In this document: positions 1 through 64,000 of the stretch, in pieces
Numbering within the stretch: the first letter of the stretch is position 1
How the letters are laid out: every line of letters starts with the position of its first letter
NCBI RefSeq assembly: GCF_000430585.1
Contig: NZ_AUMH01000002.1
Span: 1-64,000, forward strand
DNA from: Alicyclobacillus herbarius DSM 13609
GTDB taxonomy: Bacteria > Bacillota > Bacilli > Alicyclobacillales > Alicyclobacillaceae
Direction: 5' to 3'
DNA: 64,000 bases
Made by a program: the position numbers and the translations under genes
Notes under the pieces: generated by a model
Databases searched by the model: none
What the model was told of the DNA's origin: nothing
Seen by the model: the letters and a program-made list of their open reading frames with translations, nothing else

Positions 1-60
1 TCGGTCGAGATCGACCTTTTTATCGGCAGCGATGATGACCGCATCCGCCTCCGCGATGTC
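1..60 (-). CDS. Fructose-type PTS EIIB domain fragment (runs off the left edge)
   Basis: The first 60 bases read on the minus strand give 20 uninterrupted residues containing ADAVIIAADKKVDLDR. This matches the segment late in the EIIB domain of fructose-family PTS permeases, where the usual form is an ADAVI.AAD stretch followed by a conserved R-F-x-G-K. EIIB passes phosphate from EIIA to the incoming sugar at the membrane. The rest of the gene lies outside the window to the left. On its upstream side the match stops where tnpB-like sequence begins near base 62, so the gene appears cut there. The motif match is seen directly; the family assignment is from knowledge of FruA-type proteins. Confidence 0.6.
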
Positions 61-61
61 C

Positions 62-458
62 GCACAAGGTAACGACAGAGCTCACGAAAACCAAGCGAGA
101 AATCGTCGTGGAAGACCTGAATGTGCAGGGGATGCATCGGAATCGGAAGCTGGCGCGCGCCATTTCGGACACCGGATGGGGCGAGTTTCGCCGAATGCTC
201 GCGTACAAGTGCACATGGTATGGATCAACGCTGACGGTCGTGCCGCGCTTTTACGCGAGCAGTAAGACATGCTCCGTATGCGGGCATGTGTTGGACGAGT
301 TGCCGCTTTCGGTGCGCGAATGGACGTGTCCGAGGTGCAACACGCACCACGACCGTGACGTGAATGCGGATCGGAATCTTTTGAAGTTCAGTACCGCGAG
401 TTCCGCGGGAATTCACGCCTGTGGAGAGTCCTCTGGCGGGGCGGCGACACGCCGCTAG
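62..458 (+). pseudogene. IS200/IS605-family TnpB remnant (C-terminal part)
   Basis: This frame has no proper start and begins in the middle of a TnpB protein (TELTKTKREIVVEDLNVQGM), a segment of the RuvC-like nuclease. It continues through the characteristic zinc finger, CSVCG followed about 17 residues later by CPRCN, and then HDRDVNAD, which carries the last catalytic aspartate. About the first two thirds of the protein are missing. The C-terminal tail seems to continue in another frame to about base 500 (a KQEA-type tail is readable). TnpB is an RNA-guided nuclease of IS605-type elements; this copy cannot be functional. No partner TnpA is visible. It sits exactly between two parts of a fructose PTS. 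Confidence 0.85.
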
Positions 459-506
459 TCAAGGCTCATCGAAGCAGGAAGCGACGAGTGGATATTTGTC
501 CGTTAT

Positions 507-881
507 TTGGTGGAACAGGCGAGGAGCCTTGACCGGGTCCAGGATGTCGAGGCAGTGGTCAAGGCGGTTTTACAGCGCGAGCAAGAAGGAACGACGGGGT
601 TTGGCCACGGGATTGCCATCCCGCACGGAAAATCAAGCGCGGTCAGCCAACCGACGCTGATTTACGGACGGCTCGCACAGGCGGTGGATTGGAAGGCGAT
701 GGACAATCAACCGGTCAGCGTCCTGTTCATGATTCTGGTGCCCGAACAAAGCCACAACGAGCACCTGCAGATGTTGGCCAAGCTCGCCCGGCGGTTGATG
801 CATAAAGATTTTGTCGAACAAGTCCGCACCCTGTCGGACGCTGGCGAATTGGCCGCCTACGTCCAGGCCGAGTTGGCTTAA
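507..881 (+). pseudogene. PTS fructose/mannitol EIIA domain, 5'-truncated
   Basis: The product is the bulk of a fructose-family EIIA domain, the cytoplasmic phosphocarrier that takes phosphate from HPr. The active-site histidine is present in GHGIAIPHGKS. Standalone EIIA domains are about 145-150 residues; only about 124 follow the first possible TTG start, and the opening strand and helix are absent. The frame is open a little further upstream (to base 459), but that stretch looks like the tail of the IS element. It ends with its own stop, so it was either a separate EIIA or the last domain of a larger protein. It is probably inactive, because the PTS locus is split by tnpB. Confidence 0.75.
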
Positions 882-1010
882 TGCGCGCCCGCACAACCCT
901 AACAGATAGCGAACAGACAGCGCTCGCTAGGCACACATCATGGTACGGGGGATGCCCCCCGGCCGTAATCTCCCCGGCCGCAACCGCGAAAGCGTGCACC
1001 ATCTTGCCGA

Positions 1011-1487
1011 TTAACGCGGCGTCTCCCGAAATGTCACCGAAATGAGCTGCTCTGTCTTCGGGTTGAAGGTCACATCCACGTAGACCCCAAATTCTTTCCC
1101 TTCTCCGCGCAGCCATAACTTGAACTGCTCGGTGGCACGGTCGGACCCAAGGCTCTTGCGCCCCACATGGAGATAGTCCACCACCCGCGCGTCCGGGTAA
1201 CGGGCTGCCGTCTTGGCCACCGCAATCTTGCCCCAGCGGGCATACTCGGGCGTGGCACGCTCTCCCTCTGGGGCACGATGGACGGGCACCGGACGCGCCC
1301 CCTCATCCAGCCAGCGGGTTGCTGTGGAGTAAGATTCTGCGTTAGATTCCGCCGAGCGAGTTTCTGTCATAGCCGCTACCGACGCTGACCGCGAAGCCAT
1401 CCAGACCGCCGTCGCCGGCGAGGCGGCGACTGGCGGTACCGCGCTTAACACGGTGCTGCAAAGTACCGACATCCAAACCGGAAGCAA
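1011..1487 (-). CDS. DUF3889-like small secreted protein
   Basis: Start chosen at a TTG preceded by an AGGAGAG Shine-Dalgarno eight bases away; an ATG nearer that site is in a frame that stops at once. The roughly 158-residue product begins with a hydrophobic stretch and an alanine-rich cleavage-like region (residues 1-25), so it is probably exported. The C-terminal 80 or so residues (WGKIAVAKTAARYPDARVVDYLHVGR onwards, ending with a V-F-x-P-x-T-E-type strand) resemble the DUF3889/YqzG family of Bacillus, whose function is unknown. It is transcribed divergently from msrA. The family call is from memory and moderate in confidence; no enzymatic role can be proposed. Confidence 0.6.
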   Translation of the reverse strand: MLPVWMSVLCSTVLSAVPPVAASPATAVWMASRSASVAAMTETRSAESNAESYSTATRWLDEGARPVPVHRAPEGERATPEYARWGKIAVAKTAARYPDARVVDYLHVGRKSLGSDRATEQFKLWLRGEGKEFGVYVDVTFNPKTEQLISVTFRETPR

Positions 1488-1633
1488 CGATGCATCTCTC
1501 CTTCGAACTGCTGAGGTCTGCCAATATGGTTGAATATGGATATTGTTCCGGGCGGATCGAACGTTTATGCAAGGGCCAGGAATGCAAACACGTCTGGATT
1601 GTGCCATAATGGGCGCAGCAGGGAGGGACAGAC

Positions 1634-2173
1634 ATGGCAGAAAGCACAAATAATGCGCAGCTTGCGACCTTTGCCGGCGGTTGCTTTTGGTGCATGGTCA
1701 AGCCGTTCGAGGAGCAGCCCGGCATCTTGAAGGTTGTCTCTGGATATACCGGCGGCCACAAGGAAAACCCGACGTATGAAGAGGTCTGTTCCGGCACTAC
1801 GGGACACGTCGAGGCCGTGCAGATTACGTTTGATCCGTCCGTATTTCCTTACGAGCGGCTGCTTGAGCTGTATTGGCAGCAGATTGATCCGACCGACGAA
1901 GGGGGTCAATTTGTCGACAGGGGGTCTTCGTATCGGACGGCCATCTTCTACCACAATGAAGAGCAACGCCAGCAGGCGGAGGCTTCCAAGCAGGCACTGG
2001 CAGCCAGCGGCCGCTTCGAGAAGCCGATTGTGGTGCCGATTTTGCCTGCCGGCCCGTTCTACCCGGCGGAGGACTACCACCAGGGGTTCTACCGCAAAAA
2101 TCCGGAGCACTACCACCGCTACCGGTCTTCTTCCGGGCGCGACGAATTCCTCGCGAAACACTGGAACAAATAA
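1634..2173 (+). CDS. msrA: Peptide methionine-S-sulfoxide reductase MsrA
   Basis: The 179-residue cytoplasmic protein reduces the S epimer of methionine sulfoxide in damaged proteins, using thioredoxin as electron donor. The hallmark GCFWC motif is at residues 16-20 with the catalytic cysteine at 17. The conserved [21 protein letters not shown] block and the YHQGFY segment near the C terminus are also present. Length is normal for a stand-alone MsrA; no MsrB domain is fused. The ATG has a GGGAGGG ribosome site about six bases upstream. The gene stands alone between two minus-strand genes. Confidence 0.96.
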
Positions 2174-2209
2174 CCGCAACCGTGTGACTACCGCGCGTTG
2201 TGGCATCGC

Positions 2210-2803
2210 TTACTGCGGCGAGGTCTCCGGCCCGGGCGCCGGTTCGTACAGCATGGCCATCAGGAAGGTGCAGTCCATATCGGCGGCTGGATTGTGATAC
2301 GTATGGGGGGCGTCTGCGATAAAGTGGGCGGCATCCCCGGCTTCCAATTGAAGCGTATCCCCCAGCAGACTGAGCACCAGCTTGCCCGATAACACCCAAA
2401 TCGCTTCGCGCACGTGCGTCCCGTGTTTCTCCGCGACGTGTCTGGTGAGCGGTGCGAGGCGGGCTTGGTACAGCTCCAGCGGGTGCGTAGCGGGGACGGT
2501 CAACCCGTTCTGCACCGTGTATCGGCCCTCATCATCCGCGACAACGGGCTGATCCGCACGTCGGACGACGGTCACGGCTGGCCGTTCGACGTCCTGCAGC
2601 AGTGCCGAGAACGGGACGCGCAGCCCTTGCGCCACCTTCCACAAGGTAACCACCGTCGCGTTCGATTCACCGCGTTCGATTTGTCCGAGCATCGGTTTGC
2701 TGACGCCACTGGCCGCGGCCAGCTCATCGAGGGACCATCCCCGCTGCCGGCGTAGGCGCCGCAGGGACTGTCCGATGCGCAGCGGCAGTTTCTCCGCGTC
2801 CAC
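2210..2803 (-). CDS. XRE-family regulator with C-terminal cupin domain
   Basis: The 197-residue protein has an N-terminal helix-turn-helix of the XRE type (residues about 11-65, including SLDELAAASGVSKPMLGQIERG) and a C-terminal cupin barrel (about 110-185) that probably senses a small ligand. Start is GTG with GGAGGG six bases upstream. It is divergent from azlD-azlC with only about 80 bases between, an arrangement common for cupin-type regulators of AzlCD branched-chain amino acid exporters. Inference: it represses or activates azlDC, and probably itself, in response to an amino acid or analogue. Confidence 0.85.
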   Translation of the reverse strand: MDAEKLPLRIGQSLRRLRRQRGWSLDELAAASGVSKPMLGQIERGESNATVVTLWKVAQGLRVPFSALLQDVERPAVTVVRRADQPVVADDEGRYTVQNGLTVPATHPLELYQARLAPLTRHVAEKHGTHVREAIWVLSGKLVLSLLGDTLQLEAGDAAHFIADAPHTYHNPAADMDCTFLMAMLYEPAPGPETSPQ

Positions 2804-2828
2804 GTTATTCCCTCCGTTTTCGTCTTCG

Positions 2829-2869
2829 CGTATACTATAACATACGAACGGATGATATATGATACGAAG
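2829..2869. promoter_or_regulatory. Candidate operator between the XRE-cupin gene and azlDC
   Basis: The divergent intergenic region holds an inverted repeat CGTAT (2829-2833) / ATACG (2842-2846). A direct repeat ATACGAA occurs at 2842-2848 and again at 2863-2869, one full 21-base step (two helical turns) apart. This spacing suits a dimeric or tetrameric regulator binding one face of the DNA. Binding by the adjacent XRE-cupin protein is inference only. Confidence 0.4.
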
Positions 2870-2882
2870 CGAGGGGAAGGCT

Positions 2883-3206
2883 TTGCATTCGCTGGCCTGG
2901 GAAGTCTTGTGTGTGGGCCTTGGGACTTATTTGATTCGGGCGGTGTCGCTTAGTTGGGGCAGTCGCGTGGTCTGGCCAGGCTGGCTAAAGCGGGTGCTGG
3001 CGTACCTCACGCCGGCGGTGCTCGGGGCACTGGTCGGGCCGATGCTGTTTCCATCGGATAGCAGTCTCGCATTCTGGGAAAGCCCGGCTTTGTGGGCGGC
3101 CGTACCGACCGTCATTGTGGCCTGGTGGACGCGGCAGTTGTTTTGGACGATTGGTGCCGGGGTGGCTGCGTATGCACTGGCTCGCGGACTGGCAGGGCTA
3201 TGGTAA
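2883..3206 (+). CDS. azlD: AzlD-family branched-chain amino acid exporter small subunit
   Basis: This small, very hydrophobic protein (about 107 residues, four likely membrane segments) matches AzlD: GTYLIRAVSL near the start, VLAYLTPAVLGALVGP in the middle and AVPTVIVAWWTRQLFWT later. With AzlC it forms the membrane exporter for branched-chain amino acids and toxic analogues such as azaleucine. I prefer the TTG at 2883, which follows GAGGGGAAGG, over an ATG at 2859 that has no ribosome site and overlaps the promoter region. It is followed after seven bases by azlC. The usual order is azlC then azlD; here it is reversed. Confidence 0.8.
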   Translation: MHSLAWEVLCVGLGTYLIRAVSLSWGSRVVWPGWLKRVLAYLTPAVLGALVGPMLFPSDSSLAFWESPALWAAVPTVIVAWWTRQLFWTIGAGVAAYALARGLAGLW

Positions 3207-3218
3207 GGGGGAGTGGTG

Positions 3219-4025
3219 ATGGCGAGAGGCGCGGTGCCCACGTATAGCGGGTATCGAGATCGACTTGTGGTTGTGGGTCAACAGGTAGCCGCTGGCGTGC
3301 GCGACGGTGTCCCCATTATCGTCGCGTATTTCCCGGTGGCGGTAACCTTTGGTGTCGTCTGTTCCGCCAGCGGACTGCCGCGGTTGCTCGGCTTTCTCAT
3401 CTCTGTCCTTGTCTACGCCGGTGGAGCCCAGTTTATGTTGGTTAGTCTCGCCGTCGCGGGTGTCCCGTGGCTGCCAGCCACCGCCACCGTGTTGTTGGTC
3501 AACCTGCGTCACTTCCTCTACGGTGCCGCCCTGGGTCCGTCGCTAAACCGGTGGCCAGAACGATGGCGCTTGATTGCCGCCTTTGGGTTGACGGACGAGG
3601 TGTTCGCCATGGCCTCGGGGCGCATCCGCAGTGAAATCCCAACGCCGCCTCGGCATCTGGCGCTGACCTTCGCCTGCTACGCATCCTGGCTGGCGGGGAC
3701 CGCAGTCGGCCTGGAGGTGGGGGCGATTGTGCCGAGCCCCGTGGCTGACGTTCTCGGCTTCGCGCTGCCCGCCTTGTTCCTAGCGCTGATTCTGCTTGGG
3801 GAACGGACCCCTGCCCACCTGTTGGCTGCGCTGTTTGGGGCGCTGGCGGCAGTGGCCGCTACCCACCTCCATCTTGGCAGCTTTGCCGTCTTGCTTGGCG
3901 CGGGGGTGGGCGCGCTGGCCGGATGCCTAATCTCCGTCTGGCAGGAGACCCGTTCGCGCGCACCGACGCTTACGGAATCTCATACGACCCTGGAATCCCA
4001 GCCGAACGCCGAATCCCAGCATTGA
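3219..4025 (+). CDS. azlC: AzlC-family branched-chain amino acid exporter large subunit
   Basis: The product is about 268 residues with several hydrophobic segments. It carries the AzlC signature regions: GVPIIVAYFPVAVTFGVVCSASGL near residue 25, YAGGAQFMLVSL, and a NLRHFLYGAALGP motif. It is the larger partner of AzlD in a two-component inner-membrane exporter. ATG 3219 is preferred over the two GTG codons just before it because GGGGGA lies six bases upstream. It overlaps no neighbour and closes the azlDC operon controlled from the divergent XRE-cupin gene. Confidence 0.88.
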   Translation: MARGAVPTYSGYRDRLVVVGQQVAAGVRDGVPIIVAYFPVAVTFGVVCSASGLPRLLGFLISVLVYAGGAQFMLVSLAVAGVPWLPATATVLLVNLRHFLYGAALGPSLNRWPERWRLIAAFGLTDEVFAMASGRIRSEIPTPPRHLALTFACYASWLAGTAVGLEVGAIVPSPVADVLGFALPALFLALILLGERTPAHLLAALFGALAAVAATHLHLGSFAVLLGAGVGALAGCLISVWQETRSRAPTLTESHTTLESQPNAESQH

Positions 4026-4195
4026 CCGGCTGCATATTTCCGCTTTTTCGATGGCTTGTTGCTTAATGGCTGCCTGCGACGCACGTGAGAAACCCCATGC
4101 CATCTCAATCTGGACCCCTGTCTCATGGACATCCACCGCCCCGTCTGTGCGGCGCGTCGCGTACCCTGAAGGAACACGAGATGGGGGGTGATTCC

Positions 4196-4525
4196 ATGTG
4201 CACCAGGCACGACTGTGAGCGGTATGTTGGACAGTGGGTGCAGTTTCAGACCCCGTACGGTGTGCACCGCGGCATCGTGGAACGGGTGACGCCGCGGCAT
4301 GCTATTGTCCTGTCACCTCGTCGATACATCCCGGCGCAGTTCGCCACAGAGACGCTTCCTGCGGAGGACGTCAAGCGAATCGATGCCGTTCTCGCCGCCG
4401 GGTATGGCCCTTACGGCCCTTACGCCGGGGGTTACGGACGGGGATATCCGGGCGCTTTCTGGGGCCGTTGGGCCGTATCTTTCCTTATCATTTACGCGTT
4501 GTTCGGACTCGGATTTTGGTGGTAG
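4196..4525 (+). CDS. Small hypothetical protein with Gly/Tyr-rich C terminus
   Basis: I do not recognise this 109-residue protein. The first 60 residues look like a compact folded domain (a C-x4-C pair near the N terminus, then VQFQTPYGVHRGIVERVTP). They are followed by a glycine- and tyrosine-rich linker (GYGPYGPYAGGYGRGYPG) and a hydrophobic C-terminal segment rich in aromatic residues, a likely membrane anchor. Gly/Tyr-rich tails of this kind are frequent in spore-coat and envelope proteins of Bacilli, so a surface role is a guess. ATG 4196 has GGGGGGTG five bases upstream. A hairpin terminator follows. Confidence 0.6.
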   Translation: MCTRHDCERYVGQWVQFQTPYGVHRGIVERVTPRHAIVLSPRRYIPAQFATETLPAEDVKRIDAVLAAGYGPYGPYAGGYGRGYPGAFWGRWAVSFLIIYALFGLGFWW

Positions 4526-4580
4526 TTCCCCGGCTTAAGATCACTTTCCCGCTGAACGAGAAAAATACGCCATACGTTTT

Positions 4581-4613
4581 CGAGAGCCGCATCCGCCAGC
4601 GGCTCTCGGTTTG
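4581..4613 (+). terminator. Hairpin terminator after the 4196-4525 gene
   Basis: A perfect 10-bp stem, CGAGAGCCGC (4581-4590) with GCGGCTCTCG (4599-4608), closes an 8-base loop and is followed by a modest T-rich stretch. It separates the small hypothetical gene from the glycerol operon promoter. Confidence 0.7.
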
Positions 4614-4685
4614 TGTGCCCGGCATGCGAGAGGACGAGGGCTAGCCTCACTCCCACTCGAACCCCATAACCGGGCTCTTTCCGTT

Positions 4686-4723
4686 TGCAAGCGCTTTACT
4701 TCTTCTAGGAACACCCGTATAAT
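4686..4723 (+). promoter_or_regulatory. glpFK promoter with overlapping CcpA cre box
   Basis: A -35-like TTTACT (4695-4700) and a perfect TATAAT -10 (4718-4723) are separated by 17 bases. The sequence TGCAAGCGCTTTAC (4686-4699) fits the catabolite-responsive element consensus and overlaps the -35 hexamer, so CcpA binding would block polymerase. Carbon catabolite repression of glpFK by CcpA is known in Bacillus; here it is inferred from the site. Confidence 0.75.
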
Positions 4724-4763
4724 CAATCCATAGCAAGTTGATACGATGCCACGGAGATGTTGG

Positions 4764-4822
4764 AGACGGCACCTGTGAAGTTGGGAAATCCCTTCTTCGC
4801 GAGGAGGCCGTCTTTTTCTTTT
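4764..4822 (+). terminator. Leader terminator of glpFK, likely GlpP-controlled
   Basis: In the untranslated leader, AGACGGC (4764-4770) pairs with GCCGTCT (4807-4813), with further pairing inside (CCT..GAAG against CTTCGCGAGG), followed directly by TTTTTCTTTT. This is an intrinsic terminator ahead of glpF. In B. subtilis GlpP with glycerol-3-phosphate binds such leaders and prevents termination. A glpP gene is present downstream in this window, which supports the same mechanism. Confidence 0.8.
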
Positions 4823-4996
4823 CAAGCTTCGACAAGGGGGGAGGTTGTGACTTTATTGGGGTGGACTGTCGTTCGATTTCCTTTGCTGTCGTTGGACGTT
4901 ACAACTCCGGCGCCTATTTCTGGTGCAGAGAGTACTCGGCCGAGGTATATCGGTTTGAGTCATGAGCATTAACACATAGGTACAGGGGGGTTACTG

Positions 4997-5899
4997 ATGG
5001 CTCAACTTCCAGCACGACGGGGTTGGCGATCCCGATTGTGGGGTGAGTTGCTTGCTGAGTATCTCGGTTCTTTGGTCCTCATCGCGTTTGGAGCTGGTGT
5101 CGTCGCGGTGGCCGTTGTCGGGCTTCCTGCCTCAGGAAGGACGGTGTCCATCTTCCACGCGGCAGGGGATTGGTTACTCATTACCTGGGGCTGGGCGTTC
5201 GCCGTGGTCCTTGGCGTCTATGTGGCTGGCGGCGTATCCGGAGCGCACTTGAATCCGGCGGTATCATTCGCTATGGCCCTGCGAGGCGAGCTTCCGTGGA
5301 AGAAGCTGATTCCGTACTGGGTGTCCCAGGTCGCCGGATGCTTTACCGGTGCTGCCATCGTCTATTGGAATTACTACCGCGCCATTGACGCATACAATCA
5401 GGCAAACCATGTCGTAGTGAGGAGTGCGCCAAATGGTTTGACGACGTTCAGCATCTTTGCTACGTTCCCAGCCAAGTACTACACCGGCCTGAGTGGGCCG
5501 CTGCTCGACGAAATACTGGGCACATTCTTTCTGGTACTCGCAATTCTCGCTATCAACGATACAAAAAATCTTAACGTGCAAGCCAATCTTGGACCGTTCA
5601 TTGTGGGTATTGTAGTGGCTGCCGTCGGCATGTCGTTCGGGGTTGGATCGGGTTACGCCATCAATCCGGCTCGCGATTTCGGCCCACGCTTGTTCACGTG
5701 GTTGGCCGGATGGGGAGCTAATGCTTTCCCGGGGCCGATGGGATACTGGTGGGTTCCGATTGTGGGGCCACTCCTTGGCGGTGGCATCGCCGCGTTTGTA
5801 TATCGGTGGTTGATTGAGCGGACGCTCGCGGAGCGCCTGGGGACAGTTAATGAGGAACATTCTGTCGCCAGTCAAGACGAGGTTTCCATCGGGCGCTGA
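4997..5899 (+). CDS. glpF: Glycerol uptake facilitator GlpF
   Basis: The 300-residue integral membrane channel lets glycerol diffuse into the cell. Both pore-lining NPA motifs are visible, NPAVSFAMAL and NPARDFGPRL; the aspartate after the second NPA-R is typical of glycerol facilitators rather than pure water channels. Six membrane segments are evident. It is somewhat longer than the E. coli protein (281), with a charged C-terminal tail. The ATG follows a GGGGGG-type ribosome site. glpK starts 54 bases downstream, so the two form the classical glpFK operon under the cre box and leader terminator upstream. Confidence 0.95.
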   Translation: MAQLPARRGWRSRLWGELLAEYLGSLVLIAFGAGVVAVAVVGLPASGRTVSIFHAAGDWLLITWGWAFAVVLGVYVAGGVSGAHLNPAVSFAMALRGELPWKKLIPYWVSQVAGCFTGAAIVYWNYYRAIDAYNQANHVVVRSAPNGLTTFSIFATFPAKYYTGLSGPLLDEILGTFFLVLAILAINDTKNLNVQANLGPFIVGIVVAAVGMSFGVGSGYAINPARDFGPRLFTWLAGWGANAFPGPMGYWWVPIVGPLLGGGIAAFVYRWLIERTLAERLGTVNEEHSVASQDEVSIGR

Positions 5900-5940
5900 A
5901 GGCAGGACTGTAGTTTCTATCAAAATTTTAATCTGGGTAG

Positions 5941-7464
<1,524 letters not shown>

Positions 7465-7477
7465 ACAAGGAGGAGCT

Positions 7478-7901
7478 ATGAAAAAGCTCATCAACCATCC
7501 GGACCAGGTCGTGGGCGAGGTTCTTGACGGATTTGTAGCCGCTTACCCCGCCTTAAAACGCCTGCCTGGGAATCGGGTCGTGGTCCGTGCCGAAAAAACG
7601 CCGAAGGTGGCCGTTTTGCACGGATTCACGCGGAAAAGAAACTGCAGGCTGGAACCAAGGTGGCGGTCATTCTAAACGGCCTGGGCGGAACTCCTGTGAG
7701 TGAACTCTACGTCTGCTACCGCCGGCTTGCGCAGGCGCTCACCGAACTCGGTATACAGTCCATCGCGCCCTGGTGGGCGAGTACATAACGGCGCTGGATA
7801 TGTCTGGCTTCTCAATGAGCATTCTGGAATTGGATGACGAGTTAACACAGTTGCTGGACACGCCTACGCTTGCACCGAGTTGGGACTTAAGGGCTGTGTA
7901 A
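7478..7901 (+). pseudogene. dhaK: Dihydroxyacetone kinase DhaK, internally deleted and frameshifted
   Basis: The first 46 residues (MKKLINHPDQVVGEVLDGF, then RVVVRAEKTPKVAV) are a good DhaK N terminus. The frame then jumps to sequence from the C-terminal third (AGTKVAVILNGLGGTPVSELYV), and a further frameshift near base 7765 leads into VGEYITALDMSGFSMSILELD, the normal DhaK end. About half of the roughly 330-residue protein, including the GGGSGHEP loop and substrate-binding histidine, is gone. DhaK binds dihydroxyacetone for phosphorylation by DhaL. An intact AAGGAGGAG-like ribosome site precedes the ATG, so decay may be recent. It lies directly behind glpK. Confidence 0.88.
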
Positions 7902-7957
7902 CCGCGAGGCAGGTCGGGAGGCCATCCACTCTGAATCCGAGATACGGGGGTGCGCTC

Positions 7958-8152
7958 ATGAACCCAGACCAGTTCATCAGCTTTTTCGAAGCTTATGCGC
8001 ACCGGATCGAACAATACAAAGACTTGTTGGACCAACTCGATAACCAAATCGGCGATGGCGATCACGGAACCAACGTGACACGCGGGTTCCAAGCTGCGTG
8101 GGAGAAGTGCCGAGAATTGGCGGACGCTGATACAGCAACAGCGCCAAACTGA
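7958..8152 (+). pseudogene. dhaL: Dihydroxyacetone kinase ADP-binding subunit DhaL, truncated
   Basis: Only the first 64 residues remain, including the signature LDNQIGDGDHGTNVTRGF that holds the Mg-ADP-binding aspartates; DhaL is normally about 200 residues. Out of frame, sequence continues into the DhaM-like remnant. The ATG has GGGGGTG six bases upstream. DhaL carries the nucleotide that phosphorylates dihydroxyacetone bound to DhaK. With both neighbours broken it cannot work. Confidence 0.88.
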
Positions 8153-8197
8153 ATTGCGAAATGGCGCTCGAACTTTTGCCGCCAGACTCGGGCGGCG

Positions 8198-8303
8198 CGT
8201 ATCCATTGCGGCTGCCATGGAGGCGAGCCTGGGCGGCAATCAGGAATCCGTGTTAGCCGCGGCCACGGCGGCCTGGCAGATGCGAAAACTCGAATCGCCT
8301 TGA
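8198..8303 (+). pseudogene. dhaM: DhaM-like PTS phosphotransferase remnant (C-terminal end)
   Basis: A short reading frame ending at a TGA (8301-8303) gives SIAAAMEASLGGNQESV and LAAATAAW. This resembles the end of DhaM, where a V-E-G-A motif is followed by AA..ASLG....V..AA. DhaM hands PTS phosphate to DhaL-ADP. Everything upstream in the protein is missing. Its position right after the DhaL fragment and before glpP supports the assignment, but the match is short. Confidence 0.5.
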
Positions 8304-8337
8304 CCGAGAATTTACGGATGACTGGAGGGAAACGGAT

Positions 8338-8916
8338 ATGACAGCGGCGCTGTTCGACGGGCAGCGAGTCATTCCCGCGGCCAAAACCATCAAGGAATAC
8401 GAGCAACTCCTGGACAGCCCGCATCCTTTCATTATTCTCCTACAGACGCACCTCGCGCAGTTAGATCCGCTCCTCAAATTGGCGCGGAGGCAGGGGAAAA
8501 AGGTCCTCCTGCACGCGGACATGATTCAGGGCCTCAAGCACGACGAGGCGGCCGCTCAGTTTCTATGCCAATACATGCGACCGTACGGGTTGATTTCGAC
8601 GCACGCCAGCGTGCTGTCCGTGGCAAAAAAGCACCGTCTCGTGACCATTCAGCGGATGTTTCTGCTCGACTCCCAGTCGCTTTCGACCAGCCTTCGGCTG
8701 CTGACGAGCGCGATGCCAGACTTCATCGAGGTCATTCCGGGCGTACTGACCGACGTAATTGCCGAAATCAAGACCAAAACGCAGGTTCCGCTCTTGGCCG
8801 GGGGGTTCATCCGCACGCCGGAGGACGTTCACAAAGCCCTAGAGGCCGGCGCGACGGCGGTGACGACTTCGCGCAAGGAGCTCTGGGACCGAGATTGGAG
8901 CACACGGGACGCCTGA
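8338..8916 (+). CDS. glpP: Glycerol uptake operon antiterminator GlpP
   Basis: The 192-residue protein is a TIM-barrel RNA-binding regulator that, with glycerol-3-phosphate, allows transcription past terminators in glp leaders. Family features include HPFIILLQTHLAQL near residue 28, VLLHADMIQGLKHDEAAAQFL in the middle, THASVLSVAKKH, IQRMFLLDSQSL, and a C-terminal PLLAGGFIRTPEDV phosphate-binding loop. Length and order match Bacillus GlpP. The ATG has GGAGGG upstream. It sits between the dha remnants and glpD, and both glp leaders in the window carry suitable terminators. Confidence 0.93.
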   Translation: MTAALFDGQRVIPAAKTIKEYEQLLDSPHPFIILLQTHLAQLDPLLKLARRQGKKVLLHADMIQGLKHDEAAAQFLCQYMRPYGLISTHASVLSVAKKHRLVTIQRMFLLDSQSLSTSLRLLTSAMPDFIEVIPGVLTDVIAEIKTKTQVPLLAGGFIRTPEDVHKALEAGATAVTTSRKELWDRDWSTRDA

Positions 8917-8957
8917 GCCGATGACCACGTTATGGGGCGCGGATGACTCGTTTTCCC

Positions 8958-9020
8958 GCAGATGGATGACACTTGGCAAGTCGAGCGGCGCAGATGGATG
9001 ACACTTGGCAAGTCGAGCGG
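8958..9020 (+). repeat. 31-bp tandem duplication in the glpD promoter region
   Basis: Two perfect copies of a 31-base unit (GCAGATGGATGACACTTGGC, then AAGTCGAGCGG) lie at 8958-8988 and 8990-9020, one base apart. The second copy supplies the -35 element of the glpD promoter; the first supplies an extra -35 without a -10. Confidence 0.9.
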
Positions 9021-9026
9021 TATAAT
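8998..9026 (+). promoter_or_regulatory. glpD promoter
   Basis: ATGACA (8998-9003) and TATAAT (9021-9026) are separated by exactly 17 bases. The -35 lies in the second copy of the tandem duplication. Transcription from here would produce a leader of roughly 170 bases containing the terminator at 9127-9175. Confidence 0.75.
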
Positions 9027-9126
9027 AGGGACAGAAGGTTATTCCGGCCATGCGGACGTTTGTGCCCGGCCGTGGACGAATTGCTAACTTCGAACAAGTT
9101 CATACCCTGGGTGGAGATTTCGGAGA

Positions 9127-9176
9127 AAACCACGGGCTTTGCGCAGGTTGCGTGAGGCACCGTGGTTTATTGTCTT
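9127..9176 (+). terminator. Leader terminator of glpD, likely GlpP-controlled
   Basis: AAACCACGG (9127-9135) pairs perfectly with CCGTGGTTT (9160-9168), and the stem is followed by a T-rich run. It lies between the glpD promoter and its start codon, the same layout as the glpFK leader and as B. subtilis glpD, where GlpP prevents termination. Confidence 0.78.
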
Positions 9177-9207
9177 TCAGCCCATTTTCGATAAGGAGTG
9201 ATGCAGG

Positions 9208-10929
9208 GTGTCGATTTCCTTTTCCGCTTCTTCCCGATCCGCTCTTCTCAAGGAACTTTCCGCCTCTCCGCTCGACCTGTTGATTATCGGCGGCGGGATT
9301 ACCGGCGCTGGCATCCTGCTCGATGCGACAGCCCGCGGGATGCGGGCGGCAGTGGTCGAGATGCAGGACTTCGCGGCGGGTACTTCCAACCGCTCCACGA
9401 AGCTGGTGCATGGTGGTTTGCGATACCTGAAGCAGCTGGAGGTCGGCTTGGTGGCTGAGGTGGGTAAAGAGCGGGCCATTGTGTATGAGAATGGGCCGCA
9501 TATCACCACGCCGACGTGGATGCTCCTGCCGATGATTCCCGGCGGTACATACGGGTGGTGGGCCACTTCCTTTGGCATCTATCTGTATGACCGATTGGCC
9601 GGAGTCAAGCATAGCGAGCGGCGAAAGATGCTGCACCGGGAGGATGCACTGGCTAAGGAGCCGCTCTTGCGACCGGACATTCGGGGAGCCGGGTATTACG
9701 TGGAGTATCGTACGGATGACGCCCGCTTGACCTTGGAAATTCTCAAGGCGGCGGTGGCAAGAGGGGGTGTCGCGGTGAACTACGCCCGGGCAGAGCAGCT
9801 ACTCTACGCAGATGGTCGCGTGACTGGGGCCAGGGTCCGTGACCAGCTGACCGGTCAGGCTTGGGAGGTGCGGGCGAAAAAAGTGGTCAACGCGGCGGGA
9901 CCGTGGGTGGACGAACTGCGCGAATGGGACAAGTCGAAGACCGGAAAAACCCTACACCATACCAAAGGTGTGCACATCGTGGTCGACGGGAATCGTTTTC
10001 CGCTCCACAACGCGGTCTATTTTGACGTGCCGGACGGGCGGATGGTGTTCGCCATCCCGCGCGACGGCAAGACCTATATTGGCACCACCGACACCAACTA
10101 CACGGGCGATTTGGTACGGCCGCGTATGACCACGTCGGACGTTTCGTATCTGTGCGATTGTGTGAACTTCATGTTCCCCAGCGTCAACCTGACGCCGGCC
10201 GACGTCGAGTCCGGCTGGGCGGGGGTGAGGCCGCTGATTCATGAAGCGGGCAAGAGCCCGTCCGAGATTTCGCGCCGGGATGAGGTGTTTGTTTCCCCAT
10301 CGGGCCTGATCTCGATTGCGGGTGGAAAGCTGACCGGCTACCGCAAGATGGCGGACAAAGTGGTCAGCCTGGTGGCTCGTGATTTGACCGCGTTGGAAGG
10401 CCGCCAGTTCACCCCGTGTACGACCGCCCACATTTCATATTCAGGCGGAGACGTGGGCGGGTCTGCCGGATATCCTGCGTTTGTCCGCCGCATGACCGAG
10501 GAAGGCGTGCGCCTGGGACTGGACCGAGTCAGCGCCGAACAGGTCGCGCGGACGTACGGATCGAACACGGAAAAGGTGTGGGAGGTACTGGCGGAAACAG
10601 GCGACAAGGCAGAGGCGCACGGATTGCCGCCGGCGTTGTACGCTCGCCTCCTGTACGGCTTGGCGGAGGAGATGGTAGTCACACCGAGCGACTTTTTCGT
10701 GCGCCGCACCGGCATGTTGTATTTCGACATCGCCGGTGTGCGCCGGTACCGAGCGGGGGTACTGGCCGCCATGGCCGACCGGCTGGGCTGGGACACGGCC
10801 ACGCGGGACGAGATGGCGGCGGAGCTCGAGAGGAGCCTCGCCGATACGGCACCCATCCCGGAGGCGGCAGAGCGCGCAGGCGCAAGCCAGGGGCGCGTCT
10901 GGGCTAATGCAAGCCCACACGCTGGATGA
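9208..10929 (+). CDS. glpD: Aerobic glycerol-3-phosphate dehydrogenase GlpD
   Basis: The 573-residue membrane-associated flavoprotein oxidises glycerol-3-phosphate to dihydroxyacetone phosphate and passes electrons to quinone. The FAD-binding GGGITGAG loop is at about residues 27-34, followed by the family block TSNRSTKLVHGGLRYL. GVRPL and SIAGGKLTGYRKMA are later conserved stretches. Start is GTG with AAGGAG nine bases upstream; no better in-frame ATG exists. Length is close to the 555 residues of B. subtilis GlpD. Its 3' end overlaps the convergent ZIP transporter gene by 26 bases. Confidence 0.95.
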   Translation: MSISFSASSRSALLKELSASPLDLLIIGGGITGAGILLDATARGMRAAVVEMQDFAAGTSNRSTKLVHGGLRYLKQLEVGLVAEVGKERAIVYENGPHITTPTWMLLPMIPGGTYGWWATSFGIYLYDRLAGVKHSERRKMLHREDALAKEPLLRPDIRGAGYYVEYRTDDARLTLEILKAAVARGGVAVNYARAEQLLYADGRVTGARVRDQLTGQAWEVRAKKVVNAAGPWVDELREWDKSKTGKTLHHTKGVHIVVDGNRFPLHNAVYFDVPDGRMVFAIPRDGKTYIGTTDTNYTGDLVRPRMTTSDVSYLCDCVNFMFPSVNLTPADVESGWAGVRPLIHEAGKSPSEISRRDEVFVSPSGLISIAGGKLTGYRKMADKVVSLVARDLTALEGRQFTPCTTAHISYSGGDVGGSAGYPAFVRRMTEEGVRLGLDRVSAEQVARTYGSNTEKVWEVLAETGDKAEAHGLPPALYARLLYGLAEEMVVTPSDFFVRRTGMLYFDIAGVRRYRAGVLAAMADRLGWDTATRDEMAAELERSLADTAPIPEAAERAGASQGRVWANASPHAG

Positions 10930-11743
10930 GCTGCAGTGAGACGTAAAACAGTGCGACACCGATGATGATGGGCAGGATGGCGGCGGTGCCGCGGTCGCGG
11001 ATGGCGGGTATCATGTCGGTGGTGGACACGTACAAAAACGTACCCGTAGCCAGTGCCATCAGGACGGCGACCGATGATTCGCCGATAGAACCGAGGCTAA
11101 GCGTGACGGCGGCACCGACAAGCGTCGAGAACGCCAACCCGAAAGCGGTCAGGAAGGCGCGCTGGCGCGAGGTGCCCGCCGCCAGGCTAATGCTGGCCAT
11201 GCTGAATCCCTCCGGGATTTTGTGCAGCGTGATGGCGATAAAGATGAGGATGCCCGTGGATTCGCTGACGGCGAACGATCCGGCGATGACTACGCCATCC
11301 ATGAACGTGTGAAACAACAGCCCCACAAACGAGATCAGCGCGGCGCGCGGATGAATCATCTGCCGGTTGCCGGGGTGGGCGCTCGTTTCGGCAGCCATGT
11401 CACGTTCGGTCTGCAACTCGGGCGTGATCGCCATGGCGAGGCCCGAATGGCCGCGGCCGGCTGCATGCAAGTGAGTGTGCGTGTGCACGTGCCGACTGGC
11501 GCCATAGCGTTCCATGAGGAGAAGGCCTAAATACCCGATGAGCATATATACAGGAGCGGTGGACGGGGCTGCGTGCATCGCGTCCGGCAGCCGGTCCAGA
11601 ACAGTCGCCCCGAGGAGAAAACCCGCCCCAAGGCTGGTAATCAGCATCGCTTGGCGCTCATTGAGCGGCCAGATGACGGTCAGCGCTCCACCGATGACGT
11701 CGGCAAACGCGGCGATGACGCACAGCAAAAATACAAACCACAT
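10904..11743 (-). CDS. ZIP-family divalent metal transporter
   Basis: The protein, about 279 residues, has around eight membrane segments and a histidine-rich loop (HVHTHTHLHAAGRGH) that is typical of ZIP transporters and may bind zinc. Family metal-site motifs are HTFMDGVVI in transmembrane segment 4 and HKIPEG in segment 5. ZIP proteins bring Zn, Fe or Mn into the cytoplasm. I place the start at ATG 11743, preceded by GGGGTGG, rather than at a TTG 42 bases upstream. The gene stands alone, convergent with glpD, and its upstream side faces the 17-bp repeats. Confidence 0.85.
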   Translation of the reverse strand: MWFVFLLCVIAAFADVIGGALTVIWPLNERQAMLITSLGAGFLLGATVLDRLPDAMHAAPSTAPVYMLIGYLGLLLMERYGASRHVHTHTHLHAAGRGHSGLAMAITPELQTERDMAAETSAHPGNRQMIHPRAALISFVGLLFHTFMDGVVIAGSFAVSESTGILIFIAITLHKIPEGFSMASISLAAGTSRQRAFLTAFGLAFSTLVGAAVTLSLGSIGESSVAVLMALATGTFLYVSTTDMIPAIRDRGTAAILPIIIGVALFYVSLQLIQRVGLH

Positions 11744-11898
11744 GTACAGTTCCACCCCTGGATTATCGAAAATGATTTTCAACAAAGCGAACCCATCATA
11801 TCAGGAATGGGCGGATGTGTAAACCATATTGGCTAGGGTGCCCTTGGCCGGGTGCCGCAACAGCGCGCGTCCAGAAAGAAGTACGGTTAGACACCCCC

Positions 11899-11975
11899 GA
11901 AAAGGTGACAGTCTCGAAAAGGTGACAGTCTCGAAAAGGTGACAGTCTCGAAAAGGTGACAGTCTCGAAAAGGTG
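11899..11975. repeat. 17-bp tandem repeat, four copies plus a partial
   Basis: The unit GAAAAGGTGACAGTCTC occurs perfectly at 11899-11915, 11916-11932, 11933-11949 and 11950-11966, with nine more bases of a fifth copy. A shorter pair, AGGTGCGTGC twice, follows immediately. The block lies between the ZIP transporter and cimA, upstream of both promoters. There are no unique spacers, so it is not a CRISPR array. Confidence 0.95.
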
Positions 11976-12030
11976 CGTGCAGGTGCGTGCGCGTCGATAC
12001 GTGTTGGTTTGCCTCTGAACTCTCAACTTG

Positions 12031-12065
12031 TCGGTTGCCAGAACTCGCAGACTTCCGGTACTATG
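12031..12065 (+). promoter_or_regulatory. Candidate cimA promoter
   Basis: TTGCCA is followed after 18 bases by TACTATGAT, a plausible sigma-A promoter ending about 60 bases upstream of the cimA start codon. No T-box or other leader element is apparent. Confidence 0.45.
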
Positions 12066-12127
12066 ATAGGAATAGGAACAGACAGAGTTGTCCGATAGGT
12101 ACGGTTTGGGAGAGGAGAGCAAATCGA

Positions 12128-13732
12128 ATGGAACGCATCGCCCTGTTGGATACCACATTGCGTGACGGCACCCAGGCGGAGGGTGTCAGCCTTTCGGTCG
12201 AGGATAAGCTGCGTATTGCGGCCAAGCTGGATGAATTGGGCATCACGTACATTGAGGGCGGTTTTCCGGCGGCAAACCCGAAGGACCAGGAGTTCTTCGC
12301 CCGTGCGGGTACGGAGTTAAACCTACAGCACGCCCGTTTGACCGCCTTTGGCAGCACGCGGCGCCCGTCTTCCACGGCGAGTGGGGACGAGGGGCTGCGG
12401 GCACTCTTGGACTCGGGTGCGCCGGTGTTGACGATTGTCGGCAAGAGCTGGGACCTGCACGTGCGGGAGGCGCTGCAGGTCAGCCTGGAACAAAATCTGG
12501 ACATGATTCGCGACTCGGTCCATTGGCTGAAGCAGCACGGCCGCGAGGTCATCTTTGATGCGGAGCACTTTTTCGATGGCTTTCGCGAGAATCCGGAGTA
12601 TGCCCTCTTGGTCTTGCGCACAGCGGAGGCGGCGGGCGCGGACTGGGTCACCCTGTGCGATACCAACGGCGGCAGCCTTCCGGATCATATTCGCAAGACG
12701 GTGGCGGCGGTCTGCGCGGCCTTGCGGATTCCAGTCGGCATCCACGCCCACAACGACTGTGAGCTGGCGGTGGCCAATACGCTGGCCGCGATTGAGGCCG
12801 GGGCGACGATGGTGCACGGCACCATGAACGGGATTGGCGAACGGTGCGGCAACGCCAACCTGACCTCCATCATCGCCAACCTGGAGTTGAAGCTGGATTT
12901 GCGTTGTTTGCCGACCCCGCATCACGTCCGGCGCCTGACCGAGGTGTCGCGGTTTGTTTCGGAGGTGGCCAACCTGGTGCCGCAGAGTTATCAGCCGTTT
13001 GTCGGCCACAGCGCCTTTGCCCACAAAGGCGGCATCCACGTCAGTGCCATCCTGCGCAACCCGCGCACGTATGAGCACATTGAACCGGAGCGGGTGGGTA
13101 ACGTGCGGCGCGTACTGGTGTCGGAACTAGCGGGGGTTTCGAACCTCTTGCATCAGGCGGAGCGGCTGGGCCTGAACCTGAAGGATCGCCCGGCGGAGAC
13201 GCGGCGGCTGCTGGAGGAAATCAAGGAGCTGGAACACCTCGGTTACCAGTTTGAGAGCGCGGAGGCGTCGCAGGAATTGATGCTCTTGCGCACCTTCGGC
13301 GACTTCACGGATGTGTTGACGGTGGAGTCGCTCCGCATCCACGTGGCTCAGCAGCCGGGCGCAAACCTTATCGCGGAGGCGGTGCTCAAGCTGTCCGTGT
13401 CCGACCAGGTTGTGCACGCGGTGGCGGAAGGAGACGGCCCGGTCAACGCCCTCGACAACGCCCTGCGCAAAGCCCTGCGTCCGTTTTACCCGGCGATTGA
13501 CGAAATGCACTTGGCTGATTATAAGGTGCGCGTTTTGGACGGCAAGGACGGTACGGCCGCCAAGGTGCGGGTGTTGATTGAATCCACCAACGGCAGGCAG
13601 GTGTGGCGGACGGTGGGGGTCTCGCGTAACGTGGTCGAGGCGAGTTGGGAGGCGTTGGCCGACAGCGTGCGGTATTTCTTGCTGTGCGTAAACAAGTCTG
13701 GCCCGGCGCCGGAAGGTGTGCTGACGTACTGA
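12128..13732 (+). CDS. cimA: Citramalate synthase CimA
   Basis: The 534-residue enzyme condenses pyruvate and acetyl-CoA to (R)-citramalate, the threonine-independent route to 2-oxobutyrate and isoleucine. The N terminus, LLDTTLRDGTQAEGVSLSVEDKL, is the HMGL-like TIM barrel with catalytic R-D; HAHNDCELAVAN supplies the metal-binding histidines, and NGIGERCGNANLTSII follows. The C-terminal 130 residues form a LeuA-type regulatory dimerisation domain for isoleucine feedback. Length and the QAEGVSLS signature separate it from 2-isopropylmalate and homocitrate synthases. Start is ATG 12128 after AGAGGAGAG. The gene stands alone. Confidence 0.93.
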   Translation: MERIALLDTTLRDGTQAEGVSLSVEDKLRIAAKLDELGITYIEGGFPAANPKDQEFFARAGTELNLQHARLTAFGSTRRPSSTASGDEGLRALLDSGAPVLTIVGKSWDLHVREALQVSLEQNLDMIRDSVHWLKQHGREVIFDAEHFFDGFRENPEYALLVLRTAEAAGADWVTLCDTNGGSLPDHIRKTVAAVCAALRIPVGIHAHNDCELAVANTLAAIEAGATMVHGTMNGIGERCGNANLTSIIANLELKLDLRCLPTPHHVRRLTEVSRFVSEVANLVPQSYQPFVGHSAFAHKGGIHVSAILRNPRTYEHIEPERVGNVRRVLVSELAGVSNLLHQAERLGLNLKDRPAETRRLLEEIKELEHLGYQFESAEASQELMLLRTFGDFTDVLTVESLRIHVAQQPGANLIAEAVLKLSVSDQVVHAVAEGDGPVNALDNALRKALRPFYPAIDEMHLADYKVRVLDGKDGTAAKVRVLIESTNGRQVWRTVGVSRNVVEASWEALADSVRYFLLCVNKSGPAPEGVLTY

Positions 13733-13751
13733 AAAGGTCCCCTTCGATGAT

Positions 13752-13795
13752 GGCTGGCCTGCCCGATGCCTTCCAGAGGCGAGGGCAGGTCAGTC
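13752..13795. terminator. Strong hairpin between convergent cimA and the GntR/LacI gene
   Basis: GGCTGGCCTGCCC (13752-13764) can pair along its full length, with two G-U pairs, to GGGCAGGTCAGTC (13783-13795). It lies 20 bases past the cimA stop. There is no clear T-run, so it may serve as a 3' stabilising or rho-independent-like structure for cimA. Confidence 0.45.
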
Positions 13796-13891
13796 GGGTG
13801 GCCGCGGTCAGGGCGCCTTATACAGATTGCCCAAGCGGCCGCCCAGCGCCCTCCGATAACGTCCGGCTCAAGTCGCCCGCGACGGCTCTGT

Positions 13892-15022
13892 TTAAGGCAC
13901 TCGTGATGGTGCCGGACCGCTTGATTGGCCTGTGATGAGGCGACCGGAGAGTTGGACAAACGGATTATCCAGTGGCTGTCGCTGGATGATGGATAGCAGC
14001 ATATCGACCGCAGTTTCACCGATTTGCGTCTGGTCCTGCTGGATATGTGTAAACTTAATTCCGGGGACGAAAGGAGGGCAGTCAAAGGAAACCAGTGACA
14101 GGTCGTTCGGAATCGACTTCCCCAGTTCTCGGCACAATTCAAACACAATTGTGGCGTAGACGTACTCTGTGGTCAAAACAGCCGTTAACTCTGCATGCTC
14201 CTGCAAATAGTGGCGGATGACCTGGTACACGTCCTGCTGTGCCGGTTGCTGCATACCGCCGCCCGTGGGCAGGGACGACAGGTTCAAGGAATGGTCGACC
14301 AGAATCCGATGGTCCTCCAGCGCGGCCAAATACCCGGCAAACCGATCTTCCAGGGTTGATGTGGCGGTGACCCCTGGGGAGATGAAACCGATTTTTTCAT
14401 GTCCAAGGTCAATCAGGTGCTGGGTCAACTGGTACGCAGCCGCCTGATTGTCTGTACTCACATATGGAATGGGAATTTTGTTCAAGCGTTTATCAACCAG
14501 CACCAGTGGAAATTGACGCAGGTGCAGACTCAGCAACTCATCACTGTAGTACTCGCCGTACACCGGATTGACCAACAAGCCCTGAACGCCCGCCTTCACG
14601 GCCCGTTGAATCGCCTGTTCTTCCTCTTCTTGAGATTGATTGGTAAAGCTCACCAGCACCGACCATCCCTGTCGCTCCGCAGTGGCAATTGCACTCGTCA
14701 GGATGGAGAGTCCAAAGTCGTCAGAAACCGCTGGGCAGATAAACCCGAGCAGTCGTGGGGTGGGGGAGGATACCGACACGGCTGTCTCTTCAACTGGCGT
14801 AAACGCCTCTGCAACAAACGACCCTTTGCCTGGGAATCGTTGAATCAGTCCTTCGTCCGCCAGACGCTGCAGGGCTCGATGAGCCGTGATGCGACTAACG
14901 TGGAAGCGCTCGCTTAACTCCTGTTCAGTTGGCAACTGGGCGCCTGGTGCAAGTTCGTGCGTAATGATCTGCTGACGGATAAAGTCGTAGACCAGGCGCT
15001 GCAGGGGTGTTTCCGGCTTCAA
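13892..15022 (-). CDS. GntR-type HTH / LacI-type ligand-binding transcriptional regulator
   Basis: The 376-residue protein combines an N-terminal winged helix of the GntR family (residues about 5-70, with GAQLPTEQELSERFHVSRITAHRAL) with a C-terminal periplasmic-binding-protein-like sugar-sensing domain (about 90-365). This is the AraR architecture of Bacillus. It is divergent from the sugar ABC importer genes starting at 15328, and an inverted repeat lies directly upstream of its own start. Inference: it represses the importer operon and itself until the imported sugar binds. The sugar cannot be told from sequence. Confidence 0.88.
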   Translation of the reverse strand: MKPETPLQRLVYDFIRQQIITHELAPGAQLPTEQELSERFHVSRITAHRALQRLADEGLIQRFPGKGSFVAEAFTPVEETAVSVSSPTPRLLGFICPAVSDDFGLSILTSAIATAERQGWSVLVSFTNQSQEEEEQAIQRAVKAGVQGLLVNPVYGEYYSDELLSLHLRQFPLVLVDKRLNKIPIPYVSTDNQAAAYQLTQHLIDLGHEKIGFISPGVTATSTLEDRFAGYLAALEDHRILVDHSLNLSSLPTGGGMQQPAQQDVYQVIRHYLQEHAELTAVLTTEYVYATIVFELCRELGKSIPNDLSLVSFDCPPFVPGIKFTHIQQDQTQIGETAVDMLLSIIQRQPLDNPFVQLSGRLITGQSSGPAPSRVP

Positions 15023-15059
15023 TCGCAGTCCCTCTCCCCAACACAGATTTTATATCCCT

Positions 15060-15073
15060 TTGTATTTATACAA
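15060..15073. promoter_or_regulatory. Inverted-repeat operator near the GntR/LacI regulator gene
   Basis: TTGTAT (15060-15065) and ATACAA (15068-15073) form a perfect inverted repeat with a two-base centre, 38 bases upstream of the regulator start. Related half-sites follow (GATACAATACAA at about 15076-15087) and again at TTATACAAAG near 15202, close to the importer transcript start. AraR boxes of Bacillus also contain TTGTAC/GTACAA-type arms. Assignment to this regulator is inference. Confidence 0.55.
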
Positions 15074-15142
15074 TTGATACAATACAACTTTCGTTTTGTA
15101 ATTGCAACTAGTCATACAGAAGTCAATAATCCTACTTATCTA

Positions 15143-15171
15143 TTGATGCAGGTGGATATAAACGATATAAT
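15143..15171 (+). promoter_or_regulatory. Promoter of the sugar ABC importer operon
   Basis: TTGATG (15143-15148) and TATAAT (15166-15171) are spaced by 17 bases. The expected start of transcription is just upstream of the operator-like half-site near 15202 and the cre box at 15252. Confidence 0.7.
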
Positions 15172-15251
15172 TGCAGTGAATTCAGATACAGTTTGAGGGG
15201 GTTATACAAAGACGGTTGGAAGTGATCCGAAGGAGTGATGAATGAGATAAA

Positions 15252-15265
15252 TGTAAACGCTTACT
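15252..15265 (+). promoter_or_regulatory. CcpA cre box in the sugar importer leader
   Basis: TGTAAACGCTTACT fits the cre consensus closely. Located downstream of the promoter, it would act as a roadblock when CcpA is active on preferred carbon sources. Confidence 0.7.
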
Positions 15266-15327
15266 GAAAATTGTCGGAGGATGACGACTTGGGTCGGCGC
15301 GGGCACAAGCGTAAAGGAGGAAGGAAA

Positions 15328-16758
15328 ATGTACAGAACCAGACGCATCTCGACCATACACATTTGGGCGGTCATGTCGGGGGTTGCCCTTACCGGTGCGG
15401 TGGTGGCTGGGTGCGGAAGCACCGGATCTGGCAGTGGCAACAACGCCAGCAACAACACGTCTTCGAATGGCAGCGCGGGTTCCAGTCAACAAACGATTAC
15501 GGTCGCGTACCAACAGTTTGGGAAGCCGCCCTACTATAACGCGGAGTGGCTGCAAAAGGCGGCCAATCAGTTTGAAAAGGAACACCCGGGCGCCAAGGTC
15601 AAATTGGAGCCGATTGAGGCCTCTGAAAACGATTTTTATACCAAAATTGACCTGATGATGAAATCGGCCAGTACGGCGCCAGACGTTGTTACAGAAGATA
15701 CATTTTTAATTAATGCGGACGGATCGGCCGGGTACTTAGAGCCCCTGAATCATTACGTGAACAATTGGAGCGACTGGTCGAATTTCAGTAGTGCCATAAA
15801 AACGGGGTCAACCTCTAATGATGGAACGGTCTATGGCGTTCCGTTCAGCACCGACACCCGCGGCCTGTACTACGATGTGAAAATCTTCAAGCAAGCAGGC
15901 TTACCGGTGCCCTGGCACCCGAAAAACTGGAACGATATACTCAGTGCCGCTAAAGCCATCAAGGCTAAGGTGCCGAGCGTTGTGCCACTGTGGATGCAGG
16001 TGGGCAAGGCTACCGGTGAAGCAACCACTATGCAGACCTTTGAAATGCTCCTCTACGGGACTAATGATACCTTGTACGACGCGAAATCGAACAAATGGAT
16101 TGTGCAGAGTCCCGGCTTTTTGGACTCCTTAAAGTTCATTCACGATGTGTATTCTCAGAACCTCGGGCCGAGTCTCTCACAGATTTTGAACGCTCAGGCT
16201 GGAAACACGGAGTCGCAGGAGTTGATGCCGCAGCAGAAAATTGGTATTGCCCTCGACGGAAACTGGTTGCCCGGAAACTGGTTGAAAAGCGGGCCCTCGC
16301 CGTGGCCGAATGGGACCAAGGCCTACCAGTTGACGGCCATGCCGACCGAGCATGGCCAGGCGCCGGGTTATACCTCCATGTCCGGCGGTTGGGCGCTTTC
16401 GATTGCGAAAAAGTCGTCCCACAAAGACCTAGCTTGGGACTTCATCAAAATCGCGGCCAACAAAGCGAATATGGAGTGGTACGACGTGCACCAGGGGAAT
16501 CTGTCTCCACGTGAAGACATCGCTCAAGACCCCAGCTATCAGAACGCACCCGGGCAGTTCTTCAAAGTCGCGACGTCGTTTGAGAAATTCAGCCACTTCC
16601 GGCCGGCGAACGCTCAGTACCCCAGCGTCTCGACACAGATTCAGACCGCCGTTGAAGCGGTGGCCACCGGATCGGCAACGCCGGAACAGGCGATGCAACA
16701 GTACGCCAACAACGTCGCACGGATTGTTGGCGCAAGCCACGTCGAGACGAAAAAGTGA
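15328..16758 (+). CDS. Sugar ABC transporter substrate-binding lipoprotein
   Basis: The 476-residue extracellular binding protein of the ABC-importer family 1 (maltose/oligosaccharide type) begins with a signal peptide ending in a lipobox, VVAGC (about residues 23-27), so it is anchored as a lipoprotein. A Ser/Asn/Gly-rich linker follows. Binding-protein features include ITVAYQQFGKPPYYNAEW, the domain-hinge region around YGVPFSTDTRGLYYDVKIFKQAG and the family block GYTSMSGGWALSIAKKS. ATG 15328 has AAAGGAGG seven bases upstream. It is the first gene of the importer operon, followed by a stable intergenic hairpin. Confidence 0.93.
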   Translation: MYRTRRISTIHIWAVMSGVALTGAVVAGCGSTGSGSGNNASNNTSSNGSAGSSQQTITVAYQQFGKPPYYNAEWLQKAANQFEKEHPGAKVKLEPIEASENDFYTKIDLMMKSASTAPDVVTEDTFLINADGSAGYLEPLNHYVNNWSDWSNFSSAIKTGSTSNDGTVYGVPFSTDTRGLYYDVKIFKQAGLPVPWHPKNWNDILSAAKAIKAKVPSVVPLWMQVGKATGEATTMQTFEMLLYGTNDTLYDAKSNKWIVQSPGFLDSLKFIHDVYSQNLGPSLSQILNAQAGNTESQELMPQQKIGIALDGNWLPGNWLKSGPSPWPNGTKAYQLTAMPTEHGQAPGYTSMSGGWALSIAKKSSHKDLAWDFIKIAANKANMEWYDVHQGNLSPREDIAQDPSYQNAPGQFFKVATSFEKFSHFRPANAQYPSVSTQIQTAVEAVATGSATPEQAMQQYANNVARIVGASHVETKK

Positions 16759-16805
16759 CACGTACGGCGTTGCGAGGGCGGCTAGAACCTGTCGGCGCCC
16801 TTACA

Positions 16806-16842
16806 TTGTCCGGAAAGGGGGCGGGTAAGCCTTTCCGGACAA
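16806..16842 (+). promoter_or_regulatory. Intercistronic 13-bp hairpin after the binding-protein gene
   Basis: TTGTCCGGAAAGG (16806-16818) pairs perfectly with CCTTTCCGGACAA (16830-16842) around an 11-base loop. It lies between the binding-protein and first permease genes. Such structures after malE-type genes protect the upstream message and attenuate the downstream genes, giving more binding protein than permease. No long T-run follows, so read-through is expected. Confidence 0.75.
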
Positions 16843-16886
16843 CCTCTTTCAGCTGCCGTTGTGCAATCAAGGGGGGGATGTCCATC

Positions 16887-17819
16887 ATGGCGGTGAACCC
16901 AAGTTCCGTGCCCAACGTTCGCACCCGTACCAGGGCTGGCATGGCTTTCAAGTCGTCTGGAAACGGCTGGCGGGCCGCCCTGTTCATGCTTCCGTCTTGG
17001 GTTCTGTTGCTCGTCTTCTTCTTTGTCCCGATTTTGCTCACGTTTTATTTCGCGTTTACGAATTTATCCTTGACCGGCAGTTCCAGCTCCGCGGTCACCT
17101 TTGTCGGTTTCCGTAACTTCGCGAATATGTTTTCCGATCCGACGTTCCGTGTCAGCATTCTACGTACCATCACGTTCCTCGTCTTCTCGGCCATCATCGG
17201 CCAGCAGGTATTGGGGCTCTTGCTGGCGCTGTTGATGAACGAACGCCAGCGGGTGTTTCGCAGTGTGATTGGCGTGCTCGTACTGGCCGGATGGGTAACC
17301 CCAGAAATCGTGGTCGCATTCATCTTTTACGCGTTTTTTAGCGACCAGGGCACCCTGAACACGGTGCTCGGCTGGTTCCATGTTAAGCCGATTGCCTGGC
17401 TGTACACGTTCCCCATGACCGCCGTGATCGTTGCCAACATCTGGCACGGAACCGCCTTTTCGATGCTGGTCTATCAAGCCGCTCTCGGCGATGTCCCGAA
17501 AGAGATTCTCGAATCGGCGCAAATCGATGGGGCGGGACGGTTCCAGCGGCTGCTGCGTGTCACCCTGCCGGTCATCAAGGGATCGATTGCTACCAACATG
17601 GTGCTCATCACCCTCCAGACCCTGGGCCTATTTACGCTCATCTATTCGTTAACTGGCGGGGGGCCGGGCAACAAGACGGAGACGCTACCCATTTACATGT
17701 ATCAGCAGGCGTTCGCCGACTATCAGCTCGGCTATGGTACTGCCATCTCCTTGATCCTGCTTGTGATTGGTATCCTCGCCAGCCTGCTTTACATGCGCAC
17801 GTTGAAGATTGAGCTGTAG
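16887..17819 (+). CDS. Sugar ABC transporter permease, MalF/UgpA type
   Basis: The protein, about 310 residues, has six main membrane segments and the cytoplasmic EAA loop (EILESAQIDGAGRFQRLLRV), which contacts the ATPase. The N-terminal segment is FMLPSWVLLLVFFFVPILL. I choose ATG 16887, nine bases from the GGGGGGG ribosome site; the ATG at 16878 touches that site. It is the first of two permease subunits and is followed 64 bases later by the second. No ATPase gene is in the cluster, so a shared MsmX-type ATPase encoded elsewhere is likely. Confidence 0.92.
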   Translation: MAVNPSSVPNVRTRTRAGMAFKSSGNGWRAALFMLPSWVLLLVFFFVPILLTFYFAFTNLSLTGSSSSAVTFVGFRNFANMFSDPTFRVSILRTITFLVFSAIIGQQVLGLLLALLMNERQRVFRSVIGVLVLAGWVTPEIVVAFIFYAFFSDQGTLNTVLGWFHVKPIAWLYTFPMTAVIVANIWHGTAFSMLVYQAALGDVPKEILESAQIDGAGRFQRLLRVTLPVIKGSIATNMVLITLQTLGLFTLIYSLTGGGPGNKTETLPIYMYQQAFADYQLGYGTAISLILLVIGILASLLYMRTLKIEL

Positions 17820-17883
17820 GAATGAACCGGAAATACGGGCGTATGCCGAGACCTGGCGTATGCCAAGGGAGGTCACGGCCGCA

Positions 17884-18717
17884 ATGCCGCACGTCAACCG
17901 ATTTACTCTAGACAAAATGCTCGCGTACGGGGTGCTCGCCCTCATCGGCCTGGTCTTTCTCGTACCGCTCTTATGGATGATCTTCGCGTCCTTTGAGCCG
18001 GACGCTACCCTCTCAATCACCTTTCCAAAGCAGTGGTCCTTCACCAACTTTGGCCAAATTCTCACTCAACCGGCTAACCAGCGGGCGTTCTTGAATGGAC
18101 TGTTGTTGTCGCTGGGTCAGTCCATCGTCGTGGTTATCGTCGCCGGGCTGGCTGCATACCCATTGTCTCGGTACCAACTGAAGTACAAGCGGCCGTTCAT
18201 GTACGTAGTGCTGTTTTCTACCACATTGCCGATTACGGCCGTCATGGTGCCGGTCTATGAGTTGTTTGTATTTCTGCACATGACCGATTCCCTCTGGTGG
18301 ACGATGCTGTTTCTGTCCGCGTCCGGGCTGCCGTACGCGATTTGGATTATGAAAAACTTCATGGACTCGGTTCCCCTAGAGCTGGAGGAGGCCGCCTGGA
18401 CGGACGGTGCGTCGACCCTCACCAGCCTGCGTCGGGTCGTCGCACCCTTGATGGTGCCCGGCATCTTCACCGTCGGCATCTTTACATTTGCCGGCAGCTG
18501 GGGCAACTTTTTCGTCCCGTTCATCCTCATTCAGAGCCCGGCCAAACTGCCGGCCTCCGTCACCATTTTTCAGTTTTTCGGTCAGTATGGATCCGTCGCG
18601 TACGGGCAGCTGGCTGCGTTTTCGATGCTGTACACGATACCGGCGGTGCTCCTATACATCCTTGGCCAACGCTACATGTCGGCCGGATTCAACTTTAGTG
18701 GCGCTACGAAAGGTTAA
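17884..18717 (+). CDS. Sugar ABC transporter permease, MalG/UgpE type
   Basis: The 277-residue protein has six membrane segments, an initial FLVPLLWMIFASF segment typical of MalG-like subunits and an EAA loop, LELEEAAWTDGASTLTSLRRV, at about residues 178-198. It forms the transmembrane heterodimer with the upstream permease. Start is ATG 17884, ten bases after AAGGGAGG; an ATG at 17860 lies just before that site and is less likely. The isomerase-like gene follows 17 bases later, so transcription continues into the catabolic genes. Confidence 0.92.
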   Translation: MPHVNRFTLDKMLAYGVLALIGLVFLVPLLWMIFASFEPDATLSITFPKQWSFTNFGQILTQPANQRAFLNGLLLSLGQSIVVVIVAGLAAYPLSRYQLKYKRPFMYVVLFSTTLPITAVMVPVYELFVFLHMTDSLWWTMLFLSASGLPYAIWIMKNFMDSVPLELEEAAWTDGASTLTSLRRVVAPLMVPGIFTVGIFTFAGSWGNFFVPFILIQSPAKLPASVTIFQFFGQYGSVAYGQLAAFSMLYTIPAVLLYILGQRYMSAGFNFSGATKG

Positions 18718-18734
18718 AGGAGGCATTTGAGACG

Positions 18735-19604
18735 ATGACAACCCCAATCGGAGCCCGTATCCCATCCCAGGTGATGCAGCAAGGCATCGCGGAAGCCGCC
18801 CGACTGCTGCACGAAATCGGCCTGACGGCCATCGATGTGCCGCAGCTCACACCGGACGCCGCACAGGCCGCACGCCAATACGGCCTCGTCCTCGGCACGT
18901 CTGATGTGCAGAACGTACCGCAGCTCTTGAATCCCAATCCCGATGTCCGCCGCCAGGCGGTCGAGTCCGTCTGTCAGCAGATTCAAGCCGTCGCCGCCTT
19001 GGGCGGGAAGGCGGTGTTTATGTGCCTGGTGCCGGAGAACCTGGCCCAGCCCATCTCCGAGTCGCTGGAGTACTTCGCCGCCGGATTTCCCACCATCGCC
19101 GATGTCTGTGAACAGACCGGGGTGCGCGTGGCGCTGGAGGGTTGGCCCGGACCGGGGCCTTACTACCCGACCCTCGGCTACACGCCCGAGGTCTGGCGTG
19201 CGATGTTTGCCCGGGTTCCTTCGACTGCCATCGGTCTGTGTTTCGATCCGTCCCACCTGGTGCGACTGGGCATCGATTACCTGCGGGTGCTCGAGGAGTT
19301 TGCGGACCGGATCGTCCATGTTCACGGGAAGGACACCGAGCTCCTGCCCGAACAGCGGTACCTGTACGGATTTCTGTCGGCCAAACTCGACCCGATGCCC
19401 CCGTTCTCTGAAGGCTCCTGGCGCTACACCATTCCTGGTAGTGGGGAGGTTGACTGGCACCGCATTGCGTATCGGCTGCAACGTATTGGCTATCGGGGCT
19501 GCGTGTCGATTGAACTGGAGGATGCCCGTTATTGGGGCAGCCTGGGGCAGGAGCTGCAAGGGATACAGAAGGCGTTCACCCACTTGGCGACCTGTTTCGC
19601 GTAA
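18735..19604 (+). CDS. Sugar phosphate isomerase/epimerase-like TIM-barrel protein
   Basis: The 289-residue protein belongs to the xylose-isomerase-like AP-endonuclease-2 fold. Metal-site signals include VALEGWPGPGPYY (glutamate near residue 136), CFDPSHLVRLGID (Asp/His near 172), RIVHVHGKDTE (His/Asp near 195) and VSIELED near the C terminus. Such enzymes isomerise, epimerise or dehydrate sugars or inositols. ATG 18735 has GGAGG upstream. It is co-transcribed with the importer and with the Gfo/Idh/MocA gene that follows 20 bases later, suggesting sequential steps on the imported sugar. The exact substrate is unknown. Confidence 0.85.
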   Translation: MTTPIGARIPSQVMQQGIAEAARLLHEIGLTAIDVPQLTPDAAQAARQYGLVLGTSDVQNVPQLLNPNPDVRRQAVESVCQQIQAVAALGGKAVFMCLVPENLAQPISESLEYFAAGFPTIADVCEQTGVRVALEGWPGPGPYYPTLGYTPEVWRAMFARVPSTAIGLCFDPSHLVRLGIDYLRVLEEFADRIVHVHGKDTELLPEQRYLYGFLSAKLDPMPPFSEGSWRYTIPGSGEVDWHRIAYRLQRIGYRGCVSIELEDARYWGSLGQELQGIQKAFTHLATCFA

Positions 19605-19624
19605 CTCGCAAGGAGAAAGAAAGG

Positions 19625-20647
19625 ATGGTTAAGATGGCGAGTGTTCGATTTGTGATGATTGGTGTAGGCGGGATGGGGCGGGCGCACATCCAGCGTCTGC
19701 TGGCGGTGCCGGAGGCGGAGATTGTCGCCTTGGTCGATCCGTCCGAACCTGCTATCCGGGCTGCTCGGTCGTTGGCTCCCCAGTTGGCGGATGTACCCGG
19801 ATTTACTTCGCTGGAGTCGGCCTTGGCGACGGTGGAAGCGGATGCCGCGGTCATCGTCACGCCACACAGCCAACACTTTGAGCAGGGAATGGCGTGTTTG
19901 GACCGCGGCCTGCACGTATTGATGGAAAAGCCGTTTGTCGCCGGCAGCGAAAACGCTCGCCGCTTGATTGAAGCGGCGAAGGAGCGGGGGCGGCACATGG
20001 CGGTCAGCTACCAGCGGCACACGGAAGGCCCGTACTTGTACCTGAAGCGGTTGATTGCGCAAGGGGAGCTGGGCGAGATCCGCTTTATCTCCGCCTACCA
20101 GGCGCAGTCTTGGTTGGAGTCGACGCGCGGTACTTGGCGCCAGAACAAGGCGCTCTCCTGCGGGGGGCAGCTGAACGACTCCGGATCGCACCTGTTGGAC
20201 GTGGTGTTGTGGCTGACCGGGCTGACGCCGCAGGCGGTCTTGGCCCAGGTAGACAACCGCGGCACGGAGGTGGATATCGACAGTGCCCTGACCGTCCAGT
20301 TTGTCGGGGGTGCGATGGCTACCTTCAGCATAGTTGGAAGCGCGAACATCGGGTGGTGGGAAGACGTCTCGATTCACGGCAACAAAGGCAGCGCTCTCTA
20401 CCGCAACGGGGAACTGTTTGTCTCCATCGGGCACAACCAGCCGCTTTGGCGCGTGGAGACGGAAGACCTGCCCCAGGGCAGTAACCCGGACGCCGACTTT
20501 ATCGACCTCATCCAGGGGCGCGTCGCCAGTGCGGCGGCGCCGGCCGAGTGCGGCTACCAGGTGGCCCGTTTGACCGAAGCCGCCTGGCAGAGCGCAAAAC
20601 GCCAGGCGTGGGTGCCGTTTGTGGTGGAGGAGCGGGTTAGCAGGTAA
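19625..20647 (+). CDS. Gfo/Idh/MocA-family NAD(P)-dependent sugar dehydrogenase
   Basis: The 340-residue enzyme has an N-terminal Rossmann fold (VGGMGRAHIQRLL, residues about 10-24), the EKP motif of the family in LMEKPFVAG near residue 100, and a C-terminal alpha/beta domain with GGQLNDSGSHLLDVVLWLTG, including the conserved D..H pair. These proteins oxidise sugars, inositols or related polyols. ATG 19625 follows AAGGAG by nine bases. It ends the importer operon. Together with the isomerase-like protein it probably starts catabolism of the sugar sensed by the divergent GntR/LacI regulator. Confidence 0.9.
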   Translation: MVKMASVRFVMIGVGGMGRAHIQRLLAVPEAEIVALVDPSEPAIRAARSLAPQLADVPGFTSLESALATVEADAAVIVTPHSQHFEQGMACLDRGLHVLMEKPFVAGSENARRLIEAAKERGRHMAVSYQRHTEGPYLYLKRLIAQGELGEIRFISAYQAQSWLESTRGTWRQNKALSCGGQLNDSGSHLLDVVLWLTGLTPQAVLAQVDNRGTEVDIDSALTVQFVGGAMATFSIVGSANIGWWEDVSIHGNKGSALYRNGELFVSIGHNQPLWRVETEDLPQGSNPDADFIDLIQGRVASAAAPAECGYQVARLTEAAWQSAKRQAWVPFVVEERVSR

Positions 20648-20765
20648 ATTCATTCAGGGCGTCGGGCTGGGCGAGCCAGCGCAGAATGGGGACGACGGGT
20701 CTCCGGATTGCGTACCAAGGCGAGGAAGATCAGTCCGGCGTCCGTCTGCGTTCCGGGCATTTTCC

Positions 20766-21341
20766 TCAGCCACGTGTGCCCAGGGCTTGTTTCCAGACCG
20801 CCAGCGTGTGTTCCCCTTTCAGCAGTTCGACCTGGCCGTTGTGGTTGAACGCCAACGTTGGAAATGAATACTGCCCATGGTCTCCATCCAGCAGGTAGTA
20901 CACCTTCATGTTTTTGAGGCCAAACGCCCGCACTTCCTCGTCGCTGATGCGTTTTGCCTGCGTCAAGGTTGTGCCTTTGGCGTACCCGACGCTGACCAGC
21001 ACGGGCATCTCGGCTAACTGGTTGGCGTGCTTGTGGAGCAGGACAATCGTCCGCTGACAGTGCGGGCACCAGTACGCTTCGAACAACAGCGGCTGCTTCT
21101 TAGCATCCAGTGTTACTTTACGTCCGTTCGCATCGTAGACCGTCACTTTTGCGTATAGGGAAGCCCCTTTTCGGGTGGCGTCGAATTTCTTAATGGGCGT
21201 AGCCTTTTCGTCATTCAGCCGATTGGTGAAGGTGGTCGGACTGACGGTTTGTGATTTGTAGACCGGTTGGCAGCCGACGGTGAGGAAAACGCTTGCCAGC
21301 GTCACTGCGATTGCCGACCATCGCCAACGGGTTCGCCTCAT
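20766..21341 (-). CDS. Thioredoxin-like lipoprotein
   Basis: The product is about 191 residues with a signal peptide ending in the lipobox LTVGC (residues about 19-23), so it is anchored outside the membrane. A WCPHC redox motif sits at the start of a thioredoxin-like fold (PLLFEAYWCPHCQRT), and SFPTLAFN supplies the conserved cis-proline strand. Role: probably extracytoplasmic thiol-disulfide exchange. Start is ATG 21341 with GGAGG eight bases upstream; an ATG 57 bases earlier would hide the signal peptide. It is divergent from the copper-related cluster, which also needs external thiol chemistry. Confidence 0.82.
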   Translation of the reverse strand: MRRTRWRWSAIAVTLASVFLTVGCQPVYKSQTVSPTTFTNRLNDEKATPIKKFDATRKGASLYAKVTVYDANGRKVTLDAKKQPLLFEAYWCPHCQRTIVLLHKHANQLAEMPVLVSVGYAKGTTLTQAKRISDEEVRAFGLKNMKVYYLLDGDHGQYSFPTLAFNHNGQVELLKGEHTLAVWKQALGTRG

Positions 21342-21545
21342 TCGTAACGCCTCCAATAGAGATTCGTGGAGTAGTCCGTCCCTCATTATAGTGGCCAAGG
21401 GGCGCGTAGATTGACCAACAGGCGGAAGAATGTTGCAGATGGATGACAGATTGTCTGGAGTTTGTCATATTTGTGCGTCGGGACGGGCCTGATAGACGGA
21501 TCCGGGCGTGCTATGTTGGAGGTGGACGCGCTCAGTTACGGTGGC

Positions 21546-21581
21546 GTGAGCGCTCACACTTAGGGTGGCCCGAGCGCTCGG
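21546..21581. promoter_or_regulatory. Paired 12-bp palindromes upstream of copCD
   Basis: Two perfect palindromes share the core GAGCGCTC: GTGAGCGCTCAC (21546-21557) and CCGAGCGCTCGG (21570-21581), 24 bases centre to centre. Flanking GGTGGC copies repeat as well. They end about 28 bases before the copCD start codon and are well placed as a tandem operator. The cognate regulator is unknown. Confidence 0.6.
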
Positions 21582-21609
21582 TGGCGTGGTCCTAGATGGA
21601 GGCGGAAAC

Positions 21610-23460
21610 ATGCGTGGACGCGGTGCGCATTCAAGAAGCGTAACATGGGGCCTTGCTCTCGTTCTCGGTTTTCTGGTTTGGGTGCAGGCCGTCCCTGCTT
21701 TTGCCCACGCCTATATTGTTCGGTCCAACCCCACCCAAGGGGCTGTGCTGACAAAATCGCCGCATCAAGTTGAGATATGGTTTGACGAGTCGGTGCAGGC
21801 GGTGTTTGATGCCGTTAAGGTGGTCAATGCCAGCGGACAGCGGGTGGACGCCCACAACGCCCACATCAATCCACACAACCTCCACGAATTGGTATGCACA
21901 CTGACACCGAACCTGCCGTCTGGGTTTTACAGTGTCGAGTGGCGGGTGGTATCCGCGGACGGACACCCGGTTAACGGCGTGCTCACGTTTCAGGTGACTG
22001 AGGCGGGTGGACAAGCCAGCGGCCGTGGCTCTGCGGACGAAGGGGCCCAGGCGCCGGAGTCTGCCAGAGGGGCACAAGCGCCCTCGTCGGTTACACAAGG
22101 TTACCTGCCAGGCGTGGATATGGTCGTGATACGCACCTTGACCTACCTGGGCGTGGTCGTGGCCCTGGGGTCAACGTTTTTGGTCGTCGGTGTGCTGGCT
22201 GGCATACCGGGTGCCTACATGGCCAAACGGCGTGTGCGGCAGCTGCGGTTACTGGCGAGTATCAGCTTAGTGCTCGGTATTCTCCTTAGTCTTCCATTGC
22301 AAACCCGCATTGACGCCGACATCGGCTGGGGGCAGGCCTTCTCGCTCAGCCTCTGGGGGACGATGCTAAAGGAGACTCGGTTTGGCCAGGTCTGGCCCTG
22401 GCAGTTCGGTGTGGGGTTGCTTCTCCTGGCGTTGTCCGCATTCGTGCTCCCGGCGAGTGAGCGTTTGGCGCAACTCACGCGTCTGCGGACGGATCGTCAG
22501 CGGCTAGATGAGGATGCGAACAACATGGGGGAGGACACTGGCGGCGCAGTCAGCGAAGATACCTATGTCTTGACCCGGGTGTATGTCGGGCTGTTGGAGA
22601 CGTTCGCGTCTACGGCGGGTATAGCCATCCTGTTGTGCCAATCGCTCATCGGGCACGCAGGAGCCGAGACGGAGCCGGCCTGGCCGGTGATGGGCGACGT
22701 GGCGCACATGTTAGCCGCCTCCATCTGGCTTGGCGGTGTCGTCAGCCTTGCGATGCTCGCGTTTTTCCCGGACAAGGACGTGTGGTTGACCGCTCTGCGC
22801 CGATTCGGACCCTGGGCCGGCGCCAGTTTGGTCGTGGTCGTGGGTACGGGAGTCTATGCTTCGCTGCTGCACATCCCGACCTGGTACGCCTTAGGACACA
22901 CCCGCTATGGCCGCACGCTCTTGCTGAAGCTGGTACTGGTTGCGCTCATGATGGGGCTGGGCGTGCTTCATTTTTGGCTGGTACGCAGAGGCGGACGGAC
23001 GGACGCTCAGGCGCGCCAGCGGCCAAAGAGGAGTCTCTGGCTGGAGGCAATCGTCGGCGTGTGTGTGCTCGGCCTCACCGCGGTGTTGACCAACCTGCCT
23101 ACCGCCATGGCGGCCCCGGGACCGGTCAACCAAACCCTGGCGCTGACCAAGGGAGCAGAGGCGCAAATCGAGATTCAACCCAATGTCATCGGCCGCAATC
23201 AGGTGGTGGTGCGGCTGTACAAGGCGGGAGAGCCGGAAACCGATGTTCAACAAGTGACCGTAACATTTACGATGCTTGATATGTCCATGCCGTCGGAGAC
23301 CGTACGCCTCAGGCAGACGGCCCCAGGCGTATACACCGCCATCGGCAATTGGTTGTCAATGGCTGGTCACTGGCGAGTGCGGGTGCACGTCTTGACCAGC
23401 GCGTTTGCGGACGAAAATGGGGATTTGCGCATGGTCGTGGGTACTCTGGTGGGAGGCTAA
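21610..23460 (+). CDS. CopC-CopD fusion protein (YcnJ type), copper import or tolerance
   Basis: The protein is about 616 residues. A signal peptide ends in AFA and leaves a mature N-terminal histidine (HAYIVRSNP), the first ligand of CopC copper sites. The CopC beta-barrel follows (residues about 30-130, with VEWRVVSADGHPVNG). Next is a CopD membrane domain of about eight segments (about 175-510) and a C-terminal extracellular YtkA-like domain (FTMLDMSMPSETVRL). YcnJ of B. subtilis, with the same layout, is a copper importer induced by copper limitation. ATG 21610 has GGAGG upstream. It heads a cluster with YcnI and SCO1. Confidence 0.88.
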   Translation: MRGRGAHSRSVTWGLALVLGFLVWVQAVPAFAHAYIVRSNPTQGAVLTKSPHQVEIWFDESVQAVFDAVKVVNASGQRVDAHNAHINPHNLHELVCTLTPNLPSGFYSVEWRVVSADGHPVNGVLTFQVTEAGGQASGRGSADEGAQAPESARGAQAPSSVTQGYLPGVDMVVIRTLTYLGVVVALGSTFLVVGVLAGIPGAYMAKRRVRQLRLLASISLVLGILLSLPLQTRIDADIGWGQAFSLSLWGTMLKETRFGQVWPWQFGVGLLLLALSAFVLPASERLAQLTRLRTDRQRLDEDANNMGEDTGGAVSEDTYVLTRVYVGLLETFASTAGIAILLCQSLIGHAGAETEPAWPVMGDVAHMLAASIWLGGVVSLAMLAFFPDKDVWLTALRRFGPWAGASLVVVVGTGVYASLLHIPTWYALGHTRYGRTLLLKLVLVALMMGLGVLHFWLVRRGGRTDAQARQRPKRSLWLEAIVGVCVLGLTAVLTNLPTAMAAPGPVNQTLALTKGAEAQIEIQPNVIGRNQVVVRLYKAGEPETDVQQVTVTFTMLDMSMPSETVRLRQTAPGVYTAIGNWLSMAGHWRVRVHVLTSAFADENGDLRMVVGTLVGG

Positions 23461-23615
23461 AAAGAGGGTGTTCGGAAAGGGGGACTATCTCCCGGCCTGA
23501 ACGGTGTCCGGGCTATAACCGGCCTACACGGTCGCCATTGGCGATGAGGCCTCAATCGGAGGCACTTATACGGTCAGGGCGGCTTCGACTGCGAATCGCA
23601 AGGAGGGGTGACCGA

Positions 23616-24347
23616 ATGGTCAGAAATATGGCATACTGGAGACAGAGTCAGGGGCGCAGGGCGCAGAGGCGAATTGGAAAGACGGCTGCATCCATCGTTT
23701 CCGGCGCGGCCGTCATGGCATTGTGGATTGGCGTGGCCAGCGCGCACGTCACGGTGTGGCCCCAGAGTTCCACACCCGGCGCGTGGGAAAAGTACACGAT
23801 GCGTGTGCCGACGGAGCGGGAGAATCCTACCGTCAAAGTGGTGCTGAAGATTCCGTCCGGCGTTGAGCTGGAGCAGTACGAACCGGTCCCAGGGTGGAAG
23901 TTCAGCGAGCAGAAAAACGCGAGTGGTGAGGCGACCACGGCCATCTGGACGGCGACGGGGAGCGGTATCCTGCCGGGGCAGTTTCTCGAGTTTCCGTTTG
24001 TGGCGAAAAACCCGAATCACGCCGGCCAGATTGCCTGGAATGCCTATCAGTACTATAAAGATGGGACGATTGTGGAGTGGACCGGCAAGCCCGGCAGCGA
24101 TACGCCGCATTCGATAACGACCATCACTCAGCAGGCGACTGGGACTGCGACGACGGCCACGGGCGCTCACGGCGAGCAGGCCAACGAAACCACCGATTCT
24201 GCGGCAAAGACTCACTCTGCGCAACAGGCGGCAGCGGCAGCTAACACCTCGACTCCCGGCTGGCTGGCACCGGTTTCGATTGTGGCACTGGTGCTCGGTG
24301 TCATCAGCCTCTTCGTGTCGGCTTTAAGCCTGCGTCGTCGCTCCTGA
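23616..24347 (+). CDS. YcnI-family (DUF1775) copper-associated envelope protein
   Basis: The 243-residue protein has a signal peptide ending in ASA so that the mature chain begins HVTVWPQSS, the YcnI/DUF1775 hallmark with an N-terminal histidine that binds Cu(II) in YcnI. Conserved ERENPTVKVVLKIPSGV and EFPFVAKNP blocks follow. The C terminus has an Ala/Thr linker and a membrane anchor before a short basic tail. ATG 23616 has AGGAGGGG upstream. B. subtilis pairs ycnI with ycnJ; the same pairing is kept here, with YcnJ first. Confidence 0.9.
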   Translation: MVRNMAYWRQSQGRRAQRRIGKTAASIVSGAAVMALWIGVASAHVTVWPQSSTPGAWEKYTMRVPTERENPTVKVVLKIPSGVELEQYEPVPGWKFSEQKNASGEATTAIWTATGSGILPGQFLEFPFVAKNPNHAGQIAWNAYQYYKDGTIVEWTGKPGSDTPHSITTITQQATGTATTATGAHGEQANETTDSAAKTHSAQQAAAAANTSTPGWLAPVSIVALVLGVISLFVSALSLRRRS

Positions 24348-24395
24348 GGCCCTGACGGATTGGACGAGGATGTACGTTCCAAGGGGGCGGTGTGG

Positions 24396-25028
24396 ATGAG
24401 ACAGAGGCGGAGGCGCTGGTGGAACTTCGGATTTGTGGGTATGGTGGCGGTCTTGGTTGTCGCTATCGTCGGCGGCCTGGTCTACATGGTCCGGGCCGCT
24501 GCTGGTACGCTGCCGATTGCAGGGCAGGCGTCCGATTTTACGGCCGTCGACGTGAATGGGCAGACGATTCGTCTCTCTTCCCTCAATGGCAAGATTCGCT
24601 TGGTCACTTGGTTTTATACCCACTGCCCCGACGTCTGTCCACTCACCGCCCACCGGTTGCAGCAGATTCAACAGCAGTTGCAGGCGCAAGGCGTGTTCGC
24701 GAGTAAAGTAGACATTGTCTCCCTCGATTTAGATCCAGAAAGCGATACCCTCCATGACGTTCGCGTCTGGTCCAGCCACTTCAATCCCGACTACCATGGC
24801 TGGTACTTCTTGCGGACTAACCCCGAGCACACGAAGCGTATTTTAAAAGAGTGGGGGATACAGCGTAAGCTTATTCCTGGCAGTGTCTACGTGTCTCACA
24901 CCATCAAAACGGTTCTCGTTGATGAAGACGGAAACATCCGTAAGACGTACAATACCGCCAATTTGAACGTGGACGAGGTGGTCAGGGACGTGGACAGCCT
25001 GATTCAACGCGAAAAGTGGGGGATATAA
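24396..25028 (+). CDS. SCO1/SenC-family copper chaperone
   Basis: The protein, about 210 residues, has one N-terminal membrane anchor (residues about 10-32) and a thioredoxin-like domain outside the membrane. The copper-binding motif HCPDVCP lies around residue 76 and the distal histidine is in YVSHTIKTVLVD. SCO proteins deliver copper to the CuA site of cytochrome c oxidase or keep its cysteines reduced. ATG 24396 is preceded by AAGGGGGCGG. It lies 49 bases after ycnI and six bases before the YtkA-like gene, suggesting an operon. Confidence 0.9.
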   Translation: MRQRRRRWWNFGFVGMVAVLVVAIVGGLVYMVRAAAGTLPIAGQASDFTAVDVNGQTIRLSSLNGKIRLVTWFYTHCPDVCPLTAHRLQQIQQQLQAQGVFASKVDIVSLDLDPESDTLHDVRVWSSHFNPDYHGWYFLRTNPEHTKRILKEWGIQRKLIPGSVYVSHTIKTVLVDEDGNIRKTYNTANLNVDEVVRDVDSLIQREKWGI

Positions 25029-25034
25029 CCACGC

Positions 25035-25487
25035 ATGCAGGCAGGGAGACGGACGGTTGGGTGGATTGGATGGATGATGGTGACTATGACCCTCCTGACC
25101 GGTTGTGGGCAGGTCCAGACCGTGAGCCAATCCCAGGCGAAACAACACATGGAGCAGATGCAATCCTTGCCCGAGGTCGCACTCCATCTGCAGGGGAAAC
25201 ACGGCCTGCAGGCGGGACAGAAGGTAACCCTTTCAGTCACGGTGACTCAGGACGGAAAGCCAATCAACGATGCAGACATGGTCGAGTTCGAGGTCTGGCA
25301 GCAAGGGGCACCCGCGAACAAACACCACTTTCTGACCGCCAAGCATACTGGAAACGGTGTCTATTCTGCAGAGTGGACGCCGTCCACAGGCGGAGCTTGG
25401 AACGTGATGTATCACGTCACCGCCCGTGGGACGCACGTGATGGAACCGACGCGGGTCCAGATAAAGGAAGGCGCGTCACACGGGTAA
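25035..25487 (+). CDS. YtkA/FixH-like lipoprotein
   Basis: The 150-residue lipoprotein has signal peptide and lipobox LLTGC near residues 20-24. The mature domain (about 50-140) has a beta-sandwich pattern with GQKVTLSVTVTQDGKPINDADMV and VYSAEWTPSTGGAWNV, as in YtkA-like proteins found beside SCO1 and copper proteins. Function is not established; copper handling or oxidase assembly outside the membrane is likely from context. It begins six bases after the SCO1 stop and ends the copper cluster. Confidence 0.75.
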   Translation: MQAGRRTVGWIGWMMVTMTLLTGCGQVQTVSQSQAKQHMEQMQSLPEVALHLQGKHGLQAGQKVTLSVTVTQDGKPINDADMVEFEVWQQGAPANKHHFLTAKHTGNGVYSAEWTPSTGGAWNVMYHVTARGTHVMEPTRVQIKEGASHG

Positions 25488-25511
25488 CAATGGAGGGAGT
25501 GGGAGAAATAA

Positions 25512-26246
25512 ATGAAGATTCGTGTCTTTGACACTCCAGAACAGGCCGGATTGTATGCGGCTTCATTGATTGAGCGGATCGTCCTTGAAATCCCGCAGCC
25601 GGTGCTCGGTTTAGCCACTGGGAGTACGGTCATCCCGCTGTATCAAGAACTGATTCGCCTGCACCGCTGTGGACTCGATTTTTCGCACGTGGTCACCATC
25701 AATCTGGACGAATACATAGGGCTCCCCGCGAGCCATCCGCAGAGCTACCACCACTTCATGCAGACGCACCTGTTTTCGCATATCCAGGTACCGCTGAGCC
25801 AGATTCACATTCCTAACGGCAACGCTGAGGACCTGGAGGCGGAATGTGAGGCGTACGACGACCTGCTTCGTCGGCACCCGATAGACCTACAAATTCTTGG
25901 CATCGGCATCAACGGCCACATCGGCTTTAATGAGCCGGACGATTTGCTCGTCTCGCGCACACACGTGGTGCAGCTGAGCGAGCAAACCATCCGCAGTAAC
26001 GCTCGCTTCTTCCAGAATGAGGCAGAAGTACCGCGCCAGGCCATCACGATGGGGGTGCAGGCCATCCTGCAGGCACGGCAGATTGTGCTGCTCGCCTTTG
26101 GGCCGGAAAAGGCGCAGATTGTCGCCCAGGCGATTCACGGTGAGGTGCGCACCGATGTTCCGGCCAGCATCCTGCAGCTGCACCGCGACGTAACATTTGT
26201 CTTGGACCAGGAGAGCGCGCGCGAGGTGCGACTTGGCAACACCTGA
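25512..26246 (+). CDS. nagB: Glucosamine-6-phosphate deaminase NagB
   Basis: The 244-residue enzyme converts glucosamine-6-phosphate to fructose-6-phosphate and ammonia. Motifs include the phosphate loop LGLATGSTVIPLY, the catalytic VVTINLDEYIGL and ILGIGINGHIGFNEP with the catalytic histidine. Length matches Bacillus NagB, which lacks the allosteric tail of the E. coli enzyme. ATG has GGAGGGAG upstream. No nagA or nagR is adjacent, so it stands alone behind the copper cluster; control is not evident. Confidence 0.92.
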   Translation: MKIRVFDTPEQAGLYAASLIERIVLEIPQPVLGLATGSTVIPLYQELIRLHRCGLDFSHVVTINLDEYIGLPASHPQSYHHFMQTHLFSHIQVPLSQIHIPNGNAEDLEAECEAYDDLLRRHPIDLQILGIGINGHIGFNEPDDLLVSRTHVVQLSEQTIRSNARFFQNEAEVPRQAITMGVQAILQARQIVLLAFGPEKAQIVAQAIHGEVRTDVPASILQLHRDVTFVLDQESAREVRLGNT

Positions 26247-26351
26247 GAGAGCAAATTGATGAGGGGGCAAATTGAGCAAATTGGCAGGTTGGCCAGTTGC
26301 GCGAATTGAGGTCGGCAATCGTGCATAAAGCGAGACAGAGGGGGGTAACGA

Positions 26352-27662
26352 ATGAATTTTTATACAGAATATCAGTCCAAACGTTTCACAGCAGAGGAAG
26401 CGGTACGATTCATTGAACCTGGCGACCATATTGTGACTCCAATTAACCCCGGGGAAACACCCGCGTTGCTAAATGCGTTGAGGAGTCATCCACAACTGTC
26501 GAGCAACTGGCTTTATCGGATGCTTCCAGGCTATCCGGTACTAGATGTTGAAGTAGACCGCTTGCAGCAGGTGTCTATCTTTTTATCTGGCCAGGATCGT
26601 CTGCGCTTTCAGCAAGGACAAATCGATTTGCTTCCCAATCATTTTTCCGACATACCGTATCTCTTAAAACAAAGATCCAATCACCCTGTGATTATGGCAG
26701 CCGTTTCTCCCATGGATGAAAACGGATACTTCTCGCTTGGAACAAGTGTATCCTACGTTGGCTTTTTGCTACAGGAAGCAAAAAAGATCATATTGGAAGT
26801 CAATGTAAACATGCCCCGCACATTCGGTGAGCAGAACAACATCCATATTAGCCGGGTTACGGGGTTGATTGAAAACCATGTAAAGCTTCCCACTGCTCCG
26901 AATCCGGTATTAAGTGAAAAGGACTTTAAAATAGGGCAAACGATAGCGGATATTATCCAAAACGGAGATACGCTGCAAATCGGGTTTGGGGCAATGCCGA
27001 ACGCGGCGATGGAATTTCTGAAGGATCACCGCGACTTGGGGATTGATACGGAAATGTTACCGGATAAAATCATTGATTTATATGAGTCCGGTGCGATTAG
27101 TAACCAAAACAAACCGTTTTACAAAGGTAAAACGACGGCTACTTTCGCCTTTGGTACACAACGATTATACGATTTTATGAATGAAAATGAAGACATTCTG
27201 ATGTTACCGTGCAATGTAAGCAACGACCTCCGTCGGATCGCTCAAATTAATAACCTCGTATCCGTGAATTCTGCCATTGAGGTCGACTTCCTTGGTCAGT
27301 GCAACTCGGAAATGGTCAACGGAAAATATTATTCATCCACCGGCGGACAAAGCGACTTTGCCAAGGGAGTGAGATTAGCCCAAAACGGTCGTGGGATCAT
27401 TTGCCTTTACTCAACGGCAAAGAACGACACAATTACGAAAATTGTTCCGACGCTATGTCCCGGGGCAGCGGTTACCACATCCAAAAATGATGTTGACATC
27501 ATTGTAACCGAGTATGGCAAAGCCGAACTCAAGGGCAAAACCGTTCAAGAACGTACAGAAGCGCTGATCAACATCGCCCATCCCAAATTTCGAGAACAGC
27601 TTACCTTCGATGCCATCAAAATGGGATACCTCCCGCGAAAAAACTTTTACATGGTTAATTAA
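26352..27662 (+). CDS. Acetyl-CoA hydrolase/transferase family CoA-transferase
   Basis: The 436-residue protein is of the 4-hydroxybutyrate/acetate CoA-transferase type. GDTLQIGFGAMPNAAM marks the CoA-binding segment, IDTEMLPDKIIDLYESGAI follows, and the catalytic glutamate is in VNSAIEVDFLGQ. The glycine-rich YYSSTGGQSDFAKGVRLAQNG is also typical. Substrate acyl group is unknown. The ATG has GGGGG upstream. The gene is clearly AT-richer than the genes before it and is followed by an equally AT-rich broken oxidoreductase gene, so this pair looks acquired together. Confidence 0.88.
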   Translation: MNFYTEYQSKRFTAEEAVRFIEPGDHIVTPINPGETPALLNALRSHPQLSSNWLYRMLPGYPVLDVEVDRLQQVSIFLSGQDRLRFQQGQIDLLPNHFSDIPYLLKQRSNHPVIMAAVSPMDENGYFSLGTSVSYVGFLLQEAKKIILEVNVNMPRTFGEQNNIHISRVTGLIENHVKLPTAPNPVLSEKDFKIGQTIADIIQNGDTLQIGFGAMPNAAMEFLKDHRDLGIDTEMLPDKIIDLYESGAISNQNKPFYKGKTTATFAFGTQRLYDFMNENEDILMLPCNVSNDLRRIAQINNLVSVNSAIEVDFLGQCNSEMVNGKYYSSTGGQSDFAKGVRLAQNGRGIICLYSTAKNDTITKIVPTLCPGAAVTTSKNDVDIIVTEYGKAELKGKTVQERTEALINIAHPKFREQLTFDAIKMGYLPRKNFYMVN

Positions 27663-27703
27663 AGTTTAAAGACAGGACGTTTCCACTTCAAAGGAGTGTA
27701 TGC

Positions 27704-27905
27704 ATGACGAGTGAATGGGTATAAGCCCTTATTCTTGATAAGCACGAGTATTTAAGATCAAGCATGGAAGGTAGCGACAGAAATTGCTGAAGAAGTTTAT
27801 CAACAGATTACCCGCATTGTTCCTCTCGAGGGGCTTTTTCCACTCAGCGAAGCCATTCTTAAGGGAGAGGTACGTGGACGGACCGTTGTGGACGTTAACG
27901 CGTAA
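27704..27905 (+). pseudogene. YhdH/acrylyl-CoA reductase-like oxidoreductase, internally deleted
   Basis: A good start (AAGGAG, then ATG 27704) opens MTSEWV, hits a stop at codon 7, and the same frame then reads ALILDKHE, a normal YhdH-like N terminus. After about 60 bases the reading jumps to the other end of the protein: VYQQITRIVPLEGLFPLSEA and GEVRGRTVVDVNA, ending at TAA 27903-27905. About 270 residues of the medium-chain dehydrogenase are missing. Such enzymes reduce acrylyl-CoA-like substrates, so it may once have worked with the adjacent CoA-transferase. Confidence 0.75.
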
Positions 27906-27928
27906 GGAGTGCCCGCGAGGTACGGTTT

Positions 27929-27964
27929 AGCAGCTGTTGAGTGGGTCGAACGCTCATGGCTGCT
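27929..27964 (+). terminator. Hairpin after the CoA-transferase region
   Basis: AGCAGC (27929-27934) and TGAG (27938-27941) pair with CTCA (27953-27956) and GCTGCT (27959-27964). The T-tract is weak. It would separate the AT-rich pair from the nrd promoter. Confidence 0.4.
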
Positions 27965-28014
27965 CCGCCCGTTCCTATGTCTGTGCATGTAGTGTCTATA
28001 TTCTCAACGACAGC

Positions 28015-28043
28015 TTGCGCGGCACTATATCTAGTGGTATACT
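28015..28043 (+). promoter_or_regulatory. Promoter of the riboswitch-nrdAB transcript
   Basis: TTGCGC (28015-28020) and TATACT (28038-28043) are separated by 17 bases. Transcription would start about 20-25 bases before the cobalamin aptamer, giving a leader of nearly 700 bases ahead of nrdA. Confidence 0.65.
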
Positions 28044-28069
28044 CGGACTGCAAAATTATATAGCATACT

Positions 28070-28246
28070 GAGTCTCTGGTGCCCACTTGGGCTGAAAAGG
28101 GAATCCGGTGCAAATCCGGAACGGTCCCGCCGCGGTGAGGGTGGAGGCGATGGCCGATGCGGAGCGCACAGCCGCTCCGGCCACTCGACAGGAGTCGGGG
28201 AAGGCAGGTCCTGGTCCATGAAACCCAAGTCCGAAGACCTGCCAGG
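28070..28246 (+). ncRNA. Cobalamin (adenosylcobalamin-type) riboswitch
   Basis: The conserved core is easy to read: GGTGCC near 28079, AAAAGGGAATCCGGTGCAAA (28095-28114), GGAACGGTCCCGCCGCGGTGA, the GCCACTCG box near 28179, GGAAGGCAGG near 28199 and finally AAGTCCGAAGACCTGCC. The closing arms CAGGTCCTGG / CAGG lie at the end. When adenosylcobalamin binds, downstream expression is normally turned off. The first gene downstream is class I ribonucleotide reductase, a B12-independent enzyme, so this is a B12-off switch. Confidence 0.95.
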
Positions 28247-28556
28247 GCTCGTGCCCAGCGAAATCTCTCACGCGGATGGGAGAGGGCGGAAACGTGACGA
28301 TAGGCCGTGCAGCTTGCGAGCCGGGGGTCAACAGGCTTGAACGGATCGAACCGGCTCGAGTTTGGTCGTCTGGCGGCAGGTCGTCTGACCTGTTGCTTGC
28401 ACCTTTGGCCGAAAGAGGCCGCTCGGTTGGATTCTGGTAACGGTTGGCACCCTCCGAGCTGCCGTACAGATAACGCGCACGGACGAAACACGCCTCGACG
28501 CGAGGGGGTCATCTGTGCCTGCAAAGCCGAACGCCCCCGTATGACTGTGTCACTAT

Positions 28557-28588
28557 CCCCCTCTCCCGCGTGGGAGACGGGGGTTTTT
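28557..28588 (+). terminator. Leader terminator upstream of nrdA
   Basis: CCCCCTCTCCC (28557-28567) pairs with GGGAGA and GGGGG (28572-28583, one bulged C) and is followed by TTTTT. An upstream CGCCCCCGT (28532-28540) is complementary to the right arm and could form an antiterminator. It probably serves as the expression platform of the cobalamin riboswitch although about 310 bases separate them. Confidence 0.75.
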
Positions 28589-28745
28589 CGCGTGGCTGGG
28601 AGCGGGCCGGCATGCTCTGCAAAGGCAGGCGCAGCAAAGGCAGCGTGTTCGGACGAGACGCCAGGTGGAGTCAGCCGGCGGGATCGAATACTTCGAGAAA
28701 ACACCGAAATCAAGCCACACATCACGTTGAGGGAGAGGATGTTCG

Positions 28746-31019
28746 ATGCCGCAAAATACGACCCTGCCGCGTCCCGTCCATACTGACGCTGCCATCGAAG
28801 CAATCGAGGGGATTCCGGCCGAGCTGGTCACGCTTGTTCACGCTGCCTGCGATGCGTGTCCTGCTTGCCAACCGCAGGCGTTATGGCCGCTTTTGCGCGC
28901 CCAGGCGCCTATTCAGGGGTCTCTCGATGCCTGGTTGGCGGTCGCCACACAAACCGCGGTCGAGCAGACGTCGGTCGAGGAGCCGGACTGGCAGTACGTG
29001 GCCGCCCGCCTGCTCCTCTACCGGAGTCGGCGCCAGGTGCGCGAAAACCGCGAACGTGCTGGCATCCCCGGTGAGGCCTACGAAAACTTTGCCGGGCTGA
29101 TTCGACACCTCGAGCACTTGGGCCGTTACGGCGCGTACATCCGCGAGACGTACGCAGAAGCCGAGATTGCCGAGCTGGAGGCGTACATCAAGCCGGAGCG
29201 GGACTTTTTGTTTACGTATGTCGGCTTGAAACAGCTGCTGGATAGGTACGTGATTCGCGGCCTGGATGGGGAGCTGCTCGAGCTGCCGCAGGAATTGTTT
29301 ATGGGCGTCGCCATGCACCTGGCCTTGGGCGAAGTAGACAGGGTGCGGCGGGCCAAGGAGTTCTACGACGTCCTCTCCAGCCTGAAAATGACAGTCGCTA
29401 CCCCGACCCTGAGCAACGCGCGCAAGCGGCACCACCAGCTCAGCTCGTGCTTCATCGACATGCCAGAGGACGATTTAATCAGCATCTACGAGACGGACAA
29501 GGCGTTTGCTCGCGTTTCCAAACACGGCGGCGGGATGGGCATCTACGTCGGAAAAATCCGCTCCCGCGGCGCCGCCATCCGCGGCTACAAAGGGGCCAGC
29601 GGGGGCGTCATTCCGTGGATTAAGAACTACAACAACACCGCCGTCAGCTGCAATCAGCTGGGCATGCGCCAGGGAGCGGCGGCCATTTACCTGGACGTGT
29701 GGCACAAGGACATCCTCGACTTTTTACAGCTGCGCACCAACAACGGTGACGAGCGGATGAAGGCGCACGACATCTTCCCTGCGGTCTGCGTCCCGGACGA
29801 ATTCATGCGCCGGGTGGAGCGGCGCGAGGCTTGGTACCTGTTCTGTCCGCACGAGGTGGAACAGGTGATGGGTTTCCGCCTCGAAGACAGCTGGGGCGAG
29901 GAGTTTGAACGCCGCTACCAGGCGTGCATTGACAATTCGCAACTGGACCGAGTAGAGGTCCCGGCCATCGACGTGATGCGCCGCATCCTCCAGTCCGCCT
30001 TTGAGACCGGCACACCGTTTGTGTTTTTCCGCGACACCGCCAACCGGATGAACCCCAACAAGCATGCCGGCATGGTCTATTGCAGCAACCTGTGCACCGA
30101 GATTGTCCAGAACATGAGCCCCATGCAGGTGGTCGAGGAGACGACCGAAGACGGCGACATCGTCATCCGCTACCATGCCGGCGACTTTGTCGTCTGCAAC
30201 CTGTCTTCGCTCAACCTCGGGCGCTGCGAGGATTTGGCCGACATCGAGCGGGTGGTGGAACGCCAGGTGCGGATGCTCGATAACGTCATTGACCAGAACG
30301 AATACCCGGTGCCGCAGGCGAAAATCACCAACCAGCGCTACCGCGCCGTGGGACTCGGCATCAGTGGCTACCATCAGTACCTGGCCGAGCGGGGAATCCA
30401 GTGGGAGTCGGAGGAACACCTGAAGGCGGTGGACGAGCTGTTCGAGTGGATCAACTTCTTTGCGATCCGCACGTCTATGCGCCTGGCTCAGGAGAAGGGG
30501 GCGTACCCGCTGTTTGCGGGGTCAGACTGGCAGACGGGGGCCTACTTTGACTTGCGCGGCTACCACTCGCGCCCGGGCGGCCCGGACTGGGACGGCCTGC
30601 GTCAGGACGTGGCTCGCTTCGGCCTGCGCAACGGGTACCTGTTTGCCGTCGCGCCGACTAGCAGCACCAGCCTGATTGCCGGGAGCACCGCCGGGATAGA
30701 TCCGGTCTTCGCCCGCTTCTTCCTCGAAGAGAAGAAGAACGGTGTCGTCCCTCAGACCGCGCCCAACCTGAACGAGCGGACGTTCTGGTACTACAAGGAG
30801 GCACACACCATCGACCAAACTTGGAGCATTCGGGCGGCGGCGGTGCGCCAGCGCCACATCGACCAATCACAGTCGTTCAACCTGTACATCACGCCCGACA
30901 TCCACGTCCGCGACTTTCTCGACCTGTACCTTAAGGCGTGGAGGTTGGGCCTCAAGACCATCTACTACGTCCGCAACAAGTCGCTGGAAGTGGAAGATTG
31001 CGCCGCATGCTCGGCGTAA
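28746..31019 (+). CDS. nrdA: Class I ribonucleotide reductase large subunit NrdA
   Basis: The 757-residue subunit reduces ribonucleoside diphosphates to deoxy forms. The active-site cysteine region QLSSCFIDMP lies near residue 235, the radical-site motif YCSNLCTEIVQNMSP near 450, NLSSLNLGR follows, and the C-terminal tail ends CAACSA, carrying the redox-active cysteine pair recharged by thioredoxin or glutaredoxin. YYVRNKSLE supplies the tyrosine pair of the radical pathway. A classical ATP-cone is not obvious in the first 90 residues. ATG 28746 follows GGGAGAGG. nrdB follows after about 150 bases; both lie under the cobalamin riboswitch. Confidence 0.93.
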   Translation: MPQNTTLPRPVHTDAAIEAIEGIPAELVTLVHAACDACPACQPQALWPLLRAQAPIQGSLDAWLAVATQTAVEQTSVEEPDWQYVAARLLLYRSRRQVRENRERAGIPGEAYENFAGLIRHLEHLGRYGAYIRETYAEAEIAELEAYIKPERDFLFTYVGLKQLLDRYVIRGLDGELLELPQELFMGVAMHLALGEVDRVRRAKEFYDVLSSLKMTVATPTLSNARKRHHQLSSCFIDMPEDDLISIYETDKAFARVSKHGGGMGIYVGKIRSRGAAIRGYKGASGGVIPWIKNYNNTAVSCNQLGMRQGAAAIYLDVWHKDILDFLQLRTNNGDERMKAHDIFPAVCVPDEFMRRVERREAWYLFCPHEVEQVMGFRLEDSWGEEFERRYQACIDNSQLDRVEVPAIDVMRRILQSAFETGTPFVFFRDTANRMNPNKHAGMVYCSNLCTEIVQNMSPMQVVEETTEDGDIVIRYHAGDFVVCNLSSLNLGRCEDLADIERVVERQVRMLDNVIDQNEYPVPQAKITNQRYRAVGLGISGYHQYLAERGIQWESEEHLKAVDELFEWINFFAIRTSMRLAQEKGAYPLFAGSDWQTGAYFDLRGYHSRPGGPDWDGLRQDVARFGLRNGYLFAVAPTSSTSLIAGSTAGIDPVFARFFLEEKKNGVVPQTAPNLNERTFWYYKEAHTIDQTWSIRAAAVRQRHIDQSQSFNLYITPDIHVRDFLDLYLKAWRLGLKTIYYVRNKSLEVEDCAACSA

Positions 31020-31171
31020 GTACCCGGTGCTGGGCGTGGCTCCGCTACCCATAGGTCTAAGTTCGGCGACCGTTCGGCGTGAGCGGTGCGGCCATCGTCC
31101 GCGCGGCGCGCCGGCGCGTCAGCTCGTGAATTTTTGATACAAAGAGACGGAGTGGAGGGACCAGACAAACC

Positions 31172-32209
31172 ATGCAATTGGAACGGACGAAACTGTTCAA
31201 CGAAGCGGGTGAGCGGGACTGGGGCAAGCGACGCATCATCGGCGGCAACACCACCAACCTGATTGAGCTGAACAACGTCAAGTACGAGTGGGCATACCGG
31301 ATGTACCGGGCGATGATGAGCAACTTCTGGATTCCCGAGGAGATTGCCCTGGCTGATGACGCCCGCCAGTATGCGCAGCTCAGCCCTGGAGAGCAGCGGG
31401 CGTTCAACAAAATCCTGTCCTTTCTCATCTTCCTGGACAGCATCCAGACGCACAATTTGCCCAACATCAACGAATACATCACCGCGCCCGAGGTCAACCT
31501 GTGCCTGACCGTCCACGCCTTCCAGGAGGCGGTACACTCCCAGTCGTACGGGTACATCCTCGACTCGGTGGTGTCCGCTCAGGTGCGGGATCAAATCTAC
31601 AACGAGTGGCGAAACGACGAACACCTCTTGCGCCGCAACCAGTTCATCACTGACCGTTATGAGGAATTCATCGCCGACCCGACCGATCGCAACCTGGTCA
31701 AGACGGTGATGGCCAACTTTATCCTTGAGGGCGTCTACTTCTACTCCGGGTTTAGCTTCTTCTTCGCCCTCGGTCGTCAGGGCAAGATGCTCGGCACGGT
31801 GTCCGAGATCAAGTACATTCAGCGGGATGAACTGACGCACCTGGCCTTGTTCCGGCACATTTTCGAGGAGATTCGGCGGGAAAACCCGGATTTGGTGACG
31901 GACGCGTTGATTGAGGAGCTGCGGGCCATGATGGCGCAGGCCGTGGAACATGAAATCGCCTGGGGACAGTACGTGACGGCGGGGGAAATTGCCGGCCTCA
32001 GCGACTATTTGATTGACCGCTACATCAAGTACCTGGCTAACCAGCGGCTCAAATCCCTCGGACTGGAACCGTTGTACCCAGAGGTTACGGATCATCCCAT
32101 GCGCTGGGTCGATCAGTACGCCGCCATCAACTCGACCAAGACGGACTTCTTCGAGCAGAAGGTCACCAGCTACACCAAGGCGGCCAACCTCAATTGGGAC
32201 GAGCTGTGA
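31172..32209 (+). CDS. nrdB: Class I ribonucleotide reductase small subunit NrdB
   Basis: The 345-residue R2 subunit houses the di-metal centre and tyrosyl radical. Ligand residues are visible: Asp89 in FLIFLDSIQ, Glu119 and His122 in FQEAVHSQSYGYI, and the radical tyrosine at 126 in that same motif. Further ligands are in FILEGVYFYSGFSFFF and RDELTHLALF. The retained tyrosine argues against the Phe-type class Ic. No nrdI is adjacent, which favours class Ia rather than Ib. The ATG follows a GGAGGG site. It is the last gene of the riboswitch-controlled operon and is closed by a strong hairpin. Confidence 0.94.
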   Translation: MQLERTKLFNEAGERDWGKRRIIGGNTTNLIELNNVKYEWAYRMYRAMMSNFWIPEEIALADDARQYAQLSPGEQRAFNKILSFLIFLDSIQTHNLPNINEYITAPEVNLCLTVHAFQEAVHSQSYGYILDSVVSAQVRDQIYNEWRNDEHLLRRNQFITDRYEEFIADPTDRNLVKTVMANFILEGVYFYSGFSFFFALGRQGKMLGTVSEIKYIQRDELTHLALFRHIFEEIRRENPDLVTDALIEELRAMMAQAVEHEIAWGQYVTAGEIAGLSDYLIDRYIKYLANQRLKSLGLEPLYPEVTDHPMRWVDQYAAINSTKTDFFEQKVTSYTKAANLNWDEL

Positions 32210-32245
32210 TAGGCGAGTTTTGATAGGCTTCACCTTACATAACGC

Positions 32246-32277
32246 AGCCGGCCGAGATGTTGTATGCTCGGCCGGCT
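32246..32277. terminator. Hairpin terminator after nrdB
   Basis: AGCCGGCCGAG (32246-32256) pairs perfectly with CTCGGCCGGCT (32267-32277) around a 10-base loop. It lies between the convergent nrdB and GH18 genes and may work in both directions despite the weak T-run. Confidence 0.7.
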
Positions 32278-32321
32278 AGACTCAGTTTGCGATGCTTCAA
32301 ATGAATGCACTGCTTCCATCC

Positions 32322-33113
32322 TCACCGGGCGAGTGCGGGTTTCTGGATCTCGAAGACATCATTCAACAGATTCCAATTTTGTGGAAATGAATTGGGGAGA
32401 ACCCAATAGCTGACGCCTCGAAGGTCAAACTCGAAGACGAGGTTAAACTTAGCGGCCACACTCATCGCATCCTCAAACCAAACGATGTGGCGTTCATTCT
32501 CCACTGTATAGTGGAAATACGGAGAGGCGGCATCATGATCCCATTGGATGGGCACCTGTCGCTCCAAGGCGAGATTTTGAGCGGCATTTGCGGAGAGTCC
32601 GGAAGCTAGCCGCCCCGGTTGATGAGGGAGCCGCCAGTCGTACCCGTATAAGGGAATGCCCATAAGGATTTTGTTGCTTGGGATAACAGACGTGGCGTAT
32701 TCAAGAACGGCTCTCACTTGATTGATTGGGGCGACTGGCATCGGAGGTCCGCCGACCCAACCCCACTCATAGGTCATGAGCATCAGAAAATCGACTTCTG
32801 CGCCCAGCGTCCTGTAATCGAATGCTCCCATCCAGGCGGCCTCGGGCATGTCACTCGTTTTAGGGCCAAGCGCGATTGACATCATGAATCCTTCTCTACG
32901 CACAGCGCTTCCGAGGTCATGGATGAATTCATTGTAGGGTTGACGGTCTCCCGGATTCATGTGTTCAAAATCTACATTGACGCCACGGAGCGGGTTGCTG
33001 ATTTGTTGGTTGGCGGTCTCAGCGGATGATACAGTTGTCGCCAAAAACACGGTGCTCGCCCCGATCAATCTGTGTTTCTCGTCGGCACACGCCGGTTTGT
33101 TCTCGTGATGCAT
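32322..33113 (-). pseudogene. GH18 YaaH/SleL-type spore hydrolase, N-terminally truncated
   Basis: From about residue 44 this 263-residue frame matches the second half of the GH18 barrel of spore cortex-lytic SleL/YaaH: GVNVDFEHMNPGDRQPYNEF with the catalytic glutamate, IALGPKTSDMPEAAW, MLMTYEWGWVGGPPMPVAPINQV, ILMGIPLYGYDW and GVSYWVLP. The LysM domains and the first barrel strands that precede the DFE motif are absent, and the first 43 residues look unrelated. The intact protein is about 430 residues. It is probably an inactive remnant, though a short active version cannot be excluded. Convergent with nrdB. Confidence 0.75.
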
Positions 33114-33201
33114 ACTTCAGATGTCGTTGGTTGGAAGATCCAAAAAAGGGCATCGTAAAGTACGGGCACCCAATCATCATGTTAAAAGGAGTTAAGCAGA
33201 T

Positions 33202-33729
33202 ATGAAGAAAGTTGCTTTCCTACTGGCCAACGAATTCGAGGATTCTGAGATGCAAAAACCGTACGAAGCCATCAAAGGAGCGGGCCACGAAGCGGTCATT
33301 GTCGGGCTGAAAAAAGGTGAACAGCTGACAGGCAAGAACAAACAGGCAACGTATATGACCGATGCTTCCATTGACGAAGTGAAGGCGGATCAGTTTGACG
33401 CGGTCGTCATTCCAGGCGGATCGTCACCAGAAAACCTGCGTATTAACAAACAAGTACAGCAATTCGTCAAGGACATGGATAGTCAGGGCAAACTGATTTC
33501 GGCCATCTGCCATGGGCCTCAAATTCTGATTAGCGCAGGTCTCGCCAAAGGCAAGACGTTGACGTGTTTCCCTCCTCTGAAAGATGACCTTATCAACGCG
33601 GGTGCGAACTATGTCGATCAAGAAGTGGTCGTCGACGGCAACTACGTTTCGTCGCGTATGCCGGCCGACGAACCGGCGTTCATTCGGGAAACACTGAACA
33701 AACTAGGAACGCCCGTCGCTCAATTTTAA
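33202..33729 (+). CDS. DJ-1/PfpI-family protein (general stress protein 18 type)
   Basis: The 175-residue cytoplasmic protein has a class I glutamine-amidotransferase-like fold with the nucleophile elbow AICHGPQIL (cysteine near residue 102), the early conserved glutamate in LLANEFEDSEM and VVIPGGSSPENLR. It is closest in form to the B. subtilis YfkM/YraA group, which help repair or remove glycation-damaged proteins. ATG 33202 has AAAGGAG upstream. It stands alone. Confidence 0.9.
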   Translation: MKKVAFLLANEFEDSEMQKPYEAIKGAGHEAVIVGLKKGEQLTGKNKQATYMTDASIDEVKADQFDAVVIPGGSSPENLRINKQVQQFVKDMDSQGKLISAICHGPQILISAGLAKGKTLTCFPPLKDDLINAGANYVDQEVVVDGNYVSSRMPADEPAFIRETLNKLGTPVAQF

Positions 33730-33984
33730 TACGAACATCGTAAAAGGGGCTGTCTCAAAAGTGCCAAGTGCGCTGAGGGACATCCCCTTGTTTTGGTGTG
33801 AGTATTTGGATGCTGAAACCGCGGACAAAACGGGTGCTCCGTATCATCTTGTCTCTTGACGACCACTACATTTGCTGGTAGTATGATGATACTGGCAATT
33901 CAATTCGCGATGTGCCGAATGGCATGCGTGCATTTGATTGTTAGCACCAACAAGCATGGACGCGGTCGGAGAGGAGGACGTGTG

Positions 33985-34155
33985 ATGTCGCAAATTCGCT
34001 ACGGAGCCCCACTCGGGGTACGGCAGCAAACCGTCGGGGTGCAGCTCATCGGCGGTAGGACCCGGGGGATTCGTGCGTCTGTTGGCGTCATCACGCGGAC
34101 AACTCCATACTTCGGCCTGCGACTGTCTTTCCATCCTCGGCGAGACGCCGACTAG
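33985..34155 (+). CDS. Small hypothetical basic protein
   Basis: I do not recognise this 56-residue protein (MSQIRYGAPLGVRQQTVGVQ at the start). It is rich in Arg, Gly and Val and has no cysteines or membrane segment. Alternating short hydrophobic residues suggest a small beta-rich fold. The case for a real gene rests on a strong GAGGAGG site seven bases before ATG 33985 and an intrinsic terminator 65 bases after its stop. Nothing in the neighbourhood explains it. Confidence 0.5.
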   Translation: MSQIRYGAPLGVRQQTVGVQLIGGRTRGIRASVGVITRTTPYFGLRLSFHPRRDAD

Positions 34156-34219
34156 CGTCTCTCTGCGCCGCGGGCCCGGTTCCCGTGGCGGAACAGGAAC
34201 ATTAACCTTACGTAGCCAC

Positions 34220-34246
34220 AGCCACGGGACTGCCCGTGGCTTTTTG
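34220..34246 (+). terminator. Intrinsic terminator before the ABC exporter genes
   Basis: GCCACGGG (34221-34228) and CCCGTGGC (34233-34240) form a perfect stem with a 4-base loop, followed by TTTTT. It ends the small-gene transcript. Confidence 0.85.
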
Positions 34247-34300
34247 AGTTGGAAAGGCCGTGTAGAAAGGCAGCGAGTTGTGGGAAACGGAGGGATAAAG

Positions 34301-35212
34301 TTGCGAAACACGGCGAACATGACCAATCCGGGTCATACAGCTAACCCGGTCCATACGGCCAATCCGGTCGACACCAAGAATCCGGTCATTCACTGTGAGA
34401 ACGTGGTCAAGCGCTTCTACGAGGACGCGCAGCCGGGCGACGCGGGTGTGGTGCGGCGCGGGCTGTGGCGGCGTCGCAAACGGGAGGTCACGGCCGTCGC
34501 AGGCATTTCGCTGGACGCCTACCCAGGCGAGGTGCTCGGGGTCTTGGGCGCAAACGGATCAGGCAAGTCGACGTTGATACGACTCATTTCCACGCTGCTC
34601 TTGCCGGATGAAGGCACGATTGAGGTCTTTGGCCTGGATGTGACCCGGCACGCCCGGGAAATCCGCCGGCGCATCAACCGGGTGTCGGTGGAGGCATCGT
34701 TCTTCAAGAAGCTGTCGGCGCTAGAAAACCTGATGTTCACAGGCCGACTGTACGGGTTATCAAGCCAGGAGACGAAAGAGCGGGTGCACTACATCCTTGG
34801 CCGCCTGGGCTTTTCCGCGGCGAAGGTAAATGCGACGCTCGAGAGCATGTCCCGCGGTCAACAGCAGAAGGTGGCGATTGCGCGCGCCTTCATGACGACG
34901 CCGGAGTTGTTGCTGCTGGATGAGCCTACGACCGGGCTCGATCCGAAGTCGCGCCGCGACGTGCAGGACTTTGTGGAAGAGATTAAGGCGACCCGCGAGA
35001 CGACCATCATCCTGACCACGCACGACATGGCGGAGGCGGAGCGGTTGTGCGACCGCGTGGCGATTCTGGACGGCGGTCGGTTGGTGGCCCTCGACACGCC
35101 GCAGGCGCTCAAACGTCAGGCGGGATCGGACACGAAGACGTTTGAGGACGTGTTCTTTGCGTTTGTCGGTCGAGACTTTGAGGAGGCGATGATGGATGAG
35201 GATTTGGCTTGA
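34301..35212 (+). CDS. ABC-2 type transporter ATP-binding protein
   Basis: The protein, about 303 residues, has Walker A GANGSGKST, signature SMSRGQQQKVAIARAF, Walker B LLLLDEPTTGLDP and a switch histidine in LTTHDMAEAE. It energises export by the following permease. I favour TTG 34301, six bases after GGAGGG; ATG 34319 is the alternative. Residues about 8-27 form an unusual hexapeptide repeat, NPGHTA-NPVHTA-NPVDTK-NPV, before the ABC domain. A charged insert (RFYEDAQPGDAGVV) occurs before the first strand, as in nodulation/polysaccharide-type exporters. The stop overlaps the permease start. Confidence 0.88.
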   Translation: MRNTANMTNPGHTANPVHTANPVDTKNPVIHCENVVKRFYEDAQPGDAGVVRRGLWRRRKREVTAVAGISLDAYPGEVLGVLGANGSGKSTLIRLISTLLLPDEGTIEVFGLDVTRHAREIRRRINRVSVEASFFKKLSALENLMFTGRLYGLSSQETKERVHYILGRLGFSAAKVNATLESMSRGQQQKVAIARAFMTTPELLLLDEPTTGLDPKSRRDVQDFVEEIKATRETTIILTTHDMAEAERLCDRVAILDGGRLVALDTPQALKRQAGSDTKTFEDVFFAFVGRDFEEAMMDEDLA

Positions 35213-36020
35213 GGGGTCGATTGCGCGCGAGACGGGCACCCTGTACGCCTTTGTCGAGCGCAACTTTCGCTTGGTCAAGCGGTATCTGTCTTGGGAAATC
35301 GTGTTTTTGTTCTACAACATCATCAATGCGCTCACCATCGGACTGATTGGCTACCAGGTGCCGGCCAGCCAGCGCAGCACCACGATTTTGTACCTGGTCA
35401 TCGGGGCGCTGCTTTGGGGGTACCTGTCCATCCTGTTTGACGAGGTGGCCAACTCCATCAGCTATGAACGCTGGGAGGGGACCATTGAGTACACGTTCAT
35501 GGCGCCGATTCGCCGCCTGACCCACCTGCTCGGGACCTGCCTGTACGGAGTGACGTACGGGATCGCGCGCACTTTGGTGGTGTTGGCCGCGGTGGCGCTG
35601 TTCTTCCACCTGCCGCTGCAGCACGCCAACTTGTGGGCGGCGGTGGTGGTCCTGTTGGTATCGAGTCTTAGCTTCATGGGGCTCGGGCTGATTGCCGCCG
35701 TGTTGCCGCTGTTGTCGACCGAGCGCGGATCGCAGGCGACGCACATCATCCAGGGGGTCATCTTGCTCATCTCCGGCGTGTACTATCCGGTCACGGTGTT
35801 GCCGCACTGGGTGCAGTGGCTGTCCTGGCTGTCGCCGGCCACCTATTCGTTGGAGATGGCGCGGGCGGCGCTCCTAAACGACGCGGGGCTTGGAGATTTG
35901 TGGCTGTCGCTGCTCAAGTTGGCGGTCATCGGCGTGCTGCTCATTCCGGTTGGGCTCGGGATTTTTGTCATTGCCGAACGCTGGGCGATGCGCACGGGCC
36001 GCCTCAAGCGAAACGGGTGA
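35196..36020 (+). CDS. ABC-2 type transporter permease
   Basis: The 274-residue protein has six membrane segments and the ABC-2 signature region ERWEGTIEYTFMAPIRR in its central part, with GVILLISGVYYPVTVLPHWVQWLSWLSPATYSLEMAR near the C terminus (two conserved blocks). It begins inside the ATPase gene (overlap of 17 bases), so the two are translationally coupled and form one exporter. The substrate is unknown; drug, lipid or polysaccharide export are all possible for this family. Downstream lie broken polysaccharide genes. Confidence 0.88.
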   Translation: MRIWLEGSIARETGTLYAFVERNFRLVKRYLSWEIVFLFYNIINALTIGLIGYQVPASQRSTTILYLVIGALLWGYLSILFDEVANSISYERWEGTIEYTFMAPIRRLTHLLGTCLYGVTYGIARTLVVLAAVALFFHLPLQHANLWAAVVVLLVSSLSFMGLGLIAAVLPLLSTERGSQATHIIQGVILLISGVYYPVTVLPHWVQWLSWLSPATYSLEMARAALLNDAGLGDLWLSLLKLAVIGVLLIPVGLGIFVIAERWAMRTGRLKRNG

Positions 36021-36133
36021 GCAGAACGCGCGCCGCAGCTCGGCTGCAAACGGAATGCTCTGGCAATCACTCCGCTCGACCACACGGCACGGGTGGGCGC
36101 CTCGGACCGTCTGTCTTCTCAGTGTTTGTCTTT

Positions 36134-36472
36134 TTACGGCTTGCCGTTCTCAAAGCGTTTCAGGCTTTTTATCAACCAGTTCATCACCAGTTCCACATTG
36201 TGGTTGCTTTCCTGGCCCAGCCGGGCGTTGAGTGCGGCCACGTATGGGAGCGGATTGTCCAAAAGCCGTCCCGAAACGGCAAGGACCGCACGGACGCGGC
36301 AAACGGGCGGTGAATAAATACGTACGTGGTTTGCGGCAATGCCTCGAAATAGGGCCGCCACAGGTCGAACGTCAAGAGGAGCCGGGGGTCTTTCACACCC
36401 CAGGCCGGCCTACGCGCGTGTTCCAAAAATGACGCCATCCGCTGGCCAAGGGGTTGCCCGTCAATTTACCTC
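36134..36472 (-). pseudogene. Sulfotransferase-like gene fragment, frameshifted
   Basis: Two minus-strand frames combine into one protein segment: WGVKDPRLLLTFDLWRPYF and TTYVFIHRPFAASVRSLPFR, then after a frameshift near 36280, SGRLLDNPLPYVAALNARLG. KDPR followed by a Y-V-f-i-h-R-P strand is typical of bacterial sulfotransferases (3'-phosphate binding of PAPS). The 5' part, including the first PAPS-binding loop, is missing and a stop lies directly upstream. It faces an rfbA remnant, so both may come from a lost surface-polysaccharide cluster. Confidence 0.5.
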
Positions 36473-36539
36473 CACTTGCAGAATACTTTCGCGGGTGGGG
36501 GGATTATCCCACGATCCGCCTGCGCTCCACAGAATTTCA

Positions 36540-36850
36540 TCATTAATGAGGACGAAATCCAGGTTTTCGAACATGGCGTGTATCTGTACGACGAACGGGT
36601 TTTCGACTATATTGATTCACTCACACCTTCCGGGCGTGGTGAATACGAAATTACTGACGTCAACCGTGCCTATCTGGAAGACGGGTTGTTGGACTATCGG
36701 GTGTGGCCCGATCTCTGGCTGGATGCGGGCACGTTTTCCGCTTTGGCCCTGGCCAACGAATGGTTTTTTAACATGGAATACCCAGTAATTATAGATAAAG
36801 AGAATCCTGTGTACAGTCGATGGACGGATTGGACGACCGAGAACCGTTAG
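36540..36850 (+). pseudogene. rfbA: Glucose-1-phosphate thymidylyltransferase (RfbA) C-terminal remnant
   Basis: The readable part matches the second half of RfbA/RmlA: QVFEHGVYLYDERVFDYIDS, GEYEITDVNRAYLEDGLL and DLWLDAGTFSALALANE. The N-terminal nucleotide-binding half (GGxGTRL) is missing and no proper start is present. RfbA makes dTDP-glucose from glucose-1-phosphate and dTTP, the first step towards dTDP-rhamnose. rfbB and rfbD follow intact. The stretch 36445-36539 is open in another frame but I cannot identify it. Confidence 0.8.
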
Positions 36851-36856
36851 GGGGCG

Positions 36857-37831
36857 ATGAGGATACGCATTCTGGTGACCGGCGGAGCCGGGTTCATCGG
36901 CAGCCACTTCTGTCGCCATATGCTGGCCTCCGACGCGCGCGTGGAGATTGTCAACCTGGACGCGCTGACGTACGCCGGCAGCTTGGAAAACCTTAAGGGG
37001 TTGGACGATAGGCACCAGTTTGTCCACGGGGACATCTGTGACCATCGGGTGGTATACCGCGCCATGGCCGGGGTGGACGCGGTGGTGCACTTTGCGGCCG
37101 AGTCGCATGTCGACAGGTCAATTGCAGCCAGTGGGCAGTTTGTCCGCACCAACGTCGAAGGTACGCGGGTGCTGTTAGAGTGCGCCCGCCAACTTAGGGT
37201 CGAGAAGTTTGTACAGGTTTCCACCGATGAAGTGTATGGCAGTCTGGGTGACGACGGGCAGTTCACGGAGCAGAGCCCTCTTATGCCGAACAGCCCATAT
37301 TCCGCCTCCAAAGCGGCGGCGGACCTGTTGGCCCGGGCCTATTTCAAGACCTACGGGGTGCCGGTGTGCATCACTCGTTGTTCGAACAACTACGGACCCT
37401 ACCAACACCCGGAGAAGTTGATTCCGCGTCTCATCATCCACGCGCTCACGGGCCGTACCCTTCCCATTTACGGAAACGGGCTGAACGTGCGGGATTGGAT
37501 TCACGTGCGGGATCACTGTCGGGCCCTGGAACGGGTCCTATACCGCGGGGTTCCGGGCGAGGTGTATAACGTCGGCGCGAACAACGAGCAGACCAACTTG
37601 TCCATCGCTGAACACATTTTGTCGTTGCTCGGCCTGGACGAATCGCGCATCGAGTTTGTCTCCGACCGGCCAGGCCACGATTTTCGCTATGCCCTCGATG
37701 CGAGCAAGCTGCGGCAGCAGTTGGGCTGGCGCCCGAGCTATGATTTCCGTCAGGGGCTGGCGGACACGGTGCGCTGGTATGTCGATCACGAAGCTTGGTG
37801 GCGGGCGCGGTTGGAGGAATCGCCCATGTAA
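36857..37831 (+). CDS. rfbB: dTDP-glucose 4,6-dehydratase RfbB
   Basis: The 324-residue enzyme converts dTDP-glucose to dTDP-4-keto-6-deoxyglucose using bound NAD. The Rossmann loop TGGAGFIGSHF is at about residues 7-17, VVHFAAESHVDRSI and VSTDEVYGSL follow, and the catalytic Y-x3-K is in PYSASKAAADLL. SNNYGPYQHPEKLIPRLI is a strong family block. ATG 36857 has AGGGGGCG close upstream. It lies seven bases after the rfbA remnant and before rfbD; rfbC (epimerase) is missing from the locus, so the dTDP-rhamnose pathway is incomplete here. Confidence 0.94.
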   Translation: MRIRILVTGGAGFIGSHFCRHMLASDARVEIVNLDALTYAGSLENLKGLDDRHQFVHGDICDHRVVYRAMAGVDAVVHFAAESHVDRSIAASGQFVRTNVEGTRVLLECARQLRVEKFVQVSTDEVYGSLGDDGQFTEQSPLMPNSPYSASKAAADLLARAYFKTYGVPVCITRCSNNYGPYQHPEKLIPRLIIHALTGRTLPIYGNGLNVRDWIHVRDHCRALERVLYRGVPGEVYNVGANNEQTNLSIAEHILSLLGLDESRIEFVSDRPGHDFRYALDASKLRQQLGWRPSYDFRQGLADTVRWYVDHEAWWRARLEESPM

Positions 37832-37893
37832 GTGGGCGGCCGGGGACCCCGTACACTGGAACAAACCAGAGGGTATTGTGGGAGGTGCGCTGT

Positions 37894-38835
37894 GTGCGTG
37901 TCGTCATCACGGGTGCTGGCGGATTGTTGGGGTATGACCTGTTGCGCCTGGGCGCGCGGTTGGAACAGGGGCTTTCGGTCAATGGCGTGGCTGGGGGACT
38001 CCATCCGGTCGAGGTCCGCGCGTTTGTGCGAACGCAGTTGAACGTGAGTGACGCCCGGCAGGTGTACGCGTGTCTGTCGGAGGTCAGGCCGGACGTCGTT
38101 ATTCACGCCGCCGCCTACACGAAGGTGGATCTGGCCGAGCGGGAAGGGAAAGCGGAGGCGTTTCAAACCAACAGCTTTGGCTCTGCCGTTCTCGCTTTGG
38201 CCTGCGCCCAGACCGGTGCGCGCCTGGTCTATGTCAGCACCGACTATGTGTTTGACGGCGAGAAACGCGCCCCCTACCTGCCGACGGATACGCCGCACCC
38301 CATCAATGAGTACGGACGCAGCAAGTGGCTGGGGGAGCGCTGGATATGCGAATTGACGCCGCACTGTGACATCGTCCGTACGTCCTGGCTGTACGGCGGC
38401 CATCCCGAGCGGAGGGACTTTGTCCGCACCATGCTGGCGGCTGCCAGGGCGCAAATCGCCGCGCGCCGGAACGGCCGTGCGCGGCTCGCGGTCGTGCGTG
38501 ACCAGGTCGGCAGCCCCACTTGCTGCGCCGAACTCGCGCGGGCCATCTGGCAGTTGGTATTGGCCGATACCCCTACGGCGCCAACCATTCACCACATCGC
38601 CGGCGCCGGCGCCTGCTCTTGGCATGAGTTTGCGTGCGCCATCTTCACGGCTGCAGGTCTCGCCGACCGCGTGCAGGTGGAGGCGGTCGCCACCGCCGAC
38701 TTACAGCTGCCCGCCCGGCGTCCCCGCTACTCGGTCTTGTCCCAGGCTGGTCTCGCGGATGCCGGGGTCTCTCCTCTGCCGCACTGGCGGGAAACCCTGG
38801 AGGCGTTTCTCAGCCCATGCTTGTCGATGGCCTGA
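37894..38835 (+). CDS. rfbD: dTDP-4-dehydrorhamnose reductase RfbD
   Basis: The protein, about 313 residues, is the NADPH-dependent short-chain reductase that makes dTDP-L-rhamnose. It shows ITGAGGLLGYDL at the N terminus, VVIHAAAYTKVDLAE, LVYVSTDYVFDGEKRAPY and the catalytic YGRSKWLGE (Tyr/Lys). RTSWLYGGHPERRDFVRTML is also typical. GTG 37894 follows GGGAGGTG. It lies 63 bases after rfbB. Without an intact rfbA or any rfbC nearby, function would need copies elsewhere. Confidence 0.92.
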   Translation: MRVVITGAGGLLGYDLLRLGARLEQGLSVNGVAGGLHPVEVRAFVRTQLNVSDARQVYACLSEVRPDVVIHAAAYTKVDLAEREGKAEAFQTNSFGSAVLALACAQTGARLVYVSTDYVFDGEKRAPYLPTDTPHPINEYGRSKWLGERWICELTPHCDIVRTSWLYGGHPERRDFVRTMLAAARAQIAARRNGRARLAVVRDQVGSPTCCAELARAIWQLVLADTPTAPTIHHIAGAGACSWHEFACAIFTAAGLADRVQVEAVATADLQLPARRPRYSVLSQAGLADAGVSPLPHWRETLEAFLSPCLSMA

Positions 38836-38875
38836 CCTCCCCAGTTGGCCGGTGTGTTCCTCAATCGTTAGATGC

Positions 38876-39664
38876 TCAATCGACGAACGGGCCGTTATAG
38901 ATGGGTTGCTCCCCAATCGGGGGGCCGACGGCGTAGACAAAGCGCAGGCGCGTGTCGATGGCGCTCGTCCACAACCGGTTTTCCTCGGCCAGGGCTGGGA
39001 TGAATAACAGGTCGCCCTTCTCAGCTTCCACCGCGTCGCCGGCCTGCAGAGTGACCGGCGTTTCTCCCTCCGGCACCAGGGAGAACCGACCTCGTCCTGC
39101 CAAGATGTACATAAATCCCTGGTAACCAGCCGGCAGCTGTCCCTGGTACCGAGCCCCAGCCTCCAACTGAACATCGACATAGCGGAGGTCACGGTGAATC
39201 TTCACCGGGGATTCGGGGCCGACAATCGTCGTTACCGTGACGCCTTCATCTCGGGTCACGGGCAGGTTATCCGGGGCGAATTCGGCATACGACGGGTCCA
39301 GCTGCTTGTCGGCCCGCGGCAGGTTGATCCACAGCTGCAGCCCGGTGGCCGTCTCTTCGCCGTGGGGCATCTCCGAGTGCACCAAGCCGCGGCCGGCGGT
39401 GACGGTCTGTACGCCGCCGGTGGGGATAACGCTGGCGTGCCCGTAGCTGTCCTCGTGGGCCATCGCTCCGCCCAGCACATAGGAGATGATTTCAAACCCG
39501 CGGTGCGGGTGATTGGGAAACCCGTCCGGCTTCGTCATCGCGAAGTGATCCAGGAGGATGAACGGATCTGGATACAACAGCCGCCGCGTGGGGAACACCC
39601 GCTGCGGCGTTCGGCCCATGGCCTCTGGATTGGTGGCGCGGGTAATCTTTTGCAAGCTCGTCAT
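38876..39664 (-). CDS. Pirin-family cupin protein
   Basis: The 262-residue protein has the two-cupin pirin architecture: FPNHPHRGFEIISYVLGG supplies metal-binding histidines, GRGLVHSEMPHGE follows, and the C-terminal pirin_C cupin covers about residues 165-255. Some bacterial pirins are quercetinases and others bind partner enzymes; the role here is unknown. Start is ATG 39664 with a GAATGAAGGTGAG-type site upstream. It is monocistronic. Confidence 0.9.
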   Translation of the reverse strand: MTSLQKITRATNPEAMGRTPQRVFPTRRLLYPDPFILLDHFAMTKPDGFPNHPHRGFEIISYVLGGAMAHEDSYGHASVIPTGGVQTVTAGRGLVHSEMPHGEETATGLQLWINLPRADKQLDPSYAEFAPDNLPVTRDEGVTVTTIVGPESPVKIHRDLRYVDVQLEAGARYQGQLPAGYQGFMYILAGRGRFSLVPEGETPVTLQAGDAVEAEKGDLLFIPALAEENRLWTSAIDTRLRFVYAVGPPIGEQPIYNGPFVD

Positions 39665-39750
39665 GGTCTCACCTTCATTCCTCAGGGTAGGTACTTACCT
39701 TTCGTTAGAATGAGAATACACGGGATGGATTTGAGCTGCAAGGGCAAGCC

Positions 39751-40008
39751 TTAGGGTCCAAGCTGCAGGATGATCTCGCAAAAGGCGCGAAAATCGTCCA
39801 AGTGATAAGAGATGATGCTTCGGACGACCTCCATACTGAGACGCTGGTAATCGTGGACAGCGATATTCCGAAATCCACCCATCGACTTGAGGCGCACAGC
39901 CAATTCTTCCGACAGGATGCCCTGCTGTTCTAGAATATCGAATGCCTGGCGGCTCGATTGGGATATGTGACAATCTGCTGCAGGGCCGTGTCGGACAACG
40001 TATTCATG
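39751..40008 (-). pseudogene. HepT-like (DUF86) remnant
   Basis: The minus-strand frame ending at TAA 39753-39751 gives RQAFDILEQQGILSEELAVR and then KSMGGFRNIAVHDYQRLSME, containing the R-N-x4-H-x-Y-like RNIAVHDY motif that is the RNase-like active site of HepT proteins. The C-terminal YHLDDFRAFCEIILQL is also family-like. The N-terminal half is lost and no complete start-to-stop frame exists; a plausible start (MNTLSDTALQQIVTY) is in another frame. HepT pairs with a MntA nucleotidyltransferase in a toxin-antitoxin system, and no mntA is adjacent. Confidence 0.7.
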
Positions 40009-40086
40009 CGTATACCTCCGTGGAGTGTCCCGTTTTTCTCAGTATAGAAAGCTCCATGCCGTCTAGCAACGCACTCCGCCGCTGCC

Positions 40087-42135
40087 TTACGCGTACTGCT
40101 TGGCGGCGGTGGCGCTGCGGATAAACTGGGTCAGTTGCACGGTCAATTCATAGCGCAGGAACGGGGTCACTAGATAGATGCCACGGAAGTGGTGCAACGC
40201 CTCGACGATGAGCGTCCGCGCGATGGCCAGCCCTTCCTCGGCCGCAGTCTCGGCGGGGGCGGCTGTCATGCGTGTCAGCACCGCATCCGGGATGTCGATG
40301 CCCGGTACCTCGTTGTGCAGGAACTGGGCGTTGCGTGCGCTGGTCAAAGGCATGATACCGATGAACACCGGGGCGGCAAACGGCTCCACCGCCCGGGCGA
40401 TCCGCTCCATAAGGCGTACGTCGTACACCGGCTGTGTCATCACGAAGTCGGCGCCGGCGTCCAGCTTTCGCTGCAGGCGTTCGATGGCTTTGTCGAAGTT
40501 GCGCACGTGCGGGTTAAACGACGTGCCGACCACGAAATGGACTGGGTGCTTGAGTGGCTGGCCGGAGAACGCCACGCCTTGGTTGAGCCGCCGCACCATC
40601 TTGGTCAACTCGGTGGACGAGACGTCGTAGACCGACGTGGCGCCCGGCAGGTCGCCGAAGCGGGACGGATCGCCCGTGACCAGGAGGATGTGATGAATGT
40701 CGAGCACGTGCAGGCCCATCAGGTGCGACTGCTGACCGATGAGGTTTCTGTCGCGGCAGGTCACGTGCACCAGGGGTTCGATGCCTTCCGCCTTGAGCAG
40801 GCTGGCGACGGCCATGTTGCTGACACGCACGGTTCCGAGCGAGTTGTCGGCGATGGTGATGGCGTCCGCGCCGGCCTGGTGCAGGGCGCGCGCCCCTTCC
40901 AGATAGCGGCCTAAGGAGGGGGTGCGGGGCGGATCGAGCTCGACAATCACCGTCACCTGGCGCTGAACGCGTTCCACAAGGGACTCAGTGGGGGCTGTGG
41001 GTTCCTCATGCCCAGCTGAGGCGGGAGCAGGCGCTGCTGGGGCGTCCGTCGTTCCTCGGGCGGAGCGGGTCAAGACTCGTGGGCATGATTCGGTCGCGCG
41101 GGCCGTACCGGTTGGGGACTCGGTCGTCGGCTGCCAATCCTTGAGGTGCTCGGCCAAGGCGCGGATGTGCTCTGGCGTCGTGCCGCAGCAACCGCCCAGA
41201 AAGCGCACGCCATAGGCCGCCAGTTGGCTGAGGATGTCGGCAAAGTACGCGGTGCTCCCGGTAAACGAGTAGTCGCCGTCTTCCAGTTGCAGCATGCCGC
41301 CGTTGGGCACCGCCGCGTACAGACTGGTCGGATTCAGGCTCAGGCTCTCATAGCTGCGCAGAATCCCAGACAGACCAAGGCGGCAGTTGAGCCCTACCAC
41401 ATCGGCGCCCGCCTCCTGCATGGCCATAAACGCGTCCGCCAGGGCGTGGCCATCGCGGGTGACGCCGATGGCGTCGGGGGACAGGTTGGCCACGATGGGA
41501 AGCGATGTCAGCTTGCGCACCGCTTCGATAGCCAGCAGCATTTCCTCTAGGTCTGGGAAGGTTTCGAGCAAAATGCCGTCGACTCCCGCCGCTAGCAGGG
41601 CGCTGGCCTGCTCCTCGTAGACCAGGGCCAAATCGGACGCTGCCAGGGGCGCCGCGGCGGCGTGGCCATGGCTGTGTCCCAAATCCGCGGTCGATCCGAT
41701 GGTGCCAAGGATAAACACCTGCCGCTCGCCGTGCCAAGCAACGCCATGCGAAGCATCGCTCTTTGACTCGTCGGCCGAAGCGGCGTTTTGCCTGACGCCG
41801 TGCACACCGGCGCCATTCGCGCCGACAGAAGCCACGGCAGACTTTGCGGCGCGCACCGCCGCTTGGTTGACCTCCTTCACCGCATCTGCCAGCCCGTGCC
41901 GGGCCAGGCCAATCCGGTGGCCGCTGAACGTATTCGTTTGAATCACGTCTGCGCCCGCCTCCAGGTAGGCGCGGTGAACCTTTTCCACCCAATGCGCATG
42001 GGTCAGGCAGAGCGCCTCACAGCAGGTGCGGATGGGCGCCCCCGCCTGGTGCAGGAGGGTCGCCATGGCGCCATCCCCGATGAGAGGCCGCTGGCGCAGG
42101 GCTTGGAGAAATGCGTGCAGAGTGGGCTGGCTCAT
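40087..42135 (-). CDS. yitJ: Bifunctional homocysteine S-methyltransferase / 5,10-methylenetetrahydrofolate reductase (YitJ type)
   Basis: The protein, about 682 residues, joins an N-terminal homocysteine methyltransferase barrel (GDGAMATLLHQAG; zinc ligands in GLNCRLG and GGCCGTTPEHI) to a C-terminal MTHFR barrel (about 390-675, TVIVELDPPRTPSLGRYLEGA and FVMTQPVYDV). The MTHFR half makes 5-methyl-THF for methionine synthesis. A Gly/Ala/Ser-rich insert sits near residues 115-145, and a Thr/Ala/Pro-rich linker joins the domains. I choose ATG 42135 (GGGAGATGAGACC upstream). It is the third gene of the SAM-riboswitch operon, after metH. Confidence 0.92.
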   Translation of the reverse strand: MSQPTLHAFLQALRQRPLIGDGAMATLLHQAGAPIRTCCEALCLTHAHWVEKVHRAYLEAGADVIQTNTFSGHRIGLARHGLADAVKEVNQAAVRAAKSAVASVGANGAGVHGVRQNAASADESKSDASHGVAWHGERQVFILGTIGSTADLGHSHGHAAAAPLAASDLALVYEEQASALLAAGVDGILLETFPDLEEMLLAIEAVRKLTSLPIVANLSPDAIGVTRDGHALADAFMAMQEAGADVVGLNCRLGLSGILRSYESLSLNPTSLYAAVPNGGMLQLEDGDYSFTGSTAYFADILSQLAAYGVRFLGGCCGTTPEHIRALAEHLKDWQPTTESPTGTARATESCPRVLTRSARGTTDAPAAPAPASAGHEEPTAPTESLVERVQRQVTVIVELDPPRTPSLGRYLEGARALHQAGADAITIADNSLGTVRVSNMAVASLLKAEGIEPLVHVTCRDRNLIGQQSHLMGLHVLDIHHILLVTGDPSRFGDLPGATSVYDVSSTELTKMVRRLNQGVAFSGQPLKHPVHFVVGTSFNPHVRNFDKAIERLQRKLDAGADFVMTQPVYDVRLMERIARAVEPFAAPVFIGIMPLTSARNAQFLHNEVPGIDIPDAVLTRMTAAPAETAAEEGLAIARTLIVEALHHFRGIYLVTPFLRYELTVQLTQFIRSATAAKQYA

Positions 42136-42270
42136 GGTCTCATCTCCCATCTCCCGCCGGCTCACCGCAACCCGATGGCCGGATGCGGGGGTGTGTGCGA
42201 GGGGCCGCGCCCCGGACTTATCAATCGTCAGACAGCGACTCGTCAATCAACTTGCGCCGCGTTTTGTGTT

Positions 42271-45200
42271 CTACTCCGCGCTGAAGTACTTCGCTTCGGG
42301 GTGGGCAAACACCAAAGCCGAAACACTCGCCTCCGGGTCCATCATGAACCCGTCCGTCAGCTCAACTCCGATGTCCTCGGGGTGAATCAACCGGAACAGT
42401 TTGGCCTGGTCCTCGAGGTTGGGGCAGGCCGGGTAGCCGAAGGACACGCGGATGCCCTGGTAGCGGGCGATAAACCGTTCCCGCATGGTCATTTCCGGCG
42501 GGTCCGGGAACCCCCACCTATCGCGGATGATCTGGTGCAACCGTTCGGCCAACGCCTCAGCCAATTCCAAGGCCAGCGCCTGCAGGGCATGAGACCGCAG
42601 GTAGTCGCCGGCCTGCTTCCAGCGCTCGGCCAGTTCGCGCACGCCGCGGCCGGCCGTCACCGAGAAGAACGCCACGTAGTCCATGACGCCCGCATCAACC
42701 GGGCGTAAGAAGTCGGCCAGGCACAGGTAGGGCGGTTTCGATTGACGCGGAAAGACGAACGTCTCCAACACCTGCGTTGGGTCGGACGGGTGGTACACGT
42801 GCATAGCGTTCCCCTCCGCCTGCGCCGGGAAGAAACGGTACACCGCGTTAAGCTGCAGCAGACGGTCCTGGCTGCATTGACGGACGAGATCGTCAATCAG
42901 GTCTAAGAGCTCCAGCGCTTTTTCGTCTCGCTCGGCAATCCGTTTTTCGACGTTTCCCGTCAGCCCCAGGTGTTTGCCGAGCAGCATCTGCAGGTTCAGG
43001 TACGGGCGAATCTGGGTCAGCGGTACGTCGCGCAGGACGTGCCTGTCCGTATCCGGCGGCATGAACACGGGCGCGTCGCGGCGGATGGGCGAGACCCAGG
43101 GGCCCTCCGGCGCCTTGGTGGGGGCGGCCTCCACCACGCCACGCCCTTCCATCTCTTTCTGCACCGCGTCCAGTTCCATCAGCAGGTCGGGTCTGGCCTC
43201 ATCGTCGACCAGCCGGTTGGCGTAGTCGAGCCCCTCCATCGCGTCCTTGGCGTAAATCACCGGTCCGTCGTACTTTGGCTTGATGCGGGTAAAGGTGAAC
43301 TTTTTCGTCAACGCCGCGCCGCCCACCAACAGCGGTGCCGTAATCCCGGCCTGGCGAAAGTCTTCCGCCGTCACCACCATCTGCTGGGCCGATTTGACGA
43401 GCAGCCCGGAGAGGCCGATGATGTCTGGTTTGACCTCCCGGTATGCCTGAATCAACTGCTCCGGCGGCACTTTGATGCCCAGGTTGACGACACCAAAGCC
43501 GTTGTTGGCGAGGATGATTTCCACCAGGTTTTTGCCGATGTCGTGTACGTCACCCTTGACAGTCGCGAGGAGCACGGTGCCTTTGTTGGCCGCGTCCGCC
43601 CGTTCCATGAACGGCTCGAGGTACGCCACCGCCGCCTTCATCACCTCGGCGCTCTGCAGTACCTCGGCGACAATCAGCTCGTTGTTGTTGAACAGCCGCC
43701 CCACCTCGTTCATCCCGTCCATCAAGGGGCCGTTGATGATGTCGAGCGGCTTGTACCGCTTGAGCGCCTCGTCGAGGTCCGGGATGAGGCCCTCCTTGGT
43801 ACCTTCAACGATATAGCGGGCCAGCCGCTCCTCCAGTGGCAGGCTGGCGGTGTCGACCTTGGCGGTGACCTTTTTTTCGCGATAGAAGGCCGTAAATTCG
43901 GCCACCAGTTCATCGCTCGTCTCAAACAAGAGCCGCTCCGCCAGGCGTTTTTCCTCCTCCGGGATGGAGGCGTAGCGCTCCAGCTTCTCGGCGTTGACGA
44001 TGGCGTAGGATAGCCCCGCCTTGGTACACTCGTACAGAAACACCGAGTTGAGCACCTCGCGCCCTGCCGGGGGCAGGCCGAAGGAGACGTTGCTGACGCC
44101 GAGGATGGTCGGGCACTCCGGCAGGCGCTCGCGAATGAGGCGAATCCCTTCCACCGTCTCCAAGGCCGATCCGATGTACTTCTCATCCCCTGTGCCGACC
44201 GGGAAGGTGAGCGGATCGATGATGATGTCGGAGGGGGAAAGGCCGTATTTGTTGACCAACAGGTCCACCTCGCGCAGGGCGACTTCCAACTTTCGCTCGC
44301 GCGAGACGGCCATGCCTTGTTCGTCGATGGTGCCCACCACCAGTGCGGCCCCGTAACGCCGCGCCAGCTCCGCGAAGCGGGCCAGCCGCGGCTCGCCGTC
44401 CTCCAGGTTGGTGGAGTTGATGATGGCTTTGCCCTGGGAGTGTTTCAGCCCGAGTTCGACCACCGCGGCGTCGGTCGAGTCAATCATCAAGGGCACTTTC
44501 ACCTTGCGCACTGCGTGCGGTAAGAACGCGGCCATGTCAGCCGCCTCGTCGCGGTCCGGATCGGCTAGGCAGATGTCGATGACCTGGGCGCCTGACTTGA
44601 CCTGGGCACGGGCAATTTCGGCCGCCGCTTCATACTGGCCTTCGGCAATCAAACGCCGGAATTTGCGCGAACCGATGACATTCGTCCGCTCGCCGACGAG
44701 AATGGGCCGGTTGTCTTCCTCATAGAAGACCGCCTCCAGGCCGGAGACGGCGTGGCCGTGGCGCGGGGCAAACCGGCGCGGCGGCCGGCCCTCAATGACC
44801 TTACGCACCGCGGCGATGTGCGCCGGCGTGGTCCCGCAGCAGCCGCCGACCACGTTCAGCCAGCCCTGCTCGACGAAGTCGGCCACTTTTTTCGCGAAGC
44901 TGTCTGGAGTCTCGTGGTAGTGGCCGTCCTCGTCCGGCAGGCCAGCGTTCGGGTAGCAGCTCACCCCGCAGGCCGCCAGGCCGGCTAGGACGCGGACGTG
45001 ATCGCGCATGAATTCGGGCCCGGTGGCGCAGTTAAGGCCCACCGTGATGGGCTTTAGGTGCTCGACGGCCAGGTACAAGGCGTCGATGGTCTGGCCAGCC
45101 AAGGTCGTGCCCATCGGCTCGATGGTGCCGGAGATCATGATGGGCAGCCGTTTGCCGGTATCCGCAAACGCCTGCTCGATGCCGAGGCTCGCCGCCTTGA

Positions 45201-45702
45201 CGTTGAGCAAATCTTGCGAGGTTTCGAGCAGTAAAACGTCCGCCCCGCCCTCAATCAGCCCCTGTGCCTGCACGCGGTAGTGGGCGGTCAGCTCGTCAAA
45301 CGTGAGGCCCCCGGTCACCGACAGGCTTTTCGTGGTCGGGCCCATGCTGCCGGCCACAAAACGCGGCCACGCCCCGGTCGAGAACTCGTCCGCCGCCTGG
45401 CGGGCGAGCTCCGCAGCGCGCCGGTTGATTTCCAGCGCCCGCTCGGCCAGCCCGTACTCCCCCAACACCAGCGGCGTACCGCCAAACGTGTTGGTCTCGA
45501 TGATGTCCGCACCCGCCTCAAGGTACTGGCGGTGGATGGCGAGGATGACGTCCGGGCGGGTGAGGGTCAGGTATTCGTTGCACCCGTCGTACGCTTTCCC
45601 GCCAAAATCGTCCTCGCCGAGGTTCAGGGCCTGAATCATCGTCCCCATGGCGCCGTCGAGGACGAGGATGCGCTCCGTGAGCGCCTGGCGGATGTCGGTC
45701 AT
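42271..45702 (-). CDS. metH: Cobalamin-dependent methionine synthase MetH
   Basis: The 1143-residue enzyme transfers methyl from 5-methyl-THF to homocysteine via cobalamin. Domains in order: homocysteine-binding barrel (1-320; GLNCATGPEF and GGCCGTTPAHI zinc cysteines), pterin-binding barrel (about 335-620; VGERTNVIGSRKF), cobalamin-binding cap and Rossmann domain (about 630-880; GDVHDIGKN with the lower-ligand histidine) and the SAM-dependent reactivation domain (about 900-1140; GYPACPNLEDQ). All are complete. ATG 45702 overlaps the metI stop by four bases, showing translational coupling. MetH uses B12, whereas nrdAB in this window is switched by it. Confidence 0.96.
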   Translation of the reverse strand: MTDIRQALTERILVLDGAMGTMIQALNLGEDDFGGKAYDGCNEYLTLTRPDVILAIHRQYLEAGADIIETNTFGGTPLVLGEYGLAERALEINRRAAELARQAADEFSTGAWPRFVAGSMGPTTKSLSVTGGLTFDELTAHYRVQAQGLIEGGADVLLLETSQDLLNVKAASLGIEQAFADTGKRLPIMISGTIEPMGTTLAGQTIDALYLAVEHLKPITVGLNCATGPEFMRDHVRVLAGLAACGVSCYPNAGLPDEDGHYHETPDSFAKKVADFVEQGWLNVVGGCCGTTPAHIAAVRKVIEGRPPRRFAPRHGHAVSGLEAVFYEEDNRPILVGERTNVIGSRKFRRLIAEGQYEAAAEIARAQVKSGAQVIDICLADPDRDEAADMAAFLPHAVRKVKVPLMIDSTDAAVVELGLKHSQGKAIINSTNLEDGEPRLARFAELARRYGAALVVGTIDEQGMAVSRERKLEVALREVDLLVNKYGLSPSDIIIDPLTFPVGTGDEKYIGSALETVEGIRLIRERLPECPTILGVSNVSFGLPPAGREVLNSVFLYECTKAGLSYAIVNAEKLERYASIPEEEKRLAERLLFETSDELVAEFTAFYREKKVTAKVDTASLPLEERLARYIVEGTKEGLIPDLDEALKRYKPLDIINGPLMDGMNEVGRLFNNNELIVAEVLQSAEVMKAAVAYLEPFMERADAANKGTVLLATVKGDVHDIGKNLVEIILANNGFGVVNLGIKVPPEQLIQAYREVKPDIIGLSGLLVKSAQQMVVTAEDFRQAGITAPLLVGGAALTKKFTFTRIKPKYDGPVIYAKDAMEGLDYANRLVDDEARPDLLMELDAVQKEMEGRGVVEAAPTKAPEGPWVSPIRRDAPVFMPPDTDRHVLRDVPLTQIRPYLNLQMLLGKHLGLTGNVEKRIAERDEKALELLDLIDDLVRQCSQDRLLQLNAVYRFFPAQAEGNAMHVYHPSDPTQVLETFVFPRQSKPPYLCLADFLRPVDAGVMDYVAFFSVTAGRGVRELAERWKQAGDYLRSHALQALALELAEALAERLHQIIRDRWGFPDPPEMTMRERFIARYQGIRVSFGYPACPNLEDQAKLFRLIHPEDIGVELTDGFMMDPEASVSALVFAHPEAKYFSAE

Positions 45703-46865
45703 ACCTCTACCGCCTCCAGCGCGCGGCGGGCGTGATCGAACGCCTGGGCCAAGTCAGCAATCAGGTCGTCTCTGTGTTCGATACCCACCGACAGGCGGAG
45801 CAGGGTATCGGTGACGCCGATGGCCTGTCGCACCTCCGGCGGGATGTCGTGGTGAGTCTGCACGGACGGGTAGGTGATGAGCGACTCAACCCCGCCCAGG
45901 CTTTCGGCAAACGTGATGATGCGTACGTGGTTGAGAATCGGTTCCACCATGCGCACGTCCTTGACCTCGAACGAGACCATGCCGCTGTAGCCGCTGGCCT
46001 GGCGTTCATGCACGTCTCGGCCAGGGTGGTGTTCGAGGCCCGGGTAGTAGACGCGGGTGACCAGCGGGTGCTGCAGCAGCCACTCGGCAATCGCGCGGGC
46101 GTTCTCGTTATGCCGCTCCATGCGCAGGGCTAAGGTCTTCAGTCCGCGCACCATCAGGTAGCTGTCGTGCGGCCCGAGCACTGCCCCGATGGCGTTTTGA
46201 TAGAACGCGATCCGTTCCGCCAGTGTTTCGTCGCGCACGGCCACTAGGCCGCAGACGACGTCGTTATGCCCGCCCAGGTACTTGGTGCCTGAGTGCAGGA
46301 CGATGTCTGCGCCCAGTTCCAGCGGCCGTTGGTAGTAGGGGGTCATGAACGTGTTGTCGACCACCGTCAGGGCGCCATGCGCCCGAGCCACGTCAGCCAA
46401 GGCTTGGATGTCGTAGATTTTCATCGTCGGGTTGGTTGGGGTCTCGAGGAAGATGGCCTTGGTGCGTTCCGTCAAAAGCGACCGGAGTGCGTCGGTACGG
46501 CCCTCGCTCAGATAGCTGACAGTGATGCCCAGCGGGCGCAAAATTTCCTCAAACAAGCGGTAGGTGCCGCCGTACAAATCGTCGCTAGCAATGACGTGAT
46601 CGCCCGGAGAGAGTAAGGAGCAGACGGCGTGTATCGCTGCCATCCCGGAGGCGAACGCAAACCCGCGCACCCCGCCTTCGAGCTTTGCGATGGTGTCTTC
46701 TAGCACCGTGCGGGTAGGGTTGGCTAGGCGCGAGTAGTCGTACCCGGTCGATTGGCCGGCGGCCGGGTGCGAATACGTGGTGGACAGGTGAATCGGCGCA
46801 GCGACTGCGCCGGTCGACGCATCGCGGCGGTTGCCGGCCTGCACGAGTAAAGTCTCGATGTTCAT
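45699..46865 (-). CDS. metI: Cystathionine gamma-synthase / O-acetylhomoserine thiolyase (MetI type)
   Basis: The 388-residue PLP enzyme makes cystathionine or homocysteine from activated homoserine. Family features are APIHLSTTYSHPAAGQSTGYDYSRLANPTR near the N terminus, FASGMAAIHAV, and the PLP lysine in VLHSGTKYLGGHNDVV. SLGGVESLITYPSVQTH closes the substrate site. Met-cycle gene-family members are hard to separate; position first in a SAM-riboswitch operon before metH favours MetI/MetB over a methionine lyase. ATG 46865 follows GGAGGTG by nine bases; longer frames upstream overlap the riboswitch terminator. Confidence 0.9.
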   Translation of the reverse strand: MNIETLLVQAGNRRDASTGAVAAPIHLSTTYSHPAAGQSTGYDYSRLANPTRTVLEDTIAKLEGGVRGFAFASGMAAIHAVCSLLSPGDHVIASDDLYGGTYRLFEEILRPLGITVSYLSEGRTDALRSLLTERTKAIFLETPTNPTMKIYDIQALADVARAHGALTVVDNTFMTPYYQRPLELGADIVLHSGTKYLGGHNDVVCGLVAVRDETLAERIAFYQNAIGAVLGPHDSYLMVRGLKTLALRMERHNENARAIAEWLLQHPLVTRVYYPGLEHHPGRDVHERQASGYSGMVSFEVKDVRMVEPILNHVRIITFAESLGGVESLITYPSVQTHHDIPPEVRQAIGVTDTLLRLSVGIEHRDDLIADLAQAFDHARRALEAVEV

Positions 46866-46933
46866 CGTGATGCGCACCTCCAGTGGGCAGTTTGGAAATG
46901 GATTTGGGCGGGCGTGCCCGCTGGGACCGGGCC

Positions 46934-46976
46934 ATGAAAAAAGGCCCCTCCCGGATGAGAAGGACCTTGAAAACCT
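46934..46976 (-). terminator. SAM-I riboswitch terminator
   Basis: On the minus strand AAGGTCCTTCTC pairs with GGGAGGGGCCTT and is followed by six T residues, about 70 bases before the metI start. A CTTGAAA / TTTTCAAG pairing just upstream can compete with it. This is the transcription-off platform of the SAM aptamer. Confidence 0.85.
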
Positions 46977-46985
46977 CGCTTTCAA

Positions 46986-47156
46986 GTCTCTCATCTCTCA
47001 GAATTGCTTCTGCAGGAGTTAGCACCGGGAAACGTACCCCTTGTCGCCGACCGGGAAGCCGCGAGCGCGTGCATCGCCGGACAGTCGGTGGGCAGGACGT
47101 TTCTGGTTGCCGGGCTTCATCGGGCCAGTCCCTCCGCCTACTCTTGATAAGAGAAC
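46986..47156 (-). ncRNA. SAM-I (S-box) riboswitch
   Basis: Read on the minus strand the leader has the S-box core: CTCTTATCAAGAG, then AGGCGGAGGGACTGGCCCGA and TGAAGCCCGGCAACC, a long variable arm, GGTGCTAACTCC, and the closing TTCTGAGAGATGAGAG that pairs back to the first arm. When SAM is plentiful the terminator downstream forms and metI-metH-yitJ are switched off. Confidence 0.96.
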
Positions 47157-47475
47157 TCTCGATTCAGTTGTGTATGGTAAACGTTTCCGTGAATTTGGCC
47201 GTCCATAGAACGGAGCTTAATCAATAATTTACAACGTTTCCGCCGATCCGTCAACGGGCACGGGGATCGCTGCACGCTTCTTCGTCCATGAACGTGCGTA
47301 CTTACGACTTTAAAATTAATGCGTTACAGTGAAAATTGAGGGTCTGACCTCAAACGAGGGACGGAGGAGTCACCGTATACTGGTGTATTTATGGGAGAGT
47401 GACGAGGAACAAGGCCTGGGCCATGCCTGGGACCACGCCCGGGACAAGACCAGGCCCTGTCGGCCTCCCGTCTAT
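47157..47475. other. Intergenic region upstream of the met operon
   Basis: No gene is apparent in these 319 bases. It must contain the promoter of the SAM-riboswitch transcript on the minus strand, but no hexamer pair is convincing. Two GAAACGTTTA/GAAACGTTGT-like stretches near 47180 and 47235 are noted without an assigned role. Confidence 0.4.
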
Positions 47476-49743
47476 TCACCGACCGGCCGTTGCCCGCAAA
47501 TACTTGCCCGTAATCGAATGTTCGGCGTCGACGATTTGCCCAGGCGTGCCTTCGAAGATCACTTGCCCGCCCCGGGTGCCGCCGTCCGGTCCCATTTCGA
47601 TAATCCAGTCGGCGTTGCGTATCACGTCCAGATTGTGTTCGATCACAATGACGGTGTTGCCGGCATCGACCAACCGGTTCATGATCGCCAGCAGATGGCC
47701 GATATCGGACATGTGCAAGCCGGTCGTCGGTTCGTCCATCACGTAGATGCTGCCTTTCTTGTGCAGCTCGCTGGCCAGTTTGATGCGCTGGCATTCACCG
47801 CCCGATAGCGTGCTGAGCGGCTGGCCGAGGGTCAAATAATCAAGCCCCACATCGCTTAATGCCTGAAGTTTGCGGATCACGTCCTTGTTTTCGAAGAAGG
47901 CGAGCGCTTGCTCAACGGTCATCGTCAGCACGTCGGCGATCGATTTGCCGTTGAGCTTATATGCCAGCACTTCCTCCTTGAACCGTTTGCCCTCGCAAAC
48001 TTCGCAAGGCAGCTTGACGCTGTCCAGGAACGCCAGGTCGGTATAAGTGACGCCGAGACCCTGGCAATTTTCGCAGGCGCCTTTGGAGTTGAAGCTGAAC
48101 AGACTCGGGCTCACCTTGTTCGCCGTCGCGAACAACTTGCGCACGTCGTCCATAATGCCGGTGTACGTAGCCGGATTCGAACGTGTCGAGACGCCGACGG
48201 CCGATTGGTCGATGGAAATCGCCTCGGGGTGTTGGCGCAGGAACGCCTCCATCAAAGTGCTCTTGCCCGAGCCGGAGACGCCTGTCACCACCGTCAGTAC
48301 ACCCGCGGGAATGTCGACGCTGACATTGCGCAAATTGTGCAGATGGGCGTCCACGATGGACAATTTGCCGCACGGCTGGCGATATATCTCCTTGAACGGG
48401 AGCGGCTTCCTCAAATGGTTGCCGGTAAGGGTATCGGCCTCGAGCAAGCCCTCATAACTGCCTTCGTAGACGATTGTGCCGCCGTGGCTGCCAGCATGTG
48501 GGCCGACATCGACGATATGATCCGCCACTTGAATGACGTCCGGGTCGTGTTCGACGACGATGACGGTATTGCCCTTGTCGCGCAGCTTGCGCAATAATTC
48601 GTTGAGCCGGTGCACGTCGCGGGGATGCAGCCCGACACTCGGTTCGTCAAAAATGTAGGTTACGTCCACCAGACTGCCGCTCAGGTGCTTCACCATCTTG
48701 ACGCGCTGCGACTCGCCGCCGGACAATGTATCCGTCTCACGGTCCAGCGTCAAGTAGTCAAGTCCGATATCCACCAGATGCTGCAGCCGCTCCGTCAGCG
48801 ACTTGACGATTGGCGCGACGACCGGATCGTCAATCTCTCGAATGACGCGGATGAGTTGTCCGACCTCCATGGAGGACATCTCCGCAATGTTGAGTCCATT
48901 GATCCTGCAGCTGAGCGCGGCCTGATTGAGTCTCGCGCCACGGCAGCTGGGGCAGGGACCCTCGGAGATGTACGGCGTAACAGCTCGTTGTGTGCGCTCG
49001 GACAGCGTCTTCACATCCCGCTTGATGTACTTGTTGGTGAACTTCTCGATGATGCCTTCCACTGTAATATTCACTGCCTTCCCGGCGAACTGCATCTTCA
49101 CTTTCCTCGCCTTGCCGTACAGCAGTTGCTCCAGCTCCTCATCCGAATAATCGCTCAGCTTCTTGTCGGGATCGAAGAACCCTGACTGCACGATATACGT
49201 CCAATCCATGCTGTTCACCGTATAGCCCGGCAGCAGGATTGCCCCTTCATTCAACGACTTCGACTTGTCCAGCGCCTTGTCGAGGTCGACGCCGAGCCTG
49301 CGGCCGATGCCGTTGCATTCCGGGCACATCCCGTTCGGATCGTTGAAGGAAAACAAATTGGGCGGTTCGACATGCGGTTCTCCCAAACGGGAAAACAGCA
49401 GGCGGAGCAGTGGGGAAATATCGGTAATGGTGCCTACCGTCGAGTGCGATCCACCGCCCAGAGGTTTCTGGTCGACGACAACCGCCATGCTCAAATTTTC
49501 GATTGCGTCTACATCCGGTTTCGGAATCCGCGGCAGAAAGTTGCGGACGAACATACTGAAGTTTTCGTTCAGCAGACGCTGGGATTCGGCGGCGATGGTA
49601 TCGAAAACGATCGACGATTTGCCGGAACCGGATACACCGGTAAAAATGGTGATTTTGCGCTTGGGAATGCGCAAGGATACGTTCTTAAGATTGTTCTCCC
49701 TGGCCCCGCGAATTTCGATAAACTCTTGATAAGGCTGGTTCAT
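47476..49743 (-). CDS. UvrA2-type ABC protein (excinuclease subunit A paralogue)
   Basis: The protein, about 755 residues, has two ABC ATPase modules: Walker A GVSGSGKSS (near residue 35) and GVSGSGKST (near 500), signatures LSGGESQRVKM and LSGGECQRIKLA, and zinc-finger cysteine pairs (CPECNGIG, CPSCRGAR, CENCQGLG, CEVCEGKRF). Normal UvrA is about 940 residues; this length and the loss of the UvrB-binding insertion are typical of the UvrA2/DrrC class linked to tolerance of DNA-binding drugs. ATG 49743 follows AAGGAAGG. It is downstream of, and codirectional with, an ArsR-type regulator that may control it. Confidence 0.9.
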   Translation of the reverse strand: MNQPYQEFIEIRGARENNLKNVSLRIPKRKITIFTGVSGSGKSSIVFDTIAAESQRLLNENFSMFVRNFLPRIPKPDVDAIENLSMAVVVDQKPLGGGSHSTVGTITDISPLLRLLFSRLGEPHVEPPNLFSFNDPNGMCPECNGIGRRLGVDLDKALDKSKSLNEGAILLPGYTVNSMDWTYIVQSGFFDPDKKLSDYSDEELEQLLYGKARKVKMQFAGKAVNITVEGIIEKFTNKYIKRDVKTLSERTQRAVTPYISEGPCPSCRGARLNQAALSCRINGLNIAEMSSMEVGQLIRVIREIDDPVVAPIVKSLTERLQHLVDIGLDYLTLDRETDTLSGGESQRVKMVKHLSGSLVDVTYIFDEPSVGLHPRDVHRLNELLRKLRDKGNTVIVVEHDPDVIQVADHIVDVGPHAGSHGGTIVYEGSYEGLLEADTLTGNHLRKPLPFKEIYRQPCGKLSIVDAHLHNLRNVSVDIPAGVLTVVTGVSGSGKSTLMEAFLRQHPEAISIDQSAVGVSTRSNPATYTGIMDDVRKLFATANKVSPSLFSFNSKGACENCQGLGVTYTDLAFLDSVKLPCEVCEGKRFKEEVLAYKLNGKSIADVLTMTVEQALAFFENKDVIRKLQALSDVGLDYLTLGQPLSTLSGGECQRIKLASELHKKGSIYVMDEPTTGLHMSDIGHLLAIMNRLVDAGNTVIVIEHNLDVIRNADWIIEMGPDGGTRGGQVIFEGTPGQIVDAEHSITGKYLRATAGR

Positions 49744-49791
49744 GGTACCTTCCTTTCTTATCTCCTGCATATGTGACTCCCTTACATAACG

Positions 49792-49816
49792 AAAACGCCG
49801 CACAAAACGGCGTTTT
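49792..49816 (-). terminator. Hairpin between the ArsR-SRPBCC and UvrA2 genes
   Basis: AAAACGCCG (49792-49800) and CGGCGTTTT (49808-49816) form a perfect 9-bp stem with a 7-base loop. On the minus strand it ends in TTTT, so it can terminate the upstream gene and lies in the leader of the UvrA2 gene. Confidence 0.75.
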
Positions 49817-49932
49817 CTGTCTGATAATGTCTGCCGACTGAAACGGCCTCGGCCAGTTAGGATTAAAGGGAACGCGGATGGTACTGCCTACCCCGTCGGA
49901 AAAGAGATTGACCTACATGTAGAAAATTCGTG

Positions 49933-50694
49933 TTACAGTTCTGCTAACACGTTTTCGAGCTGTTTAGCCATGCTCTGCCAACCATATTTCGCTCCATTGA
50001 ATGCTTGCTCCGAACTGATATCGGTTTGATCGAGATGCACATGAGTAGTTCCATCCTCATCCTGTTTCAACGTCCAAGTAACCTTATTGCTTTCCCCGCC
50101 GCTTACCCATGTGTACGATAACCGATGAGGCTCGTCCACTTCGAGTACTTCACAATTTACAATTCCATCCCACCATTCTGCCGGCTCCGTCCGAAACTGA
50201 AATTTATGTCCAACGACCGGTTTAAAATCATTCTCTTTGAAAAACATCCATTTCGAAAGAGTATTTGAATCCGTTAAAGCGAACCACACCTTCTCGATTG
50301 GACTCTTAAAGTGAAAATCCAGTGACAGGGATTTCATTTTTTGTCCCTCCTGTAGTAAATGATTTAAAACGATCATTCTTTCTTTCCAGAATTTCTCGTA
50401 ATAAGATACCCAATCTTGAATTTGCCTTAACGGAGCGGCATTCAGCCGGTACAACGTTTCCCTGCCGACTCTTCGCTCGGTGACGAGACCGGCATCTTTG
50501 AGGACCGCCAAATGCTTGGAAACCGCTGTACGCCCCATTTGAAAGTGAACCGTTAACGCATGGAGAGGCAATTCTTCTGCATCTGCCAAGAGACGAAGTA
50601 GTTTGCGCCGAGTTGGATCGGCAATGGCGTGATAAACATCCCACATTTGACTTTTAAATGTTAATATCACCCTTTCCAAAACCATAATTTCCAT
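49933..50694 (-). CDS. ArsR-family HTH fused to an AHSA1/SRPBCC domain
   Basis: The 253-residue protein has a winged-helix ArsR-type domain (residues about 17-100: AIADPTRRKLLRLLADAEELPLH and GRTAVSKHLAVLKDAGLV). A C-terminal START-like AHSA1 domain follows (about 125-250: FHFKSPIEKVWFALTDSNTLSKWM, WTLKQDEDGTTHVHLDQTD). Fusions of this kind occur in Bacillus (YdfF-like); the SRPBCC pocket probably binds a hydrophobic ligand. No metal-binding CxC motif is seen. The start could be ATG 50694 or ATG 50646. A palindromic operator lies just upstream. Base composition is AT-richer than the backbone. Confidence 0.85.
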   Translation of the reverse strand: MEIMVLERVILTFKSQMWDVYHAIADPTRRKLLRLLADAEELPLHALTVHFQMGRTAVSKHLAVLKDAGLVTERRVGRETLYRLNAAPLRQIQDWVSYYEKFWKERMIVLNHLLQEGQKMKSLSLDFHFKSPIEKVWFALTDSNTLSKWMFFKENDFKPVVGHKFQFRTEPAEWWDGIVNCEVLEVDEPHRLSYTWVSGGESNKVTWTLKQDEDGTTHVHLDQTDISSEQAFNGAKYGWQSMAKQLENVLAEL

Positions 50695-50708
50695 AAGGGA
50701 ACTGATTT

Positions 50709-50740
50709 GTGTCCTATTTTAGGACACTAATCAGTGTCCT
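50709..50740. promoter_or_regulatory. Overlapping GTGTCCT/AGGACAC operator
   Basis: Three arms alternate: GTGTCCT (50709-50715), AGGACACT (50721-50728) and AGTGTCCT (50733-50740). Adjacent arms form two overlapping inverted repeats, with a perfect 8-bp palindrome AGGACACT-AATC-AGTGTCCT. It lies immediately upstream of the ArsR-SRPBCC gene, probably over its promoter, and suits autoregulation by the dimeric ArsR domain. Confidence 0.7.
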
Positions 50741-50904
50741 GTCAATCGTTGGGTGTTTGTTAATATCACCCTGTATAACTACCTTCATTCGGAGGAGTGA
50801 AGCAACGGGTATCAGGATGACACACCTTGTGTGGGAAGAACATCAGGAACACTTTTTTCGTTCTTCCGGCACATCACCCGGAGATGCGATGAGAACATGG
50901 CAAT

Positions 50905-51272
50905 ATTAAGCTGAAACGGACGTTTCAGGAGAAAGTAAGCGGCACGTCGTGAGCGCCCACAACTTGATGAAAATGCTCAAATACGTGCGTCCTGGGGATA
51001 CAGTTGTCATGTGGAAGATTGATCGCACAGGGCGCAGTACGAAACATCTGATCGATTTGGTGTCTGAGTTCGGAGAGAAAAGCATCCACTTTGTCTCTCT
51101 GAAAGAGAGCATTGATACCTCGACGCCAACCGGAAAACCGATGTTCATACCATGTTCGCTGCCCTGGCAGAATTCGAGCGTGACATGATTCGACCCACCA
51201 AGTCGGGATTAGACAATGCAATGGCACATGGTCGGAAAGGTGCAAACCACACAAGGCTGAGGACAAAGTAAA
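50905..51272 (+). pseudogene. Serine recombinase (resolvase/invertase) remnant
   Basis: Fragments of a Tn3-resolvase/Pin-type recombinase are readable in several frames: TFQEKVSGTS, then KMLKYVRPGDTVVMWKIDRTGRSTKHLI, VSLKESIDTSTPTGKPMF and, after a further shift, AALAEFERDMIR. The N-terminal catalytic serine region and the C-terminal DNA-binding domain are missing. It marks a decayed mobile element in an AT-richer stretch. Confidence 0.8.
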
Positions 51273-51422
51273 TTGGCGTTCACCGTATTTCCTACATTAA
51301 CATCATACCTATCAGGTTCCATAAACGAAAATTTTAGAAACTGTATATTGTCCCTCTTCTCCTGATTCTGAACGAGGGTATTTTGGTAGGCGAACGCCAC
51401 CAATCAGTTTGTCGTCACAGTT

Positions 51423-52298
51423 TCAAATCTCCCATTCCCCCTTCGCAATTTTTTCAACTTGACCACCGACCCATACCTTGTATTCACCTTCCGTCTTGCT
51501 AGCTTTCAGATAAAGCAGTGAAGGCCTTTGTATTTCATAACCTTGCTCTGAGCGCAGATCAATCGTTTCACTTCCGAAATACTTGTGATGGACTAAATAG
51601 GCTGCCAAACAACCATTCGAACTTCCTGTTGCTGCATCTTCTGGTATTCCATAATAATCAGCGAAGTCACGTACATTTACGTCGTTCTCAGCATCATAGG
51701 TTTCTAGAGAAAAGACCAAAATAGCCTTGGCTTCCGTCTTGTTAATCAGGTGATAATACCGATCTTTGTTGATCTTAACAGATTTAACCGCACTCAAATT
51801 CCTGAGTGGGACAATGATAACTGGCAGGCCTGTTGAGACCTCTTGGATGGGCACCCGGTCGTCGATGGCATCCGTTGAAAGGCTCAAAACTTCCGCAACT
51901 TGACGTACATTGAGCACCCGCCCAAACGTAGGTGAAGGTTGTTTCATCCAAACTACGTTATCCATGCAGGCGACAGGAACCTGGCCAGCTTTGAGATTTA
52001 GTACCAGCGTATCGGTTCTTTTCTTCAATATCGTTTCTTGAATCACGAACGCTGTTCCTAAAGTTGGATGACCAGCAAATGGGACCTCTTCGTTTGGCGT
52101 AAAAAATGCTACGTCATACCCCTTGTTTGTCTCCTGACTTGACAAGACAAAAGCCGTCTCCGAGTAATTCATTTCTTTGGCTATTTGCTGCATATCCTGT
52201 TCGGACAAGCTTGATGCATTTATAAAAACCGCAAGTTGATTCCCCGTATATTTCCCTTGCGAAAATACATCGACAATGTAAAATGGCATCGTGCTCAA
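51423..52298 (-). CDS. PhzF-family isomerase-like protein
   Basis: The 291-residue protein has the duplicated diaminopimelate-epimerase-like fold of the PhzF family: VDVFSQGKYTGNQLAVF at the N terminus, the catalytic-type glutamate in MNYSETAFVL, FTPNEEVPFAGHPTLGTAFV, and a C-terminal EDAATGSSNGCLAAYL. Many PhzF-like proteins have no known substrate and there is no phenazine cluster here. Start is TTG 52298, eight bases after GGAGGG; ATG 52289 is an alternative. The gene is AT-rich relative to the backbone and flanked by two mobile-element remnants. Confidence 0.88.
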   Translation of the reverse strand: MSTMPFYIVDVFSQGKYTGNQLAVFINASSLSEQDMQQIAKEMNYSETAFVLSSQETNKGYDVAFFTPNEEVPFAGHPTLGTAFVIQETILKKRTDTLVLNLKAGQVPVACMDNVVWMKQPSPTFGRVLNVRQVAEVLSLSTDAIDDRVPIQEVSTGLPVIIVPLRNLSAVKSVKINKDRYYHLINKTEAKAILVFSLETYDAENDVNVRDFADYYGIPEDAATGSSNGCLAAYLVHHKYFGSETIDLRSEQGYEIQRPSLLYLKASKTEGEYKVWVGGQVEKIAKGEWEI

Positions 52299-52739
52299 AA
52301 CTTATTCCCTCCAATCAAATCTGACCGATTGGTGACCACCTTTACAGGTTATTCGTAGCCAACCACTGTGAAAACATCATTCCATCTTTGGATTTTACAT
52401 CTTTCGGGTTCAGTTTGAGCGGGATAATCAACACTCAAGTGAGTTTCCGTTAGGAGGATCACCGAAATCAATAGCATATATCTACACCTGCGACTGACCC
52501 AACGGAACCCATAAATAACCCATCCAAAATTAGTGTTATTGTAATACATTAAATTAATTCCCTACATCTTCTGTCTACAGTGGCTGGTCTCAATTGATAT
52601 CTCTAGTTCTAAACACGACCGTTTTTGAAACTATCTCTGCTCATAGAGTCATTCTACGAGAAATCCCGTCCTAACCAGGACCAAAACTCGTCTCTTTATC
52701 AACATTTCTTTATTCACCATATTCACCGTTGTTGGTACC
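52299..52739. other. AT-rich intergenic stretch without a recognisable gene
   Basis: Frames here are short and lack ribosome sites or family features. Composition is AT-rich as in the surrounding segment. It may hold the promoter of the PhzF gene and the lost 3' part of the IS256-like element. Confidence 0.5.
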
Positions 52740-53117
52740 ATATTGACGGTGCATCCACCAGCAGAAAAGGGTAGCAGTGCTCTTTGAGTTGCCGCTCATA
52801 CCAGGCTTGTACGATGGCATCCAGGCGTTTGCAAAGCGTGGAGACGGTGGACTTGGATAACTCCGTCCCACACAGCTCCTCCGTGATTTGCGCTACCTTG
52901 CGCGTAGAGACACCTTGGACAACCATCTCCATGAGAGCCAGTACCAGGGCTTGTTCACTACGTTGATAGCGAAAGAAGAGTTCTGTCGAGAATTCTCCGC
53001 CGCGAATTCGGGGAACCCGTGGTTCAAAACCTGTTCAAGAAGTCGGGCTACACCTCCATCCTGTTGAAAGAGTCCGTGCAAAAGCGCATCATCTAGGTTA
53101 GTCTGATAAAGAGCCAT
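52740..53117 (-). pseudogene. IS256-family (mutator) transposase remnant
   Basis: The start, MALYQTNLDDALLHGLFQQD, reads to about residue 32, then skips in another frame to VPRIRGGEFSTELFFRYQRS, EQALVLALMEMVVQGVSTRK and VAQITEELCGTELSKSTVST. It ends after HCYPFLLVDA, just where the first catalytic aspartate block would continue. About 70 internal residues and the whole C-terminal catalytic half (of about 400) are missing. Mobile-element decay in the same AT-rich segment as the recombinase remnant. Confidence 0.9.
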
Positions 53118-53429
53118 TGTTCGTTCTTCTCCTCGTGAATGGGTTGCGCCAAATTCCATTCTACCGAAGGGACGAGATGGCTCATTTTGCTACTCATGAT
53201 AGCGAGCGATAACGATCCGTTTTTACACAATGATATGGACTTAACTAACAAGGGAGAAGGAGTTGAGCATGATGGCAAGGGAAATCGAGCAAGCTTAATG
53301 GGGTTTGATATAGGGGATAAGGCGGCCGGAAGGCGCATGCAAAAACATGACTGGGTAAATTTAATGGCATGCAGGTCACAGCGTGCAGGCTGACATCTAA
53401 GCGACTTTACAGTGGGGAGGTCATGGAGG
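53118..53429. other. Intergenic region upstream of the second DJ-1-like gene
   Basis: No gene, repeat or leader structure is convincing in these 312 bases. The downstream part contains the ribosome site GGGGAGGT for the gene at 53430. Confidence 0.5.
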
Positions 53430-54098
53430 ATGTCCAAACGGATCCTCATGGTGGTGACAAACCACACAACCATTACGGATGATCACAAGACTGGGCTCTG
53501 GCTCGAGGAGTTTGCGGTTCCGTATAACGTCTTCAAACAAAAGGGTTATGAGGTCAAAGTGACCAGCATTCAAGGCGGCGAAGTCCCGCTTGATCCGAAC
53601 AGCGTCCCGACGGAGAAACGCGCGGAGTGGGCTGAAGCGGAGGAAGAATTAAAGCATACGGCCAAGTTGAGCCGAGAGGACGCGCAGGGATTTGATGCGG
53701 TGTTTTTGCCCGGTGGGCACGGGACGATGTTTGATTTTCCAGACAACCAAACGCTGCAATACGTGCTGCAGCAGTTTGCTGAGAATGGGAAGGTAATCGG
53801 CGCGGTATGCCACGGGCCCTCTGGGCTTGTCAATGTCACGTACAGGGACGGGACACCGCTGGTGAAAGGCAAGAAGGTCAGCTCCTTCACGGACGCGGAA
53901 GAAAAGGAGATGCAGTTGGACAGGTACATGCCGTTCCTGCTGGAGTCCAAGCTCCGCGAAAGGGGAGCCGTATTCGTCTCTGGGGATAATTGGACAGACT
54001 TCTCGGTTCGGGATGGTAATCTGGTGACGGGACAAAATCCGCAGTCAAGTCGAAGCACGGCGGAGAAAGTGGTCGAGGCACTTGAAAATCCGGCTTAA
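53430..54098 (+). CDS. DJ-1/PfpI-family protein, Hsp31-like
   Basis: The 222-residue protein has the larger DJ-1 layout: an extended N-terminal region (VVTNHTTITDDHKTGLWLEEFAVPY, with the conserved glutamate), an FLPGGHGTMFDFPDN loop and the nucleophile elbow GAVCHGPSGLVNV with its cysteine near residue 130. The C-terminal SGDNWTDFSVRDGNLVTGQNPQSS is typical of Hsp31/glyoxalase III-like proteins, which detoxify methylglyoxal. ATG 53430 follows GGGGAGGT. It is a second DJ-1 superfamily member in the window but of a different subgroup from the one at 33202. Confidence 0.9.
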   Translation: MSKRILMVVTNHTTITDDHKTGLWLEEFAVPYNVFKQKGYEVKVTSIQGGEVPLDPNSVPTEKRAEWAEAEEELKHTAKLSREDAQGFDAVFLPGGHGTMFDFPDNQTLQYVLQQFAENGKVIGAVCHGPSGLVNVTYRDGTPLVKGKKVSSFTDAEEKEMQLDRYMPFLLESKLRERGAVFVSGDNWTDFSVRDGNLVTGQNPQSSRSTAEKVVEALENPA

Positions 54099-54157
54099 AC
54101 ACCGGAGGGTGCAGTATCAGTCCGTCCAAGGTCAGCTAATCAAAGGGGAGATGGCGG

Positions 54158-55705
54158 ATGACGGTGATGCCCTATCGGAATGAACCGGTCATCGATTGGA
54201 CGAAGCCCGAGCGGGCGGAGGAATTAAAACGCAACTTAGTCTCGGTCCGCAGTCAGTTTGGGCAGACGTATCCACTCTACGTCAACGGACGCGAGCTGCG
54301 CACCGACGATACCTTAGCTTCGCTCAATCCCTCCAACCATCAGGAGGTGGTCGGCTACGTATGCCAAGCGAACCAACGGGTGATTGACGAGGCGATAGAG
54401 GCGGCCCAGAAGGCGTTTGAGACGTGGAAGTTGACCACGTTTGAGGAGCGGGCGATGTACCTGTTTCAGGCGGCCGCCATCATGCGCCGACGCAAGGCCG
54501 AGCTGATGGCGTGGCAGATTCTCGAATCCGGCAAGAACTGGGCCGAGGCGGACGGGGACGTCAACGAGGCCATCGACTTTCTCGAGTTTTACGGTCGCGC
54601 GGCCATTGAGCTGGGTAAAGGCGTGGAACTCGTGCCGTATCCGGGCGAAGACAACCGTATGATGTACCTGCCGCTCGGGGTGGGGGTGGTCATCCCGCCG
54701 TGGAACTTCCCGCTCGCCATTCTTACCGGCACTACCGTCTCCGCGCTGGTCACCGGCAATACGGTGCTGCTGAAACCGTCGCCGCTGGCGTCCGTGATGG
54801 CCGCCAAGTTTGTCGAAATCATGCGCGAGTTGAACCTCCCGCCCGGGGTGCTCAACTTTGTCCCCGGGCCTCCGGAGGAAATCGGCGACTATATGACAGG
54901 TCACCGCGATGTCCGCTTTGTCTCGTTCACCGGATCTAAGGCGGTAGGACTGCACATCGACGAAGTCGCCCACCGGCGCTCCGAGGGCCAACGTTGGATA
55001 AAGCGGGTGGTGGCCGAGATGGGCGGTAAGGACGGCATTGTCGTCGATGAGACGGCCGATCTCGATGCCGCCGCGGCCGGAATTGTGGCTTCCGCGTTCG
55101 GCTTCCAGGGCCAGAAGTGCTCGGCCGGATCGCGCGCGATTGTCCACGAGGCGGTCTACGACACCGTGCTGGAAAAGGTGATTGCCCTGACCAAGCAGCT
55201 GACCCTGGGCCCAGCCGAGGAGAACCCGGACGTGGGCCCGGTCATCGATGAGAAGGCGTTCGCGAAAATCACCAAATACATCGAGATTGGTAAACAGGAA
55301 GGCCGACTGGTCTTGGGCGGCACGTACGACGACTCCCGCGGCTATTTCATTCAGCCGACCATCTTCGCGGACGTGGCGCCGGATGCGCGCATCATGCAGG
55401 AGGAGATCTTCGGACCGGTGCTCGCCGTCTGCCGGGTGGACAGCTTTGAGCAAGGCATTGAGGTATTCAACCACACTGAGTACGGGTTGACTGGCTCGGT
55501 CTACAGCCGTCGGCGCGATCGCCTCGAATACGCACGCTGGCACATGCACTGCGGCAACCTGTACTTCAACCGCAAGTGCACTGGGTCTTTGGTCGGGGTG
55601 CAGCCGTTTGGCGGGTTCGACATGTCCGGCACGGATGCCAAGGCGGGATCGAAAGAGTACCTGTTGAACTTCGTCCAGCCGAAGACGGTGACGGAGCGGT
55701 TTTGA
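54158..55705 (+). CDS. rocA: L-glutamate gamma-semialdehyde (1-pyrroline-5-carboxylate) dehydrogenase
   Basis: The 515-residue aldehyde dehydrogenase oxidises glutamate semialdehyde to glutamate in proline and arginine catabolism. Length and motifs fit the RocA/PruA group: VGVVIPPWNFPLAI, VSFTGSKAVGLHI with the NAD-binding segment, AEMGGKDGIVVDE with the catalytic-type glutamate, and FQGQKCSAGSRAIV with the nucleophilic cysteine. NRKCTGSLVGVQPFGGFDMSG is near the end. ATG follows a GGGGAG site. An amino-acid permease follows 150 bases later, which fits uptake of the precursor. No putA/fadM proline dehydrogenase is adjacent. Confidence 0.93.
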   Translation: MTVMPYRNEPVIDWTKPERAEELKRNLVSVRSQFGQTYPLYVNGRELRTDDTLASLNPSNHQEVVGYVCQANQRVIDEAIEAAQKAFETWKLTTFEERAMYLFQAAAIMRRRKAELMAWQILESGKNWAEADGDVNEAIDFLEFYGRAAIELGKGVELVPYPGEDNRMMYLPLGVGVVIPPWNFPLAILTGTTVSALVTGNTVLLKPSPLASVMAAKFVEIMRELNLPPGVLNFVPGPPEEIGDYMTGHRDVRFVSFTGSKAVGLHIDEVAHRRSEGQRWIKRVVAEMGGKDGIVVDETADLDAAAAGIVASAFGFQGQKCSAGSRAIVHEAVYDTVLEKVIALTKQLTLGPAEENPDVGPVIDEKAFAKITKYIEIGKQEGRLVLGGTYDDSRGYFIQPTIFADVAPDARIMQEEIFGPVLAVCRVDSFEQGIEVFNHTEYGLTGSVYSRRRDRLEYARWHMHCGNLYFNRKCTGSLVGVQPFGGFDMSGTDAKAGSKEYLLNFVQPKTVTERF

Positions 55706-55856
55706 CACACGGGCAATCGGCGGCGGAAATCATGGTATAGCGACACGACAACGGGTGCACGGATAGCCCTGCCCCCGGTCGGCCCCCGCCCGTAAGGTGG
55801 AACCTGGCGGGTGGGTGTGCCCAGTGGACATACCAACCGCCCAAGGAGGGGAAGTC

Positions 55857-57434
55857 GTGGCCGCGGGTGAGCAAAACGGCAAACTGAAACGGCAACTGAC
55901 CTTATCCGATTTAATCTTCGTAGGATTTGGCGCGATTTTTGGATCCGGATGGTTGTTTGCGGCCAGTACGGTGGCTTCCCAAGCGGGACCGGCGGGCTGG
56001 ATTTCGTGGCTTGTTGGCGGCATTGCGGTCATTCTCCTAGGACTGGTGTACGCGGAACTGGGCGGGGCGATTCCCCGCGCGGGCGGCATCGTCCGTTACC
56101 CGGTATACTCGCATGGGCCCCTGCTCGGCTACCTGATGGGCTTTGCCACGCTCATCGCCTACTCGAGCCTGTGCAGCATTGAGGTGGAGGCGGCGCGCCA
56201 GTACGCGTCTTCCTGGTGGCCGGCGCTGTCCCAGCCGCATAGCCAGTCGCCGACCCTGCTCGGCTGGTGGATGCAGGTGGCGCTCTTATTTGTGTTTTTC
56301 CTGCTCAACTACTGGAGCGTACGCACGTTCGCCAAGACGAATACGGTTATGACCATCCTCAAGTTTGTCGTGCCAACGCTAACCTTCATTGTCCTGTTGT
56401 GCTACCTGCGGCCTACAAACTTCACCATGCACGGGTTTGCTCCGTTCGGCGTCTCCGGGGTGGAGACGGCCATCTCTGCTGGCGGCGTGATGTTTGCCTA
56501 CCTGGGGCTGCAGCCCATCGTCTCTGTCGCCAGTGAGGCAAAGCGGCCGCAAAAGACGGTGCCGTTGGCGCTCATTCTGTCCGTCCTGCTCTCGGCCGTC
56601 GTCTACGTGCTGCTGCAGGTATCGTTTATCGGCGCCATTCCTGCCGACAAGCTGGCGCACGGGTGGGCGCCCATCGTGCACGAGTTTCAGCTCCCGTTTC
56701 ACGATCTCGCTGTTACCCTGGGCACCGGTTGGCTGGCGGTGCTCATCGTCCTCGATGCCATCGTGAGCCCAAGCGGATCGGCCAACATCTTTATGAACTC
56801 CTCGTCGCGCATCGTCTATGGCTGGGCCAAGAACGGCACCTTGTTCAAGGTGTTTGCGCGCATCCACCCGGAGTCGGGGATTCCCCGGCCTGCGGTGTGG
56901 CTGTCGTTTCTCCTCTCTATCTTCTGGACATTACCCTTTCCTTCCTGGGGAACCCTGATTGGGGTGGTGTCGGACGCGCTGGTTTTGACTTACGCGCTGG
57001 CTCCGATTTCGGCGTACGCGTTTCGTCGCAACGCGTCCGACTTACCGCGGCCGTTCCGCCTGCCCGGGATGGCGATGATTGGCCCCGTGGCCTTTATCAT
57101 CGCCAGCCTCATTGTGTACTGGACCGGTTGGCAGGTGGACTCTTGGTTGTTGGGGTCGCAGTTGGTGATGTTTGTCATCTACCTGCTAGCGCGCCGGTTT
57201 GTGCCCACGGACAAAGTCCCGTTTGCCGAGCAGGTGCGCTGCTCCTGGTGGTTGGTGTTCTACTACGCGGCGATTCTCGTGGTCTCGAAGTTCGGCTCCT
57301 TTGGCGGCGCGGGGGCCCTGTCAGCGTATTGGGACCACCTGCTGGTGGCGGTCATCGCCGTTATCACATACTACTGGGGCGGTCACACGGGACTCTCGAG
57401 AGCCATGTTCGACGAGGACGAAGTCGAGGGCTGA
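55857..57434 (+). CDS. APC-family amino acid permease
   Basis: The protein, about 525 residues with 12 or more membrane segments, shows the APC signature VGFGAIFGSGWLFAAS (first segment, substrate-binding glycine loop) and GGVMFAYLGLQPIVSVASEAKRP. Start is GTG 55857, five to six bases after AAGGAGGGG. It is a cation-coupled symporter; the substrate is not determined, but position after rocA suggests proline, glutamate or a related amino acid. A 14-bp direct duplication (ACAGGGCACCGGGT) follows its stop. Confidence 0.88.
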   Translation: MAAGEQNGKLKRQLTLSDLIFVGFGAIFGSGWLFAASTVASQAGPAGWISWLVGGIAVILLGLVYAELGGAIPRAGGIVRYPVYSHGPLLGYLMGFATLIAYSSLCSIEVEAARQYASSWWPALSQPHSQSPTLLGWWMQVALLFVFFLLNYWSVRTFAKTNTVMTILKFVVPTLTFIVLLCYLRPTNFTMHGFAPFGVSGVETAISAGGVMFAYLGLQPIVSVASEAKRPQKTVPLALILSVLLSAVVYVLLQVSFIGAIPADKLAHGWAPIVHEFQLPFHDLAVTLGTGWLAVLIVLDAIVSPSGSANIFMNSSSRIVYGWAKNGTLFKVFARIHPESGIPRPAVWLSFLLSIFWTLPFPSWGTLIGVVSDALVLTYALAPISAYAFRRNASDLPRPFRLPGMAMIGPVAFIIASLIVYWTGWQVDSWLLGSQLVMFVIYLLARRFVPTDKVPFAEQVRCSWWLVFYYAAILVVSKFGSFGGAGALSAYWDHLLVAVIAVITYYWGGHTGLSRAMFDEDEVEG

Positions 57435-57451
57435 ACCAGGCAATGGTTTGA

Positions 57452-57479
57452 ACAGGGCACCGGGTACAGGGCACCGGGT
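57452..57479. repeat. 14-bp direct duplication after the permease gene
   Basis: ACAGGGCACCGGGT occurs perfectly at 57452-57465 and 57466-57479. It lies in the 188-base gap before the flavodoxin-like gene. No function is evident. Confidence 0.85.
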
Positions 57480-57622
57480 AGAACGGAGCATCGGGGTTGA
57501 CCTGGGCCTTTGCAGGAGAAGTATTCACGCGTAGGAAGATTTCGACTGGACACCGCGTAGGGGGATGCGTACCATTGTTTTCGTAAGCAAAACGTTCCCT
57601 GACGAAAGGTTTTGATGGCAAC

Positions 57623-58162
57623 ATGAAAATCTACGTGGTATACGACAGTGAGAATGGGCATACGGAAGCGTTGGCCAAGGCGGTGGCAGAAGGCGCTGCC
57701 GTCGACGACGCGGAGGTTTCTCTGCGCCATGTACGTGAGGCCAATGTCCGCGACCTGGTGGATGTAGACGCCATTATCTGGGGCTGCCCCGGCCACTTTG
57801 GCACCATCAGCTCGGGACTCAAGCAGTGGATTGACAAGCTGGGCTATTTGTGGGCCAAGGGCGCCCTGGTCGGCAAGGTGGGCGCGGTATTTTGCACCAC
57901 GGCCACGGTTCACGGCGGCATTGAGATGACCTTATGGAATCTCATTACCCCCATGCTGCACAACGGGATGATTATTGTCGGTCTGCCCGGGAACATACCC
58001 GAAAATGTACTGTACGGATCGTACTACGGGGTGGGTATCACTTGCCCGGTGGAACTCTCCCCGGATGCCCCATTGAACCTACCAAATGAGCAGGATTTGG
58101 CGCTCGGCCGGGCGCTCGGGCGGCGTGTGGCCGAGGTCACGGCAAAACTGACCCGGCGATAG
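57623..58162 (+). CDS. Flavodoxin-like / WrbA-type NAD(P)H:quinone oxidoreductase-like protein
   Basis: The 179-residue protein has a flavodoxin-like FMN-binding fold: the phosphate loop [15 protein letters not shown] at residues 4-18, the second FMN-contact [21 protein letters not shown] and the third [10 protein letters not shown]. It resembles WrbA-type quinone reductases but is shorter than the usual 195-200 residues. ATG 57623 is preceded by a GACGAAAGG site. Role: two-electron reduction of quinones or electron transfer. It sits upstream of an unknown membrane protein and a J-domain protein. Confidence 0.82.
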
Positions 58163-58207
58163 TGGTGTATCCGGCGGAGAAAGTGTGCATGCAAAAGGGG
58201 TGGGTTT

Positions 58208-58798
58208 GTGGACCTGTTGCTTGTGTATGCGGTGGCGATTATCGTTTTAGGCGGCATCGTTGTGGCCATTAACCTGCGGATGATGCGCAACGACAAGTCG
58301 GACCCGGGAAAAAGGACCGCCGAACGGCCGACGACTGGGTTGACTACACCGGCGCGGGTTTCTTCCGCCCCTGCGGCGCCTGAGGCCGCGCGCGCACCGG
58401 CGGGTGACGAGACGCGGGATGCCGCGGTGGGCGGGGCGGTGCAGAACGTGGAGCAGGATGCCGCGCGGGATTCGATTGGCGGCGCGGCTGGCGTGCCCGG
58501 TCAGGACGAGTACAGACAGGACGAGCGCCGACAGGACGAGCGCGGTTCCATCTTCCGCCGCACGGCCCGTTTGACCCAAGACGCCCCTCCCAAGTCAGCA
58601 GGCAAACCCGATTTGCCAGCTTCGGAGACGGAGGAACTGACCGACGACGCGTACCGTCAGGCCTTGCGGCAGTGGTCAGCGTTGAACAAGCCAGAATCAG
58701 CCAAACTTCCGCCCGCCGATGAGGGTGAGGAACCGAGTAGTCCGGATGAACAATACCGCAGAGCGCTGCGCTCCATGATGAACCAGAAACGGGACTAG
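58208..58798 (+). CDS. Unknown single-pass membrane protein with charged tail
   Basis: I do not recognise this 196-residue protein. One N-terminal membrane segment (LLLVYAVAIIVLGGIVVAIN, residues 3-22) is followed by a long, low-complexity, charged cytoplasmic tail rich in Ala, Pro, Arg, Asp and Glu. The tail has a short repeat (YRQDERRQDERG). Two related motifs are visible near the end: DDAYRQALRQW (about residues 143-153) and DEQYRRALRSM (about 180-190), which look like a binding module in two copies. Start is GTG 58208 after GGGGTGGG. It is ten bases upstream of a J-domain gene, so the two are almost certainly co-expressed. Confidence 0.7.
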   Translation: MDLLLVYAVAIIVLGGIVVAINLRMMRNDKSDPGKRTAERPTTGLTTPARVSSAPAAPEAARAPAGDETRDAAVGGAVQNVEQDAARDSIGGAAGVPGQDEYRQDERRQDERGSIFRRTARLTQDAPPKSAGKPDLPASETEELTDDAYRQALRQWSALNKPESAKLPPADEGEEPSSPDEQYRRALRSMMNQKRD

Positions 58799-58808
58799 GG
58801 TCTAGGAA

Positions 58809-59435
58809 ATGGCTATTGTGTCTGAGGCGAATCAACGCTTGACAACCTGTCCGTTTTGTCAAACTGCAAATCGGGTTGAGCTGGGAAAGGCGAAGCAGGT
58901 GGTGTGTGGCAACTGCAAGCGGCCACTATCCCTCACGTTCTATGATGTCTTGGGGGTGGCACCCGACGCCTCGGCGGCAGAGATTCGGCGCCAGTTCCGT
59001 CGCTTGGTGCAGGTGTGGCACCCGGATAAGGCGGGCATCCAGAAGAAGGAGACGGCCCGCCTGTTTCAGGCTGTACTGACGGCCTATCGGACGCTGTCCA
59101 ACCCGGAAAAGCGCCAGGCTTACGACGCGATGCTGGCTCTGCGCGCGCAACGCGCTAATCCCAGCGAGAAGGCTGTCAATGGTCAGAAGGCTGAGCAACC
59201 CCAGCAGCCCGCACCGGGGCGGCGCCCGGCGGCTGGGGACGGCACTCACCAGGAATCGCCGCTCGGGGCGCCAACGTATTGGGCTGCATCGGATGAAGGT
59301 ACGACAAAACCGGCACCCGACCAATCACATCCAGACGGGGCCATGGACACCGTACTGCAGGTGTTTCTGAACGCCCTCATTGTCTGCGCTATCGCCGTGT
59401 CTATCATCGTGGGGATTCTCATCAGCCGTACATGA
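58809..59435 (+). CDS. Membrane-anchored J-domain protein with zinc ribbon
   Basis: The 208-residue protein starts with a small zinc ribbon, CPFC and CGNC (residues 15-18 and 34-37), followed by a J domain (about 44-107) with the essential HPDK motif in QVWHPDKAG. A Pro/Ala-rich linker leads to a C-terminal membrane anchor (about 185-206: LNALIVCAIAVSIIVGILIS). It would recruit DnaK (Hsp70) to the membrane. It has neither the G/F region nor the CXXCXGXG fingers of DnaJ, so it is a specialised co-chaperone. Neighbour: the tail-repeat membrane protein ten bases upstream. ATG 58809 follows AGGG. Confidence 0.85.
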   Translation: MAIVSEANQRLTTCPFCQTANRVELGKAKQVVCGNCKRPLSLTFYDVLGVAPDASAAEIRRQFRRLVQVWHPDKAGIQKKETARLFQAVLTAYRTLSNPEKRQAYDAMLALRAQRANPSEKAVNGQKAEQPQQPAPGRRPAAGDGTHQESPLGAPTYWAASDEGTTKPAPDQSHPDGAMDTVLQVFLNALIVCAIAVSIIVGILISRT

Positions 59436-59540
59436 AGACTCCATGAGTAGCATGCTTCGCACGGTTAAAATTTCTCATCGGCCGGGCGACCGCCTCCGGT
59501 GGTCATGGTGAGGCCTATCACGTCCCCATCACGGCGAGCG

Positions 59541-60647
59541 TCAGCGCCACACTTCCTGCGCCGTTTCCACCACCAGGCGCAGTTTGTCCCACTGCTGTTC
59601 CTCGGTCAGGAGATTGCCTTCCTCCGTCGACGCAAAACCACACTGCGGGCTGAGGCAGAGCTGCTCCAACGGTACATAGCGGGTGGCCTCTTGAATCCGG
59701 CGCTTCAAATCGTCTTTGGCTTCGAGATCGCCAAACTTCGACGTGACCAATCCGAGTACAATCTTCAGGTCCTTACGGTTGACAAAGCGCAAGGGTTCAA
59801 ACCCGCCCGCCCGGTCACTGTCGTACTCCAGGAAGAATCCGTCGATGTTCAGCCGCTCAAAGAGCGTCTCGGCGACCGGTTCATACCCCCCGGAGGAAAT
59901 CCAGGTGGAGCGGAAGTTGCCGCGGCAGATGTGCATCGTCAACGCGAGATCCTGTGGCCGGTCTGTCACCGCTTCATTGATGGTGGCCGCATACCGGTCC
60001 TGTAGGCGATCCGGATCCCAACCGCGGGCTCTCATCTGCGCCCGCTGCTCGTCCGAGCAAAGGTATGCCCACGCCGTGTCGTCCAGCTGCAGGTAGCGGC
60101 AGCCCAGGTCGTAAAACGCCTGAATGGCTCGCTTATAGGCCTGCGCGAGGTCGTGGAAAAACTCGTCTTCATCTGGGTATACGTCCTCGATGCCCGTGCC
60201 GCGAAAGTGTAGCATGCTGGGACTGGGAATCGTGAGTTTTGCCGTATACTCCCCTGCGATGCTCTGCAGGTAGCGGAAGTGCTCCAGCATCGGGTGCTGG
60301 CTGAATCCCAGCTTCCCGACCACTCGGACGCCGTGCGCCTTGCTGGTTTGCTGATGAAACTGAATCCCTTGTTCCGCCTCGTAACCGGTGACGCCGTCCA
60401 GACCTTCGAGAAAGTCAAAGTGCCAATATGCACGCCGGAACTCTCCGTCGGTTACCGCCTTCAGCCCGATCTCCTTCTGCTTGGCAACGACGCGTCGAAT
60501 CTCCTCATCTTCCACAGCCTTCAGACCGGCTGCATCCAGGCTGCCGGCGGCGTAGGCGGTACGCGCCTGTTTGAGCCGATCCGGCCGCAGCAAGCTACCG
60601 ACCATGTCGCCGCGGAATGGGGGGCGTACGGTAGTCTGTTCTGTCAA
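59541..60647 (-). CDS. Short MetE-like cobalamin-independent methionine synthase family protein (YxjG/YxjH type)
   Basis: The protein, about 368 residues, has only the C-terminal catalytic barrel of MetE: PPFRGDMVGSLLRP at the N terminus, TDGEFRRAYWHFDFLEGL, LQLDDTAWAYL, MHICRGNFRSTW with the His/Cys zinc ligands, and a final LCLSPQCGFAS with the last zinc cysteine. YxjG/YxjH-type proteins of Bacillus are S-box controlled; here no S-box is upstream, because murF ends only 22 bases before. Start is TTG 60647, after AGAGGGAG. It may methylate homocysteine with a donor other than methyl-THF. It lies behind murF in the same direction. Confidence 0.88.
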   Translation of the reverse strand: MTEQTTVRPPFRGDMVGSLLRPDRLKQARTAYAAGSLDAAGLKAVEDEEIRRVVAKQKEIGLKAVTDGEFRRAYWHFDFLEGLDGVTGYEAEQGIQFHQQTSKAHGVRVVGKLGFSQHPMLEHFRYLQSIAGEYTAKLTIPSPSMLHFRGTGIEDVYPDEDEFFHDLAQAYKRAIQAFYDLGCRYLQLDDTAWAYLCSDEQRAQMRARGWDPDRLQDRYAATINEAVTDRPQDLALTMHICRGNFRSTWISSGGYEPVAETLFERLNIDGFFLEYDSDRAGGFEPLRFVNRKDLKIVLGLVTSKFGDLEAKDDLKRRIQEATRYVPLEQLCLSPQCGFASTEEGNLLTEEQQWDKLRLVVETAQEVWR

Positions 60648-60669
60648 TCCTATCTCCCTCTTTCTCAAC

Positions 60670-62094
60670 TCACGATTTTGTCAAGTGCTCCACGACCTCT
60701 TCTAAGTGCATCCCGCGCGATGCCTTGACCAAGACGAAAGCTTCCGACGGAATCAGTGCCTCGAGTTGGGGAATGGCGGTGTCCTTGTCTGGGAACCAAT
60801 GGACCTTGATGCCTGCAGCAACGTCGGCCCCTTGATAACCCGCGCCAGCCGCCGATGCGACCTCGGCCGCCTCCGCTATCCAGCGGCTCATGGGGCCGAT
60901 GGCCACCAGAACGTCGACCCCGAGGTTTGCGGCGGTCGTCCCCACGTGTCGGTGACCGGCCTCCGCGTATGTCCCAAGCTCATACATATCGCCTAGCACC
61001 GCGGCCGTTACGCTGCCTCGGCTAAGGTCCCGCAGTACGCGCAGGCTGGCCTCTGTGGACAGAGGACTGGCGTTGTAGCAATCGTCGATGACGGTGCGGG
61101 CGGCACGGCCAGGGACGATGTGCAAGCGACCGCTGGTGGGCGTAAAGCGGGCCAGGCTTTCCGCCATGTCAGCCAGGGGCAATCCGTGTACCGCGCCAAC
61201 CAGGAGCGCCCCCAGGGCGTTGTTGACATTGTGCTCGCCATACGTGGGGAGGCGGACAGAGATGGTCTCACCGAGGACATGGGCGGTGAAGCGCATACCC
61301 CCTTCGACCACACGCAGGTCTTCCGCCCACGCGTCGGCCGATTCGTCGAGGCCATACCAGTACACCCGGCCGCGGCAGCGCTCGGCCACCTTCGGCAGCC
61401 ATGCGTCCGTCTTGAGCAAAAAGCCATACCCATCCTCCGGCACGGCGTCCAACAGCTCCGCCTTCGCCTTGGCGATGTTCTCCTGAGTTCCTAATAGCTC
61501 CAGGTGGCTCTGGCCGATGTTGGTGATGATCCCGCTGGTCGGTTGGGCAATTCGGCATAACTCGGCAATCTGGCCAAACCCGCGCATCCCCATCTCCAGC
61601 ACAAAAGTCTTGTGCTCCGTTTTTCGACGCAAGAGTGTCAAGGGCAGGCCCAGCTCATTGTTCAAGTTGCCTTCGGTATACAGAACTGGACCTCGTACCG
61701 CAAAGACGGCGGCCAGCATTTCTTTCGTCGTCGTCTTTCCATTGCTGCCGGTGACGCCAATGACCGGCCCAGCGAATTGCGACCGTTCCCAAGCCGCCAA
61801 ACGCTGCACGGCGGTCAGCACCTGATTCACCTGGATGACGGCCAGCGCATCCCCGTGGGGACGCTCCTCTGTACTGAGCGGCCGCTCCACCAGGGCCGCC
61901 ACGGCTCCTGCGTCTGCCGCCTGGCGGACAAACGAATGGCCATCGACCCTTTCGCCGGGGAAGGCGGCAAACAGGTCGCCCGGTGTGACGCGCCGACTGT
62001 CGATGGTGATGCCACGCACGACCGCTTCCCGATTTCCTTGGAGGATGCGTCCACCCACCACGGCGGCCAGTTCAGAGACAGAGAGGGGGGTCAA
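60670..62094 (-). CDS. murF: UDP-MurNAc-tripeptide-D-alanyl-D-alanine ligase MurF
   Basis: The protein, about 474 residues, adds D-Ala-D-Ala to UDP-MurNAc-tripeptide in the cytoplasm. The ATP loop VTGSNGKTTTKEML is near residue 110, with EMGMRGFGQIAELC, TNIGQSHLELLG and YGEHNVNNALGA in order, and DDCYNASPLSTEASL in the C-terminal domain. I prefer TTG 62094 (conventional N terminus TPLSVSELAAVVGG); TTG 62115 is possible. In Bacillus ddl and murF form one operon; here they are divergent and about 230 bases apart, a rearrangement that keeps them neighbours. Confidence 0.94.
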   Translation of the reverse strand: MTPLSVSELAAVVGGRILQGNREAVVRGITIDSRRVTPGDLFAAFPGERVDGHSFVRQAADAGAVAALVERPLSTEERPHGDALAVIQVNQVLTAVQRLAAWERSQFAGPVIGVTGSNGKTTTKEMLAAVFAVRGPVLYTEGNLNNELGLPLTLLRRKTEHKTFVLEMGMRGFGQIAELCRIAQPTSGIITNIGQSHLELLGTQENIAKAKAELLDAVPEDGYGFLLKTDAWLPKVAERCRGRVYWYGLDESADAWAEDLRVVEGGMRFTAHVLGETISVRLPTYGEHNVNNALGALLVGAVHGLPLADMAESLARFTPTSGRLHIVPGRAARTVIDDCYNASPLSTEASLRVLRDLSRGSVTAAVLGDMYELGTYAEAGHRHVGTTAANLGVDVLVAIGPMSRWIAEAAEVASAAGAGYQGADVAAGIKVHWFPDKDTAIPQLEALIPSEAFVLVKASRGMHLEEVVEHLTKS

Positions 62095-62325
62095 GGGGAG
62101 GCACCATCCTTTCAAAATGGTTGACCGTTCAAGATGGTCGACCGTAGCTCCGGTCTATCTGCAGCTTGTCTGCTTGCAGCTTTCGTCAATCTGCGGTTTC
62201 CCTGCGTTCTATCCTATCACGAGTCTCCCTTTTCTGTGTGGCACCACGTGCAACTTTTCACAACTTGCTTCACAAGGTGGAAACATGGGCAGTAAAATGT
62301 GACCGTAGTCTAAAGGGGTGGCAAC

Positions 62326-63537
62326 GTGACAAAACGAATTCGAGTCGGTGTCGTGTTTGGCGGAAAATCGGGCGAACATGAGGTGTCGTTGCAGTCCGCC
62401 CGGTCGGTGATGGCGGCGTTGGACAAGGAGCGCTATGAACTGGTGCCCATCGCGATAGACAAGAGCGGGCGTTGGCACGGCGGCGAGCAGGCCCTGGCGC
62501 TGATGCGCGGGGAGGCGGGATTCTTGCCGGCATCGCAGTCGGGGACCAAAGCCTTGGCCGGAGAAGCCGCTGGCGAGGCCGCGTTCGCAGACAAGGGTGA
62601 CTCCAGCGTGCCGGCAGGCCTCGCCGTTTCGGCGGATCGCTCTCGCGGTCAGGGTGTCGGCCAGGAGGTGGTCCGTACCGAACCCGGTGAACGGGTGCCG
62701 CAGACGGTCGTCGGCGAGATTGACGTCGTGTTTCCGGTTCTGCACGGGTCGTATGGGGAAGATGGCACCATTCAGGGCATGCTGGAAATGTTGGACCTCC
62801 CGTACGTGGGCGATGGCGTCCTCGCCAGCGCGGTGGGCATGGATAAGGTCGTGATGAAGGCCTTGTTTGCGGCGGCCGGTCTGCCGCAGGTGCGCTATCG
62901 CCACTACCTACGTGCCCAGTGGGAGCAAAAACCAGACGAGGTGCTGGCCGACGTGGAACAGGAGTTGGGCTATCCTTGTTTCGTCAAGCCGGCCAATCTA
63001 GGTTCGAGCGTTGGCATCAGCAAGGCGAAGGACCGGACCAGTCTCGAACAGGCGCTGCGGGAAGCGGCGAAGTACGACCGCAAAATCATCGTCGAGGCCG
63101 GGGTCGATGCGCGCGAGGTGGAGGTGGCGGTCCTGGGCAACGATGATCCCATCGCCTCGGTGCCAGGGGAAATCGTGCCGTGCAACGAATTCTATGATTA
63201 CAGGGCGAAGTACATCGACGGCAAATCGATGCTCATCATCCCGGCTGAACTGCCCGAAGACACTACCGCCAAGCTGCAGCAATTGGCGATACGCGCGTTT
63301 CAGACGATTGACGGCAGCGGATTGGCGCGGGTCGACTTCTTCATCGAGCGGAAGACGGGTAATATCTTGATTAACGAAATCAACACGATGCCCGGATTCA
63401 CCGAGTTCAGCATGTATCCGAAGCTGTGGGAGGCGACTGGTATTTCCTACCGCGAACTGATTGACCGGCTCATCCAACTGGCGATGGAGCGGCACGCCGA
63501 CAAACGCCGCAACCAGACCGAGTTCACGCTCGGGTGA
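62326..63537 (+). CDS. ddl: D-alanine-D-alanine ligase Ddl
   Basis: The 403-residue ATP-grasp enzyme makes D-Ala-D-Ala for MurF. N-terminal [56 protein letters not shown] and the C-terminal metal site [21 protein letters not shown] are all present. Usual length is 305-370; the excess comes from a Gly/Ala/Ser-rich insert at residues about 68-120. Start is GTG 62326; an AAGGGGTGG site is upstream. It is divergent from murF and followed nine bases later by a peptidoglycan glycosyltransferase gene. Confidence 0.94.
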
Positions 63538-63546
63538 TGGCCTCGT

Positions 63547-64000
63547 ATGCGTCTGCTCTCGTTTGCGTTGCGCGTCGCGGTGAGGCTGGCCTTGGCCATC
63601 TGCGTCCTGTTGGTGATGATCTACGGGGTGCTGTACGTATACTTCACCCGCGTCCGGCACATTGACCGAGAGGTCGAGGCTGCAGTGGCCAACCGCATTC
63701 TCGCGTATCACGTGCATCCGCTGAATTACGAGCAGATTCCCAGCTTCTTTCGCGAGGCCATCATCTCGACGGAAGACCGCCGCTTTTGGTGGGACCCTGG
63801 GATAGACCCGGTTGGCATTCTCCGGTCGCTATACGTCGATATCGAAGCCGACGGGTATGTGGAGGGCGGATCGACCATTACCCAGCAGCTGGTGGATAAC
63901 ACCTTGCTCTCCAAGCGCAAGTCCATCGTCCGCAAGCTGCGGCAGGCGGTCTATGCCATCGGCATCTATGACACGATGAGCAAGTGCCAGACGCTGACCG
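63547..64000 (+). CDS. GT51 peptidoglycan glycosyltransferase / class A PBP, 5' part
   Basis: The frame is open from ATG 63547 to the window edge (151 residues seen). A membrane anchor (about residues 10-32) is followed by the start of a GT51 domain: AIISTEDRRFWWDPGIDP carries the catalytic glutamate of motif 1 (E-D-x2-F) and GGSTITQQLVDN is motif 2. RKLRQAVYAI and a terminal SKCQTLT lead into motif 3. It polymerises lipid II outside the membrane. Whether a transpeptidase domain follows cannot be seen. The usual motif-1 histidine (FxxHxGxD) is replaced by Asp (FWWDPGID). It probably shares a transcript with ddl. Confidence 0.9.
   Translation, partial: MRLLSFALRVAVRLALAICVLLVMIYGVLYVYFTRVRHIDREVEAAVANRILAYHVHPLNYEQIPSFFREAIISTEDRRFWWDPGIDPVGILRSLYVDIEADGYVEGGSTITQQLVDNTLLSKRKSIVRKLRQAVYAIGIYDTMSKCQTLT

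Follow-up and report, generated by a model that had tools for sequence, protein, structure and literature searches.

The window analysed here is the whole stretch of 64,000 nucleotides at positions 1-64,000 of the forward strand of contig NZ_AUMH01000002.1 (assembly GCF_000430585.1) from Alicyclobacillus herbarius DSM 13609. It contains the class I ribonucleotide reductase genes nrdA and nrdB behind a long leader with a cobalamin riboswitch aptamer. The promoter and terminator calls listed below rest on the folding of hairpins and on a comparison of the window with 26 homologous leaders; a simple consensus scan of the window listed neither a sigma-70 promoter nor the terminator at 28557-28588.

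27980-27995, + strand: possible second NrdR box, weak (10/16), 42 bp 5' of the main box (box scoring)
28015-28020, + strand: putative -35 element TTGCGC, a weak match, with a 17-bp spacer to the -10 element (leader comparison)
28022-28037, + strand: NrdR box within the promoter spacer, 13/16 (scored against an assumed consensus)
28038-28043, + strand: putative -10 element TATACT (leader comparison)
28060-28260, + strand: cobalamin riboswitch aptamer (RF00174, 109.8 bits)
28123-28132, + strand: L5 region GGTCCCGCCG, kissing-loop partner (sequence reading)
28264-28283, + strand: P13 hairpin, with L13 = CGCGGA at 28271-28276 (folding and 27-leader comparison)
28277-28286, + strand: antiterminator strand, the P13 3' arm and GGG, with complementarity to the terminator 5' arm (duplex and fold computation)
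28291-28556, + strand: 266-nt spacer from P13 to the terminator (leader comparison)
28557-28588, + strand: intrinsic terminator, hairpin 28557-28583 and T5 at 28584-28588 (hairpin folding)
28746-31019, + strand: nrdA, class I ribonucleotide reductase large subunit, 757 aa (TIGR02506)
31172-32209, + strand: nrdB, class I small subunit, 345 aa, Tyr126 (NF007184)

NrdA matched TIGR02506 with 617 bits (cutoff 341) and NrdB matched NF007184 with 507 bits (cutoff 310), while no ATP-cone was detected in the NrdA of the window. In the translation of R2, the HSQSY motif has its tyrosine at position 126, and we take this residue to be the radical site on the basis of the motif; the correspondence of the NrdB motifs to those of E. 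coli R2 is assumed. With the barrel of NrdA and a ferritin-like NrdB bearing the radical tyrosine and the carboxylate/His motifs, the pair is class I NrdAB, as the earlier note on this DNA had proposed. That note had also recognised a cobalamin aptamer, and a covariance-model scan agreed: the RF00174 match is full length (model positions 1-189; gathering score 31.5; E 1.3e-26), and its score lies within the 95-116 bits obtained for relatives. The genome holds three cobalamin riboswitches, the other two preceding metE and a btuFC-like uptake pair. The class II reductase predicted to exist elsewhere was found on another contig, where an nrdJ gene (536.6 bits to TIGR02504, cutoff 399.95) lies directly downstream of nrdR (189.2 bits to TIGR00244, cutoff 124.65).

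The transcription start would lie shortly before the aptamer, at a putative promoter whose -35/-10 spacer contains the main NrdR box. A TTG is present at the corresponding place relative to this box in 26 of 27 leaders (the exception is L032), and the box itself scores at least 12/16 in all 27 leaders compared, against the assumed consensus. None of 200 mononucleotide shuffles reached the score of the window; for leaders L033 and L034 the box is marginal against shuffles (p 0.035 and 0.045). NrdR-regulated promoters normally carry two boxes in helical phase. The second box of the window scores 10/16 against a shuffle average of 9.3, and the box score averaged over all 27 leaders is highest at offset -41. 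The earlier note made no mention of an NrdR box at the promoter.

A search of the order Alicyclobacillales revealed RF00174 upstream of all 28 class I large-subunit loci, which occur in 27 of the 59 genomes; in two genomes, the riboswitch stands in front of class Ib genes in place of nrdAB. An NrdJ match was found in all 27 genomes with class I loci, in 55/59 across the order, and in 45/45 of the order genomes with a completeness of 90% or more and a contamination of 5% or less. Outside the order, the riboswitch was found at 7 of 68 further nrdA loci, all seven in Bacillales. Because a regular expression failed to detect known aptamers, an HMM made from the 27 aptamers was used in its place. 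Diverged aptamers might escape this HMM, so the 68 loci were rechecked with the Rfam model, 67 of them by whole-genome search (40 + 27) and L077 on its locus. In the whole-genome recheck, places were compared by hand with nrdA positions, with contig numbers unmatched. The same seven loci were obtained and were confirmed by cmscan on the loci; at L084 and L106, a riboswitch seemed near nrdA by coordinate but was not on those loci. Two NrdA-like matches were not counted as switchless class I loci, because L122 (G025), a partial match at the end of a contig, is by sequence reading a partial reductase frame of a different type, and L123 (G022) resembles NrdJ. Outside the order, the presence of nrdJ does not predict the riboswitch (40 of the 68 genomes searched), which counts against the switch model proposed below: an NrdJ match occurs in 24 of the 33 searched genomes with a riboswitch-less nrdA, one of them weak, and no NrdJ match was found in the riboswitch genome G094.

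Comparable switches are known elsewhere. In Streptomyces coelicolor, B12 reportedly represses nrdABS through a cobalamin riboswitch while nrdJ is present (work attributed to Borovok et al. 2006); as in A. herbarius, a cobalamin riboswitch on a class I reductase is combined with nrdJ in the genome, although S. coelicolor belongs to a different phylum. Within Bacillota, PMC4342826 gives (AdoCbl)-nrdAB and (AdoCbl)-metE for Bacillus methanolicus MGA3, from RNA-seq and prediction, that is, the same element on the same two B12-independent target functions. This case and the counts inside and outside the order contradict the view of the earlier note that such a switch is unusual in a Firmicute. The nrdAB leader of Propionibacterium acnes has a cobalamin riboswitch with apparent premature termination, according to PMC3848588; like the window, it has an nrd-box over the nrdAB promoter and an nrdRJ operon elsewhere, whereas P. 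acnes is an actinomycete with an additional nrdDG that carries a riboswitch.

For the mechanism, the model is the corrinoid riboswitch of Priestia megaterium metE, whose platform was tested by mutants (PMC10653944). Judged from its sequence, the anatomy of the window fits this mechanism: L5 and L13 are predicted to kiss, a P13 hairpin is present, and the 3' strand of P13 can pair with the 5' arm of the terminator. An aptamer followed by a P13 region and a terminator was found in 27/27 leaders, the terminators of L022, L033, and L034 being placed by eye, and a CACG(A/C/G)GG hairpin region lies 3' of the aptamer in all 27. The predicted family kissing pair is CGAGG in L13 (24/27 leaders) with CCTCG in L5 (24/27). 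The window departs from it with CCCG in L5, and its L13 has changed together with L5, so that GCGG can pair with CCGC.

The terminator of the window is a GC hairpin with a T-run and lies 296 nt past the aptamer end, where the earlier note gave about 310. P13 and the terminator are separate, non-overlapping hairpins, with the 3' side of P13 complementary to the 5' side of the terminator, and the cognate duplex (-24.5 kcal/mol) ranks 1/27. When the platform of the window was folded alone, P13-region:terminator pairing came out 9.8 kcal/mol more favourable than P13 plus terminator, with 20.8 expected pairs in this alternative fold. Across the family, however, the minimum-energy structure of the isolated platform keeps the terminator in 16/27 leaders, both congeners among them, and lacks it in only 11/27, which counts against the switch model. 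Cognate P13:terminator pairing was not clearly better than mismatched pairing across the family: the permutation p was 0.12 with the first definition and 0.015 at clade level with a second definition, chosen afterwards, that takes the terminator arm plus loop and groups leaders by clade.

We consider it highly probable (about 0.87) that nrdAB is governed by a repressing, transcription-terminating cobalamin riboswitch of the P. megaterium metE type, together with NrdR control at initiation. Corrinoid bound to the aptamer would let L5 kiss L13 and so stabilise P13; the proposed consequence is formation of the terminator at 28557-28588, which would switch nrdAB off, the choice of fold presumably being kinetic. 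Deoxynucleotides would then be supplied by the B12-dependent NrdJ, and NrdR would add nucleotide-sensing control at initiation.

The spacer of the window is the longest of the 27 leaders, at 266 nt against 43-163 nt in the other 26 and 0-82 nt for the P13-terminator region of the 38 corrinoid riboswitches surveyed in PMC10653944. The long gap pointed out in the earlier note is real and extreme. That note also supposed that the gap may hold another regulatory element, and its exceptional length would suit an aptamer, leader peptide, or protein-binding site acting with the B12 switch. Against this, no Rfam family was found in 28261-28745 up to E 10 apart from one chance lncRNA match (28617-28745, downstream of the spacer), the folding of the gap does not surpass that of shuffled sequences (z -0.51; z -0.97 for the whole leader 28250-28745), and the spacer aligns poorly with those of its two congeners, whose length is less by about 100 nt. 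A search of the 27 leaders found no conserved element in the spacer, nor did the gap ends pair beyond chance (window p 0.17; family median p 0.14). The spacer has no second copy in the genome, and its origin as a repeat or mobile element was rejected. As nothing conserved, known to Rfam, or unusually stable was detected, a second sensor in the gap is unsupported, and we regard it as unlikely. We infer instead that the antiterminator arm has expanded in its apical part, specifically in this species, and that the spacer is this expansion. That it is a working part, either a long arm bringing P13 and the terminator together beyond the distances surveyed for corrinoid riboswitches or an unrecognised second input that acts with B12 and NrdR in controlling class I reductase, is a slim but slightly better prospect.

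It seems still less likely that the riboswitch is degenerate or constitutive here, with the longer spacer and the altered L5/L13 uncoupling binding from termination. The departure of L5 from the family sequence and the strong preference of the platform alone for the antiterminator would agree with such a loss, but the aptamer scores as its relatives do, L13 changed along with L5, the terminator is intact, and UCCCG is given as the reported L5 consensus in PMC10653944. Activation of nrdAB by corrinoid, as the cobT riboswitch of Alkalihalobacillus halodurans acts on its gene, is very improbable: corrinoid riboswitches of both signs exist according to the same paper, but the cobT design described there has P13 overlapping the terminator 5' arm in mutually exclusive fashion, whereas the hairpins of the window are separate, and the logic of the regulon (metE, uptake, and nrdAB beside nrdJ) predicts repression.

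Repression by a terminating riboswitch requires no new principle to explain the locus: other bacteria are already known to have a B12 switch on class I reductase, and the long spacer is the one uncommon feature. The 27 natural leaders, with spacers of 43-266 nt, are material for testing the permissible P13-terminator distance. In A. herbarius, nrdAB is probably shut off when the B12-dependent NrdJ can do the job. Since the riboswitch stands at every class I large-subunit locus found in the order, with an NrdR-type box in 27 leaders and nrdJ in the same genomes, our results suggest that B12 control of class I ribonucleotide reductase is a fixed trait of a whole Bacillota order and not a rarity.

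The window lies on contig C2 of a 3.3-Mb genome (completeness 99.97%). Judged by NrdA, its closest relatives with a name are Alicyclobacillus shizuokensis (91%) and A. kakegawensis (90%). A covariance-model scan recovered the cobalamin aptamer that the earlier note had recognized upstream of nrdAB, and the downstream genes are, as it had stated, class I nrdA and nrdB, with the R2 tyrosine of the HSQSY motif at residue 126. The locus is laid out as follows:

Just upstream of the aptamer: putative promoter, TTGCGC - 17 bp - TATACT, with a weak -35
28022-28037: NrdR-type palindrome, within the -35/-10 spacer
28060-28260, + strand: full-length cobalamin aptamer (RF00174, 109.8 bits)
28264-28283: P13, a small hairpin directly after the aptamer
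Between P13 and the terminator: spacer of 266 nt
28557-28588: GC-rich terminator, then five T
From 28746: nrdA (product above the NCBIfam cutoff, TIGR02506)
31172-32209: nrdB (product above the NCBIfam cutoff, NF007184)

No ATP-cone (Pfam PF03477) was detected in the N-terminus of the window NrdA (28746-29200), even at E values up to 1. Among eight NrdAs scanned, four carried the domain above the Pfam cutoff, two below it (including that of the congener L009) and two had none, which suggests that some lineages are losing the overall-activity site. The window also contains a SAM riboswitch (46988-47153, - strand; RF00162, 74.7 bits).

We compared the window with 26 homologous aptamer leaders from the same order. 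Each of the 27 has, after the aptamer, a P13 region whose loop reads CACG(A/C/G)GG and, further on, a terminator; three of the terminators were placed by eye. The kissing-loop partners L5 and L13 read CCTCG and CGAGG, respectively, each in 24 of the 27 leaders; those of the window, CCCGC and GCGG, can still pair. The 3' side of the window P13 is complementary to the 5' side of the terminator (duplex of -24.5 kcal/mol, the best of the 27 pairings), and when the platform was folded without the aptamer, P13:terminator pairing was favored by 9.8 kcal/mol. This platform matches the scheme that compensatory mutations showed for the Priestia megaterium metE switch (excerpts of PMC10653944), and the window riboswitch most likely works in the same way. 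Ligand binding would promote L5-L13 kissing, stabilizing P13 and leaving the terminator to form, with nrdAB off; without ligand, the antiterminator would form and nrdAB would be on. We infer from this arrangement that the aptamer binds a corrinoid and that nrdAB is thereby repressed. Across the family, cognate P13:terminator pairing did not clearly exceed mismatched pairing, with p values of 0.12 and 0.015 under two definitions. In minimum free energy folds of the platform alone, the terminator was absent in 11 of the 27 leaders and kept in 16, including both congeners; a switch near balance might give such a split, which is no proof of one.

The earlier note had also pointed to a long aptamer-terminator gap that might hold another regulatory element. 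The gap itself stood: the P13-to-terminator distance is 266 nt in the window versus 43-163 nt in the remaining 26 leaders, aptamer end and terminator are 296 nt apart versus 49-109 nt in six of seven riboswitch loci outside the order, and the P13-terminator region spans 0-82 nt in the 38 corrinoid riboswitches covered in excerpts of PMC10653944, so the gap is truly long. For the seventh outside locus, L121, the automated terminator search found none. The additional element found no support, as the spacer matched no Rfam family and its fold showed no excess stability (z -0.51). Pairing of the spacer ends was not significant (p 0.17), no second copy of the spacer was found in the genome, and it aligned poorly with the spacers of two congeners, which are about 100 nt shorter. 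The plain reading is that the antiterminator arm has grown in its apical part, giving the long spacer.

A consensus promoter scan of the region upstream of the aptamer returned no promoter. A putative NrdR box with at least 12/16 matches to the consensus precedes the aptamer in 27/27 leaders; against 200 shuffles per leader, it was marginal in L033 (p 0.035) and L034 (p 0.045) and reached p ≤ 0.01 in the other 25. In 26 of the 27 leaders, the box is flanked by a TTG-type -35 and a TA-rich -10; the exception is L032, where the top-scoring box lies farther upstream and a weaker one (12/16) is found closer to the aptamer. Many leaders have a weaker second box about 39-43 bp upstream (mean score maximum at offset -41). 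This distance of about 41 bp from the main box corresponds to four helical turns. NrdR is reported to require that its boxes be spaced by whole turns of the helix (PMC12051234).

A class I large-subunit gene was found in 27 of the 59 genomes of the order, at 28 loci (the window, 26 fetched loci and a second copy in genome G006), and RF00174 lies upstream of all 28. Each of these 27 genomes also has an NrdJ match; in the order as a whole, NrdJ was found in 55/59 genomes and in 45/45 of those with completeness of 90% or more and contamination of 5% or less. The large subunit of locus L033 is a class Ib NrdE (TIGR04170, 971 bits; cutoff 750), and its neighborhood, in which the NrdI and NrdF frames flanking NrdE were assigned by eye, reads:

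677-875: aptamer
1020-1403: NrdI-like frame
About 1501-3471: NrdE
3509-4564: NrdF-like frame

Since locus L034 is nearly identical to L033 in leader and match, the same control precedes class Ib genes in two Alicyclobacillus genomes, where the riboswitch would have survived the change of enzyme type or been reacquired with it. Two other reductase frames were observed in the order. L122 (G025:C13, 2046-3428, - strand), as assigned by eye, joins a reductase C-terminal part to a threonine-synthase-like part in one frame at a contig end, adjoining homoserine kinase and homoserine dehydrogenase frames; it is either a fusion or an assembly error. L123 (G022:C7, 1655-3901) encodes a second, diverged NrdJ-like reductase that matches the main NrdJ of G022 at 51% across residues 594-872, and is possibly on a mobile element.

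Outside the order, we examined the best 80 of 410 nrdA relatives from a scan of an 84,980-species collection. Twelve came from the order (largely species already in the 59-genome set), all with an aptamer by HMM. Of the remaining 68 loci, seven have the aptamer before nrdA (HMM, each confirmed by cmscan): Salipaludibacillus, Priestia megaterium, Anoxybacillus, Bacillus, Jeotgalibacillus and two Paenibacillus. The Rfam model found no aptamer before nrdA at the other 61, 60 of which were covered by whole-genome search with positions matched by hand and one (L077) on its locus; L084, L106, L066 and L058 were additionally checked on their loci. Among the 40 of 68 genomes searched for NrdJ, matches were found in 6/7 with the riboswitch and also in 24/33 without it (one weakly), and therefore nrdJ does not explain the riboswitch distribution. 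In Paenibacillus alkalitolerans (L073), the terminator-nrdA interval (about 4200-4830) appears to contain about ten tandem repeats of 50-70 nt each with CCGG-type palindromes.

Streptomyces nrdAB is known to be controlled by B12. RNA-seq and prediction placed nrdAB and metE of Bacillus methanolicus under B12 control (PMC4342826, Table 4), and with 28/28 loci in the order and 7/68 outside it, the view that such a riboswitch is unusual in a Firmicute does not hold. In P. acnes, nrdAB is under B12 control with an nrd-box on the promoter (PMC3848588), comparable to the NrdR-type palindrome at the putative window promoter. A literature search for Alicyclobacillus with a riboswitch and ribonucleotide reductase, or with a cobalamin riboswitch, found no paper in a collection that covers only a minority of subscription journals.

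The B12-dependent enzyme predicted to exist elsewhere in the genome was located on contig C3, where nrdJ (TIGR02504, 537 bits) adjoins nrdR (TIGR00244, 189 bits), both above cutoff; two NrdR-like boxes (13/16 and 12/16) lie close to where the nrdR frame begins. Three cobalamin riboswitches are present in the genome, preceding nrdAB, metE (B12-independent methionine synthase; TIGR01371, 1050 bits) and an ABC uptake pair, whose permease best matches BtuC below the model cutoff and whose binding protein is assigned only generically. The regulon thus unites two B12-independent isozymes and likely uptake, and NrdJ would replace the class I enzyme. B12 control of nrdAB is already known in other bacteria, and the window adds another probable case.
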